From the NCBI GenBank assembly GCA_944386555.1, contig CALXBN010000016.1, forward strand, positions 1 to 64,000: a stretch of 64,000 nt of DNA, written 5' to 3'. This stretch comes from an uncultured Ruthenibacterium sp. Lineage in GTDB: Bacteria > Bacillota > Clostridia > Oscillospirales > Ruminococcaceae. Each line of letters begins with the position of its first letter. The first letter of the stretch is position 1. The position numbers were made by a program, and so were the translations under genes. Shown in pieces: positions 1-64,000 of this stretch. The notes under the pieces are model-generated. The model made no database searches. It was not told where the DNA came from and worked only from the letters and a program-made list of their open reading frames with translations.

Positions 1-51
1 TCCTGTTCCAATGCCTGTATATGTGTGTATTTCCTTCGTGACATACGAACA

Positions 52-89
52 CCCCCTGTATAGGTTTATTGTCCTACACAGGGGGCGTT
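52..89 (+). terminator. Rho-independent terminator, probably of a gene left of the window
   Basis: A 13-bp stem with one mismatch (52-64 with 73-85) has an 8-base loop and is followed by CGTTTTG on the plus strand. It lies past the 3' end of the minus-strand response regulator, so it may also end that transcript, but its T-rich side is on the plus strand. Confidence 0.5.
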
Positions 90-149
90 TTGTCTATTGT
101 CCGTTTTTACTGGTTCGGTTCATTTTCGGGCGCTGCATCGGGGGCTTTT

Positions 150-1697
150 TCAGCGGTTTTCCCGGCGGAACTGATTGGGCGTCAGGCCGGTGGCGTCACG
201 GAAAACTTTGATAAAGTAGCTGGCGGATTCATACCCGACCTCTTCCGCGATCAGATGCACGCTTTTCCCGGTGGTGGAGAGCAGGTATTTGGCCCGGCTG
301 ACGCGCACGTCCGTGACATAGCTGCTCACGCTTTTCCCGGTGAATTCCTTGAAGATATTGCAGAAATAATTGGGGCTGTAGCCCGCGATTTCGCTGATCT
401 TGCTCAAAGTGAGGTCGTGCATGTAATTTTCGCAGATGAAGGTGATGGCGCGTTTCAAGTTCGCTTCGTTGGCGGAGTGCTGGATAAGCGGGCGGCACAG
501 CCCGATCAGCCCGGTGATCCAGTGGAGCAGATCATCCAGGTACAGGAAATCATTGACCTGCGCCAGCGGGTTGACGTTCAGCAGCTGCGGGTCATCGGCG
601 GTGGGGCAGCACAGCAGCGTGTGGCGGATCAACGCTTCGGCCGCACCGTAGAACAGACGGCGCAGCTGGTCGATATCAGCGGGGCCAAAGCTGTCGCGGC
701 GCGCGCACAGCCCGGTCAAATAGCTCTGCAGATGGCTCAGCTCTCCGTTGCGGACCAGCTCGTCGATTACCCGGCGCTCTTCTCGCAGTTCCCGATGGGG
801 CACGGTGGGGCGGTACAGGCACAGTGAGCCGGCGCCGGTATAAAAGCGAAGATGGACAGCTTCACACGCCTGCGACAGAGCGGTCACCAATTCCCGGGCG
901 CTGCAGGCAGCCAGGCTGATGCCGGCGGAAAAAGTGCATTGGTCGACGGACAGGGGCATGCGGGACAGAAGCTGTGCCAGCGCCTGCTGGGGCGGGCTGT
1001 CCTGTGAAGGGACTAGGACCAGCGCAATGGCGGCTGTATCCGACAGCGCGGCGACCCGGGCGGGCAGGGCCAGCTGGCGGAAAAAGTTCTGCAGGGAACA
1101 GGGCCAGGCATAGCCGCCCAGGCCTGCAACCGGCAGCCGCTGCGATGCAACGGGGCGGTCCAGGCTGCAGGCGACGCACACGGCGGCACTGCTTTGCCGG
1201 GCCAGGGCCTGGTCAAACCGTGCGCACAGCGCATCGTCACAGCTGCCGTTCCACAGCAGCTGCAGCTCTTCCGGCGTGCAGCCCAAAAACAGAGGCTCCC
1301 CGGCGCGGCCGTCCGGCAGGGTGTGCAGGCGCTGGGCAATGCGCCGCACCACGGCCAGCAGCTCCTCTTCGCTGACTTCGCCTTTCAGCATATACTCGGC
1401 GGCCCCGAAGGACATCCCCTTTTGCGCCAGGGAAAAATCCGCATAATTGGATAAAATGATCACCTGTGCACGCAGGTCAAATTCGCGCAGGGCCTGGATG
1501 AAGGCCATGCCGTCCATATCGGGCATGATCATATCGGTAATGATGATGTCAACGGGCTGGCTGCGGCAGATCTGAAACGCTTCCCGGCCGTTGGCGACGG
1601 CCCCCACCACCTGGAATTCGGCGGAAAAGGGCTGAAAAATCAGCTGCAGCCATTTGCGGACGATCACTTCGTCGTCTACGATCAAAATGCGTGCCAT
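150..1697 (-). CDS. YesN-type response regulator, receiver plus AraC-family DNA-binding domain
   Basis: Cytoplasmic response regulator of 515 residues. The N-terminal receiver starts MARILIVDDE and carries the acidic pair D8/D9 and the phospho-acceptor D55 in ITDMIMPDMDG. A long linker is followed by a C-terminal AraC/XylS double helix-turn-helix (about residues 415-515) ending in GLTPNQFRRENR. The open frame runs further upstream, but the start at 1697 has a GGAGGAG site 7 bases before it and the upstream part reads antisense-like inside the kinase gene. It begins 2 bases after the kinase stop, so the two are translated as a pair. This YesM/YesN family usually senses extracellular carbohydrates or peptides and controls ABC importers; no such target is next to it here, so the signal is unknown. 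Confidence 0.93.
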   Translation of the reverse strand: MARILIVDDEVIVRKWLQLIFQPFSAEFQVVGAVANGREAFQICRSQPVDIIITDMIMPDMDGMAFIQALREFDLRAQVIILSNYADFSLAQKGMSFGAAEYMLKGEVSEEELLAVVRRIAQRLHTLPDGRAGEPLFLGCTPEELQLLWNGSCDDALCARFDQALARQSSAAVCVACSLDRPVASQRLPVAGLGGYAWPCSLQNFFRQLALPARVAALSDTAAIALVLVPSQDSPPQQALAQLLSRMPLSVDQCTFSAGISLAACSARELVTALSQACEAVHLRFYTGAGSLCLYRPTVPHRELREERRVIDELVRNGELSHLQSYLTGLCARRDSFGPADIDQLRRLFYGAAEALIRHTLLCCPTADDPQLLNVNPLAQVNDFLYLDDLLHWITGLIGLCRPLIQHSANEANLKRAITFICENYMHDLTLSKISEIAGYSPNYFCNIFKEFTGKSVSSYVTDVRVSRAKYLLSTTGKSVHLIAEEVGYESASYFIKVFRDATGLTPNQFRRENR

Positions 1698-1699
1698 GG

Positions 1700-3463
1700 T
1701 CAAGGCTCCTCCTGTATGGGTATGGAAAAAGAAACGCTGGCGCCTTTGCCCGGCAGGCTGTCGATCTGCAGCCCGCCCTGCGGGCCGAATTGCAGTTTCA
1801 GGCGGGCGTCCACATTGGAAAGGCCGATGCTGGCCGCTCCCCGGGCAGTGTTCTGGCCGATGTGCTGTAGGCTGAAATCGGGCGGAAAACCGCAGCCGTC
1901 GTCCTGCACGCAGACGTGGAGCAGCGCTCCGCGGCGCTGGATGGAGATTTGGATATGCCCGGGCAGCTGGCCGCCGTTCAGGCCGTGGAACAAACTGTTT
2001 TCCACCAGCGGCTGTATCAGCAGCCGCGGGATGAGGCAATTGCGCGCGGACGGGTCGATCTGATACGACACCTGGAAATTGTCATAGCGATATTGCTGAA
2101 TCAGCAGATAATTGCGCAGATATTCCAGCTCTTCCGCCACCGTAAGCCGCACGCGGGCGGGGTCCAGGTTGATTTTGAGCAGCTTGATCAGGGAGATCAG
2201 CACCTGGCTGGCATTTTGATTCTGCTTCATATCGATCAGGTAGCGGACGACCGTGAGCGTGTTGTACAGAAAATGCGGGTTGATCTGCATGCGGAGGGCC
2301 TGCAGTTCAGCGTTTTTCTTGGCCTGCTGCTCCTGCAGAAGGTGGCTGAACAGGCGCCGGGTCTCCCCTAGCATCATCAGGTAGCCGCGGTTCAAATAGC
2401 CGATCTCGTCGTCCCGCTCCCCGTCCAGGCAGGGCAGGTCATCCTGCAGAGGGTTGGCGGTGCGCATGGCGGAAACCAGCGAAAAAATGGGCGCGGAGAG
2501 CCGGTTGTACAAATAGAATGCAAAGGCACCGGCCAGCCCGCAGGCCAGGGCGAAAAACAGCAGGGAAGGGCCGATCATCTGCCGCAGGAATTCGGGGAAA
2601 GTGGGCGTGCTGGTGACCTGCACCACATACCAGCCGGTCTGAGAGTCGTGCTGGAAAACGGTCAGCTGGTGAGCAGACAAAGAATGGTAGTATCCCTGTT
2701 CCTGGCCATCCGTTCGGGTGATGTCCAGAACGGTATCCCCTTCTTTGTACCAGCTGTCCAGCGGATCCTGAACCAGGACGATCTGTCCGGCCGGGTCGGC
2801 CAGATAAATGCGCGTCGTCTGCGAAACATAAGGGCTGAGGGCATCGGCAACGGCCCGCTTGCGGACCGTGATCACACAGGTTCCCAACGTGGTGTTGGAG
2901 GTTGCGTTTTTGATCAGCCGCACGGCCAGCAGAAGATGGTCCACGCTGGGATCCACCGAGCGGCCGTCCAGCCATGTGATGCGGCCGTCCGTCTGCATGG
3001 CGTTTTGAAACCAGGGCGTCCTGCGTACCTGCAGGCCCGAAAGATAGTTCTGCGCCTGTACGGCAGAGCCGAAATAGATGTAATGGTTGTCGTAAAGGTC
3101 GAACAGATTCAGCTGCCCGACGACCTGATCGGTCAAAAGCGTTTCCTGCCCGCGGCAGTAGTTCAGGAAATCAGCCTGATTGCGGCTGGCCTGCAGGGGC
3201 GTTGTCAGGATCTGCTGGATATCACGGTCCAAATACATCTGGTCGGTGATCGCTGTTATTTCAGACAGCCGGGCCTGCAGGTTGGCGCGCACATAGTTGG
3301 CGTTCTGCAGGCTGTAATCCGCCAGGGTGCGGGTATAATAACTGAAGTAGACAAAGAAAGTGCCCACGGAGACCAGAATCATCAGCAGGAATGTGCCTGC
3401 CAGAGAGATCAAAGCAAACCGCTTGTAAAAGCTTTTGCCCTTTCGTACAGTGGATGAGGCCAT
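1700..3463 (-). CDS. YesM/LytS-family membrane sensor histidine kinase
   Basis: Membrane sensor of 587 residues that should phosphorylate the adjacent AraC-type regulator. An N-terminal membrane segment (about residues 15-42) is followed by an extracellular sensor region of about 245 residues, a second membrane segment near 297-318, a HAMP-like linker, the His_kinase motif around H397 (INPHFLYNTL) and a C-terminal HATPase with DDGCGF. An ATG 15 codons upstream (3508) is in frame, but it overlaps the -10 box of a perfect promoter and has no ribosome site, so the start at 3463 (GGGGGT upstream) is chosen. The class is family knowledge; the ligand is not predictable. Confidence 0.9.
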   Translation of the reverse strand: MASSTVRKGKSFYKRFALISLAGTFLLMILVSVGTFFVYFSYYTRTLADYSLQNANYVRANLQARLSEITAITDQMYLDRDIQQILTTPLQASRNQADFLNYCRGQETLLTDQVVGQLNLFDLYDNHYIYFGSAVQAQNYLSGLQVRRTPWFQNAMQTDGRITWLDGRSVDPSVDHLLLAVRLIKNATSNTTLGTCVITVRKRAVADALSPYVSQTTRIYLADPAGQIVLVQDPLDSWYKEGDTVLDITRTDGQEQGYYHSLSAHQLTVFQHDSQTGWYVVQVTSTPTFPEFLRQMIGPSLLFFALACGLAGAFAFYLYNRLSAPIFSLVSAMRTANPLQDDLPCLDGERDDEIGYLNRGYLMMLGETRRLFSHLLQEQQAKKNAELQALRMQINPHFLYNTLTVVRYLIDMKQNQNASQVLISLIKLLKINLDPARVRLTVAEELEYLRNYLLIQQYRYDNFQVSYQIDPSARNCLIPRLLIQPLVENSLFHGLNGGQLPGHIQISIQRRGALLHVCVQDDGCGFPPDFSLQHIGQNTARGAASIGLSNVDARLKLQFGPQGGLQIDSLPGKGASVSFSIPIQEEP

Positions 3464-3506
3464 TGCGCGCACCCCCAGATGTCCGCCGGAAACGAGCTTT
3501 TTATCC

Positions 3507-3535
3507 ATTATAATATAATAATATTCTCATTGCAA
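3507..3535 (-). promoter_or_regulatory. Sigma-A promoter of the two-component operon
   Basis: TTGCAA (3530-3535), a 17-base spacer and TATAAT (3507-3512) read on the minus strand. Transcription should begin near 3500, leaving a leader of about 35 bases before the kinase start at 3463. Confidence 0.8.
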
Positions 3536-3665
3536 AGACATTTTGTAGAAATTGCCGCCTTTTTGAAAGAGGGCCAAGGACACAGAAGCTGCGGAAGGAG
3601 GGACGGACGGGGAAACCGTCCTCAGGGCTGCGGCCCGCAGGTGCGGGCAAAACCGGCGCGCAGGC

Positions 3666-3704
3666 AAAAACAGGGGCGGCGCAGCCTGTGCTGCGCCGCC
3701 CCTG
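3666..3704 (-). terminator. Rho-independent terminator of the tandem SGNH gene
   Basis: Perfect 14-bp stem (3671-3684 with 3691-3704) and 6-base loop; on the minus strand it is followed by TTTTTG. It lies about 120 bases past the SGNH gene stop. Confidence 0.85.
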
Positions 3705-3822
3705 TTCAAGCTGTCGATGGATGAGCCCGGCGCCGGGCCTGAAAGGCGGCGGGAAAACCCGCTGCCGCCGGCCCTGGCGCCGACCCATGGGGGAGCTGCG
3801 GGTCAGCCGCAGATGCCGGAAA

Positions 3823-5622
3823 TCAAGCCAGGATCTCGTACAATTCGGCCTCGATGTACGGCCCCCACCATTGCAGATAGCCTTTCCGCGTGGGATGGAT
3901 GGCGTCGCTCATGTAGCTGCGCCACAGGTCGCCGCCGGTCTCCACGCCTTCATACATGACATCATTGTGCCACAGATCCAGGAAGTAGAACTGATCGCCC
4001 CACTTCTCCTCCAGCTGGTGGCATTTGTCGATCATATCCAGGTACAGATCGGCGCTCTGCCCGCCGGAATAAGTCATCTCATCCTGGAACTGGGTGCCGC
4101 CGATGACGAATACGGGCACATCCCAGGTGTCGCGGGCGTAGCTGATGATGGCTTCCAGCGAACCGATGGTGGTGCTTTCATCGTAGGTGCCCTGGTCAAA
4201 GCTGTCGGAGACCTCGCCGATTTCGCACTGGCCTTTGGAGTCGTTGGTGGAAAGCTGAACCACCACCAGGTCCAGGTCGGGAGTGTTCTCGGCATTGTAG
4301 TTATTGCGCAGGCGGTTGATGTAGCTGCTGTCGGCGCTGATGTCGCCGCCGGCGCCGCCGCCCACTTCACCGTCCACCGTGGCCAGGAATGTGCCGCCCT
4401 GTACCTCGATGACGGACTGGGTGCCGTCGATGGCGTCGATCCACTCGGCCGGCGAGGTGTTGCCGGCGCCGAAGCCCTGGAATACCGAGGAGCCCAGCCA
4501 CAGCAGCTTTTTGCCCTGGATGGGGCTGTCGGGGTTGGCGGCCTGGTTTTCAGGGTTGTACTGTTCGCTGTTGCCTTCGTTCTGCAGGCCCTTTACACTG
4601 ATCAGCTGCTGCACGGTGCTGCCGCCCACAACCACCAGGATGGCCAGCACGGCCACGACGATCCAGCTGACAACCTTTCGCACGGTGCGGCTGCTCTTCT
4701 GCTTGGCCACGTCTGCGTCGGTGACGGCGGGGCTGACGGCCTGGCGGGCGGGTACGCCCTTGCCGGCCAGCACGCCGGCCAAAGCGGCCTCAAAGACAGG
4801 CGTCCAGACCCGGTAGCCTTTCTTGGTGGGATGGATCTGGTCGTTCATGCAGGAATGCTTTTTGTTCTCCTTCTCGTTCACGGCCTTGTCATGCCACAAG
4901 TCGATCACCTGCACGTCCCACTTGGCGGCAATTTTGGGCATCACGTCCACCATGGCCTTGTAAGCGGGGGAGGCGTACTGCGGGTTGGTGTAGAACACCA
5001 CCGGGCAGTTCCAGGTCTGCTTGGCATATGCGATGATATACTCGATGGCGCCGCACACGGTTTTGGTGTCGAAACCGCTCAGATCTTTGCCTTCGGATAC
5101 GGAACCCAGAGGCACTTTTTTGGTGGCGTCGTTGGTGCTCAGCTGGCACACGAATACATCGCAGGGGGTATTTTTGTCCAGGGCTTTCAGGCGGGCAACA
5201 TAGCTTTTGCCGCCGTTGTCGGCCAGGGTGGTGCCGCTGACGGCTTCTTTCACGCACACCGCCCCGGTGCGCGCGGCGATCATGTCCGCAAAGCTCTTGC
5301 CGTAGGCGGCAAAGCCCTTGGTGACAGACGAGCCCAGGAAGATGAAATGCTTACCCTTCAGAGGGCTGTTCGGCACTTTGTCCATCTTGTCGGGGTTGTA
5401 TTTGGACAAGTTGCCCGAATTCAGCCAACCAAACAGACGGACCAGGAAAAGCAGTACAATGACGGCGATGACGATGACCGCCACGGTGGGGCCGTACATC
5501 ATCACGCCGCTGGTGCAGTATTCTTTGCACACCTGTTTGGATACGTTCATGGCCGAGGCAACAGCCGCGAAGATGGGATCCAGAACAGGCGAATAGAAAA
5601 TGGCACGCCAAAATTCCAGCAT
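3823..5622 (-). CDS. Membrane protein with two tandem SGNH/GDSL hydrolase domains
   Basis: 599 residues. Membrane segments near residues 45-65 and 317-337 each precede an SGNH hydrolase domain. Domain 1 shows GSS 97-99 (block I serine), N164 in QLSTNDA (block III) and D261-x-x-H264 in DQIHP (block V). Domain 2 repeats this with GSS 377-379, N460 and D573/H576 in DAIHP. Both domains contain W-x-x-P-V-V/F and DLWH, so this is an internal duplication of one gene; both catalytic sets are intact. SGNH proteins are esterases or O-acyltransferases, often acting on sugars or lipids at the cell surface. It has its own promoter and terminator and a GGAGG site before the ATG. A single-domain relative lies 1.3 kb away on the other strand. 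The substrate is unknown. Confidence 0.85.
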   Translation of the reverse strand: MLEFWRAIFYSPVLDPIFAAVASAMNVSKQVCKEYCTSGVMMYGPTVAVIVIAVIVLLFLVRLFGWLNSGNLSKYNPDKMDKVPNSPLKGKHFIFLGSSVTKGFAAYGKSFADMIAARTGAVCVKEAVSGTTLADNGGKSYVARLKALDKNTPCDVFVCQLSTNDATKKVPLGSVSEGKDLSGFDTKTVCGAIEYIIAYAKQTWNCPVVFYTNPQYASPAYKAMVDVMPKIAAKWDVQVIDLWHDKAVNEKENKKHSCMNDQIHPTKKGYRVWTPVFEAALAGVLAGKGVPARQAVSPAVTDADVAKQKSSRTVRKVVSWIVVAVLAILVVVGGSTVQQLISVKGLQNEGNSEQYNPENQAANPDSPIQGKKLLWLGSSVFQGFGAGNTSPAEWIDAIDGTQSVIEVQGGTFLATVDGEVGGGAGGDISADSSYINRLRNNYNAENTPDLDLVVVQLSTNDSKGQCEIGEVSDSFDQGTYDESTTIGSLEAIISYARDTWDVPVFVIGGTQFQDEMTYSGGQSADLYLDMIDKCHQLEEKWGDQFYFLDLWHNDVMYEGVETGGDLWRSYMSDAIHPTRKGYLQWWGPYIEAELYEILA

Positions 5623-5831
5623 AAATGTTCCTCCTTCTTAAAAAATCGGACAGGGGCGGCGCGGCGCCTTGCCGCGCCCGCATAAGTGCCGCTGCCGGAG
5701 CGCGCCCCATGGCAACAGAGGCGGTACGCCGGGCGGCAGGGCCTGCACAGGCGGCACAGCGGCCCATGCAGGCGGCGCGCCGGGCCGCGGGCAAAGCGGA
5801 ACGGCGCACCGGTGTCGGCCGGCCAAGCCGA

Positions 5832-5845
5832 CATTGATATCAATG
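5832..5845. promoter_or_regulatory. Palindromic operator candidate CATTGATATCAATG
   Basis: Perfect 14-bp palindrome just downstream of the -10 box of the SGNH promoter, where bound protein would block transcription start. The TetR repressor encoded next door is the obvious candidate, by position only. Confidence 0.5.
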
Positions 5846-5853
5846 CTGTTATT

Positions 5854-5882
5854 AGTTTATTATAGTTAGGTTGGATTGTCAA
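5854..5882 (-). promoter_or_regulatory. Promoter of the tandem SGNH gene
   Basis: TTGACA (5877-5882), 17-base spacer and TAAACT (5854-5859) on the minus strand. A consensus -35 box with a weaker -10 box. Confidence 0.65.
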
Positions 5883-6030
5883 TTAAGATTCGTCCATTTC
5901 GTATAAGTGCGCAAAAAATGGTGTGAATATTTGTGCACTTTGCGCAAAAACAACGGCAAAAGCGGGAAAGACACCCCGCCGCCGTGCCGGCCCGGCAGCG
6001 GGCAATGGGTGCGGGCTGCGCACCCTGGAC

Positions 6031-6070
6031 ACAAAAATAGCCCCCACACCGGCATATTCGGTGCGGGGGC
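6031..6070 (-). terminator. Rho-independent terminator of the tetR gene
   Basis: 12-bp stem with one G-U pair (6040-6051 with 6059-6070) and a 7-base loop; on the minus strand it runs into TATTTTTGTG. It begins 13 bases after the tetR stop. Confidence 0.85.
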
Positions 6071-6082
6071 TTTGCGAAGCGT

Positions 6083-6643
6083 TCAGTCCGTGGGAGGGAA
6101 GGCGCGGTCCACAGCGGCGGCCAAAAGCTGCTCCACCGCGTCACTGGGGGCAATGGCAGACTGCAGTACAGCGCTTTCCAAAAGGAACACCAGTTCATCA
6201 GCCATGCGGCGGGCAGCATCTTCCGCGCAGCCGCGGCGCTGCAGGCGTGCGGCCAGGGATTGGGCCAGCTCCAGGCGATGCGCCAGCACCAATTCACGGA
6301 TCTCCGTCATGGAAAGGCTCAGCGCATACAGCTGCAGCAGAAAGCGGCTGCGGCTGGCGTCGGCCAGCAGCTGATGCAGATGGGCGCGGCGTTCGGTGCC
6401 CTGGCGGATGCGCAGCACGTCCTCCAGCACATTGGCCACTTCCAGCAGGGCGTTGTCCGCCATCATGTGCAGGATTTCGTCCTTGTTGGTAAAGTAATGG
6501 TGTACCAGGCCGGTGGCGACGCCGGCCTCCTGGGCAATGTCCTTCACCGTGGTGGTTTGATATGATCCGCTGCGGATCATACAAGTCTGCAGCGCACGGC
6601 CGATCTCGATACGGCGCTGCTCCGACATGGACGGCCTGCCCAT
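6083..6643 (-). CDS. TetR-family transcriptional regulator
   Basis: 186 residues. The N-terminal third has the TetR helix-turn-helix (TTTVKDIAQEAGVATGLVHHY-F, about residues 28-50) followed by the usual NKDEILHMM helix; the C-terminal part is the all-helical ligand/dimer domain and is not assignable to a ligand. The ATG at 6643 is preferred over one 14 codons upstream because GGGAG lies 8 bases before it. It stands alone, with its own promoter and terminator, between the two SGNH genes that face away from each other, which suggests it controls one or both and senses an acyl compound or its product (inference). Confidence 0.85.
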   Translation of the reverse strand: MGRPSMSEQRRIEIGRALQTCMIRSGSYQTTTVKDIAQEAGVATGLVHHYFTNKDEILHMMADNALLEVANVLEDVLRIRQGTERRAHLHQLLADASRSRFLLQLYALSLSMTEIRELVLAHRLELAQSLAARLQRRGCAEDAARRMADELVFLLESAVLQSAIAPSDAVEQLLAAAVDRAFPPTD

Positions 6644-6726
6644 GCTAACACGCTCCCTTCCGGCGCGCGGCGGCGCGCCCTGCATTCCGGCACTGTCAGC
6701 AGGGCCGGAAATTCGTTTTGATTTTT

Positions 6727-6755
6727 ATTGTATCATATTTATTTTATATTGAAAA
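6727..6755 (-). promoter_or_regulatory. Promoter of the tetR gene
   Basis: TTTTCA (6750-6755), 17-base spacer and TACAAT (6727-6732) on the minus strand, in an AT-rich island. Confidence 0.55.
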
Positions 6756-6763
6756 GACTTTTC
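6751..6763. promoter_or_regulatory. Inverted repeat GAAAAG-A-CTTTTC over the tetR -35 box
   Basis: Perfect 6-1-6 inverted repeat overlapping the tetR -35 box; placement fits autorepression, but no relation to the palindrome at 5832-5845 is evident. Confidence 0.4.
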
Positions 6764-6903
6764 CGCTATTTTGTGCCCCGGACGGGCAGCCTTCCGGGAA
6801 ATGTCGGGCTATGTGCCCAAAACCGTGGCCTGGATTCCGTTCAAATTGCACAAAAATGCGCCCAGCCCGTTGACGTACAGAGCAAAACATGATTTACTGT
6901 AAC

Positions 6904-6932
6904 TTAGATAAATTGGTCAATCAAATTATAAC
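6904..6932 (+). promoter_or_regulatory. Promoter of the SGNH/acyl-ligase-reductase operon
   Basis: Weak -35 TTAGAT (6904-6909), 17-base spacer and TATAAC (6927-6932). The spacer contains the small palindrome ATTGGTCAAT, whose ATTG/CAAT arms resemble those of the palindrome before the tandem SGNH gene. Confidence 0.45.
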
Positions 6933-6970
6933 GGGCGCGGCCGGGCGGGCCGGGAAGGGAGGAGAATGCC

Positions 6971-7780
6971 GTGATATGGCTTTTGTGTCTGTTGGCCGGC
7001 GCGGCGGCGGTGGGGGCGGCGGTGTGGCTGCCGCTGCACCGGCCGTTTCTGCGGGGCAACCGCGCGCCGTACAGCCTGCGGCATGTCCGGCAGAACCCGG
7101 CCAGCCCGCTGCGGGGCAAGCGCATCTTTTTCCTGGGCTCTTCGGTGACTCAGGGCATGACCAGCCGCGGCCAGAGCTTTGTGGACGTGCTGGAGCGGGC
7201 GGACGGATGCCGGGTGATCAAGGCCGCCGTGCTGGCCTCCACCTTGGCGGACCGCGGCCCCCATTCTTATCTGAAACGTCTGCGCCGCCATCCGGCGGCT
7301 TCCCAGCCGATGGACTGCTTTGTATGCCAGCTGTCCACCAACGATGCCACCTTCCGCAGCCGCCTGGGAACGGTGAGCGATTCCTTCGACCCCGCCGCCT
7401 TCGACACCAGAACCGCCGCCGGGGGCATGGAGGCCATCATTGCTTATGCCCGTGAGACCTGGCACTGCCCGGTAGTGTTCCTCACAGGCACCCGGTATGA
7501 CAATCCGCGCTACCACAAGCTGGTGAACCTGTGCCTGGACATTGCGGAAAAGTGGCAGGCCGATGTGATTGACCTGTGGCACGACAGCACCATGAACGCC
7601 GTGGACCCGGCCGACTACCGGCTGTACATGGCTGACGGTGTGCACCCCACCCGGGCGGGCTATCTGCTGTGGTGGACGCCGGCCATCCGCCGGCGGCTGT
7701 GCCGCATCCTGGCGGGGCCCGCCGCCGGGGGGCTGCCGCATCTGCCAGGCGCCGGCGCGGCAGCCGATTCCCGTATGTAA
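6971..7780 (+). CDS. Membrane-anchored single-domain SGNH/GDSL hydrolase
   Basis: 269 residues from a GTG start with GGAGG 8 bases upstream. An N-terminal membrane segment (residues 1-22) is followed by one SGNH domain: G56-S57-S58-V-T (block I), QLSTNDA (block III Asn) and DGVHPTRAGY (block V Asp/His). It is clearly related to each half of the 599-residue protein at 3823-5622, with the same FLGSS, LSTND and DLWHD stretches. The acyl-ligase/reductase gene starts 33 bases after its stop, so the two are co-transcribed; this suggests the hydrolase acts on an ester or acyl group that the megaenzyme makes or uses (inference). Confidence 0.85.
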   Translation: MIWLLCLLAGAAAVGAAVWLPLHRPFLRGNRAPYSLRHVRQNPASPLRGKRIFFLGSSVTQGMTSRGQSFVDVLERADGCRVIKAAVLASTLADRGPHSYLKRLRRHPAASQPMDCFVCQLSTNDATFRSRLGTVSDSFDPAAFDTRTAAGGMEAIIAYARETWHCPVVFLTGTRYDNPRYHKLVNLCLDIAEKWQADVIDLWHDSTMNAVDPADYRLYMADGVHPTRAGYLLWWTPAIRRRLCRILAGPAAGGLPHLPGAGAAADSRM

Positions 7781-7813
7781 AGCCTGCTGAACACTGTGAA
7801 AGGAAGAGTGCAA

Positions 7814-10800
7814 TTGGCAAACCGAGCTGAACCCATTTTGGAAAAATTCGCCCGCGACGCCGCGGTGAACCCGGATCGTCCGCTGTATAACTTCCTGGAT
7901 TGCGAGCGCACGCCCTTCGGCCAGAAACCCGTCACCATCGGCCAGGCTTGGCAGCATGCCCGAGACTTGGCCGAAGCCCTGCGGGCCAAGGGTGCAAAGC
8001 CCGGGGACCGGGCCATCATCCTGTGTATGCAGGACGAGGGCACGGTGAACGCCGTGTGGGGCTGCATGATCGCCGGCGTGGTGTTTACCGTCATCCCGCC
8101 GCCCATCGACGCGGGCAAGCTGGCCCGGTTCATCTCGGTGCTGAAAAGCTGCAGGCCCAAGTTCCTCATCTCCAACGAAGGGCTGGAAAAGGGCAGCGGC
8201 ACCGACGTAAAGGGCGATCTGCTGCGGGGGGCCTTTTTAAACGTGGTGTCCCTGCGGCGTATCTACACCGATAAAATTCCCCCGGCCCCCAACCCGGCGC
8301 TCCCCATGCGCCACGGGGACGGGGATCTGGTGTACCTGCAGTACACCTCCGGCTCCACCAGCGCGCCCAAGGGTGTGATGGTGACCCATGGCAACCTGAT
8401 GGCCTGCATCGACCAGTGCCTGGAGCAGTTCGACTTCCAGCACACCCACAACAACCTGGCCAGCTGGGTGCCCTTCTACCACAACATTGGGCTGATTGTG
8501 GCCATCTTCCTGCCGGTGATCGCCAACGACGGTGTGTCCTACTTCATCCCCACCCTGCAGTTTTTGGCCAAGCCCACCGTCTGGCTGGACGTGCTCAGCG
8601 ATTTCAAGGTGAACATCACCGCCGCGCCAAACTCCGCCTACGAAGTGTGCACCCGCCTGGTGACGTCGGCCCAGGCCGCCCGATATGATCTGTCCCACAT
8701 GACCCACCTGATCAACGGCTCGGAATTTGTGGACGCCGCCACGGTGGACAAGTTCTGCCGGCTGTTTTCCATCAGCCCCAACGCCTTTGCCCCGGGCTAC
8801 GGCCTGTCGGAATGTGTGTGCGTGGCCACCGTGGCCAGCATGGATTACCAGGTGGCCCATGTGGAGGAGGAAGCCTATCGGGCCGGCCGCTTTGTGCCCG
8901 CGGCGGCGGGCGGCAAGGCCATTGTCAGTGTAGGACGGCCCGCAGGGGACATGCACATCCTGGCCGTGCGCCCGGACGGCACACCCTGCGCCGAGGGGGA
9001 GATCGGGGAAATTTACATCCAGGGCGCCAGCGTGTGCGCCGGTTACTGGCAGAATCCTGAGGAGACCCGGCGCTTTGAAGCTGCCGTGCCCGGCCATCCC
9101 GGCCGGTTTTACCGCACCGGCGACATGGGCGTGCTGCACGAGGGCCGGCTGTACCTCACCGGCCGCATCAAGGAAATGGTCATCATCGGCGGAAAGAATA
9201 TCTTCCCCAGCGACATCACCCTGATGCTGCACCAGCAGGGCGTGGCATTGCCCATGGATGCGGTGACGGTGTTTTCGGTGCGCAGGGACGGCGGCGAGCG
9301 GCCCATCCTGTGCGCCGAATGCCCGCCCCAGGCGGACTGCAAGGCCCTGGCCCTTCAGGTGAACCGCCTGACGGCGCGCCACTTCGGCTTCTCTTTTTAC
9401 GATGTGGTGTTTGTGCGCCCGGGTACTCTGCCGCGCACCGACAACCGCAAGGTGCAGACGCTGAAGGCCCGCGGACAGTACGAGCAGGGAAGCTTGGCTG
9501 TGGTATACCGCACGGCGGAGGGGCCCGGCGGGGCGGGGCGGGAAATGGATGCCGGTGCGGTGCAGCTGGCCCTGGCCCTGCCGGCCCACGCCAGCCCCGC
9601 CCAGGTGCAGCCGGTGATCGAGCGGATCTTCCGCAGCCTGCTGCCAGGGACGGACTTCGGCCCCCATGACAGTTTCCTGGCCCTGGGGGGCGATTCCCTG
9701 CGCATGATGGAGCTGGTGTGCGGCCTGGAGCAGGCCCTGGATGTGCACATTGACCTGCGCCAGGTGGCGGCGGACCCCACGGCGGCGGGCATTGCGGCCT
9801 ATATCAGCGCTCTGCTGAACGGCGGCGCGGCGGGTGCCGGCACGGATCTGCGGGCCCAGTGCCGCCTGGATGAGGATATCCGCCCCGCCGGCCAGCCTGC
9901 CCATCGGGCCGAGGATGCCAAGATCGTATTCCTCACCGGCGCCACGGGATTTCTGGGGGCATACCTGATCCGGGAGCTGATCCTCCGGCGGCGGGACAAG
10001 GGGCTGAAGATCTACTGCCATGTGCGGGCCAAAACGCCCGCGGAAGGCATGGAGCGCCTGGCGGCCAATTTGCGGCGCTTTGCCCTGTGGCAGGAGGATT
10101 ACCGCCCCTTCCTGGTGGCGGTGCCCGGCGATTTGACCCAGCCCCGCCTGGGCATGTGCGATGCAGACTGGCAGGAGGTGGCCCGGCAGGCCCAGCTGGT
10201 GATCCACAACGGGGCGGTGCTGAACTTCATCCTTCCCTACAGCCAGCTGAAGGCCGCCAACGTGGACGGGACCGCCGAGGCCCTGCGCCTGGCCTGCACG
10301 GGCCGTCCCAAGTATTTCCATTACATCTCCAGCTACAGCGTATATGACAACCCCAGCCATTTCGGAAAAACCGTGTCGGAGGACGACCCCCTGGACAGCC
10401 CCGACGGCTACTTTTTGGGCTATTCCGAGACCAAGTGGGCGGCCGAACACCTGGTGGCCATTGCCCGCCGGCGGGGCCTGCAGGCAGCGGTGTACCGCCC
10501 GGGGGATATCACCGGTGCGCCGGACACGGGCATCTGGAAGCTGGAGGACCTGATCAGCCGTTCCCTGGTGGGATGTGTGCAGCTGGGCGCTGCGCCCGAC
10601 ATCGAGGTGAACCTGCATCTGACGCCGGTGGATTTTGTGGCCAGGGCCATTGTGCACATCGCGTTCCAAAGCGCCGCAGCAGGCCATGGGTTCAACCTGC
10701 TGAACAAGCATCTGCTGGCGGTGGGGCAGATCAGTGCCCTGCTGCGCAGGGCCGGCTACCGGGTGCAGACAGTGCCCTATGAGGAGTGGTGTGCCCGCCT

Positions 10801-11065
10801 GACGGCCTGCGCGCCCGAGGAAAACGTGCTGCGGGTGCTGTCCTGCTTGTTTACGGCGCCCCAGGCCGCGGGAGAAAGCCTGGTGGAGCGCTTCGGCGCA
10901 CGGCAGGCCCGTTTTGATACCGCTTGGGCCGACCGCCTGCTGGCTGGCAGCGGCATTGCCTGCCCGCCTGTGAGTGTCTCGCTGCTGCGCACCTACCTGC
11001 GCCATTTCCAGGCCGAGGGCCAGCTGCCCCGTCCGGGCCTGCGGGCCCGGCTGCTGGGGCGCTGA
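7814..11065 (+). CDS. Acyl-AMP ligase / acyl carrier / thioester reductase megaenzyme
   Basis: 1083 residues in three modules. Residues 1-570: ANL-superfamily adenylating domain with YLQYTSGSTSAPKG and WVPFYHNIGLI; the latter, with the PPPID loop, resembles fatty-acyl-AMP ligases more than amino-acid adenylation domains. Residues about 590-670: carrier domain with FLALGGDSLRMMEL, phosphopantetheine attachment at S628. Residues about 700-1083: NADP-dependent extended-SDR thioester reductase with VFLTGATGFLG (G709) and Y870-x-x-x-K874. The expected chemistry is activation of a carboxylic (probably fatty) acid, transfer to the carrier arm and reductive release as aldehyde or alcohol. No condensation, ketosynthase or thioesterase domain is present. 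A TTG start (7814) 7 bases after AGGAAG is preferred to an in-frame GTG at 7796. It carries its own terminator. Acyl substrate and product are unknown. Confidence 0.88.
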   Translation: MANRAEPILEKFARDAAVNPDRPLYNFLDCERTPFGQKPVTIGQAWQHARDLAEALRAKGAKPGDRAIILCMQDEGTVNAVWGCMIAGVVFTVIPPPIDAGKLARFISVLKSCRPKFLISNEGLEKGSGTDVKGDLLRGAFLNVVSLRRIYTDKIPPAPNPALPMRHGDGDLVYLQYTSGSTSAPKGVMVTHGNLMACIDQCLEQFDFQHTHNNLASWVPFYHNIGLIVAIFLPVIANDGVSYFIPTLQFLAKPTVWLDVLSDFKVNITAAPNSAYEVCTRLVTSAQAARYDLSHMTHLINGSEFVDAATVDKFCRLFSISPNAFAPGYGLSECVCVATVASMDYQVAHVEEEAYRAGRFVPAAAGGKAIVSVGRPAGDMHILAVRPDGTPCAEGEIGEIYIQGASVCAGYWQNPEETRRFEAAVPGHPGRFYRTGDMGVLHEGRLYLTGRIKEMVIIGGKNIFPSDITLMLHQQGVALPMDAVTVFSVRRDGGERPILCAECPPQADCKALALQVNRLTARHFGFSFYDVVFVRPGTLPRTDNRKVQTLKARGQYEQGSLAVVYRTAEGPGGAGREMDAGAVQLALALPAHASPAQVQPVIERIFRSLLPGTDFGPHDSFLALGGDSLRMMELVCGLEQALDVHIDLRQVAADPTAAGIAAYISALLNGGAAGAGTDLRAQCRLDEDIRPAGQPAHRAEDAKIVFLTGATGFLGAYLIRELILRRRDKGLKIYCHVRAKTPAEGMERLAANLRRFALWQEDYRPFLVAVPGDLTQPRLGMCDADWQEVARQAQLVIHNGAVLNFILPYSQLKAANVDGTAEALRLACTGRPKYFHYISSYSVYDNPSHFGKTVSEDDPLDSPDGYFLGYSETKWAAEHLVAIARRRGLQAAVYRPGDITGAPDTGIWKLEDLISRSLVGCVQLGAAPDIEVNLHLTPVDFVARAIVHIAFQSAAAGHGFNLLNKHLLAVGQISALLRRAGYRVQTVPYEEWCARLTACAPEENVLRVLSCLFTAPQAAGESLVERFGARQARFDTAWADRLLAGSGIACPPVSVSLLRTYLRHFQAEGQLPRPGLRARLLGR

Positions 11066-11110
11066 GAACATCGCGGGCATCTGTTGTTCGGCCTGCCTGG
11101 AAGCAGCACA

Positions 11111-11146
11111 CAGCCGCGCACCCTGCCGGGTGCGCGGCTGTTTTTT
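11111..11146 (+). terminator. Rho-independent terminator of the SGNH/acyl-ligase operon
   Basis: Perfect 13-bp stem (11111-11123 with 11128-11140), TGCC loop, then six Ts. Located 45 bases after the megaenzyme stop. Confidence 0.92.
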
Positions 11147-11170
11147 CAGGCGTTGTGCGCGGCGGGCCGG

Positions 11171-11920
11171 TCACGCGGTCTTGTGGGCCTTTTTGTCCAG
11201 GCGCATGCGGTCGGCAATCATGGCAATGAACTCGCTGTTGGTGGGCTTGCCCCGCAGATTGTGGATGGTATAGCCAAAGTAGCTGTTCAGGGTGTCCACG
11301 TCGCCCCGGTCCCAGGCCACCTCAATGGCGTGGCGGATGGCCCGCTCCACCCGGCTTGCGGTGGTGCCGTTGCGCTTGGCAATCTCCGGATACAGGCGCT
11401 TGGTGACGCTGTTGATGTACTCGCCGTCGGCCATGGTCATCAAAATGGCGTCCCGCAGGAACTGGTAGCCTTTGATATGGGCCGGCACGCCGATCTGATG
11501 CAGGATCTCGGTGACGGCGCATTCGTCATTCACCGCCGGCGCGCTGCGCCCCGCGGGACGGGCGGCGGCCACCACCCGGGAGGCCAGCACTTCAGCGTCA
11601 AAGGGCTTGAGGAAGTAGAAGGCAAAGCCGCTGGACAGCATTTCGCCCACCAGGCGGTCGTCGTCGAAGCTGCCGGTGACGAAGAATACGGGGCGCAGTC
11701 CCTGTTCATCGCAGCGCTGCTTGACGCTGATGGCGTCCAGGCCGGGCATGAAGGCGTCCAGCAGTACCGCGTCGGGCTTTTGACGGGCAATGGCCTCCAG
11801 GGCCTGGCGGCCGTCCTTTTCGCACACGGCCACCGCCGCCCCCTGGGCCGTCAGGGCCTGGCTGCAGGCCCGGGTCACGCCGGCGCCCAAATCCGTCATT
11901 AAAAACTTTACCTGTTCCAT
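11171..11920 (-). CDS. spo0A: Spo0A, master regulator of sporulation
   Basis: 249 residues: an N-terminal receiver and the conserved Spo0A C-terminal DNA-binding domain ([20 protein letters not shown] and [14 protein letters not shown] are diagnostic). The receiver keeps D10, phospho-acceptor D55 (LLDAFMPG), T82 and K105, but the usual second acidic residue of the metal pocket is a threonine (T9-D10). An open frame extends 29 codons upstream; the ATG at 11920 has GGAGGATT 7 bases ahead and gives the normal length. The upstream neighbour is spoIVB, the classical synteny of spore formers. Confidence 0.96.
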
Positions 11921-11989
11921 TTCAGAATCCTCCGTTTCTGTTCCTGCGCCCCGTGCAGCATCGGCCCGGAGCGGTTCGATCTGGCAATA

Positions 11990-12026
11990 ATTACCATCTG
12001 CTTCCAAATATTACCACATATTACCA
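11990..12026 (-). repeat. Three phased ATTACCA repeats at the spo0A promoter
   Basis: Plus-strand ATTACCA occurs at 11990-11996, 12010-12016 and 12020-12026, with start-to-start distances of 20 and 10 bases, so all copies face the same side of the helix. One copy overlaps the -10 box of the promoter proposed at 12008-12036. A direct-repeat binding site for a regulator is likely; its identity is unknown. Confidence 0.6.
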
Positions 12027-12036
12027 TTTTGCGCAA
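12008..12036 (-). promoter_or_regulatory. Promoter candidate of spo0A
   Basis: TTGCGC (12031-12036), 17-base spacer and TAATAT (12008-12013) on the minus strand. Boxes are imperfect; no 0A box (TGTCGAA) is seen close by. Confidence 0.4.
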
Positions 12037-12108
12037 GAGGTTTTGGAAAAAATTTCTAATTCTGACGGGAGGCTGCGTGCAGATGGCTGGAAAGGCCTGT
12101 CCGCCTCA

Positions 12109-13332
12109 TCAGGCGGCCAGTTTCTGCTCGTAGGCGGCATCGGCCGCAGCGATCATATGCTCGGCAAAGATGCCGTACCCCCGGGTGGGGTCGTTCACCA
12201 GCACATGGGTCACCGCGCCCACCAGTTTGCCGTCCTGCAGGATAGGGCTTCCGCTCATGCCCTGCACAATGCCGCCGGCAGAGGCCAGAAGCTGCGGGTC
12301 GGTGACACGCAGCACCATATTGCGGTTGGGATCATCGGCGTTCAGGGCCACCTGTTCGATCTGCACGGTGTAACGGGCCGGCTCCTGGCCGGCGATGGTG
12401 GTGAGGATCTCTGCGGGCCCGGTGGTCACCTCCTGGGCCAGGGCCACTTCCATGTCCTGGCCTGCAGGGGCGGTGTCGGCAGCGCCGTACACCCCGGTTT
12501 CGCCATTGACGGTGATGGAACCCATGGCTGCGGCGGTGAGGAACTCCCCTTTCAGCTGGCCGGGGCTGCCGGCGGCGCCCTTGTCCACCCCGGTGATGGA
12601 CACCGGCACAATCTCGCCCTTCAGCAGGCGCAGGGTGGTGCCGGTGTCGGTGTCGTGTATGGAATGGCCCAGGCCGCCGAAGATGCCGGTGGTATTGTCC
12701 ACAAAGGTAAGCGTGCCGATACCGGCTGAGGAATCCCGCACCCACATGCCGGTGCGCCAGGTCCCGGTGGATGCATCCTGCACGGCTGTAAGCTGTACGG
12801 TGCGGCGCACGTTGTCCCGCAGGTATACTACCTCGGCGGGTGCGCCTGCCAGCTGCTGCAGGGCGTCGGCCACGTCCTCGTTGCTTTTGGTTTCATGCCC
12901 TGCCACGGAGATGATAACGTCCCCCATGGTCAGGCCGGCGGTTTTGGCCGGGTTGCGGTAGCCCTGGGCGGTGCGGATATCGGAAAATCCCACAACCATG
13001 GCGCCGTTGGCGAACATCTTGATGCCGAAGGGGGTGCCGCACACCCGCACGGCCCGCCGCTGCACCACTTTGGCCCGGACGGTTTTCACGGGGATCACCC
13101 CGGCGATGGTCAGGTCTGCATTATAGGAGGTGCCGCTGGCCAGGCTGGCTACCGGGCCCACCGGCCCGGCAGGGCTGCTGGACAGGAAGGGCATGCCGGC
13201 CACGCGGATATTCTGGCCCTGGCGCACCAGAAAGGTATCCGGCAGCAGGGCACTGACGAAAAGTGCGAACAGAAACAGCGCCACTATCACCGCCGAGGTG
13301 ACAAAGCAGCTCCAGCGAATGAGCTTTTCCAA
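12109..13332 (-). CDS. spoIVB: SpoIVB, sporulation serine peptidase with PDZ domain
   Basis: 407 residues, near the 425 of the Bacillus protein. One N-terminal membrane segment, a PDZ domain in the first half (YRNPAKTAGLTMGDVIISVAG) and the S55 peptidase domain with GHSIHDTDTG (catalytic His) and GMSGSPI (catalytic S360). In the family it is secreted across the inner forespore membrane and triggers pro-sigma-K processing. No ATG is available; TTG at 13332 lies 6 bases after GGGAGGG. That ribosome site is the 3' arm of a 15-bp hairpin that looks like the terminator of the upstream P-ATPase gene, see 13336-13380. spo0A follows 188 bases downstream. Confidence 0.94.
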   Translation of the reverse strand: MEKLIRWSCFVTSAVIVALFLFALFVSALLPDTFLVRQGQNIRVAGMPFLSSSPAGPVGPVASLASGTSYNADLTIAGVIPVKTVRAKVVQRRAVRVCGTPFGIKMFANGAMVVGFSDIRTAQGYRNPAKTAGLTMGDVIISVAGHETKSNEDVADALQQLAGAPAEVVYLRDNVRRTVQLTAVQDASTGTWRTGMWVRDSSAGIGTLTFVDNTTGIFGGLGHSIHDTDTGTTLRLLKGEIVPVSITGVDKGAAGSPGQLKGEFLTAAAMGSITVNGETGVYGAADTAPAGQDMEVALAQEVTTGPAEILTTIAGQEPARYTVQIEQVALNADDPNRNMVLRVTDPQLLASAGGIVQGMSGSPILQDGKLVGAVTHVLVNDPTRGYGIFAEHMIAAADAAYEQKLAA

Positions 13333-13335
13333 AAA

Positions 13336-13380
13336 GGTCCCTCCCGTGTGTTTTCCTCTAGTATTCACACGGGAGGGACC
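13336..13380 (-). terminator. Hairpin between P-ATPase and spoIVB that contains the spoIVB ribosome site
   Basis: Perfect 15-bp inverted repeat (13336-13350 with 13366-13380), 15-base loop. Read on the minus strand, the second arm ends in GGGAGGGACC and runs into TTTTT, as in an intrinsic terminator. The same arm is the spoIVB Shine-Dalgarno and the T-run reaches its TTG start. It begins 26 bases after the P-ATPase stop. Confidence 0.85.
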
Positions 13381-13406
13381 CTTTAAACATGCAGTACGCC
13401 GGTGGC

Positions 13407-15956
13407 CTAACGGCGGCGCAGCCGCCGGCCCAGCGCGGCCAGTGCCGGCCCGGCGGCTGCGGCAGCCAGGGCACAGGCCAGCTGCGGGCCATTCAGGAAT
13501 GCGGTGCCGCACAATTGCCGGGCCCAGGGCAGGTAAATGCAGGCCAGCGTCAATACCGCCGAGCCCCCGGCAGAGGCCAGCAGCACCGGATTGGCAAGAA
13601 GCGGGCCGCTGCGGCATTCGAACAGATGCAGCAGCTGTGCCAGCACTACCACGGCAAAGCAGACCGTGCGCGCCAGGGTCAGATCGCCCCAGCGGGCCAG
13701 GGCGAACACATAGGCGCCGCAGCTGCACACACCCAGGATCAGCCCCCGCACCGCAATGGCTGCGCCCAAACCGTGGGCGAACAGCCCTTCCGCCTTTGGG
13801 CGGGGCGGGCGGCGCATCACGTCGTCATCGGGCCCTTCTAGGCCCAGGGCCACCGCTGGCAGGCCGTCGGTGAACAGGTTGACCAGCAGAATCTGAATGG
13901 GCAGCAGCGCCACGGGCAGGCCCAAGGCCATGGCGAAGAACATGCCCAGCACCTCGCCCAGGTTGGATGCCAGAAGATAGCGGATGAACCGGCGGATATT
14001 GCGGTAGATGACGCGCCCTTCCTCCACGGCGGCCACGATGGTGGCGAAATTGTCGTCCAGCACCACCACGCCGCTGGCCTGCTTGGTCACGTCGGTGCCC
14101 GTCAGGCCCATGGCGACGCCGATGTCCGCCTCTTTGACGGCAGGCGCATCGTTTACGCCGTCGCCTGTCATGGCCGTTACCTGGCCGGCCGCTTTATAAG
14201 CGCGCACGATACGCAGCTTATGTGCCGGCGTCACCCGGGCGTATACGGCGGTGTTCATGCAGATGCCCCGCAGCTCGTCATCGCTTATGGCGTCCAGCTG
14301 GGCGCCAGTCAGCATTCTGTCTCCTGTGCGGGCAATGCCCACCTGGCGGGCGATGGCCATGGCGGTGCCCGGCGCATCGCCGGTGATCATCACCGGCTTG
14401 ATGCCCGCAGTCCGGCATTTGCGCACCGCCGGGGCCACTTGCGGCCGGGGCGGGTCCAGCATGGCGGCCAGCCCCAGCCAGCACAGGTCGTTCTCCCCGG
14501 CGGCGGGGGCGCTGCCCCGGGCGAAGGCCAGCACGCGCAGCCCTTCCTCCGCCAAAGCGGACAAAGTGCTGCGGACGGCCTCCCGGTCCGCCGCGGTGAG
14601 GGCGCGGGCCCCGCCGGGGCCGTCTATGGCGGTGCAGCGGGCCAGTACAGCCTCGGGCGCGCCTTTGCACAGCAGCACCGGCGCGCCGCCGGACCGGGGC
14701 GCGGCGGTGACGCTCATCATTTTGCGCTGGGAATCAAAGGGCTTTTCCCCCGTGATGTGCCAGCGCTGCAGGGCATCTTCCCGGGTGACGCCGCCCTTGG
14801 CCGCCGCCACCAACAGCGCTGCCTCTGTGGCGTCTCCGGCCGCCTCATATACCTTGCCGGCCGGGCGGATGGACGCCGAGGTGCACAGCGCCGCCGCCTC
14901 CAAGAGGGCGGCCAGGGCCGGTGCGCTGCCGACCGTCACCGGCCGGCCTGCGGCAGTGATGCCGCCGGCGCGGCTGTAGCCGTCACCGCTCACTTCGTAG
15001 CGGGCGCCCGGCAGCACCAGACGCCGCACGGTCATCCTGTTTTGGGTAACCGTGCCCGTTTTGTCCGTGCAGATCACCCCGGCACAGCCCAGCGTCTCCA
15101 CCGCGTGCAGCCGGCGGATCACTGCGCCGCGGCGCAGAATGCGTCCCATGCTGAGGGCCAGGGTGATGGTGACGATGGCCGGCAGGCCCTCCGGCACGGC
15201 GGCCACCGCCAGGCTCACGCCGGTGAGCAGCATTTCCATCAGCCCGTATCCCTGCCACAGCCCCAACAGGGCCACGGCCAGGCACACGGCTACGCAAACC
15301 ACGGCCACGAAGCGCCCCAGCTGCTGCAGCTTTTCCTGCAGCGGGGTAGGGCCTTCACCGGCACGGTTTACCAGATGGGCGATCTTGCCCATCTCTGTGG
15401 CCATGCCCGTGGCCGTCACCAGGGCTTCGCCGCGTCCTGACGTCAGGATGCAGCCCATGTACATCATATCGCCCGGGGATTTGTGCACGGGAGCGCTTTC
15501 GCCGGTCAGCATGGATTCATCGCAGGCTGCGCCCACGCCCTGTGTCAGGCGGCAGTCGGCGGCGATGCGGTCTCCCGCGTCCAGCACAAGCACATCTCCG
15601 GGCACCACGGCGGCGGCGGGGATCTGCGCGGCCTGTCCGTCCCTGCGCACCCGGGCGGTGGGGGCGCTCAGCCGGCGCAGGGCTTCCAGCGTCTTTTCCG
15701 TACGGTATTCCTGAATGAAGCCCATCAGTGCGTTCAGCAGGACAATGGCGATGATGGCTACCGCCTCGGCCCCCTGGCCCAGCAGCACGCTCACCAGTGT
15801 GGCTGCCGCCAGGATCAGGATCATGACATCTTTGAACTGGGAAAAGAACAGCGCGGCCGGGCCGGGCGCTTTCCCTTCGGCCAGACGGTTTTCTCCCACC
15901 TGGGCCAGACGCTCGGCGGCCTGGGCGGCCGTCAGCTCTTTACCTGTCTGTGACAT
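13407..15956 (-). CDS. P-type ATPase, calcium-type (PMCA/SERCA-like)
   Basis: 849 residues, full length for P2-type cation ATPases. Visible are the N-terminal cation-ATPase domain, TGES (151-154, actuator), PEGLPA (255-260, membrane site of Ca2+ pumps), phosphorylation motif CTDKTGT with D298, MITGDAPGTA and MTGDGVNDAPAVKEADIG (hinge), and a C-terminal block of membrane helices. The PEGLP motif and general pattern match bacterial Ca2+ exporters; Na+/K+ or other ions cannot be excluded. The ATG has GGAGGAA 8 bases upstream. Its transcript should end at the hairpin shared with spoIVB. Confidence 0.92.
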   Translation of the reverse strand: MSQTGKELTAAQAAERLAQVGENRLAEGKAPGPAALFFSQFKDVMILILAAATLVSVLLGQGAEAVAIIAIVLLNALMGFIQEYRTEKTLEALRRLSAPTARVRRDGQAAQIPAAAVVPGDVLVLDAGDRIAADCRLTQGVGAACDESMLTGESAPVHKSPGDMMYMGCILTSGRGEALVTATGMATEMGKIAHLVNRAGEGPTPLQEKLQQLGRFVAVVCVAVCLAVALLGLWQGYGLMEMLLTGVSLAVAAVPEGLPAIVTITLALSMGRILRRGAVIRRLHAVETLGCAGVICTDKTGTVTQNRMTVRRLVLPGARYEVSGDGYSRAGGITAAGRPVTVGSAPALAALLEAAALCTSASIRPAGKVYEAAGDATEAALLVAAAKGGVTREDALQRWHITGEKPFDSQRKMMSVTAAPRSGGAPVLLCKGAPEAVLARCTAIDGPGGARALTAADREAVRSTLSALAEEGLRVLAFARGSAPAAGENDLCWLGLAAMLDPPRPQVAPAVRKCRTAGIKPVMITGDAPGTAMAIARQVGIARTGDRMLTGAQLDAISDDELRGICMNTAVYARVTPAHKLRIVRAYKAAGQVTAMTGDGVNDAPAVKEADIGVAMGLTGTDVTKQASGVVVLDDNFATIVAAVEEGRVIYRNIRRFIRYLLASNLGEVLGMFFAMALGLPVALLPIQILLVNLFTDGLPAVALGLEGPDDDVMRRPPRPKAEGLFAHGLGAAIAVRGLILGVCSCGAYVFALARWGDLTLARTVCFAVVVLAQLLHLFECRSGPLLANPVLLASAGGSAVLTLACIYLPWARQLCGTAFLNGPQLACALAAAAAGPALAALGRRLRRR

Positions 15957-15975
15957 AAAATTTCCTCCGTTGCGG

Positions 15976-16004
15976 TTGAATTCATGTATATGTTCCGATA
16001 CAAT
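15976..16004 (+). promoter_or_regulatory. Promoter of the GT2 glycosyltransferase gene
   Basis: TTGAAT (15976-15981), 17-base spacer, TACAAT (15999-16004). It lies immediately upstream of the minus-strand P-ATPase start, so the two genes are divergent. Confidence 0.6.
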
Positions 16005-16140
16005 GTATATGGCTGGCCGGCGGTTTGTATGTTCTGGCCCGCAAATTGGAATTTTGCCTGAAGAAAGACGGGCTTCGCCCTCGTATTATAGGCAGAGCGG
16101 CCGGAAAGGCCGCGCGGAATGTCGAAAGGAGGGCACGGAG

Positions 16141-17397
16141 ATGCTGTTCTTGACCCTGCGTGAGATTTTGGCCTGGTGCAGTGTGGCGCTGGGAATTTAC
16201 TTTGTTTATTTCGGAGTTGTGGCCCTGCTGGGGCTGGTGCGCAAGGCACCCGCCGTTGGGCGCTGCAAGCCAAAGACCCGCTTTGCCTGTGTGGTAGCGG
16301 CCCGCAACGAAGCGGCGGTGATCGGGCAACTGGTGGACAGCCTGCGCGCCCAGGACTATCCGGAGGATTTGTACGAGATCATCGTGGCGCCAAACAACTG
16401 TACCGACAGCACCGAGGCAGTGGCGGCCGCGCACGGCGCGCGTATCTTCCACCCCCAGGGCATCATCCGCAGCAAGGGCGAGGTGCTTACCCAGGTGGTG
16501 GATGAGATCGTGCTGAAAGAACCGTTCGACGCCATGTGCGTGTTCGACGCGGACAACCTGGCCAGCAGGCAGTTCCTGGCAAACATGAACGATGCGCTGT
16601 GTGCCGGCGCAGGCGTGGTGCAGGGCTTCCGGGATTCCAAAAACCCCGAGCAAACGGCCATTTCCGGATGTTATTCCATCTGCTATTGGATGCTGAACCG
16701 CTTTTACAACGGCGCCCGCAGCGCGCTGGGGCTTTCGGCCCTGGTGAACGGCAGCGGCTTTGCCGTTACGGCCCGCCTGCTGCACCAGCTGGGCGGCTGG
16801 CACACCGTCACCATGACGGAGGACTATGAGTTCAGCGCCCAGTGTGCGCTGGCAGGCCAGCGGGTGCATTTCGCTCCCGGGGCCGTCATCTATGATGAGC
16901 AGCCCCTCACTTTTGCCCAGAGCTGGCGCCAGCGCCGCCGCTGGACGACCGGCAGTCTGCAGGGCTTGCAGGAGTACGGCTGGCCGCTGTTCCGCCAGGC
17001 ACTGGTGCGGCACAGCGGCGTGTGCCTGGATATGTTCCTCACCTTTTTGATGCCTTTTGCCAGTTTGGCGGGGGCGGTGCTGGGTGCGCTCAGTGTGGGG
17101 CCCATGCTCATCGGCGGCAGCCTGGTGCTGGGGCGCTTCGTCCTCAAAGGGCTGGCGGCGGTTCTGCTGCTGGGGGCCGGGGCCTTTGTGCTCAGCATTC
17201 TGGGCACGGGCCTGGCAGCCCTGGTGACGGTGCTGCTGAAAAAGGGCAGTGTGGCCGGCATGTGGCGGGGTGTGTGCTCTTTTTGGGTATTTGCCCTCAG
17301 CCAGACGGTGCTGACCCTGCTGAGCTTTGTGCACAAGGAGACCAGCTGGAAACCCATCGCCCACACCAGTGCCAAAAATCTGAGCGATCTGGAGTGA
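16141..17397 (+). CDS. Processive-type family 2 glycosyltransferase, membrane protein
   Basis: 418 residues. An N-terminal membrane helix precedes a GT-A domain with VVAARNEA, DAD (D136/D138, sugar-nucleotide and metal), TED (226-228, catalytic base) and Q264-R-R-R-W268. The D, D, D, QxxRW signature is that of processive synthases such as cellulose or hyaluronan synthases and N-acetylglucosaminyltransferases. Two or three membrane helices follow. It therefore probably makes a surface polysaccharide or glycolipid; donor and acceptor are unknown. ATG with AGGAGG upstream; the longer open frame upstream is antisense to the P-ATPase and was dropped. Confidence 0.85.
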   Translation: MLFLTLREILAWCSVALGIYFVYFGVVALLGLVRKAPAVGRCKPKTRFACVVAARNEAAVIGQLVDSLRAQDYPEDLYEIIVAPNNCTDSTEAVAAAHGARIFHPQGIIRSKGEVLTQVVDEIVLKEPFDAMCVFDADNLASRQFLANMNDALCAGAGVVQGFRDSKNPEQTAISGCYSICYWMLNRFYNGARSALGLSALVNGSGFAVTARLLHQLGGWHTVTMTEDYEFSAQCALAGQRVHFAPGAVIYDEQPLTFAQSWRQRRRWTTGSLQGLQEYGWPLFRQALVRHSGVCLDMFLTFLMPFASLAGAVLGALSVGPMLIGGSLVLGRFVLKGLAAVLLLGAGAFVLSILGTGLAALVTVLLKKGSVAGMWRGVCSFWVFALSQTVLTLLSFVHKETSWKPIAHTSAKNLSDLE

Positions 17398-17412
17398 GCG
17401 CCCGTCCATCCG

Positions 17413-17443
17413 CGCCCGGCCGAAAGGCCGGGCGTCTTTGTGT
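17413..17443 (+). terminator. Rho-independent terminator of the GT2 gene
   Basis: 9-bp stem (17413-17421 with 17426-17434) closed by a GAAA tetraloop, then TCTTTGTG. The T-run is short. Confidence 0.7.
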
Positions 17444-17472
17444 TCAGCCGGCTTTTCTTAACAGTTCTTTCA

Positions 17473-17501
17473 TTGCAACGCCGCGAGGGATAGGCTATAA
17501 T
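17473..17501 (+). promoter_or_regulatory. Promoter of the gtrA-like gene
   Basis: TTGCAA (17473-17478), 17-base spacer and consensus TATAAT (17496-17501). Confidence 0.8.
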
Positions 17502-17509
17502 AGTAAAAA

Positions 17510-17536
17510 CGGAACCGGCCGCAGCGGCCGGTTCCG
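17510..17536 (+). promoter_or_regulatory. Leader hairpin of the gtrA-like mRNA
   Basis: Inverted repeat with 13-base arms (17510-17522 with 17524-17536) at the expected 5' end of the transcript; realistically an 11-bp stem with a GCAGC loop. No T-run follows, so it is more likely an mRNA 5' stabilizer or operator than a terminator. Confidence 0.5.
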
Positions 17537-17572
17537 GCGTGCCGCGCACAGGCACACAGAGGAGAAATTGGA

Positions 17573-17992
17573 ATGGAAAAATTCAAACAGCTGTTTTTGA
17601 AATACCGCGAACCCATCGCCTATCTGTTTTTCGGGGGGTGCACCACACTGGTGAGCATCGTCACCTATGCGCTGTTCACCCGCCTGTTGCACATGGACTG
17701 GCAGTGGGCCAATGCACTCAGCTGGGTGGTCAGCGTGCTGTTTGCCTATCTGACCAACCGCACTTGGGTGTTCGGCCAGCGCGCCCACGGCTTCGGGCCG
17801 GTGTGCAAAGAGATAGCCCTGTTTTTCGGCTGCCGGCTGCTCAGCTTTGCGGCGGATATGGGCTGTATGTTCCTGGCGGTGGACCTGCTGCGCATCAATG
17901 ACCTTGTGGCAAAGGTTTTTACCCAGGTACTGGTCATCGTGCTGAACTATGTATTCAGCAAATGGATCGTGTTCCGCGGCTCGGGCGGCTGA
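17573..17992 (+). CDS. GtrA-family membrane protein
   Basis: 139 residues with four predicted membrane helices and the family pattern: REPIAYLFFGGCTT in helix 1, AYLTNRTWVF after helix 2, and NYVFSKWIVF at the end. GtrA-like proteins are thought to flip polyprenyl-linked sugars across the membrane or assist glycosylation of surface polymers. The GT2 gene directly upstream may supply the sugar, but each has its own promoter. GAGGAG lies before the ATG. Confidence 0.85.
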   Translation: MEKFKQLFLKYREPIAYLFFGGCTTLVSIVTYALFTRLLHMDWQWANALSWVVSVLFAYLTNRTWVFGQRAHGFGPVCKEIALFFGCRLLSFAADMGCMFLAVDLLRINDLVAKVFTQVLVIVLNYVFSKWIVFRGSGG

Positions 17993-18011
17993 AGGCGGGC
18001 CGGCTGCCGCG

Positions 18012-18040
18012 TTGAAAATCCGGCGCGGGTATGGTATAGT
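18012..18040 (+). promoter_or_regulatory. Promoter of the YheO-type regulator
   Basis: TTGAAA (18012-18017), 17-base spacer and TATAGT (18035-18040). Confidence 0.7.
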
Positions 18041-18072
18041 TGAATTAGAAAAAGAGGGCGCCAAAAGGGAAA

Positions 18073-18759
18073 ATGGCGCGGGAACAGGGGCATTTTGCAA
18101 TGGAACAGTTGGTGTTTACGCAGGCGGATCGGGCCGTGCTGGCTTCATATGCCTCCATGCTGGACGGCCTGGGGGCCTATCTGGGCAGCCAGTATGAGTT
18201 GGTTTTGTACAGCCTGGAAGATACGGGGCGCTCGGTGGTCAAAATTGTCAATGGGCAGTACACGGGCCGTCAGGCGGGTGCGCCCATCAGCGGCATTGCC
18301 ATGTCCATCCTGGACCATATTCAGGACGACGGCGGCTACATCAGCTATACCACCGACGGCCAGCACGGGGAAAAACTGCGCTTCATCGCCATTGCCATCC
18401 AGGGAGAGGGACGGCGAACCATCGGCCTGCTTTGCATCAATGCCTACCGCAATGCCTCGCCCCGGGATGTGATGGAGCACTATTTTGAAAACCCTGTGGT
18501 GCTGCACCACATTGCGGCGGAAAAGGGCGGCGATGTGGAACAGATGATCCGGGATGCCGTCTGTGCGGCGCGCCAGCAGGTGGAAAAGGACGCGGCGGTG
18601 CTGCCGTCCATGCGCAACAGAGAGATCATCGCCCGCCTGAAAGAGCAGGGGGTGTTCCGCCTGAAGAACGCGGTGGTACAGGTGGCGGACCTGCTGGGAA
18701 TCTCGAAAAATACGGTTTATATGCATCTGCGCAACACCGGCGCCCACAGTCGGGAATAA
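18073..18759 (+). CDS. YheO/DauR-type transcriptional regulator (PAS_6 plus HTH_22)
   Basis: 228 residues. The N-terminal half is the YheO-like PAS domain (LYSLEDTGRSVVKIVNGQYTG and GRRTIGLLCINAYRN); the C-terminal 60 residues form the HTH_22 domain (KNAVVQVADLLGISKNTVYMHL). A characterized relative, DauR, represses D-arginine catabolism genes. The gene stands directly before the amidohydrolase/aminotransferase island, so it is the likely local regulator (inference). An alternative start at 18100 (MEQLVF) is possible; both ribosome sites are mediocre. It ends at a strong terminator, so it is a single-gene unit. Confidence 0.85.
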   Translation: MAREQGHFAMEQLVFTQADRAVLASYASMLDGLGAYLGSQYELVLYSLEDTGRSVVKIVNGQYTGRQAGAPISGIAMSILDHIQDDGGYISYTTDGQHGEKLRFIAIAIQGEGRRTIGLLCINAYRNASPRDVMEHYFENPVVLHHIAAEKGGDVEQMIRDAVCAARQQVEKDAAVLPSMRNREIIARLKEQGVFRLKNAVVQVADLLGISKNTVYMHLRNTGAHSRE

Positions 18760-18782
18760 AGAGCAGGTGGCCTGACTGAAAA

Positions 18783-18820
18783 ATACAGCGTGTGACCAAC
18801 GTCACACGCTGTATTTTTTT
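18783..18820. terminator. Strong bidirectional-looking terminator after the regulator
   Basis: Perfect 14-bp stem (18783-18796 with 18801-18814), CAAC loop, then TTTTTT on the plus strand and an A-rich left flank. Stops transcription from the regulator into the aminotransferase leader. Confidence 0.93.
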
Positions 18821-18941
18821 GCAGCGATTTGAGGAGGGGCGGAAAGAGGATGCGACGCCACGATAACATGATAGATAGAAAAGATTAACGGAATCGTCGA
18901 AATAGATAAAAATTTGTTCATTATATTGGCGAAATTGCCCA

Positions 18942-18970
18942 TTGAAAATGAAATATTTTATCTCTATAAT
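18942..18970 (+). promoter_or_regulatory. Promoter of the aminotransferase/amidohydrolase operon
   Basis: TTGAAA (18942-18947), 17-base spacer and consensus TATAAT (18965-18970). Confidence 0.85.
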
Positions 18971-18980
18971 AAAAATAAGC

Positions 18981-18992
18981 AAACAATTGTTT
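18981..18992. promoter_or_regulatory. Palindrome AAACAATTGTTT after the operon promoter
   Basis: Perfect 12-bp palindrome 10 bases after the -10 box, at the transcription start. Operator candidate; the YheO-type regulator upstream is the likely but unproven binder. Confidence 0.5.
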
Positions 18993-19028
18993 ATTTAGAT
19001 GGAAGAAAATGAACTTTTTTGCATTGAT

Positions 19029-19052
19029 GTGAGCGGATAGATGTGCGCTCAC
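19029..19052. promoter_or_regulatory. Inverted repeat GTGAGCG / CGCTCAC in the operon leader
   Basis: 7-bp arms separated by 10 bases, 45 bases before the aminotransferase start. Could be a second operator or an mRNA hairpin. Confidence 0.4.
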
Positions 19053-19096
19053 TTGAAAAGTGCAAAAGATTACAGGAAAGTACAGGTGAAATGGGA

Positions 19097-20320
19097 ATGG
19101 ATGCACGCACGAAAATGAAACCGGCTTTTGCCCAAACGCGGGGCGGGCTGTTTTCCAAGGTGGCAAAGGCCGACGTGGGCGGCGGTTACCTGGAGCTGGG
19201 CAGACAGGGTGTGGCCCTGATGGGCTGGGCTGACCCCTTTTATCCGGAACCGGCCATCCCGCCTCATGTGCGGGACGCTTTGGTCCGGGCCATTGATTCC
19301 GGGTTTCCCGCCCATTACATGCCGCCCGTCGGCGATGACGCGCTGAAAGAGGAGATCGCCAAAAAGCTGGCCGCTTTCAACCACCTGCAGGTGGATCCCC
19401 GGCGGAATATCATCATCACGCCGGGGTCGGATGCCGGCCTGTTTTTCTCCATCCTGCCTTTTGTGGGCCCAGGCGATGATGTGATGATTGTGGACCCCAG
19501 CTACCCCAACAATTTCCAGGCGGTGGAACTGCTGGGCGGCCATGCGGTTCATGTGCCCGTGTACGCCCGGGATCATTTCCAACCCCGCATCGAGGAGTTC
19601 GAGCGCCGCGTGACCCCGGCCACCAAGGCCATTGTGCTGACAAACCCCAACAACCCCACCACGGCGGTTTGCCGCCGGGAATTCCTGCAGCAGCTGGCCG
19701 GGTTTGCCATCCGCCACGACTTGATCTGCATTGTGGACCAGGCCTTCGAGGATTCCGTGTTCGACGGCGTGGAATTTGTCACCCTGGCCAGCCTGCCCGG
19801 TATGTTCGAACGCACGGTTACCGTATTTTCCATCTCCAAAGGCATGGCCCTCAGCGGCCTGCGGGTGGGCTACATTGTAGCCGACGACAAGGTGATGGAC
19901 ACCATGTACGGCTGCGCGGTGGCGGTCATCGGCGCCACCAATACCGCCTCGCAGATCGCCGCCCGCGCCGCCTTCCGGGACAGCAGCTTCGTGGCCAAAT
20001 ACGTACAGGTGTTCGACCGCCGGCGCAAAATGGCCTATGAGATTTTCAGCGATGTACCCGGCGTCAAAATGGCGATGCCGGAATCAGGCTTCTTCTGCTG
20101 GGTGGACGTGGGTGCCCTGGGCACCGGCGGTGAGATTGCCGCCCGGCTGATGGAGCAGCGCATCGCCGCCGTCAACGGCGGCGATGCCTACGGCCGGCAG
20201 GGGCGGGATTACATCCGCATCATCCTGGGCTCCATGGGCAGCGACGGCCAGGTGCGGGATGCGCTGGAGCGCATGGCCGCCTTCTTCCGGCAGCTGGCCG
20301 CCCAGAAGGGGCTGCAATAA
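19097..20320 (+). CDS. Fold-type I PLP-dependent aminotransferase (class I/II)
   Basis: 407 residues. Typical aspartate-aminotransferase-fold landmarks are GSDAGLFFSI (phosphate-binding start), VDPSYPNN, LTNPNNPTT (cofactor Asn), VDQAFEDSVF (Asp under the pyridine ring) and SISKGMALSGLRVGY (Schiff-base Lys). Closest in style to arginine/alanine-type pyridoxal aminotransferases of Clostridia; the amino donor cannot be read from the sequence. Two in-frame ATGs are possible (19091, 19097); the second is 8 bases after AGGTG. It is the first gene of an operon with two amidohydrolases (24 bases to the next), suggesting that it deaminates an amino acid released by them. Confidence 0.88.
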   Translation: MDARTKMKPAFAQTRGGLFSKVAKADVGGGYLELGRQGVALMGWADPFYPEPAIPPHVRDALVRAIDSGFPAHYMPPVGDDALKEEIAKKLAAFNHLQVDPRRNIIITPGSDAGLFFSILPFVGPGDDVMIVDPSYPNNFQAVELLGGHAVHVPVYARDHFQPRIEEFERRVTPATKAIVLTNPNNPTTAVCRREFLQQLAGFAIRHDLICIVDQAFEDSVFDGVEFVTLASLPGMFERTVTVFSISKGMALSGLRVGYIVADDKVMDTMYGCAVAVIGATNTASQIAARAAFRDSSFVAKYVQVFDRRRKMAYEIFSDVPGVKMAMPESGFFCWVDVGALGTGGEIAARLMEQRIAAVNGGDAYGRQGRDYIRIILGSMGSDGQVRDALERMAAFFRQLAAQKGLQ

Positions 20321-20344
20321 CACAAGGGAAAAGGAGGTTTTTTT

Positions 20345-21670
20345 GTGCCCAAGAAAACGTTTATGCTGCATGTGCGCATCGTGGACGGCGTGCACGACCG
20401 GGCCATCGAGGACGGCGCCTTCGTCATCCAGCGCGTGCACACGGACAAGATCCCCATTGAGGATCACATTGTGTACGCCGGCCCCATGGCGGGGTACGAC
20501 TGGCAGGCCCAAAAAAGCGAGGGCGACGTGGTGCTGGACCTGAGCGGCGGAACTTACACCGTGATGCCCGGCCTGTTCAACGTGCACGCCCATCTGGACC
20601 TGCGCCATCCCTACAAGCCCTACCGCTTCGACGAGTTCGGCACCGCCTACCGCACCATGATCATCTACCGCCGGGCCGTGGAGGCGCTGAACGCCGGCGT
20701 CACCACCATCCGCTCCACCGGCCTGCCCGATGAGATCGACTACGCGGTGAAGAAGGCCGCCGAGAACGGCCTGCTGCAGCTGCCCCGCATGGTGGTGTGC
20801 GGCCGGCTGAACATCGCCGTGGGCGGCCACGCATGGAACAATTACATCTCCCAGCAGTTCAACGGCGCCGAGGAATTCCGCATGGCTGCCCGCAGCGAGC
20901 TGGCCCGGGGCGCCGATTTCATCAAGATCGGCCTGACCGGCGGCGCGGCCAGCGCCCACGAGGGCATGGCCGACAAGCAGATGACCGACGAGGAGATCCT
21001 GGCCGTTACGCAAACGGCCCACAACGCCGGCAAGAAGGTGGCCGCCCATCTGGGCGGCGACAGGGCCATCCAGGACGCCGTGCGCCTGGGGGTGGATTCG
21101 GTAGAGCATGCCTACACCCTCAGCGAGAGCACTGCCCGGGCGCTGAAAGAGGCCGGGGCCTATCTGGTACCTACGCTGTCGGTGACCAACTGCTCGGACT
21201 ACCTGCGCGGCCACGGCAGCCCGGATTTCCAGGTGCGCAAGCTGGAGGAGGCCGCCGCCGAGCACCGGCGCTCTATCGCCCGGGCCGTCCAGGCGGGTGT
21301 AAAGATCTGCGTGGGCACCGACCTGCTGCCCTCGGACCCCATTGACGGCACCGTGGCCACCATCCGGGAGGTGGAGCTGCTGAACCAGGTGGGCCTGCCG
21401 CCCATGGAAGCTTTGAAGGCGGCCACCGTCAACTCTGCCGAGCTGTGCGACGTGGACCATATTACCGGCACCCTGGAGCCGGGCAAGGCCGGCGACTTCA
21501 TCGTGGTGGAGGGCAAGCCGGACTGCAGCGTCAGCGATCTGCGCAACATCCGCCAGGTGGTGCGCAGCTGCCGGCTGGTGTGGAGCGACCTGCCCGGGCT
21601 GAAGCTGCGGCGCATGCAGGTGACGCCCGACGGCATGGAGATGGACGGCGGCACCTACCGCAAGTGGTGA
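20345..21670 (+). CDS. Metal-dependent amidohydrolase, imidazolonepropionase/prolidase-like
   Basis: 441 residues from GTG, with AGGAGG upstream. The amidohydrolase-superfamily metal set is complete: H81-A-H83 after strand 1, K194 (FIKIGLTGG, likely carboxylated), H235 (AAHLGG), H255 (VEHAYTLS) and D326 (GTDLLPSD). An N-terminal and C-terminal beta-sandwich flank the barrel, and the end carries LEPGKAGDFIVVEG. The subgroup (HutI-like amidohydrolases) includes Xaa-Pro and Xaa-Arg/Lys carboxypeptidase-like peptidases and ring-opening enzymes, so it should cleave an amide, peptide or cyclic amide. The next gene is a paralogue lacking all of these residues. Substrate unknown. Confidence 0.87.
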   Translation: MPKKTFMLHVRIVDGVHDRAIEDGAFVIQRVHTDKIPIEDHIVYAGPMAGYDWQAQKSEGDVVLDLSGGTYTVMPGLFNVHAHLDLRHPYKPYRFDEFGTAYRTMIIYRRAVEALNAGVTTIRSTGLPDEIDYAVKKAAENGLLQLPRMVVCGRLNIAVGGHAWNNYISQQFNGAEEFRMAARSELARGADFIKIGLTGGAASAHEGMADKQMTDEEILAVTQTAHNAGKKVAAHLGGDRAIQDAVRLGVDSVEHAYTLSESTARALKEAGAYLVPTLSVTNCSDYLRGHGSPDFQVRKLEEAAAEHRRSIARAVQAGVKICVGTDLLPSDPIDGTVATIREVELLNQVGLPPMEALKAATVNSAELCDVDHITGTLEPGKAGDFIVVEGKPDCSVSDLRNIRQVVRSCRLVWSDLPGLKLRRMQVTPDGMEMDGGTYRKW

Positions 21671-21694
21671 CCGGCCGGGAAAGGAGGAGAGACT

Positions 21695-22939
21695 ATGTCG
21701 AAAACATTTTTCTGCCATGGGCGTCTGCTGCAGGACGGCGGCGTTTTGGAGGATGCCTATGTGGTGCTGAACCATGTGCCCAGCGAGGGCCGGCTGGAGC
21801 TGCGGGATTCGGTTGAGGCCGTGGGGACCATGGGGGACGGCCGGATGCCGGCCCCCGGCGAGGGTGATCAGGTGTTCGATGTGACGGGCTGCACGCTGCT
21901 GCCCGGCCTGGTGGACGTCAACACCCGGCTGGACCTGCACAAGGACACCCCGCCCTATACCTATGACGAGCTGGGCGTACCCTACCGCACGCTGATTTCC
22001 TTCCGCCATGCCAGCGAGGCGCTGTGGGAGGGCGTCACCACCCTGCGCACGGCGGGCATGCCCGACGGCATCGACCTGGCCCTGAGCCAGTCTTACGCCA
22101 AGTATCTGGCCCAGGGGCCGGAGCTGGTCACCAGCGGGCCCCAGTACATTGCCCACGGCGGCCTGGAACACAACGTGTACGGCAAGAAACAGTGCAGCGG
22201 CCCCGACGCCTTCCGCGGCGCGGCCCGCTACGAGAACAGCAAGGGCACCCGCAGTATGCACCTGGGCGTCACCGGCCGGCCGGTGGCCCGGCTGGGCGGC
22301 GAACCGGAACTGCAGATGACCGGCGAGGAAATGGATGCGCTGATTTGCCTGGGGCATGCCTCCGGCAAGGCGGTGAGCGCCCGGGCCGGCGGAGAGCGCG
22401 CCGTGCGCATGCTGGCGGAGCGTGGCATCGACTCCATCGAACAGGGGACGGGCTTTTCCGCCGGTACTGCCCGCCTGATGGCGGAAAAGGGCGTGCGGTA
22501 TGTGCCGTGTCTGTGCGCCGCCGAGGACCGCGGCGCCGCCTTTGCGGCGGTGCGCACCGCCCGGGAGAACGGCGTGACGATCTGTATGGGCACCGCCCTG
22601 CTGCCCTCTGAGCCAATGGAGGGCACCGTGGCCGCCATCCGGGAACTGGAGCTGCTGGTACAGGCGGGGCTGACGCCCCTGGAAGCTCTGAACGCCGCCA
22701 CCTTTGCCGGCGCAGCCCTGTGCGGAAGCGCCGCGGCAAAGGGCATTGTGCCCGGGGCCCCGGGAGACCTGCTGGTGGTGCCCGGCAAACCCGACGAGGA
22801 CATCGCCGCCATGCGCAGCATCGCAGCCGTATACCGCCACGGGCGCCCGGTGCGCAGCAGCCTGCCCGGTGCCGGCGTGGTGCCCTTCCAGGTAACCACG
22901 GTGCTGTTCCCGCTGGCCGGCGGCACACAGAAATTTTGA
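21695..22939 (+). CDS. Catalytically dead amidohydrolase paralogue
   Basis: 414 residues with the same fold and an end-to-end match to the preceding enzyme (PYRTLISFRHASEAL, TALLPSEPMEGT, VAAIRELELLVQAGL). Every metal ligand is replaced: HxH by N76-T-R78, carboxylated Lys by H189, first His by R230, second His by Q250, and Asp by A301. The frame is uninterrupted, with a clean GGAGGAG ribosome site 24 bases after the active gene, so it is not a decaying pseudogene. The obvious role is a non-catalytic subunit or regulator of the active enzyme (inference). Confidence 0.85.
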   Translation: MSKTFFCHGRLLQDGGVLEDAYVVLNHVPSEGRLELRDSVEAVGTMGDGRMPAPGEGDQVFDVTGCTLLPGLVDVNTRLDLHKDTPPYTYDELGVPYRTLISFRHASEALWEGVTTLRTAGMPDGIDLALSQSYAKYLAQGPELVTSGPQYIAHGGLEHNVYGKKQCSGPDAFRGAARYENSKGTRSMHLGVTGRPVARLGGEPELQMTGEEMDALICLGHASGKAVSARAGGERAVRMLAERGIDSIEQGTGFSAGTARLMAEKGVRYVPCLCAAEDRGAAFAAVRTARENGVTICMGTALLPSEPMEGTVAAIRELELLVQAGLTPLEALNAATFAGAALCGSAAAKGIVPGAPGDLLVVPGKPDEDIAAMRSIAAVYRHGRPVRSSLPGAGVVPFQVTTVLFPLAGGTQKF

Positions 22940-22945
22940 GCCCGC

Positions 22946-22973
22946 GGCCCGCGGCGAAAGGGCGCGGGCCTTT
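22946..22973 (+). terminator. Weak terminator or attenuator after the amidohydrolase pair
   Basis: 8-bp GC stem (22946-22953 with 22963-22970) followed by only TTT. May reduce read-through into the transporter gene. Confidence 0.4.
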
Positions 22974-23019
22974 GCAGCAATCTGTCGTTTGGATCCTTGA
23001 ATCGTGAGGAGGTATTTTT

Positions 23020-24306
23020 GTGCAGCTGTTGAGTTTAATCGGTATTCTGCTGGCGATGGCTTTCATCGTTTACGCGGTGGTGAAGGGATATTCCCTGGTG
23101 TGGGTTTCCATTGTCGCCGCGCTGATCGTGGCCGTCACCGGCCGGATGGACCTGGTAGAGAGCATGGGCACCACCTACATGGAGGGCCTGGCCGGCTTTG
23201 TCGTCACCCTGTTCCCCCTGTTCCTGGGCGGGCAGATGCTGGGCAAGCTGCTGGAGTACTCCGGCCTGTCCAAATCCATCGCCCGTTCGGTGGTCAAGGT
23301 GCTGGGCGCCAAAAACATTGTCCTGGCAGCCTTCATCGCCGTATACCTGATGACCGCCGTGGGCATCAGCGTGTACATCGTTATTTTTACCGTGTATCCC
23401 ATGTGCCTGGCGTTCTTTAAGCAGACCAACATTTCCCGCAGCCTGATCCCGGCCATCGTGCTGGGCGGCGCTGCTTCGGCGCAGATGCTGCCGGGCATCC
23501 CCATTGCAGCCAATATCATCCCCGCCGACTATCTGGGCACCACCGCCATGGCCGCCCCCATCACCGCCATTGTGGGCGCCGTGATCGTCACCGGCCTGAA
23601 CCTGTGGTATCTGATCTGGCAGGGCAACAAAAGCATGGCTTCCGGCAAGCCGTTTGAGCTGCTGCCCGGCGAGGAGGCTGACGACGACCTGAGCACCGAC
23701 CAGCTGCCCAACCCCTGGCTGGCGCTGGCCCCCTTTGCCGTCATCATTGTGCTGCTGAACGTGCTGGGCTGGCCCGCCTGGGGCGCGCTGATCGCCGGCG
23801 CCCTTGTCATGCTGCTGATGTTCTGGAAAAAATATCCGGATAAAAAGAAGATTTTCAACGATGTGGCCAAGGGCTCCATGTCCGTCATCGGCACCGCCGC
23901 CATCGTGGGTTTCGGCTCGGTGGTCAGCGCGGCGCCCGGCTACAGCTATATTTCTTCTTTCCTGACCAGCACATCCTTCGGCAACCCGTATATTTATGCA
24001 GCCATTGCCGTCAGCGTCATCGCCGCAGTCACCGGCTCTGCCACCGGCAGCATGCGCCTGATCCTGGATTCCTCCGCGGCGCGGATGCTGTCCATGGGCG
24101 CGCGCCCCGAGGCGCTGTCCCGTGTGGTCACCATGGCCAGCTTCGGCTGTGACTCGCTGCCTCACTCCAGCGCCGTCGTCCTGACGCTGCAGTGCTGCAA
24201 TGTCAGCCACAAGGAAGGCTACTGGCACCTGTTCGTCACCACGGTGCTTACCAATACCCTGGCGCTGATCGTGGGTGTCATCATGGCCTCTCTGGGCATC
24301 AGCTGA
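23020..24306 (+). CDS. GntP/CitMHS-like organic acid permease
   Basis: 428 residues, GTG start with GAGGAGG upstream. About 11-12 membrane helices; glycine-rich conserved regions AIVLGGAASAQMLPGIPIAANIIPA and TGSATGSMRL, plus SFGCDSLPHSSAV near the end, match the ion-transporter superfamily members of the GntP (gluconate:H+ symporter) and related families. Expected to import an organic acid, probably the substrate of the neighbouring amidohydrolases. It is the last gene before a strong terminator. The exact family assignment and substrate are inferred. Confidence 0.8.
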   Translation: MQLLSLIGILLAMAFIVYAVVKGYSLVWVSIVAALIVAVTGRMDLVESMGTTYMEGLAGFVVTLFPLFLGGQMLGKLLEYSGLSKSIARSVVKVLGAKNIVLAAFIAVYLMTAVGISVYIVIFTVYPMCLAFFKQTNISRSLIPAIVLGGAASAQMLPGIPIAANIIPADYLGTTAMAAPITAIVGAVIVTGLNLWYLIWQGNKSMASGKPFELLPGEEADDDLSTDQLPNPWLALAPFAVIIVLLNVLGWPAWGALIAGALVMLLMFWKKYPDKKKIFNDVAKGSMSVIGTAAIVGFGSVVSAAPGYSYISSFLTSTSFGNPYIYAAIAVSVIAAVTGSATGSMRLILDSSAARMLSMGARPEALSRVVTMASFGCDSLPHSSAVVLTLQCCNVSHKEGYWHLFVTTVLTNTLALIVGVIMASLGIS

Positions 24307-24340
24307 CTGCCCTGCGGCATGGGTGCCCCTATGCAGGCAA

Positions 24341-24373
24341 AAGCGGCCCCGCACCTTTGCGGGGCCGCTTTTT
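24341..24373 (+). terminator. Rho-independent terminator of the amidohydrolase/permease operon
   Basis: Perfect 12-bp stem (24341-24352 with 24359-24370), ACCTTT loop and a five-T run. Confidence 0.92.
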
Positions 24374-24379
24374 ACACGC

Positions 24380-24408
24380 TTGACAGCCCGGGAACGTTCT
24401 CATAAAAT
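24380..24408 (+). promoter_or_regulatory. Promoter of the dihydroorotase-like gene
   Basis: Consensus TTGACA (24380-24385), 17-base spacer and TAAAAT (24403-24408), starting 7 bases after the terminator of the previous operon. Confidence 0.85.
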
Positions 24409-24450
24409 AGTTGTAAATATAAGGCGCAGCAGTGCTGGGGGGCGATGCAG

Positions 24451-25863
24451 ATGGAATATGACCTTCTGATCCAAAACGGCCTGACCTATCTGGACGGCCG
24501 TTTTGAGCGGCTGGACGTGGCGGTCCGGAACGGGCGCATCGCGGCGCTGCTGGCCCGGGACAGCGGCGCACGGGCCCGCCGCCGGCTGGACGCCGCGGGC
24601 CGGTATGTGCTGCCCGGTATGATCGATTTCCACTGTCATATCCGTGAACCGGGCCCGCAGGCCGGCGCCGGAGAGGATTTCACCTCCGGCACCATGGCGG
24701 CGGCCAACGGCGGCGTCACCATGGTCTGCATTGCGCCGGACGGCCATCTGCTGCGCAACCTGGCCGACGCCGAAGCTTACGATACGGCGGTGGCTCTGGG
24801 CCGGCGCAAGGCTGTGGTGGATTTCCATCTGGCGGCCAGCCCCATGGGCTTTGGCGCCGGCGCGCTGGAGCGGCTGGCCAGCCGCACCTGCCTGTACAAG
24901 ATCCGCATGAAAGATTATCCCGGCCCGCTGGAAACCAGCGTGGGCACCGCCGATACCGGCATCCTGGACGAATGCTTCGCCGCCATTGCCCGCCAGGGCA
25001 AGTACTGCGGCATCCACCCTTCGGACGAGCGCTACCGCCAGGCCGTGGAGCGGCGCCTGCGCGCAGACGGCCTGCCCCGCAGCCTGGCCCAGGTGCTGCC
25101 CCATCTGTATGGGGATGAGGAGATGTCCGCCGGCGCATGGCTGCTGGCGTATTATGTGCGCAAGCACCATCTGCGCTGGCATGCGCTGCACTGCTGGCAC
25201 CGGGGCTATCTGGACCTGGTGCGTATGCTGAAGGCCCAGGGTGAGGACATTCTGGCCAGCCTGGAGCTGCTGCCCACCAACACGCTGGCCGCCCACCCGG
25301 AAAACAGGCACAGCGAAGAACTGGTGCGGCCTGCCGACGGCCTGCGCATTCCCCTGGGCCATACCGCCGGGCCGGACTGGGACGCAGTGTGGGCCGCCGT
25401 GCGGGAAGGGACCATCGACATTCTGGGCAGCGACCACTCGCCCCATCTGCCCGCCTGCTACCGCCCGCAGGAGCCTTTCCGCTCATCCGCGGGTGTGCCC
25501 GGGCTGGACTGGTACGGCCATCTGCTGCTTAACGAAGTAAACAGGGGCAGCCTGAGCCTGGAACGCCTGGTGCAGGTGACCAGCGAGGCCGGTGCCAGGG
25601 CGCTGGGCTGGTACCCGTACAAAGGCAGCAACCTGCCGGGCACCGATGCGGATTTTTCCATCTGCGATATGGACCGGGTGTGGACCATCGGCAGCGGCCC
25701 AATCTACACCCAAAGCGGACTGTGCCCCTATTATGGCCGGACCATCTGCGGGAAAGTGACGCATACCGTGGTGCGGGGCACAGTGGTGATGGAAGAGGGG
25801 AAGGTGCTGGCCCGGCCCGGACACGGGCGATTTGTGGGCCCCGGGTACACAGGCGGCAGCTGA
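24451..25863 (+). CDS. Dihydroorotase/hydantoinase-family cyclic amidohydrolase
   Basis: 470 residues. The binuclear-metal set of the family is visible: HCHIREPG (HxH), K in TCLYKIRMKDYPG (carboxylated Lys), HALHCWHRG (His), and ILGSDHSPH (Asp). GEDFTSGTMAAANGGVT is typical of dihydroorotases, allantoinases and hydantoinases. Not placed with pyrimidine genes, and it has its own promoter, so it more likely belongs to the catabolic island upstream than to UMP synthesis. An ATG 2 codons upstream (24445) is only 2 bases from the GGGGGG site, so 24451 is preferred. Confidence 0.83.
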   Translation: MEYDLLIQNGLTYLDGRFERLDVAVRNGRIAALLARDSGARARRRLDAAGRYVLPGMIDFHCHIREPGPQAGAGEDFTSGTMAAANGGVTMVCIAPDGHLLRNLADAEAYDTAVALGRRKAVVDFHLAASPMGFGAGALERLASRTCLYKIRMKDYPGPLETSVGTADTGILDECFAAIARQGKYCGIHPSDERYRQAVERRLRADGLPRSLAQVLPHLYGDEEMSAGAWLLAYYVRKHHLRWHALHCWHRGYLDLVRMLKAQGEDILASLELLPTNTLAAHPENRHSEELVRPADGLRIPLGHTAGPDWDAVWAAVREGTIDILGSDHSPHLPACYRPQEPFRSSAGVPGLDWYGHLLLNEVNRGSLSLERLVQVTSEAGARALGWYPYKGSNLPGTDADFSICDMDRVWTIGSGPIYTQSGLCPYYGRTICGKVTHTVVRGTVVMEEGKVLARPGHGRFVGPGYTGGS

Positions 25864-25908
25864 GGGCGGCGGCCGGTACCGGGGCACGGGATGCGAATCG
25901 GGGGCTCG

Positions 25909-25943
25909 CCCGGGCGCAGCGCTGGCTGCGCCCGGGTTCTTTT
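25909..25943 (+). terminator. Rho-independent terminator of the dihydroorotase-like gene
   Basis: Perfect 12-bp stem (25909-25920 with 25925-25936), GCTG loop, then TTCTTTTT. Confidence 0.9.
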
Positions 25944-26006
25944 TGCGCAGGCGGGCCGAAAAGTGCAATTTCCTCGGCCTGCCCTCTTTCAAAAGCTGCG
26001 GAAAAA

Positions 26007-26015
26007 TGATACAAT
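26007..26015 (+). promoter_or_regulatory. Extended -10 promoter before the small membrane protein
   Basis: TG-A-TACAAT (26007-26015) fits an extended -10 box; the -35 position (25987-25992, TTTCAA) is poor. Confidence 0.5.
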
Positions 26016-26069
26016 ATTTTTATCTATAAAATAGGGGCTATATGGCCGACGAGGATGGAGGTGTGCGCT

Positions 26070-26435
26070 GTGGACGCGCAGGAGCTGGAGCGTTACAGGA
26101 GACAGATGGCCAAAGCCGGCCTGATCAGCGCCCTGCTGGCGCTGGGGGTGATGGCCTGCCTGCAGGCATCGGGTATGGGCGGCGCAGCGCGGTGGGGCAG
26201 CCTGTTCATCGGCATCGGGGTGTCCTGGGCGGCGCTGTACTGCCTGTGGCGGGTGCTGGGCGCCGTGCCGGACAAAACGGCCTGCATCACCTGGTACCTG
26301 CTGCGCCTGGCGGTGGAATTCGGCGCGGTGCTGGCGGCAATGGTACTGCCTTTTGCCGATGCGCTGGGAGTGCTGATCCCCCAGCTGTTCCCCATCATGG
26401 TACTGGCCGTTTTGGCGGCTGTCGGCAGGAAATAG
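26070..26435 (+). CDS. Small four-helix membrane protein, possibly ATP synthase I-like
   Basis: 121 residues from a GTG with GGAGGT 7 bases upstream. A short basic N-terminus (ELERYRRQMAKAG) is followed by four hydrophobic segments (about 18-36, 41-60, 70-90, 96-115). The size and layout resemble ATP synthase subunit I/AtpI-like proteins, but no ATP synthase genes are nearby and I cannot assign it with confidence. It lies 39 bases before ispDF. Confidence 0.65.
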   Translation: MDAQELERYRRQMAKAGLISALLALGVMACLQASGMGGAARWGSLFIGIGVSWAALYCLWRVLGAVPDKTACITWYLLRLAVEFGAVLAAMVLPFADALGVLIPQLFPIMVLAVLAAVGRK

Positions 26436-26474
26436 CAGAAAAGGACGGAATGTTTACACAAGGAGGGGTACAGT

Positions 26475-27635
26475 GTGCTGCATGGACATACGGTGACGGC
26501 CGTCATTGTGGCGGCGGGGTCTTCCGCCCGCATGGGGTTTGACAAGCTGGCCTACGAATACGACGGTTCCAGCGTGCTGGCCCACAGCCTGGCGGCTTTC
26601 GATGCCCATCCGGCGGTGGACGGGATTGTGCTGGTGGCCGGCGCCAACGAGGCCCTGGCCCGGGCGGCGCTGAAGCATTTGCAAAAGCCCGCTCGTTTGG
26701 TAAAAGGAGGGGCCACCCGCGCGGACAGCGTGCGAGCAGGTTTGGCTGCGGTGTCCGGCGAGTATGTGGCCATCCACGATGCCGCCCGTCCCTTTGTGAG
26801 CGCGGAGGTGATCACCGCCGCGCTGGAAAAAGCGCTGGAAACGGGGGCTGCGGCCCCGGCGGTGCCCGTGAAGGACACGGTGAAGCAGGCGGCCGGCGGC
26901 TTTGTGACGGCTACGCCTCCCCGGGAAGGGCTGTTCGCCGTGCAGACGCCCCAGTGCTTTTCCACGGCCCTGTACCGGGCGGCGCTGGAGCGGGCGGGGC
27001 AGGCCCCGGTCACCGACGACTGTTCGGTGGCTGAGCGGGCCGGGTTCCCGGTGGCACTGACGGCGGGCGACTATGCCAACCGAAAGATCACCACGCCCGA
27101 TGACCTGCCCGCCCCGGCGCCGGGCCCGCAGGAGCAGGCAGCGGAAAAGGAGGCGGCGGCCATGCGCATCGGCCACGGATACGACGTACATCGCCTGGTG
27201 GAGGGCCGGCCTTTGATTCTGGGCGGCGTGACGATCCCCTTTGAAAAAGGGCTGCTGGGCCATTCGGACGCCGATGTGCTGGCCCACGCGGTGATGGACG
27301 CTCTGCTGGGGGCGGCGGCGCTGGGGGATATCGGCAAGCTCTTCCCCGACACCGACCCGGCCTGGGCCGGCGCGGACAGCCTGCAGCTGGCGCGCCGGGT
27401 GGCTGCCCGGCTGAGGGATGCCGGCTGGCAAGTGGTGAACGTGGATGCAACCGTTCTGTGCCAGCGCCCGAAGCTGGCACCCCATATCCCGGCTATGCGG
27501 CACAACCTGGCCGGGGCCCTGGGCGTCAGCCCGGCCTGTGTAAGCGTAAAGGCCACCACGGAGGAGGGCCTGGGCTTTACCGGTTCGGGCGAAGGCATTG
27601 CCGCCCACGGCGTGTGCCTGCTGGCGCGCGGCTGA
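26475..27635 (+). CDS. ispDF: Bifunctional IspD/IspF of the MEP isoprenoid pathway
   Basis: 386 residues. Residues 1-225: IspD (2-C-methyl-D-erythritol 4-phosphate cytidylyltransferase) with [13 protein letters not shown] and IHDAARPF. Residues 230-386: IspF (2,4-cyclodiphosphate synthase) with GHGYDVHRL (metal Asp/His), [14 protein letters not shown] and [14 protein letters not shown] short Ala/Pro/Glu-rich linker joins them. GTG start with AGGAGGGG 7 bases upstream. AAGGAGG at 27047+100 (27147-27153) stands 8 bases before the in-frame ATG at 27162 that begins IspF, so a separate IspF could also be made. Confidence 0.95.
27147..27164 (+). promoter_or_regulatory. Internal ribosome site and ATG for IspF inside ispDF
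   Basis: AAGGAGG (27147-27153), 8-base spacing and in-frame ATG (27162-27164), encoding M230 at the exact beginning of the IspF domain ([10 protein letters not shown]). Confidence 0.6.
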
Positions 27636-27744
27636 ACGGGGCGCTTTCCGCGGCGCCTGCGGCAAACACGGCGGAAAGGCCGTGTAAAGGCCGTGAAAAG
27701 TGTGTGCAAAGCGGCACGAAACGCTTTTTTCATGCGGGCGGCTA

Positions 27745-27753
27745 TGTTATAAT
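27745..27753 (+). promoter_or_regulatory. Extended -10 promoter of cdaA
   Basis: TG-T-TATAAT (27745-27753), a full extended -10 box. The -35 position is a T-run (27725-27730) without a good match. Confidence 0.65.
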
Positions 27754-27795
27754 TTCCTTTTGTAGTAATTGGATTTCCGGCGAGGAGGCAAGGGC

Positions 27796-28689
27796 ATGTC
27801 CGACTTTCTCAATAACATCCGGGTGAATTTCAATTTCCCCTCGGATATCTTTGATATCCTGGTGGTGGCGTTCATCCTGTATGAAGTGATCCAGCTGGTG
27901 CGCCAAACGCGCACCGCCCAGCTGGCAAAAGGCATTCTGGTGCTGATGATGGTGTGGCTGGCCGCCGAAGTGCTGCAGCTGCGCACGCTGCGGTGGATTA
28001 TCGGCGGCATCATGACCTACGGCCTGGTGGCCCTGGTGGTGGTGTTCCAGCCGGAGCTGCGCCGCGCGCTGGAACAGGTGGGCCGTGCCAACTTGTTCGG
28101 CATTCAAGTGTTCCGCCCCAAGGCGCCGGACGGCGATTTGCGGGCCGCCTGGCAGCAGGCGGCAGTGGCTGTGTGCGACGCCGCCGAGCGGCTGAGCGAG
28201 ACGAAAACCGGCGCGCTGATGGTGCTGGAACGAAAAACCAACCTGTCCGAGATCATCAAGACGGGCACCGTGCTGAACGCCGATGTGACGCCGGAGCTGC
28301 TGGGTACGATTTTCTATGTGGGAACGCCCCTGCACGACGGTGCCGTGGTGGTGCGGGACGGCCGTGTTGAGGCCGCCGGCTGTTTCCTTCCTCTGAGCGA
28401 TAATCTGGAGATCGGCAAAGATATGGGCACCCGCCACCGCGCTGCCTTGGGCATGAGCGAAAACTCCGACGCCGTGGTGGTGGTAGTCAGCGAGGAGACC
28501 GGCATCATTTCCTTGGCCAAGAACGGCGTGCTGATCCGCCGGCTGGACCGGCAGAACCTATACAACCTTTTGGAGGGCGATGTGGTGCCCCCCGCACCCG
28601 AGGAGAAAAAACAGCCCTTCTGGAAAAAGCTGATGGCAGGGAGGAAAAACCATGGCGACGAACAACAAGAACACACAGCCGAAGAATGA
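27796..28689 (+). CDS. cdaA: CdaA, membrane diadenylate cyclase (c-di-AMP synthase)
   Basis: 297 residues. Three N-terminal membrane helices (about 19-34, 45-62, 68-86) precede the DAC domain with D181-G-A183 and R213-H-R215, the two catalytic motifs that condense two ATP to c-di-AMP. GAGGAGG lies before the ATG; a longer open frame starting at 27769 is less likely. It overlaps cdaR by 38 bases, so the pair is translationally coupled. In most Firmicutes glmM follows cdaR; here an FAD-dependent protein does. Confidence 0.95.
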   Translation: MSDFLNNIRVNFNFPSDIFDILVVAFILYEVIQLVRQTRTAQLAKGILVLMMVWLAAEVLQLRTLRWIIGGIMTYGLVALVVVFQPELRRALEQVGRANLFGIQVFRPKAPDGDLRAAWQQAAVAVCDAAERLSETKTGALMVLERKTNLSEIIKTGTVLNADVTPELLGTIFYVGTPLHDGAVVVRDGRVEAAGCFLPLSDNLEIGKDMGTRHRAALGMSENSDAVVVVVSEETGIISLAKNGVLIRRLDRQNLYNLLEGDVVPPAPEEKKQPFWKKLMAGRKNHGDEQQEHTAEE

Positions 28690-30004
28690 TAAAACATGGT
28701 TTGACCGCCTGTTTGCCAGCAAACGGTTTACGCTGATCATCTCCCTGGCCGCGGCAGTGGTGCTGTGGATGGTGGTGGTGACGCTGCAGCCCAACAGCGA
28801 GGATTTCATCACCGGCGTGCCGGTGGATCTGGAGACCAATTCCCTGGCATACACCAGCCAGAACCTGGACATCATCGACCGCCCCCAGACGGCCGTCACC
28901 GTAAAAGTGCGGGGCGACGGCAGCACCCTCGCGGGGCTGAGCGCATCGGATATTATCGTTTACCCGGATTATTCAACCGTGACCGGCCCGGGTACCTATA
29001 CGCTGAATCTGGAAGTGCGCAAATCCGCGGGCGGCCTTTCCAGCCGCAACTGGGAGATTGATTCCATCACATCCGAGGGAACCATTGAGCTGACCTTCAG
29101 CCAAATGAGCACCAAGCAGCTGCCCATCAACGTGAACGTATCAGGCGCCCAGCCGGCCGACGGCTACTATGTGGACGCCCAGCCTGTCGTAGTGCCGGAC
29201 CAGGTGACCATCCGGGGCCCGGAGGACGAGGTGAGCCGCGTGGTTCGGGTGGAGGCCGCCGTGACGCTGGAAGATGAGCTGGACCGCACCCAGCTGATCC
29301 CCAACGTACCGCTTGTCTATCTGGATGAGAACGGCGAGCAAGTGCCTGCCGACAATCTGAGCGCCGATGTGAGCGAGGTGGAAGTGACCGTCAACGTGCT
29401 GAAACTGGCCGAGGTGCCGCTGCAGCTGGAATTTACCGGTGTGCCCGCGGGTTATGACACCAGCCAGCTGAACGCTACCCTCAGCCAGAGCACCATCCGC
29501 GTGGCGGGCCCCACCGATCAGGTCGATGCACTGGAATATATTACCGCCGGCTATGTGGACCTGTCCCAGTTTACCCTGGGCGAGCCGGTGACCGTGGACG
29601 TGATGGTGCCCGACGGCCTGCGCAATGTGGACGACGTGCAGCAGGTGGAAGTGACTTTTGATACCTACGGCTTCACCACCCGCACGGTGTCCATCGGGGC
29701 CGACCAGATCCGTGCCGTGAATGTGCCCGCGGATACCACGGTGAACATTACCACGACCCGGCTGAACAATGTCACCCTGGTGGGCCTGGCCAGCGAGCTG
29801 GACGCCCTGACCGAGGCGGATATTATCGCCCAGGTGGACGCTTCGCCCGAGAACATCTCCGTGCTCAAGGGCCAGCAGAGCCTGCTCGCCCGCATTATCG
29901 TGAACAACGCCACCAGTGTGTTCGCCACGGGCAGTTACGAGGTGCTGTGCGATATTGACACCACAGGCACTGCGGCGGGCAGCCTGTCCGGGGAGGTGGG
30001 CTGA
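28652..30004 (+). CDS. cdaR: CdaR, YbbR-domain regulator of CdaA
   Basis: 450 residues: a short cytoplasmic N-terminus, one membrane helix (FTLIISLAAAVVLWMVVVT, about residues 26-45), then four extracytoplasmic YbbR repeats (VPVDLE, VTVKVRGD, LPINVNVSG, VPLQLEF and similar openings). CdaR binds CdaA in the membrane and tunes c-di-AMP output. Its start lies inside cdaA with AGGGAGG upstream. Confidence 0.92.
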   Translation: MATNNKNTQPKNDKTWFDRLFASKRFTLIISLAAAVVLWMVVVTLQPNSEDFITGVPVDLETNSLAYTSQNLDIIDRPQTAVTVKVRGDGSTLAGLSASDIIVYPDYSTVTGPGTYTLNLEVRKSAGGLSSRNWEIDSITSEGTIELTFSQMSTKQLPINVNVSGAQPADGYYVDAQPVVVPDQVTIRGPEDEVSRVVRVEAAVTLEDELDRTQLIPNVPLVYLDENGEQVPADNLSADVSEVEVTVNVLKLAEVPLQLEFTGVPAGYDTSQLNATLSQSTIRVAGPTDQVDALEYITAGYVDLSQFTLGEPVTVDVMVPDGLRNVDDVQQVEVTFDTYGFTTRTVSIGADQIRAVNVPADTTVNITTTRLNNVTLVGLASELDALTEADIIAQVDASPENISVLKGQQSLLARIIVNNATSVFATGSYEVLCDIDTTGTAAGSLSGEVG

Positions 30005-31590
30005 TGCTGCTGGTGCGGCAGATCCGCCTGCCGCTGCATTTGGGTGAGGCCGAGGCCAAAGCCGAGGCTGTCCGCCGACTGGGGCTGGAAGACGGTGCGG
30101 TGCTGCAGGCGGAGATTGCCAAAATTTCGGTGGATGCCCGCCGGGGCAGGCCGCTGCTGGTGTATACGGTGGCCCTCACCCTGGCGGATCCCGCCCGGGA
30201 GGATGCCCTGGCCGCCGCGGGACAGGCGGCCCTGGTGCGGCCGCAGCCGTTCCGGCTGCGCACGGGCACGCAGCCCATGGCCCACCGGCCCGTGGTATGC
30301 GGCCTGGGCCCTGCCGGGCTGTTCGCCGCACTGGTGCTGGCCAGGGGCGGCTACCGGCCGCTGGTGCTGGAGCGCGGGCCCGCGATGGACCGCCGGGTGC
30401 AGGCGGTGGAATCTTTTAACCGGACGGGCATTCTGGACGAAAACGCCAATATCCAGTTCGGCGAAGGCGGCGCGGGCACTTTTTCCGACGGCAAGCTGAC
30501 CACCCGCATCCATGACCCGCTGTGCGCTTTTGTCACACGGACGCTGCTGGAACATGGGGCGCCGCCGGACATCGCTGTGCGGCAAAAACCCCATGTCGGT
30601 ACGGACCTGCTGCGGGGGATCATCGTGTCTATCCGTGAAGAGATCTGCCGCCTGGGGGGCCGGGTGCTGTTTGACACGCCCCTCACGGGCCTGGTGGCGG
30701 CCGGCGGCCGTCTGGCCGGCGTGCGCACTTCCGGCGGGGAAATGCCGGCCCAGGCGCTGGTGCTGGCGCCGGGCCATTCAGCCAGGGACACTTTCCTGGC
30801 GCTGGCGGCCCAGGGGCTTCCTCTGGCGGCCAAGCCTTTCAGTGTGGGCATGCGGGCAGAACATCTGCAAAGCCGTATTGAAGAAAGCCTTTACCATGAA
30901 GCAGCCGGCCATCCGGCACTGCCCCGGGGCGAGTACCAGCTCAGCCATCATGTGGGCGGGCGGTGCGTGTATACTTTCTGCATGTGCCCGGGCGGCCAGG
31001 TTGTGGCCGCCGCCAGCGAGCGGGGGCGCGCCGTCACCAACGGCATGAGCCTGCACGCCCGGGACGGCGCCAACGCCAATGCCGCCGTGGTGGTCAGTGT
31101 CAGCGACCGGGACTTTGACGGCGACCCGGCCCGTGCCATCGCGTTCCAGCGCAGCCTCGAACAGGCGGCCTTTGCCGCCGGCGGCGGCGGTTATGCGGCC
31201 CCGGCCGAGAATGTGCGCAGTTTCCTGCGGGGCGAGGGGCGCCTTGCTTTCGCCGGCCTGCGGCCCACCTATCCCCGGGGTGTGCGTGCGGCCGATTTGG
31301 GCAGCCTGCTGCCCGCTGAACTGGCCGGGGCATTGCGCGAAGGCCTTGCGGCGTTCCAGCGCAAACTGCCCGGCTACACCGCCCTCGAGGCCATTCTGAC
31401 GGGCCTGGAGACGCGCACTTCCAGCCCGGTGCGTATCCCCCGGGGGGAAGATTATCAATGCGCAGCCCTGCCGGGGCTGTATCCCTGCGGTGAGGGTGCG
31501 GGCTATGCCGGCGGCATCATGTCCGCCGCTGTGGACGGCGTGCGGGTGGCCGCGTCCATCGCAGCGCGATACGCCCCGCCCGCGGGCTGA
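30004..31590 (+). CDS. FAD-dependent dehydrogenase-like protein (COG2509 type)
   Basis: 528 residues. An N-terminal ferredoxin-fold-like region of about 90 residues precedes a Rossmann FAD site (VVCGLGPAGLFAALVLARGGYRPLVLERG), then FGEGGAGTFSDGKLTTR, and CGEGAGYAGGIMSAAVDG at the C-terminus. This is a widespread, poorly characterized flavoprotein family in Firmicutes. Its ATG overlaps the cdaR stop (ATGA), so it is coupled to c-di-AMP genes, although a functional link is not established. Confidence 0.85.
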   Translation: MLLVRQIRLPLHLGEAEAKAEAVRRLGLEDGAVLQAEIAKISVDARRGRPLLVYTVALTLADPAREDALAAAGQAALVRPQPFRLRTGTQPMAHRPVVCGLGPAGLFAALVLARGGYRPLVLERGPAMDRRVQAVESFNRTGILDENANIQFGEGGAGTFSDGKLTTRIHDPLCAFVTRTLLEHGAPPDIAVRQKPHVGTDLLRGIIVSIREEICRLGGRVLFDTPLTGLVAAGGRLAGVRTSGGEMPAQALVLAPGHSARDTFLALAAQGLPLAAKPFSVGMRAEHLQSRIEESLYHEAAGHPALPRGEYQLSHHVGGRCVYTFCMCPGGQVVAAASERGRAVTNGMSLHARDGANANAAVVVSVSDRDFDGDPARAIAFQRSLEQAAFAAGGGGYAAPAENVRSFLRGEGRLAFAGLRPTYPRGVRAADLGSLLPAELAGALREGLAAFQRKLPGYTALEAILTGLETRTSSPVRIPRGEDYQCAALPGLYPCGEGAGYAGGIMSAAVDGVRVAASIAARYAPPAG

Positions 31591-31664
31591 AAAAGGGCCG
31601 GGCATCTGCCGCAGGGCGGGTGCGGCCCCAAGGGAAGCATTTGAAAAGGGAGAAGGGAAGCGCT

Positions 31665-32840
31665 ATGGCGCAGAAAGACAAACAGCAGTCCACCGCCGAT
31701 TGGGAGAGGGAACTGGAAAACCTGGGCCGTACCCTGGGCAAGGAGATGCGCGGCCTGGGCCGGGAACTGAGAAAATCGCTGGACCTGGGCCCCGACGCCC
31801 GCGATTTCAGCAACAGCCTGCGGGATGTGGCGCGGGAGTTTTCCCGCGCTGCAGGCGAGGTGGGCCGTTCGGCCCGGAAAGCCGCGGAGCCGTACCAGAA
31901 AGAGCGCAGGCGCAAAAAGTTTTTTAAAAAGCTGCGCAGCAATTACACGAACCTGAAGGGCTGCGCCCTTGGCTTTGGCCTTTCGGCGTTTGTCATCGCC
32001 ATGGCGGCGATGATTGTTATGCTGGACGGCGACCCCGAGTGGATCATCATGCTGGCACCGGCTGCGGCCTTTGCCGTGCCGGCAATCGTCTGCAAGGTGA
32101 AAAGCTATCAGGCCCTTCGCCTGATGAGCTACCATCAGGCCCTGGAAGGGCACAGCTACTGCACCATCGAAGAGCTGTCCGCTGCGGTGGACCGGCCGGT
32201 GTACAAAACCCTGCAGGAGGTGCGGACCATGATGCGCCAGGGCAGCTTTGAGGGCATGTACCTGGCTCCGGACGGAAGCCGCCTGTTCACCAACCGCACG
32301 GCTTATCTGGCTTATACCGACGCCATGGATGCCCAGGCCGCCGCCCGCGCACGGGAACAGCAGGAGGCCGCTGCCCGCGCCCAGGCGTCCGGGCCGGAAA
32401 AGGCGGCCCGGACGGTGTCCGATGAGCTGCAGGCGTTTCTTGCGGGCTTGCAGGCGGAAAAGGCGCCCATCACCGACGGGGAAGTGGCAGCCCAGGTGCA
32501 GCGCCTGGAAGATGCCACCCGGGCCTTGCTCACCTGGCTGGAGGGCCATCCCGCCAGCGAGAAGAAGGTGCGCCGGTTTGCCGCTTATTACCTGCCTACC
32601 ACGCTGAAGCTGCTGCACACCTACAATGAAGTGGACGCCCAGGCGGACCAGAGCGCTGTGGCCGCCGATATTCAGCGGAATATCGTGGGGATCCTGCACA
32701 CCATCAACCAGGCGTTTTCCACGCTGCAGGACGGTTTGCTGCAGGATACGGCCCTGGATGTCTCGGCGGAAATCAGCGCCCTGGAGACAGTGCTGACCCA
32801 GGAAGGCCTGGCCGGCGAGGACGGCCTGCTGCTTAAGTGA
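31665..32840 (+). CDS. XpaC-like membrane-associated protein, copy 1
   Basis: 391 residues. A charged, helical N-terminus (about 1-95) is followed by two membrane helices (about 100-140), a winged-helix-like segment (TIEELSAAVDRPVYKTLQEV, near 172-210), an Ala/Gln-rich coiled stretch and the conserved C-terminal region RRFAAYYLPTTLKLLHTY and DVSAEISALETVL, which matches the XpaC (5-bromo-4-chloroindolyl phosphate hydrolysis) family. Family function is obscure; members often sit beside TelA-like proteins. The start at 31665 has GAAGGGAAG upstream; the frame extends 15 codons further. A paralogue follows. Confidence 0.75.
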   Translation: MAQKDKQQSTADWERELENLGRTLGKEMRGLGRELRKSLDLGPDARDFSNSLRDVAREFSRAAGEVGRSARKAAEPYQKERRRKKFFKKLRSNYTNLKGCALGFGLSAFVIAMAAMIVMLDGDPEWIIMLAPAAAFAVPAIVCKVKSYQALRLMSYHQALEGHSYCTIEELSAAVDRPVYKTLQEVRTMMRQGSFEGMYLAPDGSRLFTNRTAYLAYTDAMDAQAAARAREQQEAAARAQASGPEKAARTVSDELQAFLAGLQAEKAPITDGEVAAQVQRLEDATRALLTWLEGHPASEKKVRRFAAYYLPTTLKLLHTYNEVDAQADQSAVAADIQRNIVGILHTINQAFSTLQDGLLQDTALDVSAEISALETVLTQEGLAGEDGLLLK

Positions 32841-32929
32841 GCGCCGGCCGCCCGGCCGCTTGCAGCCATCCGCCGCAGGCTTTTCGCCGGGCCTGCACCA
32901 ATGCATTCACCGAAGAGGAGTGAACGCCC

Positions 32930-33964
32930 ATGGAGGCATTGTTTTTCGTCATTTTGTTCGCCGTGCTGGCGCCGGAGCTGAAAAAGCGCGCCGGCCAGCG
33001 CCGGAGCCGCGGGCCGGCGGTGTACCGGCCGGGCCGCCCGGCCCGGGGCACCGTGCCGGCGGATACCGGTATGAGCGGACGCATCCTGGCCGGCGGGGCC
33101 GTGGGTATAGGCGGTGCGCTGTTGGCGGGGCTGATGGGGCTGGTAGCCATCAGTACGGCCGGCAGCGAGGCGTGGATGCTGGGTATGGGCCTGGATTACC
33201 TGATGGAATATCTGGCCCAGGTGGGGGTATTCGCCCTGATGGCGGCGGGATGCTGGATGGGATCCCGCTGGGGTTTCCGCCTGCTGGACCGCGCCAAGCG
33301 CTGCAGCCTGTACAAAACCATCATTGCCGGGCGGGACAGCGTGCCCCTGCGGGAGCTGGCCATGGCCAGCGGCCAAAGCGAGGAGGCCCTGCGCAGCGAC
33401 CTGATGGAAATGGTCCGCCGCGGGTATCTGCCGCAGGCCATTGTGGATGAAGAAGCCGGCTGTTATTATGCCAGCAGCGCGGTGTGGAATGCCGCGCCGC
33501 ATCAGCCCGAAGAGCCGGTGCGGCCCGCGGGCGTGGCCGAAGATGTGGCCCAGTTCATCCGTGAGCTGGACGCCGAGGCGGCCCATATCGACGAAGAACC
33601 GGTGAGCGCACGTTTGGACGCCATCCGCATACGGGCGCAATCCATTTTGGATTGGCTGGAGACCCACCCCGAGGCGGAGGACGATGTGCGCCGCTTTTCC
33701 AATTACTACCTGCCCACCACGCTGAAGCTGGTGCGCGCATACAACGATGTTGATCCGCATGCTGCGCGCAGCGGCGCCGCCGCCCAGGTGCAGCAGCAGG
33801 TGGCCCGGGTGCTGGCCACCGTGGAGGAGGCTTTCGGCAACCTGCTGGATACGCTGATCGGCCATGAGGCTGTGGATGTCTCGGCGGAAATCAGCGCTCT
33901 GGAAACCGTGCTGGCCCAGGACGGCCTGTCCGGCGGCGGCCTGCATGCCGGCACCCGGCAGTGA
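32930..33964 (+). CDS. XpaC-like membrane-associated protein, copy 2
   Basis: 344 residues, paralogous to the preceding protein. N-terminal hydrophobic helix, Arg/Pro-rich segment, two membrane helices (about 50-72 and 90-108), a helix-turn-helix-like stretch (VPLRELAMASGQSEEALRSDL) and the shared C-terminus RRFSNYYLPTTLKLVRAYN and DVSAEISALETVL. Tandem duplication is evident from near-identical DNA around these two motifs. Ends 47 bases before recJ. Function unknown. Confidence 0.72.
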   Translation: MEALFFVILFAVLAPELKKRAGQRRSRGPAVYRPGRPARGTVPADTGMSGRILAGGAVGIGGALLAGLMGLVAISTAGSEAWMLGMGLDYLMEYLAQVGVFALMAAGCWMGSRWGFRLLDRAKRCSLYKTIIAGRDSVPLRELAMASGQSEEALRSDLMEMVRRGYLPQAIVDEEAGCYYASSAVWNAAPHQPEEPVRPAGVAEDVAQFIRELDAEAAHIDEEPVSARLDAIRIRAQSILDWLETHPEAEDDVRRFSNYYLPTTLKLVRAYNDVDPHAARSGAAAQVQQQVARVLATVEEAFGNLLDTLIGHEAVDVSAEISALETVLAQDGLSGGGLHAGTRQ

Positions 33965-34011
33965 CGCTGCGTGCTGGCCCCGATATTCCCCGCAAAGGAG
34001 TTTTCCCAGTT

Positions 34012-36054
34012 ATGAATTACCGTCCCTGGAAATTGAATGAGGAGGATCCCGCCCGCGTGGAAGCCCTGCAAAGTGCTTTGGGCGCGCCGGCGCTGGTGTG
34101 CGCGGTTCTGGCTGCCCGGGGTATGGACGAAGCGGCTGCCCGGGCCTTCCTGCAGGACAGAACGCCGCTGTCTGACCCCATGCTGCTGTCGGGCATGAAG
34201 GCCGCCGTGGCGCGTATCCACAGGGCCATCGACGACGGCGAACGCGTGGTGGTGTTCGGCGATTACGACACCGACGGCGTGACGGCCACGGCGCTGCTGT
34301 ATACATATTTGGATGCCGCCGGGGCCGATGTGTATTACAAACTGCCCAACCGGGGCGAGGAGGGCTATGGCCTGTCCGAAGAAGCGGTGGAGCTGATGGC
34401 CGAAAAAGGCGTGGGCCTGATCATCACCGTGGATAACGGCATCTCCGCCGCCGCGGCGGTGGCCCGAGCCGGTGAGCTGGGCGTGGATGTTGTAGTGACG
34501 GACCACCATCTGCCGCCGGAGCAGCTGCCCGGGGCTGCCGCTCTGGTGGACCCGCAGCTGCCCGAAGACCAAAGCCCCTGCAAGACGCTGTCCGGCGCGG
34601 GGGTGGCTTTCAAGCTGATTGCCGCACTGGACGGGTGCGCCCCGGCGGATATGCTGCCTTTTTACGGGGATTTGGCCGCGATTGGCACTGTGGCCGATAT
34701 GATGGAACTGCAGGGGGAAAACCGCACGCTGGTGAAAGCCGGGCTGCAGCTGCTGCAGGATACCGACCGGCCGGGCCTGGCCGCCCTGATCCGCCGCTGC
34801 GGCTTTGAGGGCAGGCCGCTCACCGCCGAAAATGTCTCCTTCGGCCTTGCCCCGCGGCTGAATGCCGCCGGACGTATGGACGACGCCACGGCGGCGCTGC
34901 GCCTGCTGCTGTGCGAAGAGGAAGAGGAGGCCGAGGCTCTGGCGGAAGCGCTGGACGAACAGAACGCCCAGCGGCAGAAGATCGAACAGCAGATCACCGA
35001 AGCGGCCTGTGCTGCCGTGGAGGCCGACCCCACGTACCAGCGGGACCGTATCCTGGTGGTATGGGGCGAGGGCTGGCACCAGGGGGTCATCGGCATCGCG
35101 GCCTCCCGCCTGGTGGAGCGCTATGGCAAGCCGGCCATCATCGTCTCCGTGGATGCCCAGGGCGAGGGCAAGGGCTCGGGCCGCAGCGTTGCCGGCGTCC
35201 CCCTGTATGAGGCCATCGCCGCCTGCAGCGGGCTGCTGCTGCGCTTTGGCGGCCACGCCATGGCTGCGGGGTTGTCCGTCCGGCGGGAAAACCTGCCCGC
35301 CTTCCGCCGCGCAGTCAACCAGTGGGCCGCGCAGGCAGTGCCTGTGGTACAGCGCCCGCCGCTGCAGGTGGATGCCGCTGTGCAGCTGGGCGACCTGACG
35401 CCGGAGGGCGTGGCAGAGTTGGACCGGCTGGCTCCTTTTGGGACCGGAAACCCGGCGCCGCTGTTCCTGGTGCGGGATGCCGTGGTGGAAGGGGTGTACC
35501 CGGCCGGCACAGCCGGGCGCCACAGCCGTCTGCGGCTGCGCCAGGGCGGGGCGGGGCTGTATGCCGCCCTGTTTGGAACGCCGCCGGAACGCCTGGCTTA
35601 CACAGCGGGAGACCGGGTGGACGCCGTTCTCTCCCTGTCCGTTTTCCAGGGGCGCAGCGGCCCCATTGTATCTGCCCGCGTGCGGGATTTGCGCCCCGCA
35701 GGCATGAATGATGGCGACCTGGCCGACCTGAACCTGGCCGACGCCCTGTGCTGCGGTGTGCAGCTGCCGGCGGATGCGCGCGAGCGGCTGCGCCCGACCC
35801 GCCAGGATACGGCCCGGCTGTACCGCCTGCTGGCGGCAGCCGGCGCCTCCGGCGTGCCGGCAGGCGATTTGCGCCCGGTGCTGGGGCGGCTGCCGGGCCT
35901 GGGGGCGGGCAAGGCGGCCGTGGCGCTGACGGCGCTGGAACAGCTGGATCTGGTGCAGAGGGCCGCAGGCGCCCAGGGCGGCGAGGTATGGCGCATTGTG
36001 CCTGCCGCTGCCAAGAAGGATCTGGCATCGGCCCCCATTCTGCGGGGCCTGTGA
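34012..36054 (+). CDS. recJ: RecJ, single-strand DNA 5'-3' exonuclease
   Basis: 680 residues. DHH phosphoesterase motifs: VVFGDYDTDGVTATALLY, ITVDNGISA, VVVTDHHLPPEQLPG, then the DHHA1 domain with LRFGGHAMAAG and a C-terminal OB-like part. Longer open frame upstream overlaps the previous gene; ATG at 34012 has AAAGGAG about 11 bases ahead. It degrades single-stranded DNA in recombination and mismatch/base-excision repair. Followed 22 bases later by rel, a common clostridial order, though the usual apt gene between them is absent. Confidence 0.94.
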   Translation: MNYRPWKLNEEDPARVEALQSALGAPALVCAVLAARGMDEAAARAFLQDRTPLSDPMLLSGMKAAVARIHRAIDDGERVVVFGDYDTDGVTATALLYTYLDAAGADVYYKLPNRGEEGYGLSEEAVELMAEKGVGLIITVDNGISAAAAVARAGELGVDVVVTDHHLPPEQLPGAAALVDPQLPEDQSPCKTLSGAGVAFKLIAALDGCAPADMLPFYGDLAAIGTVADMMELQGENRTLVKAGLQLLQDTDRPGLAALIRRCGFEGRPLTAENVSFGLAPRLNAAGRMDDATAALRLLLCEEEEEAEALAEALDEQNAQRQKIEQQITEAACAAVEADPTYQRDRILVVWGEGWHQGVIGIAASRLVERYGKPAIIVSVDAQGEGKGSGRSVAGVPLYEAIAACSGLLLRFGGHAMAAGLSVRRENLPAFRRAVNQWAAQAVPVVQRPPLQVDAAVQLGDLTPEGVAELDRLAPFGTGNPAPLFLVRDAVVEGVYPAGTAGRHSRLRLRQGGAGLYAALFGTPPERLAYTAGDRVDAVLSLSVFQGRSGPIVSARVRDLRPAGMNDGDLADLNLADALCCGVQLPADARERLRPTRQDTARLYRLLAAAGASGVPAGDLRPVLGRLPGLGAGKAAVALTALEQLDLVQRAAGAQGGEVWRIVPAAAKKDLASAPILRGL

Positions 36055-36076
36055 AAAGCAAGGGGTGAGGAGCAAG

Positions 36077-38251
36077 ATGGAAACACGGGAGATGGCCACC
36101 GTCAAGACTTTTGAGGACCTGATGCACACCATTCGCGAGTCGGGCCGCAGCTATGACGAGGCCAAGATCGAAAAAGCCTATCGTTTGGCGGACGCCGCCC
36201 ATGGCAGCCAGACACGCCTGTCCGGCGAGCCCTATATCAGCCACCCCTTGGCTGTGGCCAGCCTGGTGGTGGAGATGGGGCTGGATACCGACAGCGTCAT
36301 CGCTGCAGTGCTGCACGATGTGGTGGAAGATACCGGCACCGCGCTGGAGACCATCCGCAGTGAGTTTGGCGCCGATGTGGCCCTGCTGGTGGACGGCGTC
36401 ACCAAGCTCACGCGCATCAAGTTTTCTTCGGTAGAGGAACAGCAGGCTGAAAACCTGCGCAAAATGCTGCTGGCGATGAGCAAAGACGTGCGGGTGATGC
36501 TGATCAAACTGTGTGACCGGCTGCACAATATGCGCACCGGAGACGGCTGGCCGGAACAGAAGCGCCGGGATAAAGCCCTGGAGACGATGGAGGTGTACGC
36601 CCCCATTGCCCACCGCCTGGGCATTTCGGCGGTGAAGGAGGAGCTGGAGGACCGCAGCCTGCACTATCTGGACCCGGTGGGCTACGAGGAGATCCGCAGC
36701 TATCTGGCCCAGAACGACGGCGCCGAGGCGTTTATCGCCGGCATCGCCGACAAAATCCGCGAGCGTCTGGCGGAAAACGGCATGAAGGACGTCACCATCA
36801 AAAAGCGCATCAAGAGCGTGTACGGCATCTACCGCAAGATGTATATGCAGAACAAGGCCTTCGGGGAGATTTACGACGTATATGCCGTGCGCATCATCGT
36901 GGACACCGTGGGCGAGTGCTACAATGCTCTGGGCGTCATCCATGATATGTACCATCCCATCCCCAGCCGCTTCAAGGACTATATCTCCACACCCAAACCC
37001 AACGGTTATCAGTCCCTGCATACAACGGTGCTGGGGCACGAGGGCATTCCCTTTGAGGTGCAGATCCGTACCTGGGAGATGGACCACACCGCCGAATACG
37101 GTGTGGCCGCCCACTGGAAGTACAAGGCCGGCGTCACCTCCGACAAACTGGACGACCGCATGGCCTGGGTGCGCCAGCTGCTGGAAAGCCAGCGGGAGAG
37201 CGGCGATGCAGGCGATCTTCTGCGGGACATCAAATCGGAGCTGCTGCCCGAGGAGGTATTTGCCTTCACCCCCAAGGGAGATGTGATCAACCTGCCCGCC
37301 GGCGCCACCATCATCGACTTTGCCTACGCCATCCACTCGGCGGTGGGCAACCGCATGGTGGGCGCCAAGGTGAACAGCCGCATGGTGCCCATTGACCACA
37401 AGGTGGCCACGGGTGAGATCATTGAGATCATCACCGGCCCCAAGGACAAAGGCCCCAGCCGGGACTGGCTGAACCTGGTAAAAACCAGCGAGGCCAAAAA
37501 CAAGATCCGCAACTGGTTCAAAAAAGAGCGCAAGGAGGAGAATATCGCCGAGGGCCGGGCCGCTCTGGAAAAAGAGCTGCGGCGCAACCTCATCTCCATC
37601 CCCGACGACGAGTACGATGCCTTCATGCAGGATATCGCCCGCCGCCAGCGCATGAACACCGTGGATGAACTGTATGCGGCCATCGGCTACGGCGGCGTGC
37701 AGCTGTCGCGGCTGATGCTGAAGATCAAAGACGAATACGCCAAGCGCGCCAAGGAAGCTGCGCCCCTGACGGCTTTCAAAATTCCTCTGAAAAAGACCAA
37801 ATCCTCCGATGGTGTGGTGGTGGAGGGCCTGGACGACTGCCTGGTGAAGTTCGCCAAATGCTGCAACCCGCTGCCCGGCGACGCCATTGTGGGTTTCGTT
37901 ACCCGGGGCTTCGGCGTGTCCATCCACAAGAGGGACTGCCCCAATGCCCGCGCCGGCCTGGAGGGACCGGATGCCGCCCGCTGGCTGCGCGCCCATTGGG
38001 CGGAAGACGTGAAGGAAAGCTTCAAATCCACTCTGGAGGTCTCTGCCATCGACCGCGGCGGCCTGATGGCCGATGTGGCGGGCCTGATTGCCGAAATGCG
38101 CCTGCCCTGCTATGCCATGTCCGCGCGCCAGCTGTCCGATGGGCGTGCCGCCATGACCATGACCATCGGCATCAACAACACCGAACACTTGAACAATGTG
38201 ATCGCCCGCATCAAGAAAGTGCGCGGCGTCACCAGCGTGCAGCGCAGCTGA
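36077..38251 (+). CDS. rel: Rel, bifunctional (p)ppGpp synthetase/hydrolase
   Basis: 724 residues, full-length RSH enzyme. HD hydrolase domain ([30 protein letters not shown]) about 40-190, synthetase domain ([25 protein letters not shown]) about 235-350, TGS domain ([25 protein letters not shown]) about 390-450, and a C-terminal Zn-finger/ACT region ([20 protein letters not shown] and the last 70 residues). Both active sites look intact. ATG at 36077 follows GAGGAG; the frame continues into recJ but without a start signal. Confidence 0.96.
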
Positions 38252-38285
38252 ACGCCATATTTTTCCGGATAGGAGCGTATTGTCC

Positions 38286-38738
38286 ATGAAAGCTGTCATC
38301 CAGCGTGTATCCCGCGCGTCGGTCACTGTCAACGGCTGCGCGCCCCGGTCCATCGGCCCCGGGCTGGTGGTGCTGCTGGGCGTAAAAGACACCGATACAT
38401 TGGATGTCTGCCCCAAACTGGCACAGAAGGTCGCCGGGCTGCGCATTTTCGAGGATGCGGCCGGCAAGCTGAACCTTTCGGCCCTGGAAAAAGGGTATGA
38501 AGCCCTGGTGGTATCCAATTTCACGCTGTACGGCGATACCAGGAAAGGCAAGCGCCCCAGCTTCATCCAAGCTGCGAAGCCGCCGCTGGCTATCGACGCC
38601 TACGAGGCCTTCGTGGCCTGCCTGCGCCGGACGGGCCTGGCCGGCGTGCAGACCGGGGAGTTCGGCGCGGATATGCAGATCGAGCTGGTCAACGACGGCC
38701 CGGTCACCATCGTCATCGAGACCGACGACTGGAAGTGA
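38286..38738 (+). CDS. dtd: D-aminoacyl-tRNA deacylase
   Basis: 150 residues, the usual Dtd length. [15 protein letters not shown] at the N-terminus, [17 protein letters not shown] (the SQ/NFTL motif) and the Gly-cis-Pro motif [11 protein letters not shown] near the end. It removes D-amino acids (and glycine from tRNA-Ala) mischarged on tRNA. AGGAG lies 10 bases before the ATG; a TTG two codons upstream is in frame. Confidence 0.95.
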
Positions 38739-38783
38739 CGGAGCGGAAGTTTGCGCAGAACGGCTTTCGGAAAGGATGCGCCT

Positions 38784-40346
38784 ATGAAGCTCAACCACTC
38801 ATCTACACATCGCCTGCAGACGGCGGCCGCTTTTGGCCTGGCACTGGCGGCGCTGGCGTGCTGGGGGCTGCTGATCTGGCACGCCTGGGCGCTGTACCCC
38901 CAGACGGGCTGGTTCAACAGTGATGCCGCCACGGAACTGCTGTACGCGCGCCACATGGCGCAGACGGGGCAGCTGCTGCCGGGCGAATGGTATTTTACCA
39001 CCGAAATGCGCCTGCTGCACAGCAGCCTGGTGATGGCGCCGCTGTTCACCCTGACCGACAGCTTTGCCCTGGTGCACACGGTAACGGTGGCTATTGTCAC
39101 CGCCCTGCAGTATGCAGCTGCCCTGGCGCTGCTGCGTGGGCTGAGGCTGTCCTGGCCAATGGCTATGGCGGGCGGGCTGCTGGCACTGTGCCCGATATCC
39201 CTTTACATCTTCGACTATTTTCAAAGCACGCTGTATTACAGCTTCTTTTGGCTGTGCTCGATGCTTCTGTGGGCCCTGGCGGCGCGCTGGCCGCGGCCCG
39301 GCTGGCAGGGCAGGGTGCTGCTGGCCGCGGGGTGCCTGCTGGCGTTCGTCATGGGCCTGTGCGGTATCCGTTATCTGGAGATCCTGTTCCTGCCCCTCGC
39401 CGGCGTGGCTGCCCTGCGCATCCTGGGGCAGGGGCTGCGCAGGGCCGATGCCTGGCGTGCCCAAAGCGGGCGGCTGGCGCTGTGCGCCTGCGGCGCGGGA
39501 GGCTATGCGGCCGTCACGCTGCTGCAGCGGGCCGGGATACTGCCCAGCGGCCAAATGCAGCCTATCCAGCTGTACGCGCCCGCGCAATGGCCGGAAAAGC
39601 TGAAAGAGTGCCTGCTGGCCTACGGCAGCACATATTTCGGCGGCGGCATCGGCAGCAAATTCTCGCTGCTGCTGTGGGCGGCACTGGCCTTCAGTGTGAT
39701 CTGGCTGTTCTGCCGGCGCAGGGCACTGGAACAGAACCAGCGGGATTACGGTTTATTCTGCATATTACTGAATGCGGTCAACCTGGTGATCCTGACGGTG
39801 GTGAAGTTTGACAGCCCGGTGCCCTGGCGCTATACGCTGCTGCCCAGCGCGCTGACATGGATGCTGCTGCCGCTGGCGCTGGCCGATTTGCTGCGCCTGC
39901 GGCATACGGCGGCGCGCAGGGCGTCGGCCGTGCTGACGGCGGTGCTGGTAGCCGGCCTTGCGCTCAACACCTGGCAGGTGACGGTGAACTTCCCGCTTCA
40001 AACGGCCCTGGCCCGGTGCCGGGCCGAAGCCGTCCGGTACATCGAAGAAGCCGGCTGGCAGTTCGGCTATGCCACCTATTGGAACGCCAACGTGATCACC
40101 TGTATGTCCGAGTGCCGGGTGACGGTGGCGCCGGTGAACCTGGATGCCGCGGAGGGTATTGCCACGCCCCTTCCCATGGGCTGCCCGCACAGCTTCTTCC
40201 AGGCGGTGCCCGGGCAGACGCCGGAGTTTTTGCTGCTGAGCGCCGGGGAGGCCGACGCCTCCGGGGACGCCTTCGGCAGCCCGGTGTATGAAAACGACTG
40301 CTTCGCGGTATACCCTTACAGCGGGCCTGTGCTGCAGATATCCTGA
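38784..40346 (+). CDS. Large polytopic membrane protein, GT-C-like, copy A
   Basis: 520 residues with roughly 10-11 membrane helices in the first 390 residues and a soluble C-terminal part of about 120. An acidic residue in the first outside loop (GWFNSDAATELLYAR) is placed as in GT-C glycosyltransferases (PMT/ArnT type). It interrupts the usual dtd-MBL-hemZ order. A protein of matching layout and loop pattern is encoded at 49026-50654. A lipid-linked sugar transferase or surface-polymer role is inferred; no family motif proves it. Confidence 0.65.
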   Translation: MKLNHSSTHRLQTAAAFGLALAALACWGLLIWHAWALYPQTGWFNSDAATELLYARHMAQTGQLLPGEWYFTTEMRLLHSSLVMAPLFTLTDSFALVHTVTVAIVTALQYAAALALLRGLRLSWPMAMAGGLLALCPISLYIFDYFQSTLYYSFFWLCSMLLWALAARWPRPGWQGRVLLAAGCLLAFVMGLCGIRYLEILFLPLAGVAALRILGQGLRRADAWRAQSGRLALCACGAGGYAAVTLLQRAGILPSGQMQPIQLYAPAQWPEKLKECLLAYGSTYFGGGIGSKFSLLLWAALAFSVIWLFCRRRALEQNQRDYGLFCILLNAVNLVILTVVKFDSPVPWRYTLLPSALTWMLLPLALADLLRLRHTAARRASAVLTAVLVAGLALNTWQVTVNFPLQTALARCRAEAVRYIEEAGWQFGYATYWNANVITCMSECRVTVAPVNLDAAEGIATPLPMGCPHSFFQAVPGQTPEFLLLSAGEADASGDAFGSPVYENDCFAVYPYSGPVLQIS

Positions 40347-40387
40347 GGGCGGTGTCCTCCGCCCGGCAAGAGAGAGGAGCAACCATC

Positions 40388-40999
40388 ATGCATGTTTACC
40401 ATATCCCCGGTCCCGCGCCGATGCTGACCAACACCTATCTGGCCGTGGACGACGGCGGAACCGCTGTGGCCGTGGACCCTGCCGCCGATGTGCAGCAGTA
40501 CCGGGACAGCCTGGCCGCCCACGGCGCGCATCTGGCGGCCATATTGCTCACCCACGGCCATTACGACCATGTGGGCAGCGCCCAGGCCCTGAAGGACGCC
40601 ACCGGCGCGCCCATCTACATGGGCCTGGCGGACGCTGCGCACAGCCGGCTGCTGCCCATGCGGCCGGAGCAGATCGACCACGGCCTCGGGGACGGCCAGA
40701 TCCTTACGTTCGGCGGCCTGTCTCTGCAGGTGCTGGCTACACCGGGCCACTCGGCCGGTTCATGCTGTTTCCTGTGCGGGGACGTGCTGTTCTCCGGTGA
40801 CACCCTGTTTGCCGGGGATATCGGCCGTACCGACCTGGACAACAGCGACCCCGACGCGATGGCCGCCACCATGCAGCGGCTGTGGCAGACCTTTATCCGC
40901 AGCCAGGCCGTGCAGGTGCTGCCCGGCCATGGCCCCTTCTCATCCATGGCCGAAGAGCTGGCCGGCAATTACTATCTGCGCCGTTACGGCGCCAGGTGA
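40388..40999 (+). CDS. Metallo-beta-lactamase-fold hydrolase, glyoxalase II-like
   Basis: 203 residues. THGHYDHVG (the HxHxDH zinc motif), PGHSAGSCCF, FSGDTLFAGDIGRTD (bridging Asp) and LPGHGPFSS supply all ligands of a binuclear hydroxyacylglutathione-hydrolase-like site. GAGGAG precedes ATG. Commonly found between rel/dtd and hemZ in Clostridia. Natural thioester substrate is not known. Confidence 0.9.
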   Translation: MHVYHIPGPAPMLTNTYLAVDDGGTAVAVDPAADVQQYRDSLAAHGAHLAAILLTHGHYDHVGSAQALKDATGAPIYMGLADAAHSRLLPMRPEQIDHGLGDGQILTFGGLSLQVLATPGHSAGSCCFLCGDVLFSGDTLFAGDIGRTDLDNSDPDAMAATMQRLWQTFIRSQAVQVLPGHGPFSSMAEELAGNYYLRRYGAR

Positions 41000-41017
41000 C
41001 CGCACAAAGGAGAGCCC

Positions 41018-42478
41018 ATGGAACTGTACTTTACCGGCCTTGCCTCGGTGTATGAACCCGAGCATGTGGCCCGCATCTTCTACCCCGGCGCCCGCCCGGC
41101 CCGGCACCGGCCCGCCCATGGGGCCGACGCTGTGTACCTGCACGGGGGCAGGCGCGCTGTGCTGGCTGCTGTGCGCTGCGCCGGCCGCCGGGCTGCGTGC
41201 AAAATCCCTCTGGTGCCGGGCGCCTCGGACAGGGACGCCGAGTACGCCGTGTGCCGGGGCCTGTTTGACCTGCTGCGGGAATTCACCGGCCAGAACCCGC
41301 CCTGGGGCATGCTGACGGGCGTGCGGCCGGTGCATCTGGCGCATCAGCTGCTGGCCAAAGGCCTGTCGGAGCAGGCGGTGGCGGATCATTTTGAAACGCG
41401 TGATTTTGTCAGTGCTGGCAAAGTGCATCGTGTGCTGGAGATTGCCCGCCGCCAGCAGCCGGTGCTGGCGCTCAGCCGCCCGAACAGCTACAGCCTGTAC
41501 ATTTCCATCCCATTCTGCCCGTCCCGGTGCAGCTACTGCAGTTTTGTATCCCGCACGGTGGCCCAGTCCGCCGGGCTCATCGCCCCCTATGTGGAGGCTT
41601 TGCGCCGGGAGCTGGCCGCCATCGCCGCCCTGGCCCGCCGCCTGGGCCTGCGGCTGGAGACGGTGTATATCGGCGGGGGAACGCCCACGGCTGTCAGCGC
41701 CGCCCAGCTGCAGGCCTTGATGCAGACGGTGGCCGATGAATTCGATGTGCCGGCCCTGCGGGAGTATACCGTGGAAGCCGGCCGCCCCGACTGCACCGAT
41801 GAGGAAAAACTGACGGTCATCAAACAGATGGGTGCCACCCGTATCTCCATCAATCCGCAGACCCTTTCGGACGAGGTCCTGGCTGCCATTGGCCGCAGGC
41901 ATACCGCCCGGGACATTATCGACTGCTATCACACGGCCCGCCGGGTAGGCCATACGTCCATCAACATGGACCTGATCGCCGGCCTGCCCCGGGATACTGC
42001 GGCGGGATTCGCCCGCTCACTGCAGGGGGTTATGGCGCTGGAACCGGAGAATATCACCGTTCACACCCTCACGCTCAAACGGGCCTCCAATCTGGTGATT
42101 GACCATACACCGGGCAGCTACGGCGACGTGCAGCAGATGCTGGCTGCCTGCAGTGTGCTGGATGGCGCAGGCTATAAACCTTACTACCTGTACCGGCAGA
42201 AAGGTACGCTGGAAAATCTGGAAAATACGGGCTATACCCTGCCCGGCCACACAGGCCTGTACAATGTGTTCATCATGGAGGAAGTGCACACCATCCTCTC
42301 CGCCGGCGCCGGCGGTTCCACCAAGCTGGTGGGCCCCGGCGGGCACATTGAACGCGTGTTCAATTACAAATACCCCGCCGAATATCTGCGCGGCTTCGGA
42401 GAAATGCTGGCCCGCAAACAGAAAGTGGAGGAGTTCTATGGGAAATTCGCTGATCTGGATCCCCAAACGTCTGGTTGA
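41018..42478 (+). CDS. hemZ: HemZ, radical SAM coproporphyrinogen III dehydrogenase-like
   Basis: 486 residues. An N-terminal region of about 150 residues specific to HemZ is followed by a radical-SAM core with CPSRCSYCSF (4Fe-4S, CxxxCxxC), VYIGGGTPTAVS, TRISINPQTLSDEVL and INMDLIAGLP, and a HemN-type C-terminus (GLYNVFIMEEVHTILSAGAGG). Role in the family is oxygen-independent porphyrinogen oxidation; some clostridial members lack heme biosynthesis, so the real substrate here is uncertain. Its 3' end overlaps the next gene by 41 bases. Confidence 0.9.
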   Translation: MELYFTGLASVYEPEHVARIFYPGARPARHRPAHGADAVYLHGGRRAVLAAVRCAGRRAACKIPLVPGASDRDAEYAVCRGLFDLLREFTGQNPPWGMLTGVRPVHLAHQLLAKGLSEQAVADHFETRDFVSAGKVHRVLEIARRQQPVLALSRPNSYSLYISIPFCPSRCSYCSFVSRTVAQSAGLIAPYVEALRRELAAIAALARRLGLRLETVYIGGGTPTAVSAAQLQALMQTVADEFDVPALREYTVEAGRPDCTDEEKLTVIKQMGATRISINPQTLSDEVLAAIGRRHTARDIIDCYHTARRVGHTSINMDLIAGLPRDTAAGFARSLQGVMALEPENITVHTLTLKRASNLVIDHTPGSYGDVQQMLAACSVLDGAGYKPYYLYRQKGTLENLENTGYTLPGHTGLYNVFIMEEVHTILSAGAGGSTKLVGPGGHIERVFNYKYPAEYLRGFGEMLARKQKVEEFYGKFADLDPQTSG

Positions 42479-43385
42479 ACTGGGGCTGCTGAATGTGGCG
42501 GCCCAAAGCCCCCGCGCCTTTATAGATTACTGCGAGGCCGATTACGCCGGGCGCATTGCCCACGCTGCCCATGAGGTGCGCCGCAGCGGCGCGCGGGTGG
42601 TGATGCTCACCGGGCCGTCTTCCTCGGGCAAAACCACCACCGCCCACAAGCTGGCCCGGGCGCTGCGCGGCAGCGGCATCCCCAGCGCGGTGGTCTCCCT
42701 GGATAATTTCTTTAAGGATGTAGCGGATTATCCCCGCCTGCCCGACGGCACGCCGGATTACGAGAGCGTGGATGCGCTGGATGTATCTCTCATCAACCGC
42801 TGCCTGCTGGAGCTGACCCGCACCGGGGCCACTGAGATCCCGGATTTCGATTTTGGCCGCGAGCAGCGCCGCCGCGGCACCGTGCCGATCCGGCTGGACG
42901 GCGGGGTGGCTGTGGTGGAGGGCATCCACGCGCTGAACCCGCGGCTGACGGCGCTGCTGCCGGCCGACAGCGTGTACCGCATCTATGCGGGCCTGCGGGA
43001 AGAGTATTCTGCCGATGGGCAGCGCATCCTGCCCACACGGGACGTGCGCCTGGTACGGCGCATGGTGCGGGACTATCAGTTCCGGGGCCACAGCCCGGAT
43101 AAAACCATGGATATGTGGCCCGCCGTGTGCTTGGGCGAAGATAAAAACATCAAGGTGTTCAAACAGGAGGCTGATCTGCTGCTGGATACCAGTTTTTCCT
43201 GTGAGGTGTGCCTGCTGGCGCCACGCCTGGCCCCAATGCGTCAGCTGCTGGTGCCGGACGGCCCGCACGCGGCTGCGCTGGAAAACCTGTGCCGCCGTTT
43301 TGCCAGGTGTGCTGCCTTGGATGAGGGCCTGCTGCCCGACGATTCCATGCTGCGGGAATTTTTGGGTCCGCGCAGGGCACAGTGA
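42438..43385 (+). CDS. Uridine kinase-like / phosphoribulokinase-family P-loop kinase
   Basis: 315 residues. Walker A GPSSSGKTTTAHKLA, then VVSLDNFFKDVADYPRLPDG and YESVDALD, the uridine-kinase nucleoside-site pattern, and VVEGIHALNPRLTALL. About 45 N-terminal residues are extra. Many clostridial relatives are the C-terminal half of longer proteins with a threonyl-tRNA-synthetase-like front; that part is missing. Start ATG at 42438 with GGAGGAG upstream lies inside hemZ, implying translational coupling. Confidence 0.85.
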   Translation: MGNSLIWIPKRLVELGLLNVAAQSPRAFIDYCEADYAGRIAHAAHEVRRSGARVVMLTGPSSSGKTTTAHKLARALRGSGIPSAVVSLDNFFKDVADYPRLPDGTPDYESVDALDVSLINRCLLELTRTGATEIPDFDFGREQRRRGTVPIRLDGGVAVVEGIHALNPRLTALLPADSVYRIYAGLREEYSADGQRILPTRDVRLVRRMVRDYQFRGHSPDKTMDMWPAVCLGEDKNIKVFKQEADLLLDTSFSCEVCLLAPRLAPMRQLLVPDGPHAAALENLCRRFARCAALDEGLLPDDSMLREFLGPRRAQ

Positions 43386-43443
43386 CCGGGGCACCGGGAT
43401 CACCACAGGCCGGGACGGCCTGAGCGGAAAAGGAGGAAGAAGA

Positions 43444-43827
43444 ATGATTGATTTTGACGCATTGAAAAAGAGTGCTGCCGCCGTGGCGGACAGCGCTCTG
43501 CGCGCTACGGTAGACCTGGCCGGCAAGGGAAAACAGCAAATGGACCGCCTGGCGCTGGAAAACCGCCTGCGCCGCGCCCAGCAGGAACTGGGTGCGCTGG
43601 TATACGCTTTGCACCGGGCCGGGGAGGAGAACCCCCAGCTGGTGCAGCGCTACATTGATGCCGTGGCCCAGCTGGACGAACAGCTGTCTGCAATGAGCGA
43701 GGCGGCCTGTGCCCGGCAGCCTGCCGCCGAACCCCGGCCCCAGCAGCCGGACTGCTGCCCTCACTGCGGCGCGGAGGTGCAGCCGGGGGCCACCTTTTGT
43801 GGCTGCTGTGGGGCAAAACTGGGGTAA
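43444..43827 (+). CDS. Small helical protein with C-terminal zinc ribbon
   Basis: 127 residues. Residues 1-85 are helical and charged (coiled-coil-like, DALKKSAAAVADSALRATVD and so on); the C-terminus is a double-CxxC zinc ribbon, CPHCGAEVQPGATFCGCCGAKL. Good GGAGGAAGAAG ribosome site. Such proteins are common but uncharacterized in Oscillospirales; zinc binding is the only prediction I would make. Confidence 0.75.
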   Translation: MIDFDALKKSAAAVADSALRATVDLAGKGKQQMDRLALENRLRRAQQELGALVYALHRAGEENPQLVQRYIDAVAQLDEQLSAMSEAACARQPAAEPRPQQPDCCPHCGAEVQPGATFCGCCGAKLG

Positions 43828-44210
43828 GCGCATCAACTGCGTGTTTCTGTGGCGGCACACTGCATCCGGAAGGGACAAATGTATTTGCAGGAAGGTCAAA
43901 AAATGACCGGCCTTGCCGGCCATCCGCCAAAGAGACGTTCCGGGCCGATTTTTGTGCGCAGCACTATCAACAATTTTTCTTTGAAAAACTGGATTTTGCA
44001 GGAAAAAGTGGCCCGGAAGACCTTGCAAAGCCGCCGTTTATCATGTAAAATACCATAGTGCACAGGAACGGTGGGGTTCCCGCGGCCGCGCGCTGTTTGG
44101 CGCCGGCGGAGCTGGGCATCCTATTGGAAACGGGTTTTGCAGAGGGTTTGCTCTGTAAACATACAACGGCTGCCGCCGGCAGCCAACTCAATTTATCGGA
44201 GGTTTTTAAG
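43828..44210. other. Intergenic region before the HU gene
   Basis: 383 bases with no supported gene. It holds the HU promoter (44023-44051), leaving an mRNA leader of about 150 bases with GC-rich stretches that could fold, and a small CCGGC/GCCGG stem near 43908-43920. No RNA gene is recognizable. Confidence 0.55.
44023..44051 (+). promoter_or_regulatory. Promoter of the HU gene
   Basis: TTGCAA (44023-44028), 17-base spacer and TAAAAT (44046-44051). Confidence 0.75.
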
Positions 44211-44489
44211 ATGACAAAAGTTGAACTGATCGCGAAAGTGGCCGCTGACGCGGAGCTGTCCAAGAAAGATGCCGAGAAGGCAGTCGCCGCCGTGATTGAC
44301 GGCATCACCGCCGCCCTGGTGGCCGGCGATAAGGTGTCCCTGGTGGGCTTTGGCACCTTTGAGACCCGCGAGCGCCCCGCCCGCACAGGCCTGAATCCCC
44401 GCACGAAGGAGAGCATTGAGATCCCCGCCACTGTAGTGCCCGCGTTCAAGGCCGGCAAAGGCCTGAAGGACGCCGTTGCGAAGAAATAA
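44211..44489 (+). CDS. hup: HU-family DNA-binding protein
   Basis: 92 residues, the normal HU length. [41 protein letters not shown] (beta-arm with the conserved GFGxF) and [29 protein letters not shown] nucleoid protein that bends DNA. The upstream in-frame extension is ignored because CGGAGGT lies at the right place before 44211. Terminates 25 bases downstream. Confidence 0.96.
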
Positions 44490-44513
44490 GCTGATGTGTC
44501 AGTAGCGGCCTGT

Positions 44514-44543
44514 CTGCGGACAGGCCGCTTTTTCTAACCGGAT
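44514..44543 (+). terminator. Rho-independent terminator of the HU gene
   Basis: Perfect 11-bp stem (44514-44524 with 44529-44539), TGCG loop, five Ts. Confidence 0.9.
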
Positions 44544-44564
44544 CCGGAAAAGGAGGCGCAAACT

Positions 44565-44810
44565 GTGCGCATTGATAAATACTTGAAAGTCAGCCGCCTG
44601 ATCAAGCGCCGCACGGTGGCCAATGAGGTGGCCGACGCCGGGCGCATCACTGTCAATGGCCGGCCGGTGAAAGCCAGCTATGCGGTAAAAGTGGGCGATA
44701 TCATTGAAGTGACCTTCGGCCAGCGGCCTGTAAAGGTACAGGTGGTGTCCACCGATGCCCCCGCCGGCAAGGATGTGGCCCGGGAGATGTACCTGGTACT
44801 GGAGGAATAA
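44565..44810 (+). CDS. rqcP: RqcP (YabO), S4-domain ribosome quality-control factor
   Basis: 81 residues from GTG with AAAGGAGG upstream. One S4 RNA-binding domain: MRIDKYLKVSRLIKRRTVANE, GRITVNGRPVKASYAVKVGD. In Bacillus RqcP works with RqcH to add Ala tails to stalled peptides on 50S subunits. Leads the conserved yabO-yabP-yabQ-divIC-yabR block. Confidence 0.93.
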   Translation: MRIDKYLKVSRLIKRRTVANEVADAGRITVNGRPVKASYAVKVGDIIEVTFGQRPVKVQVVSTDAPAGKDVAREMYLVLEE

Positions 44811-44855
44811 CCTTCCGCCCGGCCGCATAGGCTGTGGGGAAGGGAAGTGGTAGCC

Positions 44856-45161
44856 ATGTTGCCCAAGGAAATGCCCTCCGGGGCCGCCGCCCCGGCCGAC
44901 GGCACGGCGCACCGCGTGGTGCTGGAAGGGCGCGGCGCCCTGACGGCCACCGGCGTGCAGGCGGTGCTGCGGTGCGATGAGCAAAGCGTCTGCCTGGCCA
45001 CCGGCTGCGGCACGCTGACCATTGGCGGGCAGGAGCTGCGCGTGTGTGAACTGAATGTGCAAAGCGGCCGGGTCAGCCTGGCAGGGCGCGTTGAATTCCT
45101 GCAGTACACCGAGCCGCGGGAGAAAGGGCCCGGCGGGCTGCTGCACCGCCTGATGCGCTGA
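44856..45161 (+). CDS. yabP: YabP-family sporulation protein
   Basis: 101 residues. HRVVLEGRGALTATGVQAVLRCDEQSV and LTIGGQELRVCELNVQSGRVSLAGRVEFLQY follow the YabP/YqfC pattern (an OB-like or beta-rich spore protein of unknown biochemical role). The identity rests on sequence pattern plus position between rqcP and yabQ. A GTG 3 codons upstream is possible. The stop overlaps the yabQ start. Confidence 0.85.
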   Translation: MLPKEMPSGAAAPADGTAHRVVLEGRGALTATGVQAVLRCDEQSVCLATGCGTLTIGGQELRVCELNVQSGRVSLAGRVEFLQYTEPREKGPGGLLHRLMR

Positions 45162-45664
45162 TGGTGCCGCTGATCCCGCCGGCGTTTGCGGCCCGGGATA
45201 TGTTGCTGGCAGCCGGGCTGGGGTTTTTGCTGGCTTTGGGCTACCGGGCCCTGCGCTGTGTGCTGGGCGGCGGGCGGGCGGCGCTGTTTGTGTGCGACTG
45301 CCTGGCGGGCCTGGCCGGCGGGGTGCTGCTGCGCAGCGCCGCCGTCAGCCGGCTGTATGCGGGGCTGCCGCGCTGGTACGCTCTGGGTGCCATGGCCCTG
45401 GCCTTTTGGGCGGCGGTGCGGGTGCTGGCGCCGCCCTTCGTCCGGCTGCGCCGCCTGGCGATGCTTCCGCTTGGCCGTGCCGCCGGAAGCCTGCTTCGTG
45501 TGCTGCGCCCGATCAGGGCCCGGCAGCGGCAAAAATGCAAAGAAAGTTGTGAAAAGTGGCCGCGGAAGGGCAAAAAAGAATCAAAAAAGTGCAAAACTGC
45601 CTTGCAAAAGCAGGCACGGGTGTTGTATAATTCCAGTAACAGTCCCCCGGCGGGGCAGCTGTAA
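45161..45664 (+). CDS. yabQ: YabQ-like spore cortex membrane protein
   Basis: 167 residues; ATGA overlap with yabP. Three to four hydrophobic segments in the first 110 residues and a very basic C-terminal tail rich in Lys, Arg and Gln. YabQ is required for spore cortex formation in Bacillus. Assigned mostly from membrane layout and synteny (rqcP-yabP-x-divIC). Confidence 0.75.
   Translation: MVPLIPPAFAARDMLLAAGLGFLLALGYRALRCVLGGGRAALFVCDCLAGLAGGVLLRSAAVSRLYAGLPRWYALGAMALAFWAAVRVLAPPFVRLRRLAMLPLGRAAGSLLRVLRPIRARQRQKCKESCEKWPRKGKKESKKCKTALQKQARVLYNSSNSPPAGQL
45602..45631 (+). promoter_or_regulatory. Promoter of divIC inside the 3' end of yabQ
   Basis: TTGCAA (45602-45607), 18-base spacer and consensus TATAAT (45626-45631). 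It would let divIC be expressed in growth independently of the sporulation genes upstream. Confidence 0.65.
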
Positions 45665-45695
45665 TTTTCACTGTGCAGGAAAGGCGGCGCGTGAC

Positions 45696-45992
45696 ATGAG
45701 CAGAACACGCAGAAAGTTCTCGCTGTCGGCGCTGGCACTGCGCCTGGGGCTGGTGGGGCTGTTTGTGTACCTGCTGGTATCATTGGTGTATGTGCAGATG
45801 GATATCGTCTCCAAAACCCAGCAGCTGGATAACCTGGCCGGCCAGGTGGAAGCCCAGCAGGCCGCCAACCAGGAACTGCAGCGCACGCTGGATGTGGAGG
45901 ACGAGGCCGCATATATGGAGCGGGTGGCCCGCGAAAAGCTGGGCTATGCGCGCCCGGACGAGCGGTTGTACGTGGACATGTCGGGCAAATAA
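45696..45992 (+). CDS. divIC: DivIC/FtsL/FtsB-family septum protein
   Basis: 98 residues. Short basic N-terminus, one membrane helix (ALALRLGLVGLFVYLLVSLVYV without the ends, about residues 11-33), a coiled coil (QQLDNLAGQVEAQQAANQEL) and the AREKLGYARPDERLYV end typical of FtsB/DivIC. It forms a complex with DivIB and FtsL at the division septum. GAAAGG lies upstream. Confidence 0.9.
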   Translation: MSRTRRKFSLSALALRLGLVGLFVYLLVSLVYVQMDIVSKTQQLDNLAGQVEAQQAANQELQRTLDVEDEAAYMERVAREKLGYARPDERLYVDMSGK

Positions 45993-46041
45993 GGCCCGCT
46001 TGTATATTTTTGAAAAACCAAAGGGGAGTCATCATCGTTTT

Positions 46042-46470
46042 ATGGCAGTTGAGGTAGGAGCGATCTTAGAAGGCAAAGTGACCGGGGTGAAGAAATTCGG
46101 CGCGTTCGTGCGCCTTCCCGGCGGGGAGACCGGCATGGTCCATATCTCCGAGGTGTCCAATACATACATCCAGGAGCTGGCCGACGTGCTCAGCGAAGGG
46201 CAGACGGTGAAGGTCAAAGTGATCAACGTGGCCCCCGACGGCAAGATCGGCCTGTCCATGAAGCGGGCCGAGCCGCGCCCGCCCCGGCCCAAGCCCACCC
46301 GGGCGGATACCGGGCGCGTGTGGCAGCCCCGCACGCCCGCACCGCAGAAGGATTTGTCCTTTGAAGAGATGATGAGCCAGTTCAAAAGCCGCAGCGAGGA
46401 GAAAATGTCCGATTTGCGCCGCGTCACTGAGGCGCGCCGCGGGGGCGGCTATTCCCGCCGCGGGCACTGA
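46042..46470 (+). CDS. S1 RNA-binding domain protein (YabR/GSP13-like)
   Basis: 142 residues. An S1 domain fills residues 1-73 (VGAILEGKVTGVKKFGAFVRL, GMVHISEVSNTYIQELADV, GKIGLSMKRAEP); the rest is a Pro/Arg-rich, probably disordered tail ending in SRRGH. Position after divIC matches Bacillus yabR. The AAGGGGAG site is 14 bases from the ATG, longer than usual. Likely binds ribosomes or RNA. Confidence 0.88.
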   Translation: MAVEVGAILEGKVTGVKKFGAFVRLPGGETGMVHISEVSNTYIQELADVLSEGQTVKVKVINVAPDGKIGLSMKRAEPRPPRPKPTRADTGRVWQPRTPAPQKDLSFEEMMSQFKSRSEEKMSDLRRVTEARRGGGYSRRGH

Positions 46471-46484
46471 ACACCGTGCTTTGT

Positions 46485-46513
46485 GCAGGCAGCCGCAGGC
46501 TGCCTGCTTTTTT
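46485..46513 (+). terminator. Rho-independent terminator of the divIC/S1 transcript
   Basis: Perfect 10-bp stem (46485-46494 with 46498-46507), GCA loop, six Ts. Confidence 0.92.
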
Positions 46514-46588
46514 GCTGCGGAATTGGACAAAATCAATAAAAGACAAAAGAGAAATATGAAAAAACCGTTAAAAATGACGGTGCGTGCG

Positions 46589-46617
46589 TTGAAATGAACC
46601 GCATGACGTGTTATACT
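46589..46617 (+). promoter_or_regulatory. Promoter of hpf
   Basis: TTGAAA (46589-46594), 17-base spacer and TATACT (46612-46617). Confidence 0.8.
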
Positions 46618-46664
46618 GATAGCAGAGGAAGGCCTGAGCCTGCCTCGCAAAGGAGGTTTCGCGT

Positions 46665-47204
46665 ATGAAGATCGCATGCACCGGACGGAAAGTGAACGTG
46701 AAGGACGCCTTCAAGCTGCGGGCCGAAAAGCGCCTGGCCAAGCTGGACAAGTTCTTCTCTGACAGCGCCCAGGCCCAAGTGACGGTCACGGTGGAAAAGG
46801 ACTGGCAGACGGTGGAGGTGACCGTGCGTGATAAAGGCATCGCCATGCGGGCGGAGAAATCGGCAGACCGCATGGAGGACGCCCTGGATGCCGCAGTGGA
46901 CCTGTTGACCCGCCGCATTGTGAAAAACCGCAAAAAGCTGGACGACCGCGTTTCGCAGCCTGCGGTGGAGGCCTATGTGGAACAGCAGTATTTGGATGAG
47001 CCGCCCGAGGAGGACGATGACGTTTATCATGTGACCAGGGAAAAGCATTTCCCCGTGAAACCCTGCACGGTGGACGAGGCCATCCTGGAAATGAATATGC
47101 TGGGCCATGCATTTTTCCTGTTCCGGGATGCGGATACCGACGAGATCCATGTGGTATACCGGCGCAAGAACGGCACTTACGGCGTACTGGTGCCGGAGCG
47201 CTGA
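46665..47204 (+). CDS. hpf: Long-form ribosome hibernation promoting factor
   Basis: 179 residues, the long HPF form. N-terminal S30AE domain (MKIACTGRKVNVKDAFKLRAEKR minus its end; VTVEKDWQTVEVTV) binds the decoding site; after an acidic linker the C-terminal dimerization domain (REKHFPVKPCTVDEAILEMN, FFLFRDADTDEIHVVYRR) links two ribosomes into 100S particles. Own promoter and terminator. Confidence 0.95.
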   Translation: MKIACTGRKVNVKDAFKLRAEKRLAKLDKFFSDSAQAQVTVTVEKDWQTVEVTVRDKGIAMRAEKSADRMEDALDAAVDLLTRRIVKNRKKLDDRVSQPAVEAYVEQQYLDEPPEEDDDVYHVTREKHFPVKPCTVDEAILEMNMLGHAFFLFRDADTDEIHVVYRRKNGTYGVLVPER

Positions 47205-47238
47205 GGCACCCGGCCCTTTGACATTTGACGGCGCCCTG

Positions 47239-47265
47239 GCGGGCGGGCTGCGGCCCGCCCGCTTT
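47239..47265 (+). terminator. Terminator of hpf
   Basis: Perfect 10-bp GC stem (47239-47248 with 47253-47262), TGCG loop, then TTTC. Short T-run. Confidence 0.7.
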
Positions 47266-47316
47266 CTGCATCCGGATGCCTTGCGGGGAATTTACCGCCG
47301 CTTTACCCGCCGGCAC

Positions 47317-47345
47317 TTGCGCCGCGGCCGGCTTTGGAGTATACT
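47317..47345 (+). promoter_or_regulatory. Promoter of the acpS operon
   Basis: TTGCGC (47317-47322), 17-base spacer and TATACT (47340-47345). Confidence 0.6.
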
Positions 47346-47397
47346 GAAAAAGCCGTATACGGCAAAACGGGTCAGGCATTGGAAAGGAGGCGCGGCC

Positions 47398-47778
47398 ATG
47401 GCCATCGTGGGCATCGGGGTAGACCTTACCGCCATCCACCGCATGGAGCGCTGTCTGGCCAACCCCCGCTTTCTGCAGCGGGTGTTTGGCCCGGAGGAAC
47501 AGGCGCTTATCGCCCGCAGGGGCGTACAGACGGCCGCCGCCAACTTTGCTGCCAAGGAGGCCTTCGGCAAAGCCCTGGGTACCGGCATCCTGCACGAGTT
47601 TTCCCTGGCAGAGGTGCAGGCTCTGCGCAGCGACAACGGCCAACCCTATTTCGCATTTTCCGGCCGCGCCGGGGCGCTGGTACAGGCTCGCGGGCTGCGC
47701 GCCCATCTCTCCCTCACCCACGAGGAAGACGCCGCGGCGGCCTTTGTATTGTTGGAAACACAACAGGAGGCACTATGA
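47398..47778 (+). CDS. acpS: Holo-[acyl-carrier-protein] synthase
   Basis: 126 residues. MAIVGIGVDLTAIHRM (Mg2+-binding D9), FAAKEAFGKALGTG (conserved Glu/Lys) and HLSLTHEEDAAAAFVLLE are the AcpS signature. It transfers phosphopantetheine from CoA to ACP; it could also serve the carrier domain of the acyl-ligase/reductase at 7814-11065, since no Sfp-type transferase is seen in the window. AAAGGAGG precedes the ATG; its stop overlaps the next start by 4 bases. Confidence 0.94.
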   Translation: MAIVGIGVDLTAIHRMERCLANPRFLQRVFGPEEQALIARRGVQTAAANFAAKEAFGKALGTGILHEFSLAEVQALRSDNGQPYFAFSGRAGALVQARGLRAHLSLTHEEDAAAAFVLLETQQEAL

Positions 47779-48434
47779 TCACACCCGCCCAGATCAAGGA
47801 GAACAAGGAGATCCGCACCTACATCGAGTACGCCGACGCCGCCCTGGCGGCCATGGGCTTTACCGAGCACAGTTATGCCCACGTTACCCGGGTGGCCCAT
47901 TTTGCCCAGAAGATCCTGGAACAGCTGGGCTACGATAAGCGCACCTGCGAGCTGGCGTGGATCGCCGGTTATATGCACGACATCGGCAATGTGGTCAACC
48001 GCATCGACCATGCGCAGTCCGGCGCGGTGATGGCTTTCCGCCTGCTGGACCATCTGGACATGCCTGCCGAGGAGGTGGCGGTGGTGTGCTCGGCCATTGG
48101 CAACCACGATGAGAGCACCGCCTACCCGGTGAACCCTGTGGCCGCGGCGCTGATTTTGGCCGATAAGACCGATGTGCGCCGCACCAGGGTGCGCGGCAAG
48201 GATCCCGCTGCTTTTGATATTCACGACCGTGTGAACTATGCGGTAAAAAAGGCATCCACCCGCATCACGCCCGACAACCGGGCCGTTGTGCTGGACCTGG
48301 ACATCGACACGGCCATTTCCCCCGTTCTGGATTACTTTGAAATCTTTATGGAGCGCATGTTGCTGTGCCGCAAGGCTGCGGCCAGGCTGGGGCTCTCCTT
48401 CCATTTGGAGGTAAACGGCCAGGATGTGCTGTGA
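47775..48434 (+). CDS. HD-domain phosphohydrolase
   Basis: 219 residues. HD motif: H in FTEHSYAHVTRVAHFA, GYMHDIGNVVNRIDHA (HD) and a later Asp in LILADKTDVRR. These make a metal-dependent phosphohydrolase site. C-terminal third (DNRAVVLDLDIDTAISPVLDYF) is conserved in clostridial homologues but of unknown use. Coupled to acpS by a 4-base overlap. Nucleotide or cyclic dinucleotide substrate possible, unproven. Confidence 0.85.
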   Translation: MITPAQIKENKEIRTYIEYADAALAAMGFTEHSYAHVTRVAHFAQKILEQLGYDKRTCELAWIAGYMHDIGNVVNRIDHAQSGAVMAFRLLDHLDMPAEEVAVVCSAIGNHDESTAYPVNPVAAALILADKTDVRRTRVRGKDPAAFDIHDRVNYAVKKASTRITPDNRAVVLDLDIDTAISPVLDYFEIFMERMLLCRKAAARLGLSFHLEVNGQDVL

Positions 48435-48454
48435 ACGGCGTATCATCTTCCTTT

Positions 48455-48493
48455 CTTTGGGCCATACTAGCGTCAGAGACGCTAAGCCCAAAG
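48455..48493. promoter_or_regulatory. Nested inverted repeat just before mazF
   Basis: Outer arms CTTTGGGC (48455-48462) and GCCCAAAG (48486-48493); inner arms TAGCGTC (48468-48474) and GACGCTA (48478-48484) with an AGA loop. The outer 3' arm touches the AGGGAGG ribosome site of mazF, so it may control mazF translation or be an operator. Confidence 0.6.
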
Positions 48494-48505
48494 GGAGGTT
48501 TTTTT

Positions 48506-48859
48506 ATGAGCAGAGAAATCAGGCGCGGTGAAGTGTTTTATGCGGACCTCAGCCCGGTAGTGGGTTCGGAGCAGGGCGGCGTGCGGCCTGTACTTATTGT
48601 ACAGAATGATGTGGGCAACCGCTTTTCGCCCACGGTGATTGCCGCGGCCATCACATCCAAACAGGACAAAACGGGCCTGCCCACCCACATCGGCCTGCCC
48701 GCAGGCACCGGCGGCCTGGCGCGGGACAGTGTGGTCCTGCTGGAACAGATCCGCACCCTGGACAAGCGCCGCCTGCGCCAGCGCGCCGGCAAAGTGGACG
48801 AACAGCTGCTGCATCAGGTGGATGCGGCCCTGCAGGTGAGCTTCGGGCTGCGGCAATGA
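48506..48859 (+). CDS. mazF: MazF/NdoA-type endoribonuclease toxin
   Basis: 117 residues, full length. RRGEVFYADLSPVVGSEQGG, RPVLIVQNDVGNRFSPTVIAAAITS and TGGLARDSVVLLEQIRTLDKRRL match PemK/MazF RNases such as Bacillus EndoA. In Bacillus the order is acpS-ydcC-alr-ndoAI-ndoA; here acpS and the toxin remain near each other, but neither alr nor an antitoxin gene is present. AGGGAGG then a T-run precede the ATG. Confidence 0.93.
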   Translation: MSREIRRGEVFYADLSPVVGSEQGGVRPVLIVQNDVGNRFSPTVIAAAITSKQDKTGLPTHIGLPAGTGGLARDSVVLLEQIRTLDKRRLRQRAGKVDEQLLHQVDAALQVSFGLRQ

Positions 48860-48894
48860 CCAGGCACCGGCATCGCGGGCGGTTCGGATTTAAG

Positions 48895-48923
48895 TTGTAG
48901 AATGCCAGATTCTGTGGTATAAT
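48895..48923 (+). promoter_or_regulatory. Promoter of the large membrane protein at 49026
   Basis: TTGTAG (48895-48900), 17-base spacer and consensus TATAAT (48918-48923). Confidence 0.75.
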
Positions 48924-49025
48924 GTCTCCGAATCACAGCGGGCGGTGCGTGCGCCCGGAACAGGAACGGCCAAAGAGCCCGAACGGCCCTTTGGCCGGTT
49001 TTTCTGATGGAAAAGGAGAAGACCC

Positions 49026-50654
49026 ATGGACCAGGCAACGAAACGGCGAAAACAGTGGAAGGCGGGGGATTGGTGCGTTGCGGCGGTATTCCTGGTGCAG
49101 GCCGCCGTTCTGCTGGCGGCCAATCTGCTGTGGCTGCGCGCGTCGGCGGACTTTGACACGTCCAGTTTCTATTCGGCGGCAATCGAGATGTGGCGCCAGA
49201 AGCGCCTGATCCTGTCGGACTATGCGTACGGCACATCGCTGATGCTGGATACATCGGTGCCGCTGGCGGCGCTTCTGTACGGGCTTACGGGTGACATTTT
49301 TACAGCCTATGGGCTGGCCAATATCCTGGTTATGGCCGCTACGCTGTGGGTGCTGTGGAAGCTGATGGGCCTGGTGATGCCCGCCCAGCGGCGCCTGCCG
49401 GCCTATTGCATGGCGGGCTTCTTGCTGCTCACGCCCTACAGCGCGGGAATCGTCGGCTACCTGGAGATCGTTGTGTGGGGCTATGCGGCCTATAATGTGC
49501 GGCTGCTTCTGATGGTGGCAGCGCTGTACATTGTGCAGGCCATGGAGCAAAAGCGCGCAGTGTGGGGCTGGATGGCGGCGTTCACCTTCGGCACCTTTGT
49601 CACGGCAGTATCTTCCAGTCTGTATTTTTGGCAGTCGGCCATTTTGCCGCTGCTGTGCGCGGAGGCTGTAGACGTGCTGCGGCGCAACGACCTTCGTTTC
49701 TACCGCCGGCCCAGGCTGATCTTCCTGGCGGCTCAAACGGCTGTGACGGCGCTGGGCGCAGCGGTGGCCCGCCTGGCGGTGCCGGTGGACAGGGCCGGGA
49801 ACTTTATCGGCGGGCTGCAGCTGGCCGGGCCGGACCAGCTGGCCGGCAATGTGTCCGGGCTTCTGGCGGGCGCCGTTGAATTCTGGGGCGCGCCTGCCGG
49901 CGGCGGCAGCCTGGCCCAGCAGCCCAGCCAGCTGGCCGGGCTGGTGCGCCTGTTTGTGTTTGCCGGCGTGCTGTGCCTGGCGCTGGTATGGCTGGCGGGC
50001 CAGGTGCACAGGAAATGGCCCGGGCCGGACAGGGAACGGCTGACCTGGGACGGGATCCTGATTGCAGCGGTGATCAGCGCGGTGCAGCTGGTGCTGGCGC
50101 CGCTGTACGGTTGGAACCATGTGCACGGGCGTTACCTGCTGCTGGCCTGGCCGGGGCTGGTGCTGCTGGCGGTGTGGATGATTGAAGCGCTTTTGGAGCG
50201 TGGAAAAACGCTGTTCTACGGGGCGGCCGGCTTGCTGTGCGCCGTACTGCTGCTGGCCAATTGCGGCACTGTGCTGTATCCGGCACTGGCGCAGGATTTG
50301 TCCTGGCGGGACGAGATCCTGGACTATATACAGGAGCAGGAAGGCACCGTGCTGGTGGACTACTGTCAGCAGGGCTTTTACCAGACGGGGCGCAGTGCGT
50401 TTGCCCTGACGGATGGCGCCGTGTTCGGCATTGACTGCAGCGAGGACGGCACACCCAGATTGTGGGGCAACTCTGTCAGGCTGTTTGACGCCGGCCGGCG
50501 CACGGGGTGGGTGTTTGCTCTGGCGCCGGAGGGGTCCGAACAGGCTGCCGAACTGGCGGCACAGATGACTTACTGCACCACCATTGCCGGGCAGAGCCTG
50601 TACAAGGCACCGGCGGAGGAAGGGCTTTTGGATTTTTCCGACAGTTTGTCGTAA
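49026..50654 (+). CDS. Large polytopic membrane protein, GT-C-like, copy B
   Basis: 542 residues, about 10-11 membrane helices up to residue 400 and a soluble tail. The first outside loop has FDTSSFYSAAIEMW with acidic residues, followed by YGTSLMLDTSVPLAALLYGL. Layout and loop order match the protein at 38784-40346 (MRLLHSSLVMAPLFTLTDS region), so the two are likely paralogues. GT-C-type glycosyl transfer is inferred only. AAAGGAG before ATG; single-gene unit between its promoter and the bidirectional terminator. Confidence 0.65.
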   Translation: MDQATKRRKQWKAGDWCVAAVFLVQAAVLLAANLLWLRASADFDTSSFYSAAIEMWRQKRLILSDYAYGTSLMLDTSVPLAALLYGLTGDIFTAYGLANILVMAATLWVLWKLMGLVMPAQRRLPAYCMAGFLLLTPYSAGIVGYLEIVVWGYAAYNVRLLLMVAALYIVQAMEQKRAVWGWMAAFTFGTFVTAVSSSLYFWQSAILPLLCAEAVDVLRRNDLRFYRRPRLIFLAAQTAVTALGAAVARLAVPVDRAGNFIGGLQLAGPDQLAGNVSGLLAGAVEFWGAPAGGGSLAQQPSQLAGLVRLFVFAGVLCLALVWLAGQVHRKWPGPDRERLTWDGILIAAVISAVQLVLAPLYGWNHVHGRYLLLAWPGLVLLAVWMIEALLERGKTLFYGAAGLLCAVLLLANCGTVLYPALAQDLSWRDEILDYIQEQEGTVLVDYCQQGFYQTGRSAFALTDGAVFGIDCSEDGTPRLWGNSVRLFDAGRRTGWVFALAPEGSEQAAELAAQMTYCTTIAGQSLYKAPAEEGLLDFSDSLS

Positions 50655-50660
50655 ATCAAA

Positions 50661-50703
50661 AAAGCGCCGCCCGGCACGGGAGACCCTGCCGGGCGGCGCT
50701 TTT
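50661..50703. terminator. Bidirectional terminator between convergent genes
   Basis: Perfect 16-base arms (50661-50676 with 50687-50702) with a 10-base loop; TTT on the plus side and TTTTTTGATT on the minus side. Serves the membrane protein and the anti-sigma gene. Confidence 0.92.
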
Positions 50704-50713
50704 GGCGCGGGCT

Positions 50714-51387
50714 TCAGCCAGGCCCGGCACGGCTTTCGGGAAAGGCGGCTTCCGCCGGCTGGCGCACCAGGTCGCTGCTGGTGGTGCCGCGGGGCGGGCA
50801 CAGGGTGCAGCGCACGCCGTCCACGTAGAAATCGGTGGTATCGGCCCCCAGCACCAGGGCAGGGCCGCCGTCGCTGCCGCCGCCCGTCAGGGCGAATACA
50901 TCGCCGCAGGCGGCCGGGTCCGTCACCGTGCCCGCGCCGTCAGGGGTCATCAGCCGGGAAAAGGGCGTCATCAGGTTCCAGTGCCAGCCGCACCGGTTCA
51001 AAATGGCGTACACGCTGGCCAAAGCGCCTCTGTCGGCGTCCAGATGGGCCGGCCGGGCGGCACCGTCGGGCTGAATCAGGAACAGGCTGGCGCCAGCGGG
51101 CTGCGCGCCGATGAAGGCACTCATGGGCCGGGGCCACAGGAAGAACCCCGCCGCCAGGGCGGCGGCCAGCAGCCAGGGAACCAGGGCCCGCAGTCGGGCA
51201 CGCCGGCGCATGGCCCGCAGGGCCCCGGCGTCGTCCTCGGCGGGCAGGGCCATGTTCTGCCGCAGCCGCTGCAGGCCGGGCAGCCGGCCAGGTGTTCCTC
51301 CACGGCCGCCCGGCTGGCGGGGCTTGCCACATCGTCCAGGTACAGCGGCAGCAAATCACCGATCAATTCACAAGGCAGTCGATTCAT
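50714..51387 (-). pseudogene. Anti-sigma factor gene with a single-base frameshift
   Basis: The N-terminal zinc-finger anti-sigma motif (CELIGDLLPLYLDD, EEHLAGCPAC) reads in one frame from ATG 51387 (GGAGGAG upstream) to about 51271. The continuation RLRQNMALPAED, the membrane helix LVPWLLAAALAAGFFLW and a 130-residue outer domain read in another frame down to 50714. One extra base near 51270 would restore a 224-residue protein. Either a real loss, a programmed shift, or a sequencing error in the GC-rich stretch. The start overlaps the sigma gene by 20 bases. Confidence 0.75.
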
Positions 51388-51870
51388 GGTTTTGCTCCTC
51401 CATCCAGGTTGCAATTTTCAGCCGCACCCGGCGGTAGGTCACCCGGCCCAGCTCTCGGTTTTTCCAAACAGTGCGGCGATCTGGGCAAAGGGCAGCTCGC
51501 AGAACACCCGCAGGGTGAATACCTCTTTGTGGGGCTCGGCCATGGTGTGCAGATAGGCGTGGATGCGGGCGGCCAGGTCGGCGTCTTCCAGCCCCTGCTT
51601 GATGGTGCACCCGGCGTCGGGCAATGCCTGCGGCGCGGTGGGTACCTCCCGGCCCTGGCTGCGGCAGTGGTTGCGCCAGCAGTTCTTGGCAATCTGGCAC
51701 AGCCACACCCGCACGTCACACTGACCCCGGAAGGCGTCCAGACCCCGCAGGGCCCGGGCGAAGGTCTCGGCGGTCGGCTCCTCAGCCAGGTGTTCACTGC
51801 CTGTCAGGCTGCGCAGGTAGAGATACACGTCCCGGAAGTACAGCCGATAAAGCTCATCCAGATTCTTCAA
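51368..51870 (-). pseudogene. ECF sigma factor gene with a single-base frameshift
   Basis: Region 2 (LYRLYFRDVYLYLRSLTG, AEEPTAETFARALRGLDAF) and region 4 (HKEVFTLRVFCELPFAQIAALFGKTESWA) are intact to about 51441, where the frame runs into a stop. The expected end, RVTYRRVRLKIATWMEEQ, continues in another frame to 51368. One missing base in a GGCCGGG run explains it. TTG start with AGGGGGTG upstream. It is followed by its frameshifted anti-sigma gene, and an ECF-like promoter lies at 51914-51942. Confidence 0.78.
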
Positions 51871-51913
51871 GCCGGCACCCCCTTTTGCCGCAGATGAAAG
51901 GCATTCTCAACCA

Positions 51914-51942
51914 TAAGACACGCCTTCGGGACGAACGTTACA
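51914..51942 (-). promoter_or_regulatory. ECF-type autoregulated promoter candidate
   Basis: On the minus strand TGTAACG (51936-51942), 15 bases, then TGTCTTA (51914-51920), the AAC / CGTCT style of clostridial ECF promoters, 44 bases before the sigma start. Suggests autoregulation. Confidence 0.5.
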
Positions 51943-51951
51943 GGTTTGCCC

Positions 51952-51982
51952 AAAAAAATGCCCGTTCTGCGGCAGAACGGGC
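51952..51982 (-). terminator. Rho-independent terminator of the gene at 52031
   Basis: Perfect 10-bp stem (51960-51969 with 51973-51982); on the minus strand followed by A and seven Ts. Confidence 0.92.
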
Positions 51983-52030
51983 GGATATCTTTTCAACGGA
52001 TAATACGTTTTGTTGATTTTTACCAAGAAT

Positions 52031-52849
52031 TTACCCTTTGTATTGCTGCGCCAGAGTACGGGCCAGCATTTCCAGAGCAGGGTACTGGTTGGTCTCAGGG
52101 GCTTTGATCACGGCTTCCAGCAGGCGCTGGCGCACCCAGGCGGCCTTTTTGTCCCGGATGCCCAGCACGGCCAGCTGGCCGGTGCTGATGGCCAGCTCCC
52201 GCATGCGGTAGGGTTCGCCTGAACGGTACAGCTTGTCATACAGCTCTGCCTGGCCGTTCCAGCGGGGGTCGTGCAGGGCGAAGGTACAGGCCGCGGCGGG
52301 GTAGTCAACCTCTGGCAGGCGGCACAGCAGTTCTTTCAGTTCCAGCACAGTGGCGGGCAGCTGCTTGAGGGTGCTCAGGCTATCCAGGGCGGACAGGGCG
52401 CCTGCAAAGGTATCGGAAAAGCCCAGCTGGCCGCACACCACGGCGTAGTTGGCGCCCAGCATGTGCAGCAGGCTCCACCAGCGGGTCTCCATGGTGCAGG
52501 GCACGTCGTTCAGCAGGTGCAGGCAGGGGGCCGGCCCTTTCAGGCCAAAGGGCTCCAGCACGCCGTAATTCAGCAGCGGGGCCACGGCTTCGGGCCGCTG
52601 GCTCAGCAGGATATTCTGCAGTGCACTGCGGAAGATGCCGGCGGGCAGCCGGCGCACGCCGTCCAGGTTGTCCATGGCGGCCATGTACGTGTCGGCTTCC
52701 ACAGGGCAGCCTTTGGCGGCGGCCGCTACGAACAGCGCCAGCACCCGGGCGGGGGCTTCGCGGTAATATTTTGAAAGATCGGGCACCACGCAGCGCAGCA
52801 CGCCCTGCTCCATGGTATATTCCGGCGCCCGGTTCTCCTGGTTCTCCAT
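52031..52849 (-). CDS. Orphan protein resembling the C-terminal body of CCA-adding enzymes
   Basis: 272 residues, all-helical. The last 70 residues (YRMRELAISTGQLAVLGIRDKKAAWVRQ with RLLEAVI and the NQYPALE that follows) echo the tail of tRNA nucleotidyltransferases (LAIxGxDLxxLG, xIGxxLxxLLexVi). The N-terminal nucleotidyltransferase head (GGxxRD, DxD) is absent and nothing upstream could encode it. So it may be a degenerate or repurposed tRNA-binding body; the resemblance is moderate. Own extended -10 promoter and strong terminator. Confidence 0.6.
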   Translation of the reverse strand: MENQENRAPEYTMEQGVLRCVVPDLSKYYREAPARVLALFVAAAAKGCPVEADTYMAAMDNLDGVRRLPAGIFRSALQNILLSQRPEAVAPLLNYGVLEPFGLKGPAPCLHLLNDVPCTMETRWWSLLHMLGANYAVVCGQLGFSDTFAGALSALDSLSTLKQLPATVLELKELLCRLPEVDYPAAACTFALHDPRWNGQAELYDKLYRSGEPYRMRELAISTGQLAVLGIRDKKAAWVRQRLLEAVIKAPETNQYPALEMLARTLAQQYKG

Positions 52850-52884
52850 GATGACAACGCTCCTTCTCGCGGGTTCTTCCTTCT

Positions 52885-52893
52885 ATTATATCA
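52885..52893 (-). promoter_or_regulatory. Extended -10 promoter of the gene at 52031
   Basis: On the minus strand TG-A-TATAAT (52885-52893); no good -35 box. Divergent with the murC promoter. Confidence 0.6.
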
Positions 52894-52910
52894 AATTTGC
52901 GCCGCAATTG

Positions 52911-52939
52911 TTTATTTTTCCATGAAAAAATTATATAAT
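52911..52939 (+). promoter_or_regulatory. Promoter candidate of murC
   Basis: Weak TTTATT (52911-52916), 17-base spacer and consensus TATAAT (52934-52939). Confidence 0.5.
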
Positions 52940-52999
52940 AAGATGGAAATAAGCGCAAGGCCCCCGTGCCGGGAGTTGCCTTGGGAAAGAGTGGACAGA

Positions 53000-54394
53000 A
53001 TGAACGGATTTGAGAGCAACCTGCTGGACGGCAAAACGCGTCTGCATTTTGTGGGGATCGGCGGCAGCGGCATGTTCCCCCTGGTGCAGATCCTCCACGC
53101 CGTGGGCTATGAGATCACCGGCTCGGATGCGGGGGAAGGCGATATTGTGGACCGGGAGCGTGCCATGGGCATCCCCGTGTACCGGGGCCATGCGGCCGAA
53201 AATGTGCACGGGACCCAGCTGGTGGTGTACACGGCGGCCATCCTGCCGGGAAACCCGGAGCTGGCCGAGGCCCGGCGCCTGGGGATTCCCTGTGTGGAAC
53301 GCAGTGTGCTGCTGGGTTATGTGGCCAATACCTATCCGCGGCCGGTGTGCATTGCGGGCACCCACGGCAAAACCACAACCACTGCGATGCTGACCCAGGT
53401 CATGGTGCAGGCCGGCACGGATCCCGCCGCCGTCATCGGCGGCAAGCTGCCCCTGCTGGACGCCTATGGCCGCTACGGCGCCGGGCGGGAGATCATTGTG
53501 GAAGCCTGTGAATACCACAACACATTCCTGCACCTGGTGCCCTATCTGTCGGTGATCCTGAACATCGACGACGACCATTTGGAGTTCTTCGGCTCCATGG
53601 AGAACCTGAAGGCGGCATTCCGGCGCTTTGCGCTGCTGACCCAGAACACGGTGGTGGCCAACCTGGACGATGCCAATACCCTGGAGGCGGTGCGGGATGT
53701 GGACCGGCACATGGTCACCTTCGGCATCGAATCCACCGCCGATGTGCGGGCCGTGAACGTGGCCGAGTACCGCCCCTCCTTCTATGCCTTCGATGTGCAG
53801 GTGCAGGGGGCAAAAGGCGTGCACATCCGCCTGGGTGTGCCCGGCCGGCACAACGTGTACAATGCCCTGGCGGCCTATGTGTGTGCCACCATGTGCGGCT
53901 GCACGCCGGAGCAGTGCGCCGCCGGCATCGAGGCGTTCCGGGGCGCGGGGCGCCGGTTCGAGTTCCTGGGGGAGGTAAACGGCGTCACCATCGCCGACGA
54001 CTATGCTCACCACCCCACGGAACTGGAGGCTACACTGAAGGCAGCCAAGGCGATGGATTACAAGCAGGTGTGGGCGGTGTTCCAGCCCTTTACCTACTCC
54101 CGGACCCAGATGCTGATGGAGGATTTTGCCCGGGTGCTGCCGCTGGCAGACCATGTGGTTCTGACGGAGATCATGGGCAGCCGAGAACGGGCCGAAGACT
54201 ATACCGTGCGCACGGCCGATTTGGCGGCCCGCATACCGGGAAGCGTGTGGTTCCAGACTTTCGGCCAGGTGGCAGACTATGTGCTGGCCCATGCCCGGCC
54301 CGGAGATCTGGTGATCACCCTGGGCTGCGGCGACATTTATAAAGCGGCGCGGCTGATGATGCAGAAGGGCGCGGAAAAGGCGCAGCAGGCCTGA
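53000..54394 (+). CDS. murC: MurC, UDP-N-acetylmuramate--L-alanine ligase
   Basis: 464 residues, full length. LHFVGIGGSGM (UDP-binding Rossmann), CIAGTHGKTTTTAML (ATP P-loop), VEACEYHNTFLHL, NIDDDHLEFFG, GRHNVYNALAA and DDYAHHPTELEATL are diagnostic of MurC. It adds L-Ala to UDP-MurNAc in the cytoplasm. The ribosome site is weak (GGAAAGAG); the frame is open further upstream, and ATG 53000 gives the normal N-terminus. Single-gene unit, away from other mur genes. Confidence 0.95.
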   Translation: MNGFESNLLDGKTRLHFVGIGGSGMFPLVQILHAVGYEITGSDAGEGDIVDRERAMGIPVYRGHAAENVHGTQLVVYTAAILPGNPELAEARRLGIPCVERSVLLGYVANTYPRPVCIAGTHGKTTTTAMLTQVMVQAGTDPAAVIGGKLPLLDAYGRYGAGREIIVEACEYHNTFLHLVPYLSVILNIDDDHLEFFGSMENLKAAFRRFALLTQNTVVANLDDANTLEAVRDVDRHMVTFGIESTADVRAVNVAEYRPSFYAFDVQVQGAKGVHIRLGVPGRHNVYNALAAYVCATMCGCTPEQCAAGIEAFRGAGRRFEFLGEVNGVTIADDYAHHPTELEATLKAAKAMDYKQVWAVFQPFTYSRTQMLMEDFARVLPLADHVVLTEIMGSRERAEDYTVRTADLAARIPGSVWFQTFGQVADYVLAHARPGDLVITLGCGDIYKAARLMMQKGAEKAQQA

Positions 54395-54414
54395 ACGGCG
54401 GCATTGCATCGCCT

Positions 54415-54448
54415 GCGGCGGGGATCGCAAGATCCCCGCCGCTTTTTT
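54415..54448 (+). terminator. Rho-independent terminator of murC
   Basis: Perfect 12-bp stem (54415-54426 with 54431-54442), GCAA tetraloop, six Ts. Confidence 0.93.
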
Positions 54449-54681
54449 GTTTCGCCGGGCACGGCGATATTTGCCCGGGACGCCGTGCATCCTGTCCGCC
54501 TGCAGCAGAGGAAACAAGCCGGTGCGTACTTCCCGGTATGAAGCCGGGCCGGCCATCTCGGCCGGCAAAGCGGTATTTTGCGGTGTGACAGCTCTTCATT
54601 TCGCCAAAAATAGAAGAAAAAGGCAGATATGGAAAAAGTTGACTTCAATTTGTCATCAAATCGACAAGATTTTCGTCATTG

Positions 54682-54695
54682 TGCAAACCTTTGCA
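54682..54695. promoter_or_regulatory. Operator candidate 1, TGCAAACCTTTGCA
   Basis: Palindrome of the form TGCAA-N4-TTGCA, 42 bases upstream of the -35 box. Same half-sites and spacing as the site at 54838-54851. Confidence 0.55.
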
Positions 54696-54736
54696 TACAA
54701 AATTTTGTCAAAAAACACGAATTTCAGGGGAGGGGA

Positions 54737-54765
54737 TTGACATCTAATTCACGCAGATGTATGCT
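54737..54765 (+). promoter_or_regulatory. Promoter of the LIV/dehydratase operon
   Basis: Consensus TTGACA (54737-54742), 17-base spacer and TATGCT (54760-54765). The leader to the first ATG is about 170 bases. Confidence 0.65.
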
Positions 54766-54834
54766 TTAGTCAGAAATTTCGAAGATTGAGCAGCATAATT
54801 TGCGCAAAATGCTCGAATTTTTTTATTTCACAAG

Positions 54835-54854
54835 TTCTGCAATCGTTTGCAGAA
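54835..54854. promoter_or_regulatory. Operator candidate 2, LacI-type palindrome with central CG
   Basis: Perfect 8-4-8 inverted repeat TTCTGCAA-TCGT-TTGCAGAA in the leader. The core TGCAATCGTTTGCA has the central CG and TG..CA ends of LacI/GalR (and CcpA cre) sites. The AATCGTTT core recurs 13 bases downstream (54854-54861). The LacI-type repressor encoded at 61638 is the likely binder. Confidence 0.6.
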
Positions 54855-54939
54855 ATCGTTTCAGGGCAATGGCCCCCCGTTTTCAGGCTTATTGCCGGCC
54901 TGTCCGGCGATAAATATATCAAAGAAGGAGACTGAAACC

Positions 54940-56157
54940 ATGAAGAAGATCCTTGCAATCACCCTGGCGCTTGTCATGGCCTTCAGCCTGGTCGCGTGCG
55001 GCGGCTCTACCAGCAGCAGCACTCCGGCCAGCACGGCTGAACCTGCAAGCACCCCTGCCAGCGCCTCTGAAGCGGGCAGTGAAACCTCCGAGGGCGGCGA
55101 GATCCTGATCGGCTGCCTGCAGGACATCACCGGCGCCACTTCCGCTCTGGGTATGTCTGTTCAGGCAGGCGCACAGGCGGCTGTTGACGAGATCAACGCC
55201 AACGGCGGCATCAACGGCAAAACCCTGGTGATGAACACCTACGACACCCGCGGCGACGTGACCGAGGCTGTGAACGCCTATATCACCGCCGTGACGGTGG
55301 ATGAGGTTTCCCTGATCATCGGGCCTCCCGTTGCCAATATCGCCAACGCGATCAAGGAGACCAGCGAAGAGTATGATGTGCCCGTTCTGGGCTTCGCGCT
55401 GGATCCCACCTGCCAGCTGAAGGACGACGGCACCCCCTATAAGAATATGTTCTGCTTCCAGCCCAGCGCCACCGACCAGGGCAAGATCATGGCGGCCTTC
55501 GCCGTGCAGAACGGCCTGGAGACCTTCGGCATCCTGTACAACCAGGAGAACAGCTACTCCCTGAGCCTGCTGGATCCGTTCACCGATGAGCTGGCCGCTG
55601 AGGGCATCACCGTGGACGAGAGCCTGATCGTTCCCTACGGCTCTTCCGACACCGACTATCGCACCCTGCTGCAGCCCATCGTGTCTGCCGGCGTGGACGC
55701 CATCTACTGCCCGAACTACACCCAGGAGCTGGTGGCCATTGTGACCGCCGCCACTGAGCTGGGCTATGAGGGCAAGATCGTCTGCGGCCTGGACGCCGCC
55801 CCGTCCTTCAACACCACTTACGGCGGCGACTGCTCCAACGTGTACTACATCAACAACATCAACACCGACGACCCCACCACCGCTGAGATGGCGGCCTCCG
55901 TGGAGGATTCCGTCAGCGCCGTGAACAAGTACTTCCTGGGCTACGACGTTGTGATGATTGCCAAGCAGTGCATCGAAGAGGCCGGCCTGGACGACCCCGC
56001 CGCGCTGCTGAGCGCCATCGAGAACGTGGCCGATTATGAGGGCCTGACCGGCAAGATCACCATTGACCCGGCCACCCACATGCCCAAGGACATGGCCATG
56101 TTCATGTACACCTACGACAACCAGACCCCTGTGATGCTGGGCGAGTTCGCCGGCTGA
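54940..56157 (+). CDS. livJ: ABC transporter substrate-binding lipoprotein, LivJ-type
   Basis: 405 residues. Signal peptide with lipobox LVACGG (lipidated C20), a Ser/Thr/Ala/Glu-rich linker, then a type I periplasmic binding fold (ILIGCLQDITGATSALGMSVQAG without its start, EINANGGINGKTLVMNTYD, YAIDP-like GYDVVMIAKQCIEEAG). Family members bind branched-chain or other amino acids, amides, urea or aromatic acids. AAGGAG precedes the ATG. The operon context (dehydratase, ene-reductase, LacI) suggests a ligand other than leucine/isoleucine/valine. Confidence 0.92.
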   Translation: MKKILAITLALVMAFSLVACGGSTSSSTPASTAEPASTPASASEAGSETSEGGEILIGCLQDITGATSALGMSVQAGAQAAVDEINANGGINGKTLVMNTYDTRGDVTEAVNAYITAVTVDEVSLIIGPPVANIANAIKETSEEYDVPVLGFALDPTCQLKDDGTPYKNMFCFQPSATDQGKIMAAFAVQNGLETFGILYNQENSYSLSLLDPFTDELAAEGITVDESLIVPYGSSDTDYRTLLQPIVSAGVDAIYCPNYTQELVAIVTAATELGYEGKIVCGLDAAPSFNTTYGGDCSNVYYINNINTDDPTTAEMAASVEDSVSAVNKYFLGYDVVMIAKQCIEEAGLDDPAALLSAIENVADYEGLTGKITIDPATHMPKDMAMFMYTYDNQTPVMLGEFAG

Positions 56158-56190
56158 GCGGTGTGTTCTGCTTGATTCCAGAGCTGTGAC

Positions 56191-56239
56191 AAAATGGGTC
56201 CCCATTGCGGATGCCCTGCGATGGGGGCCCATTTTATGA
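56191..56239 (+). terminator. Partial terminator between livJ and livH
   Basis: 15-bp stem with one G-U pair (56191-56205 with 56221-56235), 15-base loop, then ATGATTTTC after the paired TTTT. Likely lets only part of the transcripts continue, giving more binding protein than permease. Confidence 0.75.
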
Positions 56240-56258
56240 TTTTCGAGGAGGCACCCAC

Positions 56259-57131
56259 ATGTCGCTGCAAATCTTGCTCAACGGCCTGGCGACCGGCTCC
56301 ATTTATGCGTTGATCGCCACGGGCTTTGCGCTCATCTTCAATGTGCTGAAGTTTTCCAACTTTTCCCACGGCGCCACGATGACCGCGGCCGCGTTCGCCG
56401 CATATTTCCTGGTTTCAGCCAACGGGGCCGGGCTGGCTGCCACCCTGGCCGTGGCTGGGATCGCGGGTGCGGCCATCGCCCTGTTCGGCGAATTCGTCGG
56501 TTTCCGGCGCATCACGCTGAACCATTCGTCTTCCACCTATTTCTTTGTGTCCTCCATCACGCTGGGCACGCTGTACGAGGGGCTGGTCACTGTCAAGGTG
56601 GGCTCCAACTTCTATAATTTCCCGCGTTTCTTCACCAATCCCACCATCAATTTGGGGGACTTTGTCATCTCCACCAGTGACATCATGATGTTTACCATCA
56701 GCATGGTGGCGCTGATCATTCTGGCCTATGTGATTCAGAAAACTCGCCTGGGACGCGCCCTGCGCGCCGTTTCCTTCGACCGTGACACCGCTCAGCTGAT
56801 GGGTATTGATTCCACCCGGATCATTCAGTTGACCTTTGTGATCAGCGGTGTTCTGGCGGGCATCGCAGGTGTGTTCCTAGGTATCAAATACACGCTGTAT
56901 CCCACGCTGGGCAGCCTGGTGGTCAAGGGCTTTATCGCCTCGGTTATCGGCGGCCTGGGCAGCCTGACGGGCGCTGTCATCGGCGCGGTGCTGCTGGGTG
57001 TGGTAGAGACCATCCTGCTGAGCGTACTGGGATCGGGCTATTCCACCATTGCCACGTTTGCCATCATGCTGGTGTTCCTGCTGCTTCGTCCCCAGGGCAT
57101 TGCCGGCAGCAACGTACAGGAAAAAGCGTAA
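56259..57131 (+). CDS. livH: ABC transporter permease, LivH-type
   Basis: 290 residues, about eight membrane helices. LLNGLATGSIYALIATGFAL and FSHGATM are the LivH opening; GIKYTLYPTLGSLVVKGFIASVIGGLGS (shown partly: LGSLVVKGFIASVIGGLGS) is the conserved permease loop that contacts the ATPases. GAGGAGG upstream. Confidence 0.93.
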   Translation: MSLQILLNGLATGSIYALIATGFALIFNVLKFSNFSHGATMTAAAFAAYFLVSANGAGLAATLAVAGIAGAAIALFGEFVGFRRITLNHSSSTYFFVSSITLGTLYEGLVTVKVGSNFYNFPRFFTNPTINLGDFVISTSDIMMFTISMVALIILAYVIQKTRLGRALRAVSFDRDTAQLMGIDSTRIIQLTFVISGVLAGIAGVFLGIKYTLYPTLGSLVVKGFIASVIGGLGSLTGAVIGAVLLGVVETILLSVLGSGYSTIATFAIMLVFLLLRPQGIAGSNVQEKA

Positions 57132-57145
57132 GGAGGGAATTGAAT

Positions 57146-58036
57146 ATGGCACTTTTGACAAACGTCCTTACGCAGGTGTTCATCACGCTGATTTCCGTGG
57201 CAGGCGTTTACGTGCTCACGGGCCTGACAGGCATGTTCAGCCTGGGCCAGGCGGCCTTTATGGCCATCGGCTCTTACGCTTCGGGTATTTTTGTGGTAAA
57301 ATTAGGTATGCCCCTTGTTCCGGCCATTATTCTTGCTGTTTTGCTTGCCGTGGTGGTGGGCTACCTCATCGGCTATCCGGTGGTGCGCCTGCGCAGGGAC
57401 TATATCTCCCTGGTGACCCTGGGCTTCGGCGAGGCTATTGCCGCTCTGCTGACGCGTATGACCAGCCTCACCGGCGGCGCCTCGGGCTTCACGGGCATCC
57501 CCCGCAGAACCACGCTTGCCATTGCGGCCGTCTCGGCCATTCTGGCGGTGGCGCTGGTGGCTTTCTTCAAATCCAGCAAGTACGGGCGCCAATGTATCGC
57601 CCTGCGGGGCGATGAACTGGCCGCCAAAGCCATGGGCATCAATGTGATCCGGGTGAAGATGACCGCATTCCTGCTGAGCGTGGCGCTGACAGCCTATTCC
57701 GGCTGCCTGTACGCCTTCTACATGACCTATGTGGACCCCAACGGCTTCGACTGGAAAAAGAGCGCCGACTGGGTCATCATGGTGTTCTTCGGCGGCGTGA
57801 ACAGCCTCACCGGCTCTACGCTGGGCGCGTTCATCCTTTCTGCGCTGCCGCAGGTGCTGCGCGGGCTGCAGAACTATCGTTACGTTATTTATGCGGTGCT
57901 GGTGCTGCTGATCATCAACTTCAAGCCCTCCGGCCTGCTGGGCGAATGGGAGCTGACGCCCCGCAACATCAAGCGCACGTGGAACGGCCTGCGGGCCAAG
58001 CTGTCCGGTAAAGCCGGAAAGAAGGAGGGGCACTGA
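57146..58036 (+). CDS. livM: ABC transporter permease, LivM-type
   Basis: 296 residues, about nine helices. LTGLTGMFSLGQAAFMAIGSY and FGEAIAALLTRMTSLTGGASG are LivM hallmarks, GDELAAKAMGINVIRVKM is the ATPase-coupling loop. AGGAGGG 8 bases before ATG (an in-frame TTG lies 2 codons upstream). Its stop overlaps livG (ATGA). Confidence 0.93.
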   Translation: MALLTNVLTQVFITLISVAGVYVLTGLTGMFSLGQAAFMAIGSYASGIFVVKLGMPLVPAIILAVLLAVVVGYLIGYPVVRLRRDYISLVTLGFGEAIAALLTRMTSLTGGASGFTGIPRRTTLAIAAVSAILAVALVAFFKSSKYGRQCIALRGDELAAKAMGINVIRVKMTAFLLSVALTAYSGCLYAFYMTYVDPNGFDWKKSADWVIMVFFGGVNSLTGSTLGAFILSALPQVLRGLQNYRYVIYAVLVLLIINFKPSGLLGEWELTPRNIKRTWNGLRAKLSGKAGKKEGH

Positions 58037-58800
58037 TGGCACTGCTGGAAGTCAACCACATTTATAAAAGTTTCGGCGGCGTCAAGGCCATTCAGGATTT
58101 TTCCATCCAGGCCAACGCCGGCGAGATCCATGGCATCATCGGCCCCAACGGCGCCGGTAAAACCACCATTTTCAACGTGATCTCCGGCGTGTATCCTGCC
58201 GACCAGGGCACTGTGGTACTGGATGGCAAGGATATCACCAAAATGGAACAGTACAAGATCACCCGCCTGGGGCTGGGCCGCACGTTCCAGAACATCCGTC
58301 TGTTCAAAGGCCTGACGGTGGAGGAGAACGTGATGTGCGCCTTTGACCCCCAGAGCAAATACACTGTGCTGGGCGGGCTGCTGCCCACGCCCAAGCGCTT
58401 TGCCGAGGAAAAACGCGGCCGGGAGCTGTGCCGCAAATATCTGCAGGTGGTTGGGATGCAGGATTACCTGAACGAGCGGCCCGAAAACCTGTCTTACGGC
58501 ATGCAGCGGCGCATTGAGATTGCCCGCGCGTTGATGTGCGAGCCCAAGGTGCTGCTGCTGGACGAGCCCGCCGCCGGCCTGAATCCCACCGAGGTGGGCG
58601 AGCTGACCGAACTGATCCGGCGCATCTCCAAGGAGATCGGCTTTGCCATCCTGCTGATCGAGCACAGGCTGGAGCTGGTGATGAGCATCTCCCATATCAT
58701 CCATGTGCAGAACTTCGGCAAAACCATTGCAGTGGGCACCCCCGCCGAGGTGCAGCACAACCCCGAAGTGATCGAGGCCTATCTGGGCAAGGAGGAATGA
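58036..58800 (+). CDS. livG: ABC transporter ATP-binding protein, LivG-type
   Basis: 254 residues. Walker A GPNGAGKTT, Q-loop GRTFQNIRLF, signature LSYGMQRRIEIARAL, Walker B LLLDEPAAGLNPTE, H-loop IEHRLELV, and the C-terminal BCA_ABC_TP_C tail AEVQHNPEVIEAYLGKE. Works as a heterodimer with LivF. Confidence 0.94.
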   Translation: MALLEVNHIYKSFGGVKAIQDFSIQANAGEIHGIIGPNGAGKTTIFNVISGVYPADQGTVVLDGKDITKMEQYKITRLGLGRTFQNIRLFKGLTVEENVMCAFDPQSKYTVLGGLLPTPKRFAEEKRGRELCRKYLQVVGMQDYLNERPENLSYGMQRRIEIARALMCEPKVLLLDEPAAGLNPTEVGELTELIRRISKEIGFAILLIEHRLELVMSISHIIHVQNFGKTIAVGTPAEVQHNPEVIEAYLGKEE

Positions 58801-58802
58801 GT

Positions 58803-59510
58803 ATGGAACCGATGCTGAAAGTGACGGACCTGCGGGTGAATTACGGCCACATCGAGGCGCTGCGCGGCGTGAGCATTGAAGTGCAGAAAGGGCAGATCGT
58901 GTCCATCATCGGCGCCAACGGCGCAGGCAAAAGCACACTGCTGCGCACCATCTCCGGCCTGGTGAAGTCCCTGGGCGGCAAGGTGGAGTTCGAGGGCGAG
59001 GCCCTGCCCGCCAAACCCAGCAAGATCGTGGCCAAGGGCGTGGTGCATGTGCCCGAGGGCCGCAAGACCTTCTCGGGGCTGACCATCCGGGACAACCTGC
59101 TGGTGGGCGGCTATTTGTATAAGGGCAAGGATCTGGAAAAGGACCTGGAGGAGCAGTACAGCCTGTTCCCCATCCTGCGCGAGCGCAAAGACCAGTTTGC
59201 GGGCACACTGTCCGGCGGCGAACAGCAGATGCTGGCCGTGGCCCGCGGCTTGATGAGCCGGCCCAAGATCCTGCTGCTGGACGAGCCCAGCATGGGCCTG
59301 GCGCCGCTGATCGTCAACCAGATTTACGACCTGATCCGCCAGATCCGGGACCGGGGCATTACCGTATTGCTGGTGGAGCAGAACGCCCGCAAGGCGCTGG
59401 GCATCTGCGACTACGCCTATGTGCTGGAGAACGGTGTGATCAACCTGTCGGGCACCGGCGATGAGCTGCTGCGCTCGGACGCTGTGCGCAAGGCGTACCT
59501 GGGAGGTTGA
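58803..59510 (+). CDS. livF: ABC transporter ATP-binding protein, LivF-type
   Basis: 235 residues. Walker A GANGAGKST, signature LSGGEQQMLAVARGL, Walker B LLLDEPSMGLAPL, H-loop VEQNARKAL. The GGAGG ribosome site lies in the last codons of livG; an ATG at 58797 is only one base from it, so 58803 is preferred. The next gene starts 4 bases after its stop. Confidence 0.94.
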   Translation: MEPMLKVTDLRVNYGHIEALRGVSIEVQKGQIVSIIGANGAGKSTLLRTISGLVKSLGGKVEFEGEALPAKPSKIVAKGVVHVPEGRKTFSGLTIRDNLLVGGYLYKGKDLEKDLEEQYSLFPILRERKDQFAGTLSGGEQQMLAVARGLMSRPKILLLDEPSMGLAPLIVNQIYDLIRQIRDRGITVLLVEQNARKALGICDYAYVLENGVINLSGTGDELLRSDAVRKAYLGG

Positions 59511-59514
59511 TGCC

Positions 59515-59877
59515 ATGGCCTACACACCGGATTTTGAAATTGTACACCTGGGTGTGAACTGTGCGGACGGCGCCGAGGCCGAGGCATGCGCCGCCCGTTT
59601 CGCGGCTCTGTTCGGCCTGGCGGTGCACCCGGAAAAAGGCCTGCCCGACGCGCGCTTTACCGGCACGCAGATCGAATGGATGAAAGGCCCCGGCCGGGGC
59701 ACCCACGGGCACATTGCCCTGGCCACGGCCGATTTGCCCGCCGCCCGGGCCTATTTGGAAGAAAAGGGCTTCGCCTTTGATGATGCCAGCGCCAAGTATT
59801 TTCCGGACGGGCGCATCCTGGTGATCTACGCCAAAGAGGAGATCGGCGGCTTTGCCGTCCATCTGATGCAGAAGTGA
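59515..59877 (+). CDS. VOC-fold (glyoxalase/bleomycin-resistance-like) protein
   Basis: 120 residues, a single VOC domain: EIVHLGVNCADGAEAEACAA at the start (His ligand), THGHIALATADLPAARAYLE (second half) and IGGFAVHLMQK (last ligands). Similar short VOC domains are found fused to or beside KDPG-aldolase-type enzymes in clostridial sugar-acid loci. Start lies 4 bases after livF with GGGAGG overlapping that stop, so the transporter and catabolic genes are one operon. Confidence 0.82.
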   Translation: MAYTPDFEIVHLGVNCADGAEAEACAARFAALFGLAVHPEKGLPDARFTGTQIEWMKGPGRGTHGHIALATADLPAARAYLEEKGFAFDDASAKYFPDGRILVIYAKEEIGGFAVHLMQK

Positions 59878-59928
59878 GATTCGGACGCCGCCCGGCGCGG
59901 CGCCGCGAGGAAAGAAAGAGGGATAACT

Positions 59929-61590
59929 GTGATTCGCCAATGGAATGAAGAATCCTTAGACCACCGCAACGCCCTGCTGTATGCCATGGGCATCAGCGAA
60001 GAGGACGCCAAGCGCCCCATCATCGGGCTGGTGAATTCCTGGAATGAAATGAACCCCGGCCATTTCCCCTTCAAGGACGTGATCGCCGAGATGAAGGAGG
60101 AAATCTACGCCGCCGGCGGCCTGGCGTTGGAGCTGCCCATCACGGGCATCTGCGACGGCATCTGCTCCAATACCCCCGGCGACCGTTACACACTGCCTGC
60201 CCGGGATATGGTATCCAGTGAAGTGGAAACTGTGGCCGAGCTGAACGGCCTGGAGGGCATGGTGATCATGGCCACCTGCGACAAGGTGGTGCCCGGCATG
60301 GTGATGGGCGCGCTGCGGGTGAACATCCCCACGGTGATGTTCACCGGCGGCTATATGGCTGCCGGCCGGCTGAACGGCCGCATGCTCACACTCACCCATA
60401 CCAAACAGGCCTATGCCGCCTATGTGGCGGGGGATATCAGCCGGGAGGAGTATAAGGATGTAGTGCGCAATGCCTGCCCCACCCCCGGCGCCTGCCCCTT
60501 TATGGGCACGGCCAACACCATGTGCGCCATGGCCGAGATCCTGGGTTTTGCCCCTCACGGCAACGCCAGCTGCCGCAGCCAGACGCCCAGATGGCATGAG
60601 CTGGCCCGCCAGGCTGCCCGGCAGGTGATGTACGCCTGGGAGCATGAGATCCGCCCCAGCGATTTCATTGCCCAGAACAGTTTTGAAAATGTGGTGCGCT
60701 ACATGATGGCCACCGGCGGCAGCACCAACAGCGTGCTGCACATCCCGGCACTGGCGCGCCAGGTGGGGTGCGACATCACCCCTGAGACCTTCGACGAGAT
60801 CAGCCGCCAGGTGCCCGTCATCAGCACCATTTACCCCAACCATCCCACCTATACGATGGAGGAGTTCGAGGCTGCCGGCGGCCTGGGCGCTGTGGTGAAA
60901 GAACTGGCCGCCGCAGGCAAGATCGATACCAATGCCAAGGGGATGTTCGGCACCATCGGAGACAAGGCAGCCCTGGCGGAAAACAGGAATCCCGATGTGA
61001 TCCACCCCGTTTCAGATCCCATCCACGAGCAAGGCGGCCTGGCAGTGCTTCACGGCAACATCGGCACCGACAGCGCCATTGTGAAATTTTCCGCCGTGGA
61101 CCCGGCTGCCTGGGTTTTCAGCGGCCCGGCCAAATGCTATGACAGCCAGGACGATGCCTGGCACGCCATCCTGAAGGATGAGATCGTGGCCGGCGACGTG
61201 GTGGTTATCCGCTATGAGGGGCCCAAGGGCAGCCCCGGTATGCCCCATATGGAGACCTTCATGGCCGCCGTGCTGGGCAAGGGCCTGGGCACAAAGATCG
61301 CCCTGGTGTCCGACGGGCGCTTTTCCGGCGCCACCGGCGGCCTGGCCATCGGCCATGTGAGCCCCGAGGCCTATGAGGGCGGCAACCTGGCACTGATCCA
61401 AAATGGCGATATGGTGCACATTGACATTGAAAAGCGCACGCTGACGGTGGATGTCTCCGATGACGAATTTGCGCGGCGCAAAGCCGGCTGGAAACCTGTG
61501 GTGAAGCCCGCTGCGGGCTGGTTGGCACTGTACCGCAGAGTGTGCACTTCGGCCCACCGGGGCGCTACTGTGTACTGGGACAAAGACTGA
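59929..61590 (+). CDS. IlvD/Edd-family dehydratase, probably acting on a sugar acid
   Basis: 553 residues from GTG. Fe-S and active-site motifs: [16 protein letters not shown] (signature 1), [20 protein letters not shown] and [22 protein letters not shown] (signature 2 with the catalytic Ser). At the position where [2Fe-2S] sugar-acid dehydratases have an N-terminal Cys the sequence reads MNPGH, and it has extra Cys in [11 protein letters not shown]. No other ilv gene is near, and the LacI/isomerase/ene-reductase context points to a sugar or polyol acid rather than valine synthesis. Confidence 0.88.
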
Positions 61591-61637
61591 CCCGGACGCA
61601 GCCATCATGCAGTGGAGAGGAGAGGAGAGAGGACGCC

Positions 61638-62651
61638 ATGACCAATATCAAAGATGTGGCCAGCCTGGCCGGTGTTTCCGCCAGCACGGTGTCGCGGGTG
61701 CTCAACGGCAAAAGCTATGTGAACGAGGCCACCCGCCAGCGTGTATTGGAGGCGGTGCAGCAAACCAATTACCGCCCCAATGTGCTGGCCAAAAGCCTGA
61801 AGATGGGCCAAAGCAAGATGATCTGCATCATGGTGCCCTCCATCCAAAACTCCATTTTCCCGGAGATCACCCGCGGGGTAGAGGACGTGGCGCGCAAAAA
61901 CGGATTCAGCGTCATCCTGTGCAATACCGATGAGGACACTGCGGTGGAGAAGGCATACATCGACAAGATGAAAACCCGGTGGATCGACGGGTTCATCGTG
62001 TGCTCCAGCATCGGGGACGCCTCTCATATCCGTGCCCTGCGGGCGGAGGGCTTCCCGCTGGTGCTGGTGAACCGCTTCGCCGAGGAGGACATCGGCAAGA
62101 TGGACATTGTCTCGGTGGACTCTTTCCAGGCGGCCTACAATGGCGTCAAATACCTGATCACGACGGGCCACCGGCGCATCGCCCTGGCCTATGGGCGGGA
62201 GGAGCTGTTTTTCTATCGGGAGCGCTACCGCGGCTACTGCCAGGCCCTGGCGGACGGAGGCATTCCCTACGACGAGGCCCTGGTGATGCGAGAAACCAGC
62301 GGCAGCGACAGCTTTTACGGCATGACCCAGGAGGTGATGCGCCTGGACAGCCCCCCGGACGCCATCTTCACCACCAGTGACCCCAAGGCATTTGTGGTGA
62401 TGCACGCGCTGCACGACATGGGCGTGCGCATCCCCAGGGATGTGTCGGTGCTGGGCTTCGACAACGTGAACCTGTCCAGCATGGTAGAGCCGCCCCTTTC
62501 CACTGTGGCCCAGCCCCTGTATGAGATGGGGGCGGTGTCGGCCAAAAACCTGCTTCGGCAGATCCGCTATAAAGAACAGAACGGCCAGCTGCCTGCCCCG
62601 GTGCGCCATGTGCTGGAGGTGAACCTGGTGGTGCGCCGTTCCACCCGATAA
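61638..62651 (+). CDS. LacI/GalR-family transcriptional regulator
   Basis: 337 residues. N-terminal LacI helix-turn-helix (TNIKDVASLAGVSASTVSRV, hinge YRPNVLAKSLKMG) and the periplasmic-binding-like effector domain (IMVPSIQNSIFPEITRGVED, GHRRIALAYG, DAIFTTSDPKAFVVMHAL, VSVLGFDNV). It is embedded in the operon, so it should be autoregulated through the promoter at 54737; the palindromes in that leader fit a LacI operator. Confidence 0.94.
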   Translation: MTNIKDVASLAGVSASTVSRVLNGKSYVNEATRQRVLEAVQQTNYRPNVLAKSLKMGQSKMICIMVPSIQNSIFPEITRGVEDVARKNGFSVILCNTDEDTAVEKAYIDKMKTRWIDGFIVCSSIGDASHIRALRAEGFPLVLVNRFAEEDIGKMDIVSVDSFQAAYNGVKYLITTGHRRIALAYGREELFFYRERYRGYCQALADGGIPYDEALVMRETSGSDSFYGMTQEVMRLDSPPDAIFTTSDPKAFVVMHALHDMGVRIPRDVSVLGFDNVNLSSMVEPPLSTVAQPLYEMGAVSAKNLLRQIRYKEQNGQLPAPVRHVLEVNLVVRRSTR

Positions 62652-62673
62652 CCCCTGCGAGGAGGTGCATCCC

Positions 62674-63525
62674 ATGAATCCCCTTGGCATCAATCTGTGG
62701 AATTGGCGGCCGGAACTGGACGAAGGCTGTTTGGGCCTGCCGGAAAAAATTGCCCGCATGGGCTTTACCGCCATCGAACTGCCCATGACCCAGCCCCGGG
62801 TGCCTTCGGCCCTGGCCCGTCAGGTACGGGACAGCGGCCTGGCCGTGAGCCTGTGCGCCGCCATGGTGCCCGGGCGGGATCTTTCCAATTTCGACGCCGG
62901 GGTGCGCCGCAGCACCGAAGCGTATATCACCGCCTGCCTGGAATCCGGCCGGCAGCTGGGCGCCAGCGTGTTCGCCGGGCCGCTGTACGCTGGTGGAGGA
63001 AAGCGCCACCGCCTGTCCGCCGAGGACGCAAAGCGGGAGTGGGAGCTGGCAGTGACCGGCCTGCGGGCCATGGCCCGGCGCGCCGCCGACTGCGGGATGA
63101 CCCTGGCCCTGGAACCCTTGTGCCGCTACCGCACCAGCGTGGTGAATACCGCTGCCCAGGCGCTGCAGATGATCGAGGATATCGGCGAGGACAACGTGGG
63201 CGTCCATTTCGACACCTACCAGGCCTGCCTGGAGGAGCGGGATTTGTGCGCGGCCCTGGAGCAGGTGCTGGCAGCGGGCAAGCTGTACCATCTGCACGCC
63301 TGCGCCAACAACCGGGGCGCCCCCGGCCAGGGCGTGCTGCCCTGGCACAGGATTCTGGGCCTGCTGGTGCAGTACGGCTACGCCGGCCACATCACCATGG
63401 AGACCTTTGCCCCCGGCGGCATGGACGCCAGCTGGGTACAGGTGCACGACGCTCCGGACCAGCTGGCCCAGGAGGGCATTGATTATCTGCGCACTTATTT
63501 TGAACGGCAGCCGGCGCAGGCGTGA
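62674..63525 (+). CDS. Sugar phosphate isomerase/epimerase-type TIM-barrel protein
   Basis: 283 residues, xylose-isomerase-like TIM barrel (AP_endonuc_2 family). MTLALEPLCRY (metal Glu), VGVHFDTYQACLEE (metal His/Asp), YHLHACANNRGAPGQG and ITMETFAPGG (last Glu) give the usual E-D-H-E metal site. Related to IolE/IolI, tagatose 3-epimerase and similar enzymes. 22 bases after lacI with GAGGAGG. Expected to isomerize or dehydrate the imported compound. Confidence 0.88.
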   Translation: MNPLGINLWNWRPELDEGCLGLPEKIARMGFTAIELPMTQPRVPSALARQVRDSGLAVSLCAAMVPGRDLSNFDAGVRRSTEAYITACLESGRQLGASVFAGPLYAGGGKRHRLSAEDAKREWELAVTGLRAMARRAADCGMTLALEPLCRYRTSVVNTAAQALQMIEDIGEDNVGVHFDTYQACLEERDLCAALEQVLAAGKLYHLHACANNRGAPGQGVLPWHRILGLLVQYGYAGHITMETFAPGGMDASWVQVHDAPDQLAQEGIDYLRTYFERQPAQA

Positions 63526-63574
63526 GCGAAACGTTCATCCCACGCTGTGCTTTGAGCGAGGAGGTTACATAACG

Positions 63575-64000
63575 ATGGCAGCACACGAAAAATTCAACTT
63601 CAAAACACTGGACGAGGTGAAGGCCAAGGCGGCCGAACTGCACACCGGCCTGGAATTCAGCGACGATTTGAGCCCGCTGTTCCAGCCCAGGAAGGTGGGA
63701 GGGCGCACCGCGCCCAACTCCCTGGCAGTTCTGCCCATGGAAGGCTGCGATTCCAACACCGACGGTTCGCCCAGCGAGCTGGTGGAGCGCCGGTACCTGC
63801 GTTTTGCCGGCGGCGGCGCCGGCCTGCTGTGGTGGGAGGCCTGTGCCGTGGTGCCCGAGGGCCGGGCCAACGAGCTGCAGATGATGCTGACGGCCTCCAA
63901 CCGCAGCAAATTCGCTGCCCTGCTGAAAAAGACCAACGCCGAGGCCGCGGACCGCAACGGCAGCGGCCACAAGCCGGTCAATATCCTGCAGCTGACCCAT
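63575..64000 (+). CDS. Old Yellow Enzyme-family NADH:flavin oxidoreductase (3' end outside the window)
   Basis: The first 142 residues are present and the frame is open to the last base. LSPLFQPRKVGGRTAPNSLAVLPMEGC is the FMN-binding opening (only shorter pieces matter: APNSLAVLPMEG), then ERRYLRFAGGGAGLLWWEAC and, at the edge, ILQLTH, the strand that carries the active-site Gln/His region. Family members reduce C=C bonds of enoates or dienoates with NAD(P)H. GAGGTTACATAACG precedes ATG; 49 bases after the isomerase gene. Confidence 0.85.
   Translation, partial: MAAHEKFNFKTLDEVKAKAAELHTGLEFSDDLSPLFQPRKVGGRTAPNSLAVLPMEGCDSNTDGSPSELVERRYLRFAGGGAGLLWWEACAVVPEGRANELQMMLTASNRSKFAALLKKTNAEAADRNGSGHKPVNILQLTH

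Follow-up and report, generated by a model that had tools for sequence, protein, structure and literature searches.

Gene organization of the locus

We analyzed a 64,000-nucleotide stretch of contig C16 (the window), which comes from a 2.2-Mb draft genome in 63 contigs (G000). Pfam searches and an open reading frame check place four genes between positions 3823 and 11065, as a prior reading of the letters alone (the sequence-only reading) had laid them out: they encode a protein with two SGNH domains (dSGNH), a TetR-family regulator, a protein with one SGNH domain (sSGNH) and an enzyme that combines a fatty-acyl-AMP ligase, an ACP and a thioester reductase (mega). The locus has the following features.

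3823-5622 (-): dSGNH, two SGNH/GDSL hydrolase domains with one transmembrane helix between them (599 aa; PF13472 twice)
3826-4575 (-): SGNH2 domain of dSGNH, residues ~350-599, predicted on the extracytoplasmic face (catalytic residues, 31 rows)
4618-4674 (-): second transmembrane helix of dSGNH, residues ~317-335 (Lys/Arg excess on its N-terminal side)
4753-5415 (-): SGNH1 domain of dSGNH, residues ~70-290, predicted on the cytoplasmic face (catalytic residues, 31 rows)
~5836-5886 (+): operator-like site with core at 5871-5882, 212 bases ahead of where dSGNH starts (model R1; site outside training)
6083-6685 (-): TetR-family regulator (PF00440; relatives adjoin the set in L062 (47%) and L064 (56%))
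6869-6934 (+): promoter (TTGACG, 17-base spacer, TTTACT) and operator core TTGGTCAATCAA at 6913-6924, for sSGNH-mega
6971-7780 (+): sSGNH, one SGNH hydrolase domain after an N-terminal membrane helix (PF13472)
7814-11065 (+): mega, fatty-acyl-AMP ligase / acyl carrier protein / thioester reductase (1083 aa)
7865-9505 (+): FAAL-type adenylation domain of mega, residues 18-564 (best solved relatives are FAALs; NCBIfam fatty-acid--AMP ligase models)
9611-9829 (+): acyl carrier protein domain of mega, phosphopantetheine Ser628 (PF00550; Ser628 in 37/37 rows)
9920-11047 (+): thioester reductase domain of mega, residues 703-1078, with Ser842, Tyr870, Lys874 and Gly897 (TIGR01746; MxaA)

The sSGNH gene stops at 7780 and mega starts with a TTG codon at 7814, after AAGGAAG, which reproduces the 33-base gap reported earlier; the longest open reading frame for mega would begin at 7796. 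The regulator has a TetR_N match (Pfam, E = 1.4e-10), and its true start is probably at 6643, because the proteins of its relatives begin there. A 665-aa open frame (3688-5685, +) runs antisense through dSGNH, and related antisense frames lie opposite dSGNH in L018 and L062; such frames are what GC-rich codon use would give.

Among the neighbors chosen for Pfam searches, a sensor kinase and an AraC-type response regulator flank the set on the left, and Spo0A (11171-12007) and SpoIVB on the right. Spo0A is kept in four congener regions (L078-L081), three of them with SpoIVB and one (L080) also with a P-type ATPase; the four-gene set was seen in none of the four, and neither mega nor dSGNH was found in 10 congeners. 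The comparison suggests that the set may have been gained beside spo0A. A link between the set and Spo0A was considered and set aside, since congeners have Spo0A without the set and other loci of the set do not lie by Spo0A (BLAST). At L064, a 122-aa stand-alone Spo0A_C DNA-binding protein (11462-11830, -) directly follows mega, at the place where the window has full-length Spo0A. Across the genus, Spo0A (E <= 1e-60) was found in 8 of 11 genomes. The three others are G003, G004 and G009, and a completeness of 95-97% is listed for two of them; sporulation may be eroding in this genus.

A FAAL-type ligase joined to a carrier protein and a thioester reductase

The mega protein matches the Pfam families AMP-binding (E = 8.2e-51), PP-binding (7.4e-11) and NAD_binding_4 (1.7e-64). 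Five Pfam families are listed for it at E <= 0.001, and no condensation, ketosynthase or thioesterase family is among them, in agreement with the earlier remark that condensation and ketosynthase domains are absent; an acyltransferase domain is not among the listed families either. We aligned 37 rows: the window's protein, that of L065, and 35 homologues out of the 120 listed. The catalytic motifs of ligase, carrier and reductase are complete in mega and kept across the alignment, with Ser842, Tyr870, Lys874 and Gly897 of the reductase present in every row. Five homologues of about 50% identity (P0044, P0048, P0056, P0062 and P0065) bear the names of MAG proteins from Bathyarchaeota or Nitrososphaerota, and may be either archaeal or misbinned.

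The best PDB matches of the ligase are FAAL-type, scoring from 253 to 164 bits (7r7f at 253 bits, 3kxw, FadD32, FadD23 and 3pbk), and the CoA ligase FadD13 lies far under them at 63 bits. NCBIfam FAAL models score mega at 202-290 bits, each under its own full-length cut-off. Residues 336-376, which we take to be the limits of the FAAL-specific insertion in mega, align collinearly with 7r7f, 3kxw and 5d6j without a large gap, and mega therefore appears to carry this insertion. PMC8460268 describes the insertion as specific to FAALs and places it in their N-terminal domain. On these matches, the mega ligase is classed as FAAL type and not as an amino-acid domain, so the amino-acid specificity that would have counted against the sequence-only reading is not indicated.

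The reductase exceeds the curated threshold of TIGR01746 (311.2 bits against a cut-off of 213.35), and its best match is MxaA, aligned end to end at 286.9 bits; MxcG is the best NCBIfam model for the whole protein. The score against the NCBIfam CAR equivalog NF041592 is 190.2 bits, far below the cut-off of 1300. In the alignment with the reductase 5msc, Gly897 takes the position of Asp984; we take 5msc to be the Nocardia CAR because this residue number fits the NiCAR D984 named in PMC5826065. According to the same paper, fungal CAR has Gly at this position, and the fungal CAR reductase domain is described as yielding alcohols (PMC10168641). Gly897 is nevertheless no proof of an alcohol product, since 8v1x, the second-best solved match, has Asp at this position and aldehyde reduction is described for a bacterial (mycobacterial) CAR as well (PMC10168641). 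The myxalamid and myxochelin reductases are classed as alcohol-forming in PMC2835699. By sequence, the mega reductase resembles the alcohol-forming MxaA, and its product may be an alcohol.

Predicted topology and fold of the SGNH proteins

Pfam finds two Lipase_GDSL_2 stretches in dSGNH (E = 8.4e-27) and one in sSGNH (E = 1.3e-12), with PF13472 scores of 95.2 and 49 bits over a cut-off of 32.9. Beyond GDSL families, the Pfam scan of dSGNH listed just a sub-threshold DUF459, and no AT3, MBOAT or other channel domain. We aligned dSGNH in 31 rows (the window and 30 of 120 listed homologues) and sSGNH in 28 (the window and 27 of the listed matches). The catalytic Ser, Asn and His are present in all rows for each domain; the Asp is present in 30/31 rows for SGNH1, 26/31 for SGNH2 and 23/28 for sSGNH. 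The sSGNH protein is 46% identical to SGNH1 and 36% identical to SGNH2.

The AlphaFold model of dSGNH (mean pLDDT 90.7) has long helices at residues 28-62 and 301-343; the sSGNH model has a mean pLDDT of 91.6. By hydropathy, every one of the 31 rows has a single membrane helix between the two dSGNH domains, and none has another within or after the domains. Because a single helix separates them, the two domains should lie on opposite membrane faces whichever way the helix runs. Their orientation is predicted from the charges around the helices: Lys and Arg are more common on the N-terminal than on the C-terminal side of the interdomain helix in 31/31 rows, and around the first helix the excess is on the C-terminal side in 21 rows, tied in 9 and reversed in 1. 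Therefore, dSGNH is predicted to place one domain at each membrane face, with SGNH1 in the cytoplasm and SGNH2 outside. The charge bias of sSGNH points to the cytoplasm in 16 of 28 rows, is tied in 5 and points to the outside in 7, and we infer that sSGNH faces the cytoplasm.

The nearest solved folds of the SGNH models are 7bxd and 3dc7, followed by mixed esterases (Foldseek, VIA-align), and the fold is as close to acetylxylan and sialate esterases as it is to TesA. The structural neighbors of sSGNH are mostly hydrolases, with some acyltransferases among them (8zbc and the OatA and PatB domains). A substrate call from structure was set aside, as acetyl-glycan, aryl, lysophospholipid and thioester enzymes are tied below 7bxd and 3dc7 in both searches. 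More distant SGNH relatives are fused with carbohydrate-binding and transporter families. Two SGNH relatives (P0221 and P0225) are fused with PF01554 and PF03023, presumably MatE and MurJ-type transporters; these fusions are a possible hint at a lipid-linked SGNH substrate.

A common promoter-operator element

The same element precedes sSGNH in the window, L062, L064 and L018, and it also precedes the unlinked dSGNH in L068 of genome G100. It consists of a TTGAC box, 17 bases, TTTACT (TATAAT in L062) and then TTGGNYRRYCRA, in an AT-rich setting. We built a sequence model from five sites and searched it in eight genomes. The four sites that lie in searched genomes have E-values of 1e-12 to 1e-17, all of them being training sites. 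In the window's genome, the single other match at E <= 5 is the weak site at ~5836-5886 (E = 0.196 genome-wide; E = 0.016 when the search is limited to a set of loci). A model built without the L068 site recovers that site with an E-value of 8.7e-12 in 235,613 bases. The best E-values in cluster-free genomes are 0.026 (G001), 2.5 (G005) and 0.003 (G232), and in mega-positive, SGNH-free genomes they are 0.22 (G117) and 0.15 (G722). The operator core TTGGNYRRYCAA alone, with one mismatch allowed, shows no enrichment in the window, where it has 8 matches against 15.3 expected; discrimination comes only from the longer promoter-operator model, and not from the short core.

On these matches, the sSGNH-mega and dSGNH transcription units are assigned to a common promoter-operator and form a predicted single regulon. 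Since the TetR gene lies divergent to the set in the window, L062 and L064, we infer that TetR is the protein that binds the operator.

Distribution and gene order

Of the 297 sampled family genomes, four carry full-length mega (E <= 1e-40), and these represent four genera. At E <= 1e-150, the window's own genome is the only match among 394 order genomes, and 391 class genomes give two, the window's own and a 39% relative. The dSGNH protein (E <= 1e-80) occurs in 3 of the 297 family genomes, all mega-positive, and thus in 3/4 mega-positive and 0/293 mega-negative genomes; the probability of this co-occurrence by chance is 4/4,322,340, or ~1e-6, if genomes are independent. All four genes are present in three genomes (the window's, G284 and G100), and a contig named Angelakisella (L018) has both SGNH genes and mega. 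Outside the window, gene order is as follows.

L062 (G284): TetR, then divergent sSGNH-dSGNH-mega
L064 (G100): TetR, then divergent sSGNH-mega; dSGNH unlinked, on another contig (L068)
L018 (Angelakisella MAG): sSGNH-dSGNH-mega; no TetR found on the contig
L063 (G117), L019, L069 (G722): mega without SGNH or TetR matches; mega 59%, 54% and 37% identical

The set thus recurs in other genera with proteins that are 43-70% identical. This recurrence, together with the common promoter-operator, takes the set beyond chance, and the earlier claim of one conserved system is borne out by it, by the restriction of dSGNH to mega-positive family genomes and by the element common to both units. An SGNH gene adjoins 4 of the 7 full-length mega loci (the window, L062, L064 and L018), so orthologues of mega do lie near SGNH genes, as that claim implied. 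The operator is absent at the three mega loci without SGNH neighbors (L063, L019 and L069), and no SGNH match was found at 42 other mega-relative loci (L020-L061), mostly partial or distant relatives. Among the matches listed, at least six mega clusters besides the window's equal an SGNH cluster in longest-contig size (6633, 7630, 30497, 52020, 5380 and 16227), and one further pair (5754) is weak, with dSGNH at 29%; equal sizes may, indirectly, point to mega-SGNH linkage.

Upstream of the unlinked dSGNH in L068 lie a glycosyltransferase and a polysaccharide deacetylase. Directly after this intact gene, whose protein is 43% identical, comes a remnant of a second dSGNH C-terminus (7056-7223) that is 80% identical to the window's protein, a trace of exchange or duplication. 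A plasmid or viral origin of the set was rejected because neither search revealed a mobile copy: tblastn against plasmids gave 135 records, all below 60% identity and three covering 80% or more of mega, and a scan of viral contigs found no relative.

Proposed function

We propose, with a probability of roughly 0.4, that the set is a TetR-run module in which SGNH hydrolases free an acyl chain from an ester and the FAAL-ACP-reductase enzyme makes a primary alcohol. The membrane-anchored SGNH domains would release (or edit off) an acyl group as a free acid at the membrane. The FAAL would convert this acid to acyl-AMP and then load the ACP, and the MxaA-like reductase would release the alcohol via the aldehyde, using NADPH. 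TetR would be a repressor, released by an acyl ligand, that gates the whole set. At L063, L019 and L069, the SGNH proteins would be dispensable for the role of mega, because mega stands there without SGNH neighbors or operator. Counting against this acyl-ester-to-alcohol reading are the unlinked dSGNH in G100 and an SGNH fold that is equally like glycan deacetylases. The two close and one distant mega loci without SGNH neighbors, the fusions of distant SGNH relatives, the seven sSGNH rows with an outward charge bias, the Asp of 8v1x at the Gly897 position and the unenriched short operator core weigh the same way.

The SGNH proteins could instead act after mega, as acyltransferases that join its fatty alcohol to an acyl group and so make a wax or surface ester; dSGNH would move product or acyl groups from one membrane face to the other. 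One predicted SGNH domain per membrane face and the acyltransferases among the structural neighbors of sSGNH (8zbc, OatA and PatB domains) agree with this order, and AT3-SGNH and MBOAT-SGNH systems are known to carry acyl groups across membranes. However, hydrolases dominate the listed structural neighbors, Pfam finds no AT3, MBOAT or other channel domain in dSGNH, and a known acyl donor is lacking, which makes this order unlikely. It is also doubtful that the SGNH proteins deacetylate glycans or the cell wall and have no more than a regulator in common with mega, which alone would make a small signal or volatile. In favor of this reading, esterases of the acetylxylan, sialate and CE2 types are among the SGNH structural neighbors, distant relatives carry carbohydrate-binding families, glycan genes lie upstream of dSGNH in L068, and mega can occur without SGNH. 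However, sSGNH and mega form one unit at four loci and dSGNH is limited to mega-positive genomes of the family sample (3/4; 0/293), and these two facts call for a biochemical link.

The sequence-only reading had also offered an ether lipid as the destination, and this option is weakened, while its view of one acyl-processing system stands; that reading is thus partly supported. In the ether-lipid option, mega would supply the synthesis of alkyl ether lipids with a fatty alcohol or aldehyde, and the trimming of phospholipids would fall to the SGNH enzymes. The Myxococcus protein ElbD joins reductase, ligase, ACP and acyltransferase domains and is required for ether lipids (PMC9131029), but mega is without the acyltransferase domain and its domain order differs. 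A PlsA-like DUF2229 protein is present in 6/6 genomes tested, with and without mega, and consequently the set is not needed for the PlsA route; a plasmalogen synthase reading is weakened by the same result. Among the chosen neighbors scanned, no ether-forming gene was recognized beside the set. Overall, we regard ether-lipid supply as quite improbable. A bolder reading, a two-faced SGNH relay, is a long shot: dSGNH at both faces, with sSGNH, would couple cytoplasmic fatty-chain reduction to the making or breaking of esters at the outer face, yielding in gut Clostridia a self-contained and repressor-gated route to a surface wax-like ester or a secreted fatty alcohol.

The domain families are known, and together they form a real and rare co-regulated module whose function is predicted. 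In the literature searched, largely outside subscription journals, no title or abstract opening concerns this gene set, and no description of the architecture was found. If the acyl-ester-to-alcohol reading holds, gut Clostridia possess a route from ester-bound fatty chains to fatty alcohols that is switchable, CoA-free and horizontally patchy, and SGNH active sites on both faces of one membrane protein would be uncommon among esterases. With its defined promoter-operator and closed gene set, the module is open to direct test.

Comparison with known systems

AT3-SGNH and MBOAT-SGNH acyltransferases (OatA, PatA/PatB) likewise have an SGNH domain in a membrane protein or protein pair and act on acyl groups, but dSGNH is without AT3 or MBOAT and its two SGNH domains are predicted on opposite faces. 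The SGNH proteins are membrane-anchored, unlike TesA (thioesterase I), which is tied in Z with many SGNH esterases. ElbD of Myxococcus xanthus, a protein of lipid metabolism, resembles mega in combining a ligase, an ACP and a reductase within a single chain; mega differs from it by the missing acyltransferase domain, another domain order, and SGNH and TetR partners. CAR shares with mega the domain order of adenylation, carrier and reductase, whereas mega has a FAAL-type ligase, scores 190 bits against an NCBIfam CAR cut-off of 1300, and has Gly in place of Asp984 of 5msc. The reductase domains of MxaA and MxcG (myxalamid, myxochelin) terminate NRPS or PKS lines, in contrast to mega, a lone FAAL-ACP predicted to load a free acid with no condensing domain listed; the mega reductase itself aligns end to end with MxaA (287 bits) and shares the SDR Ser, Tyr and Lys.
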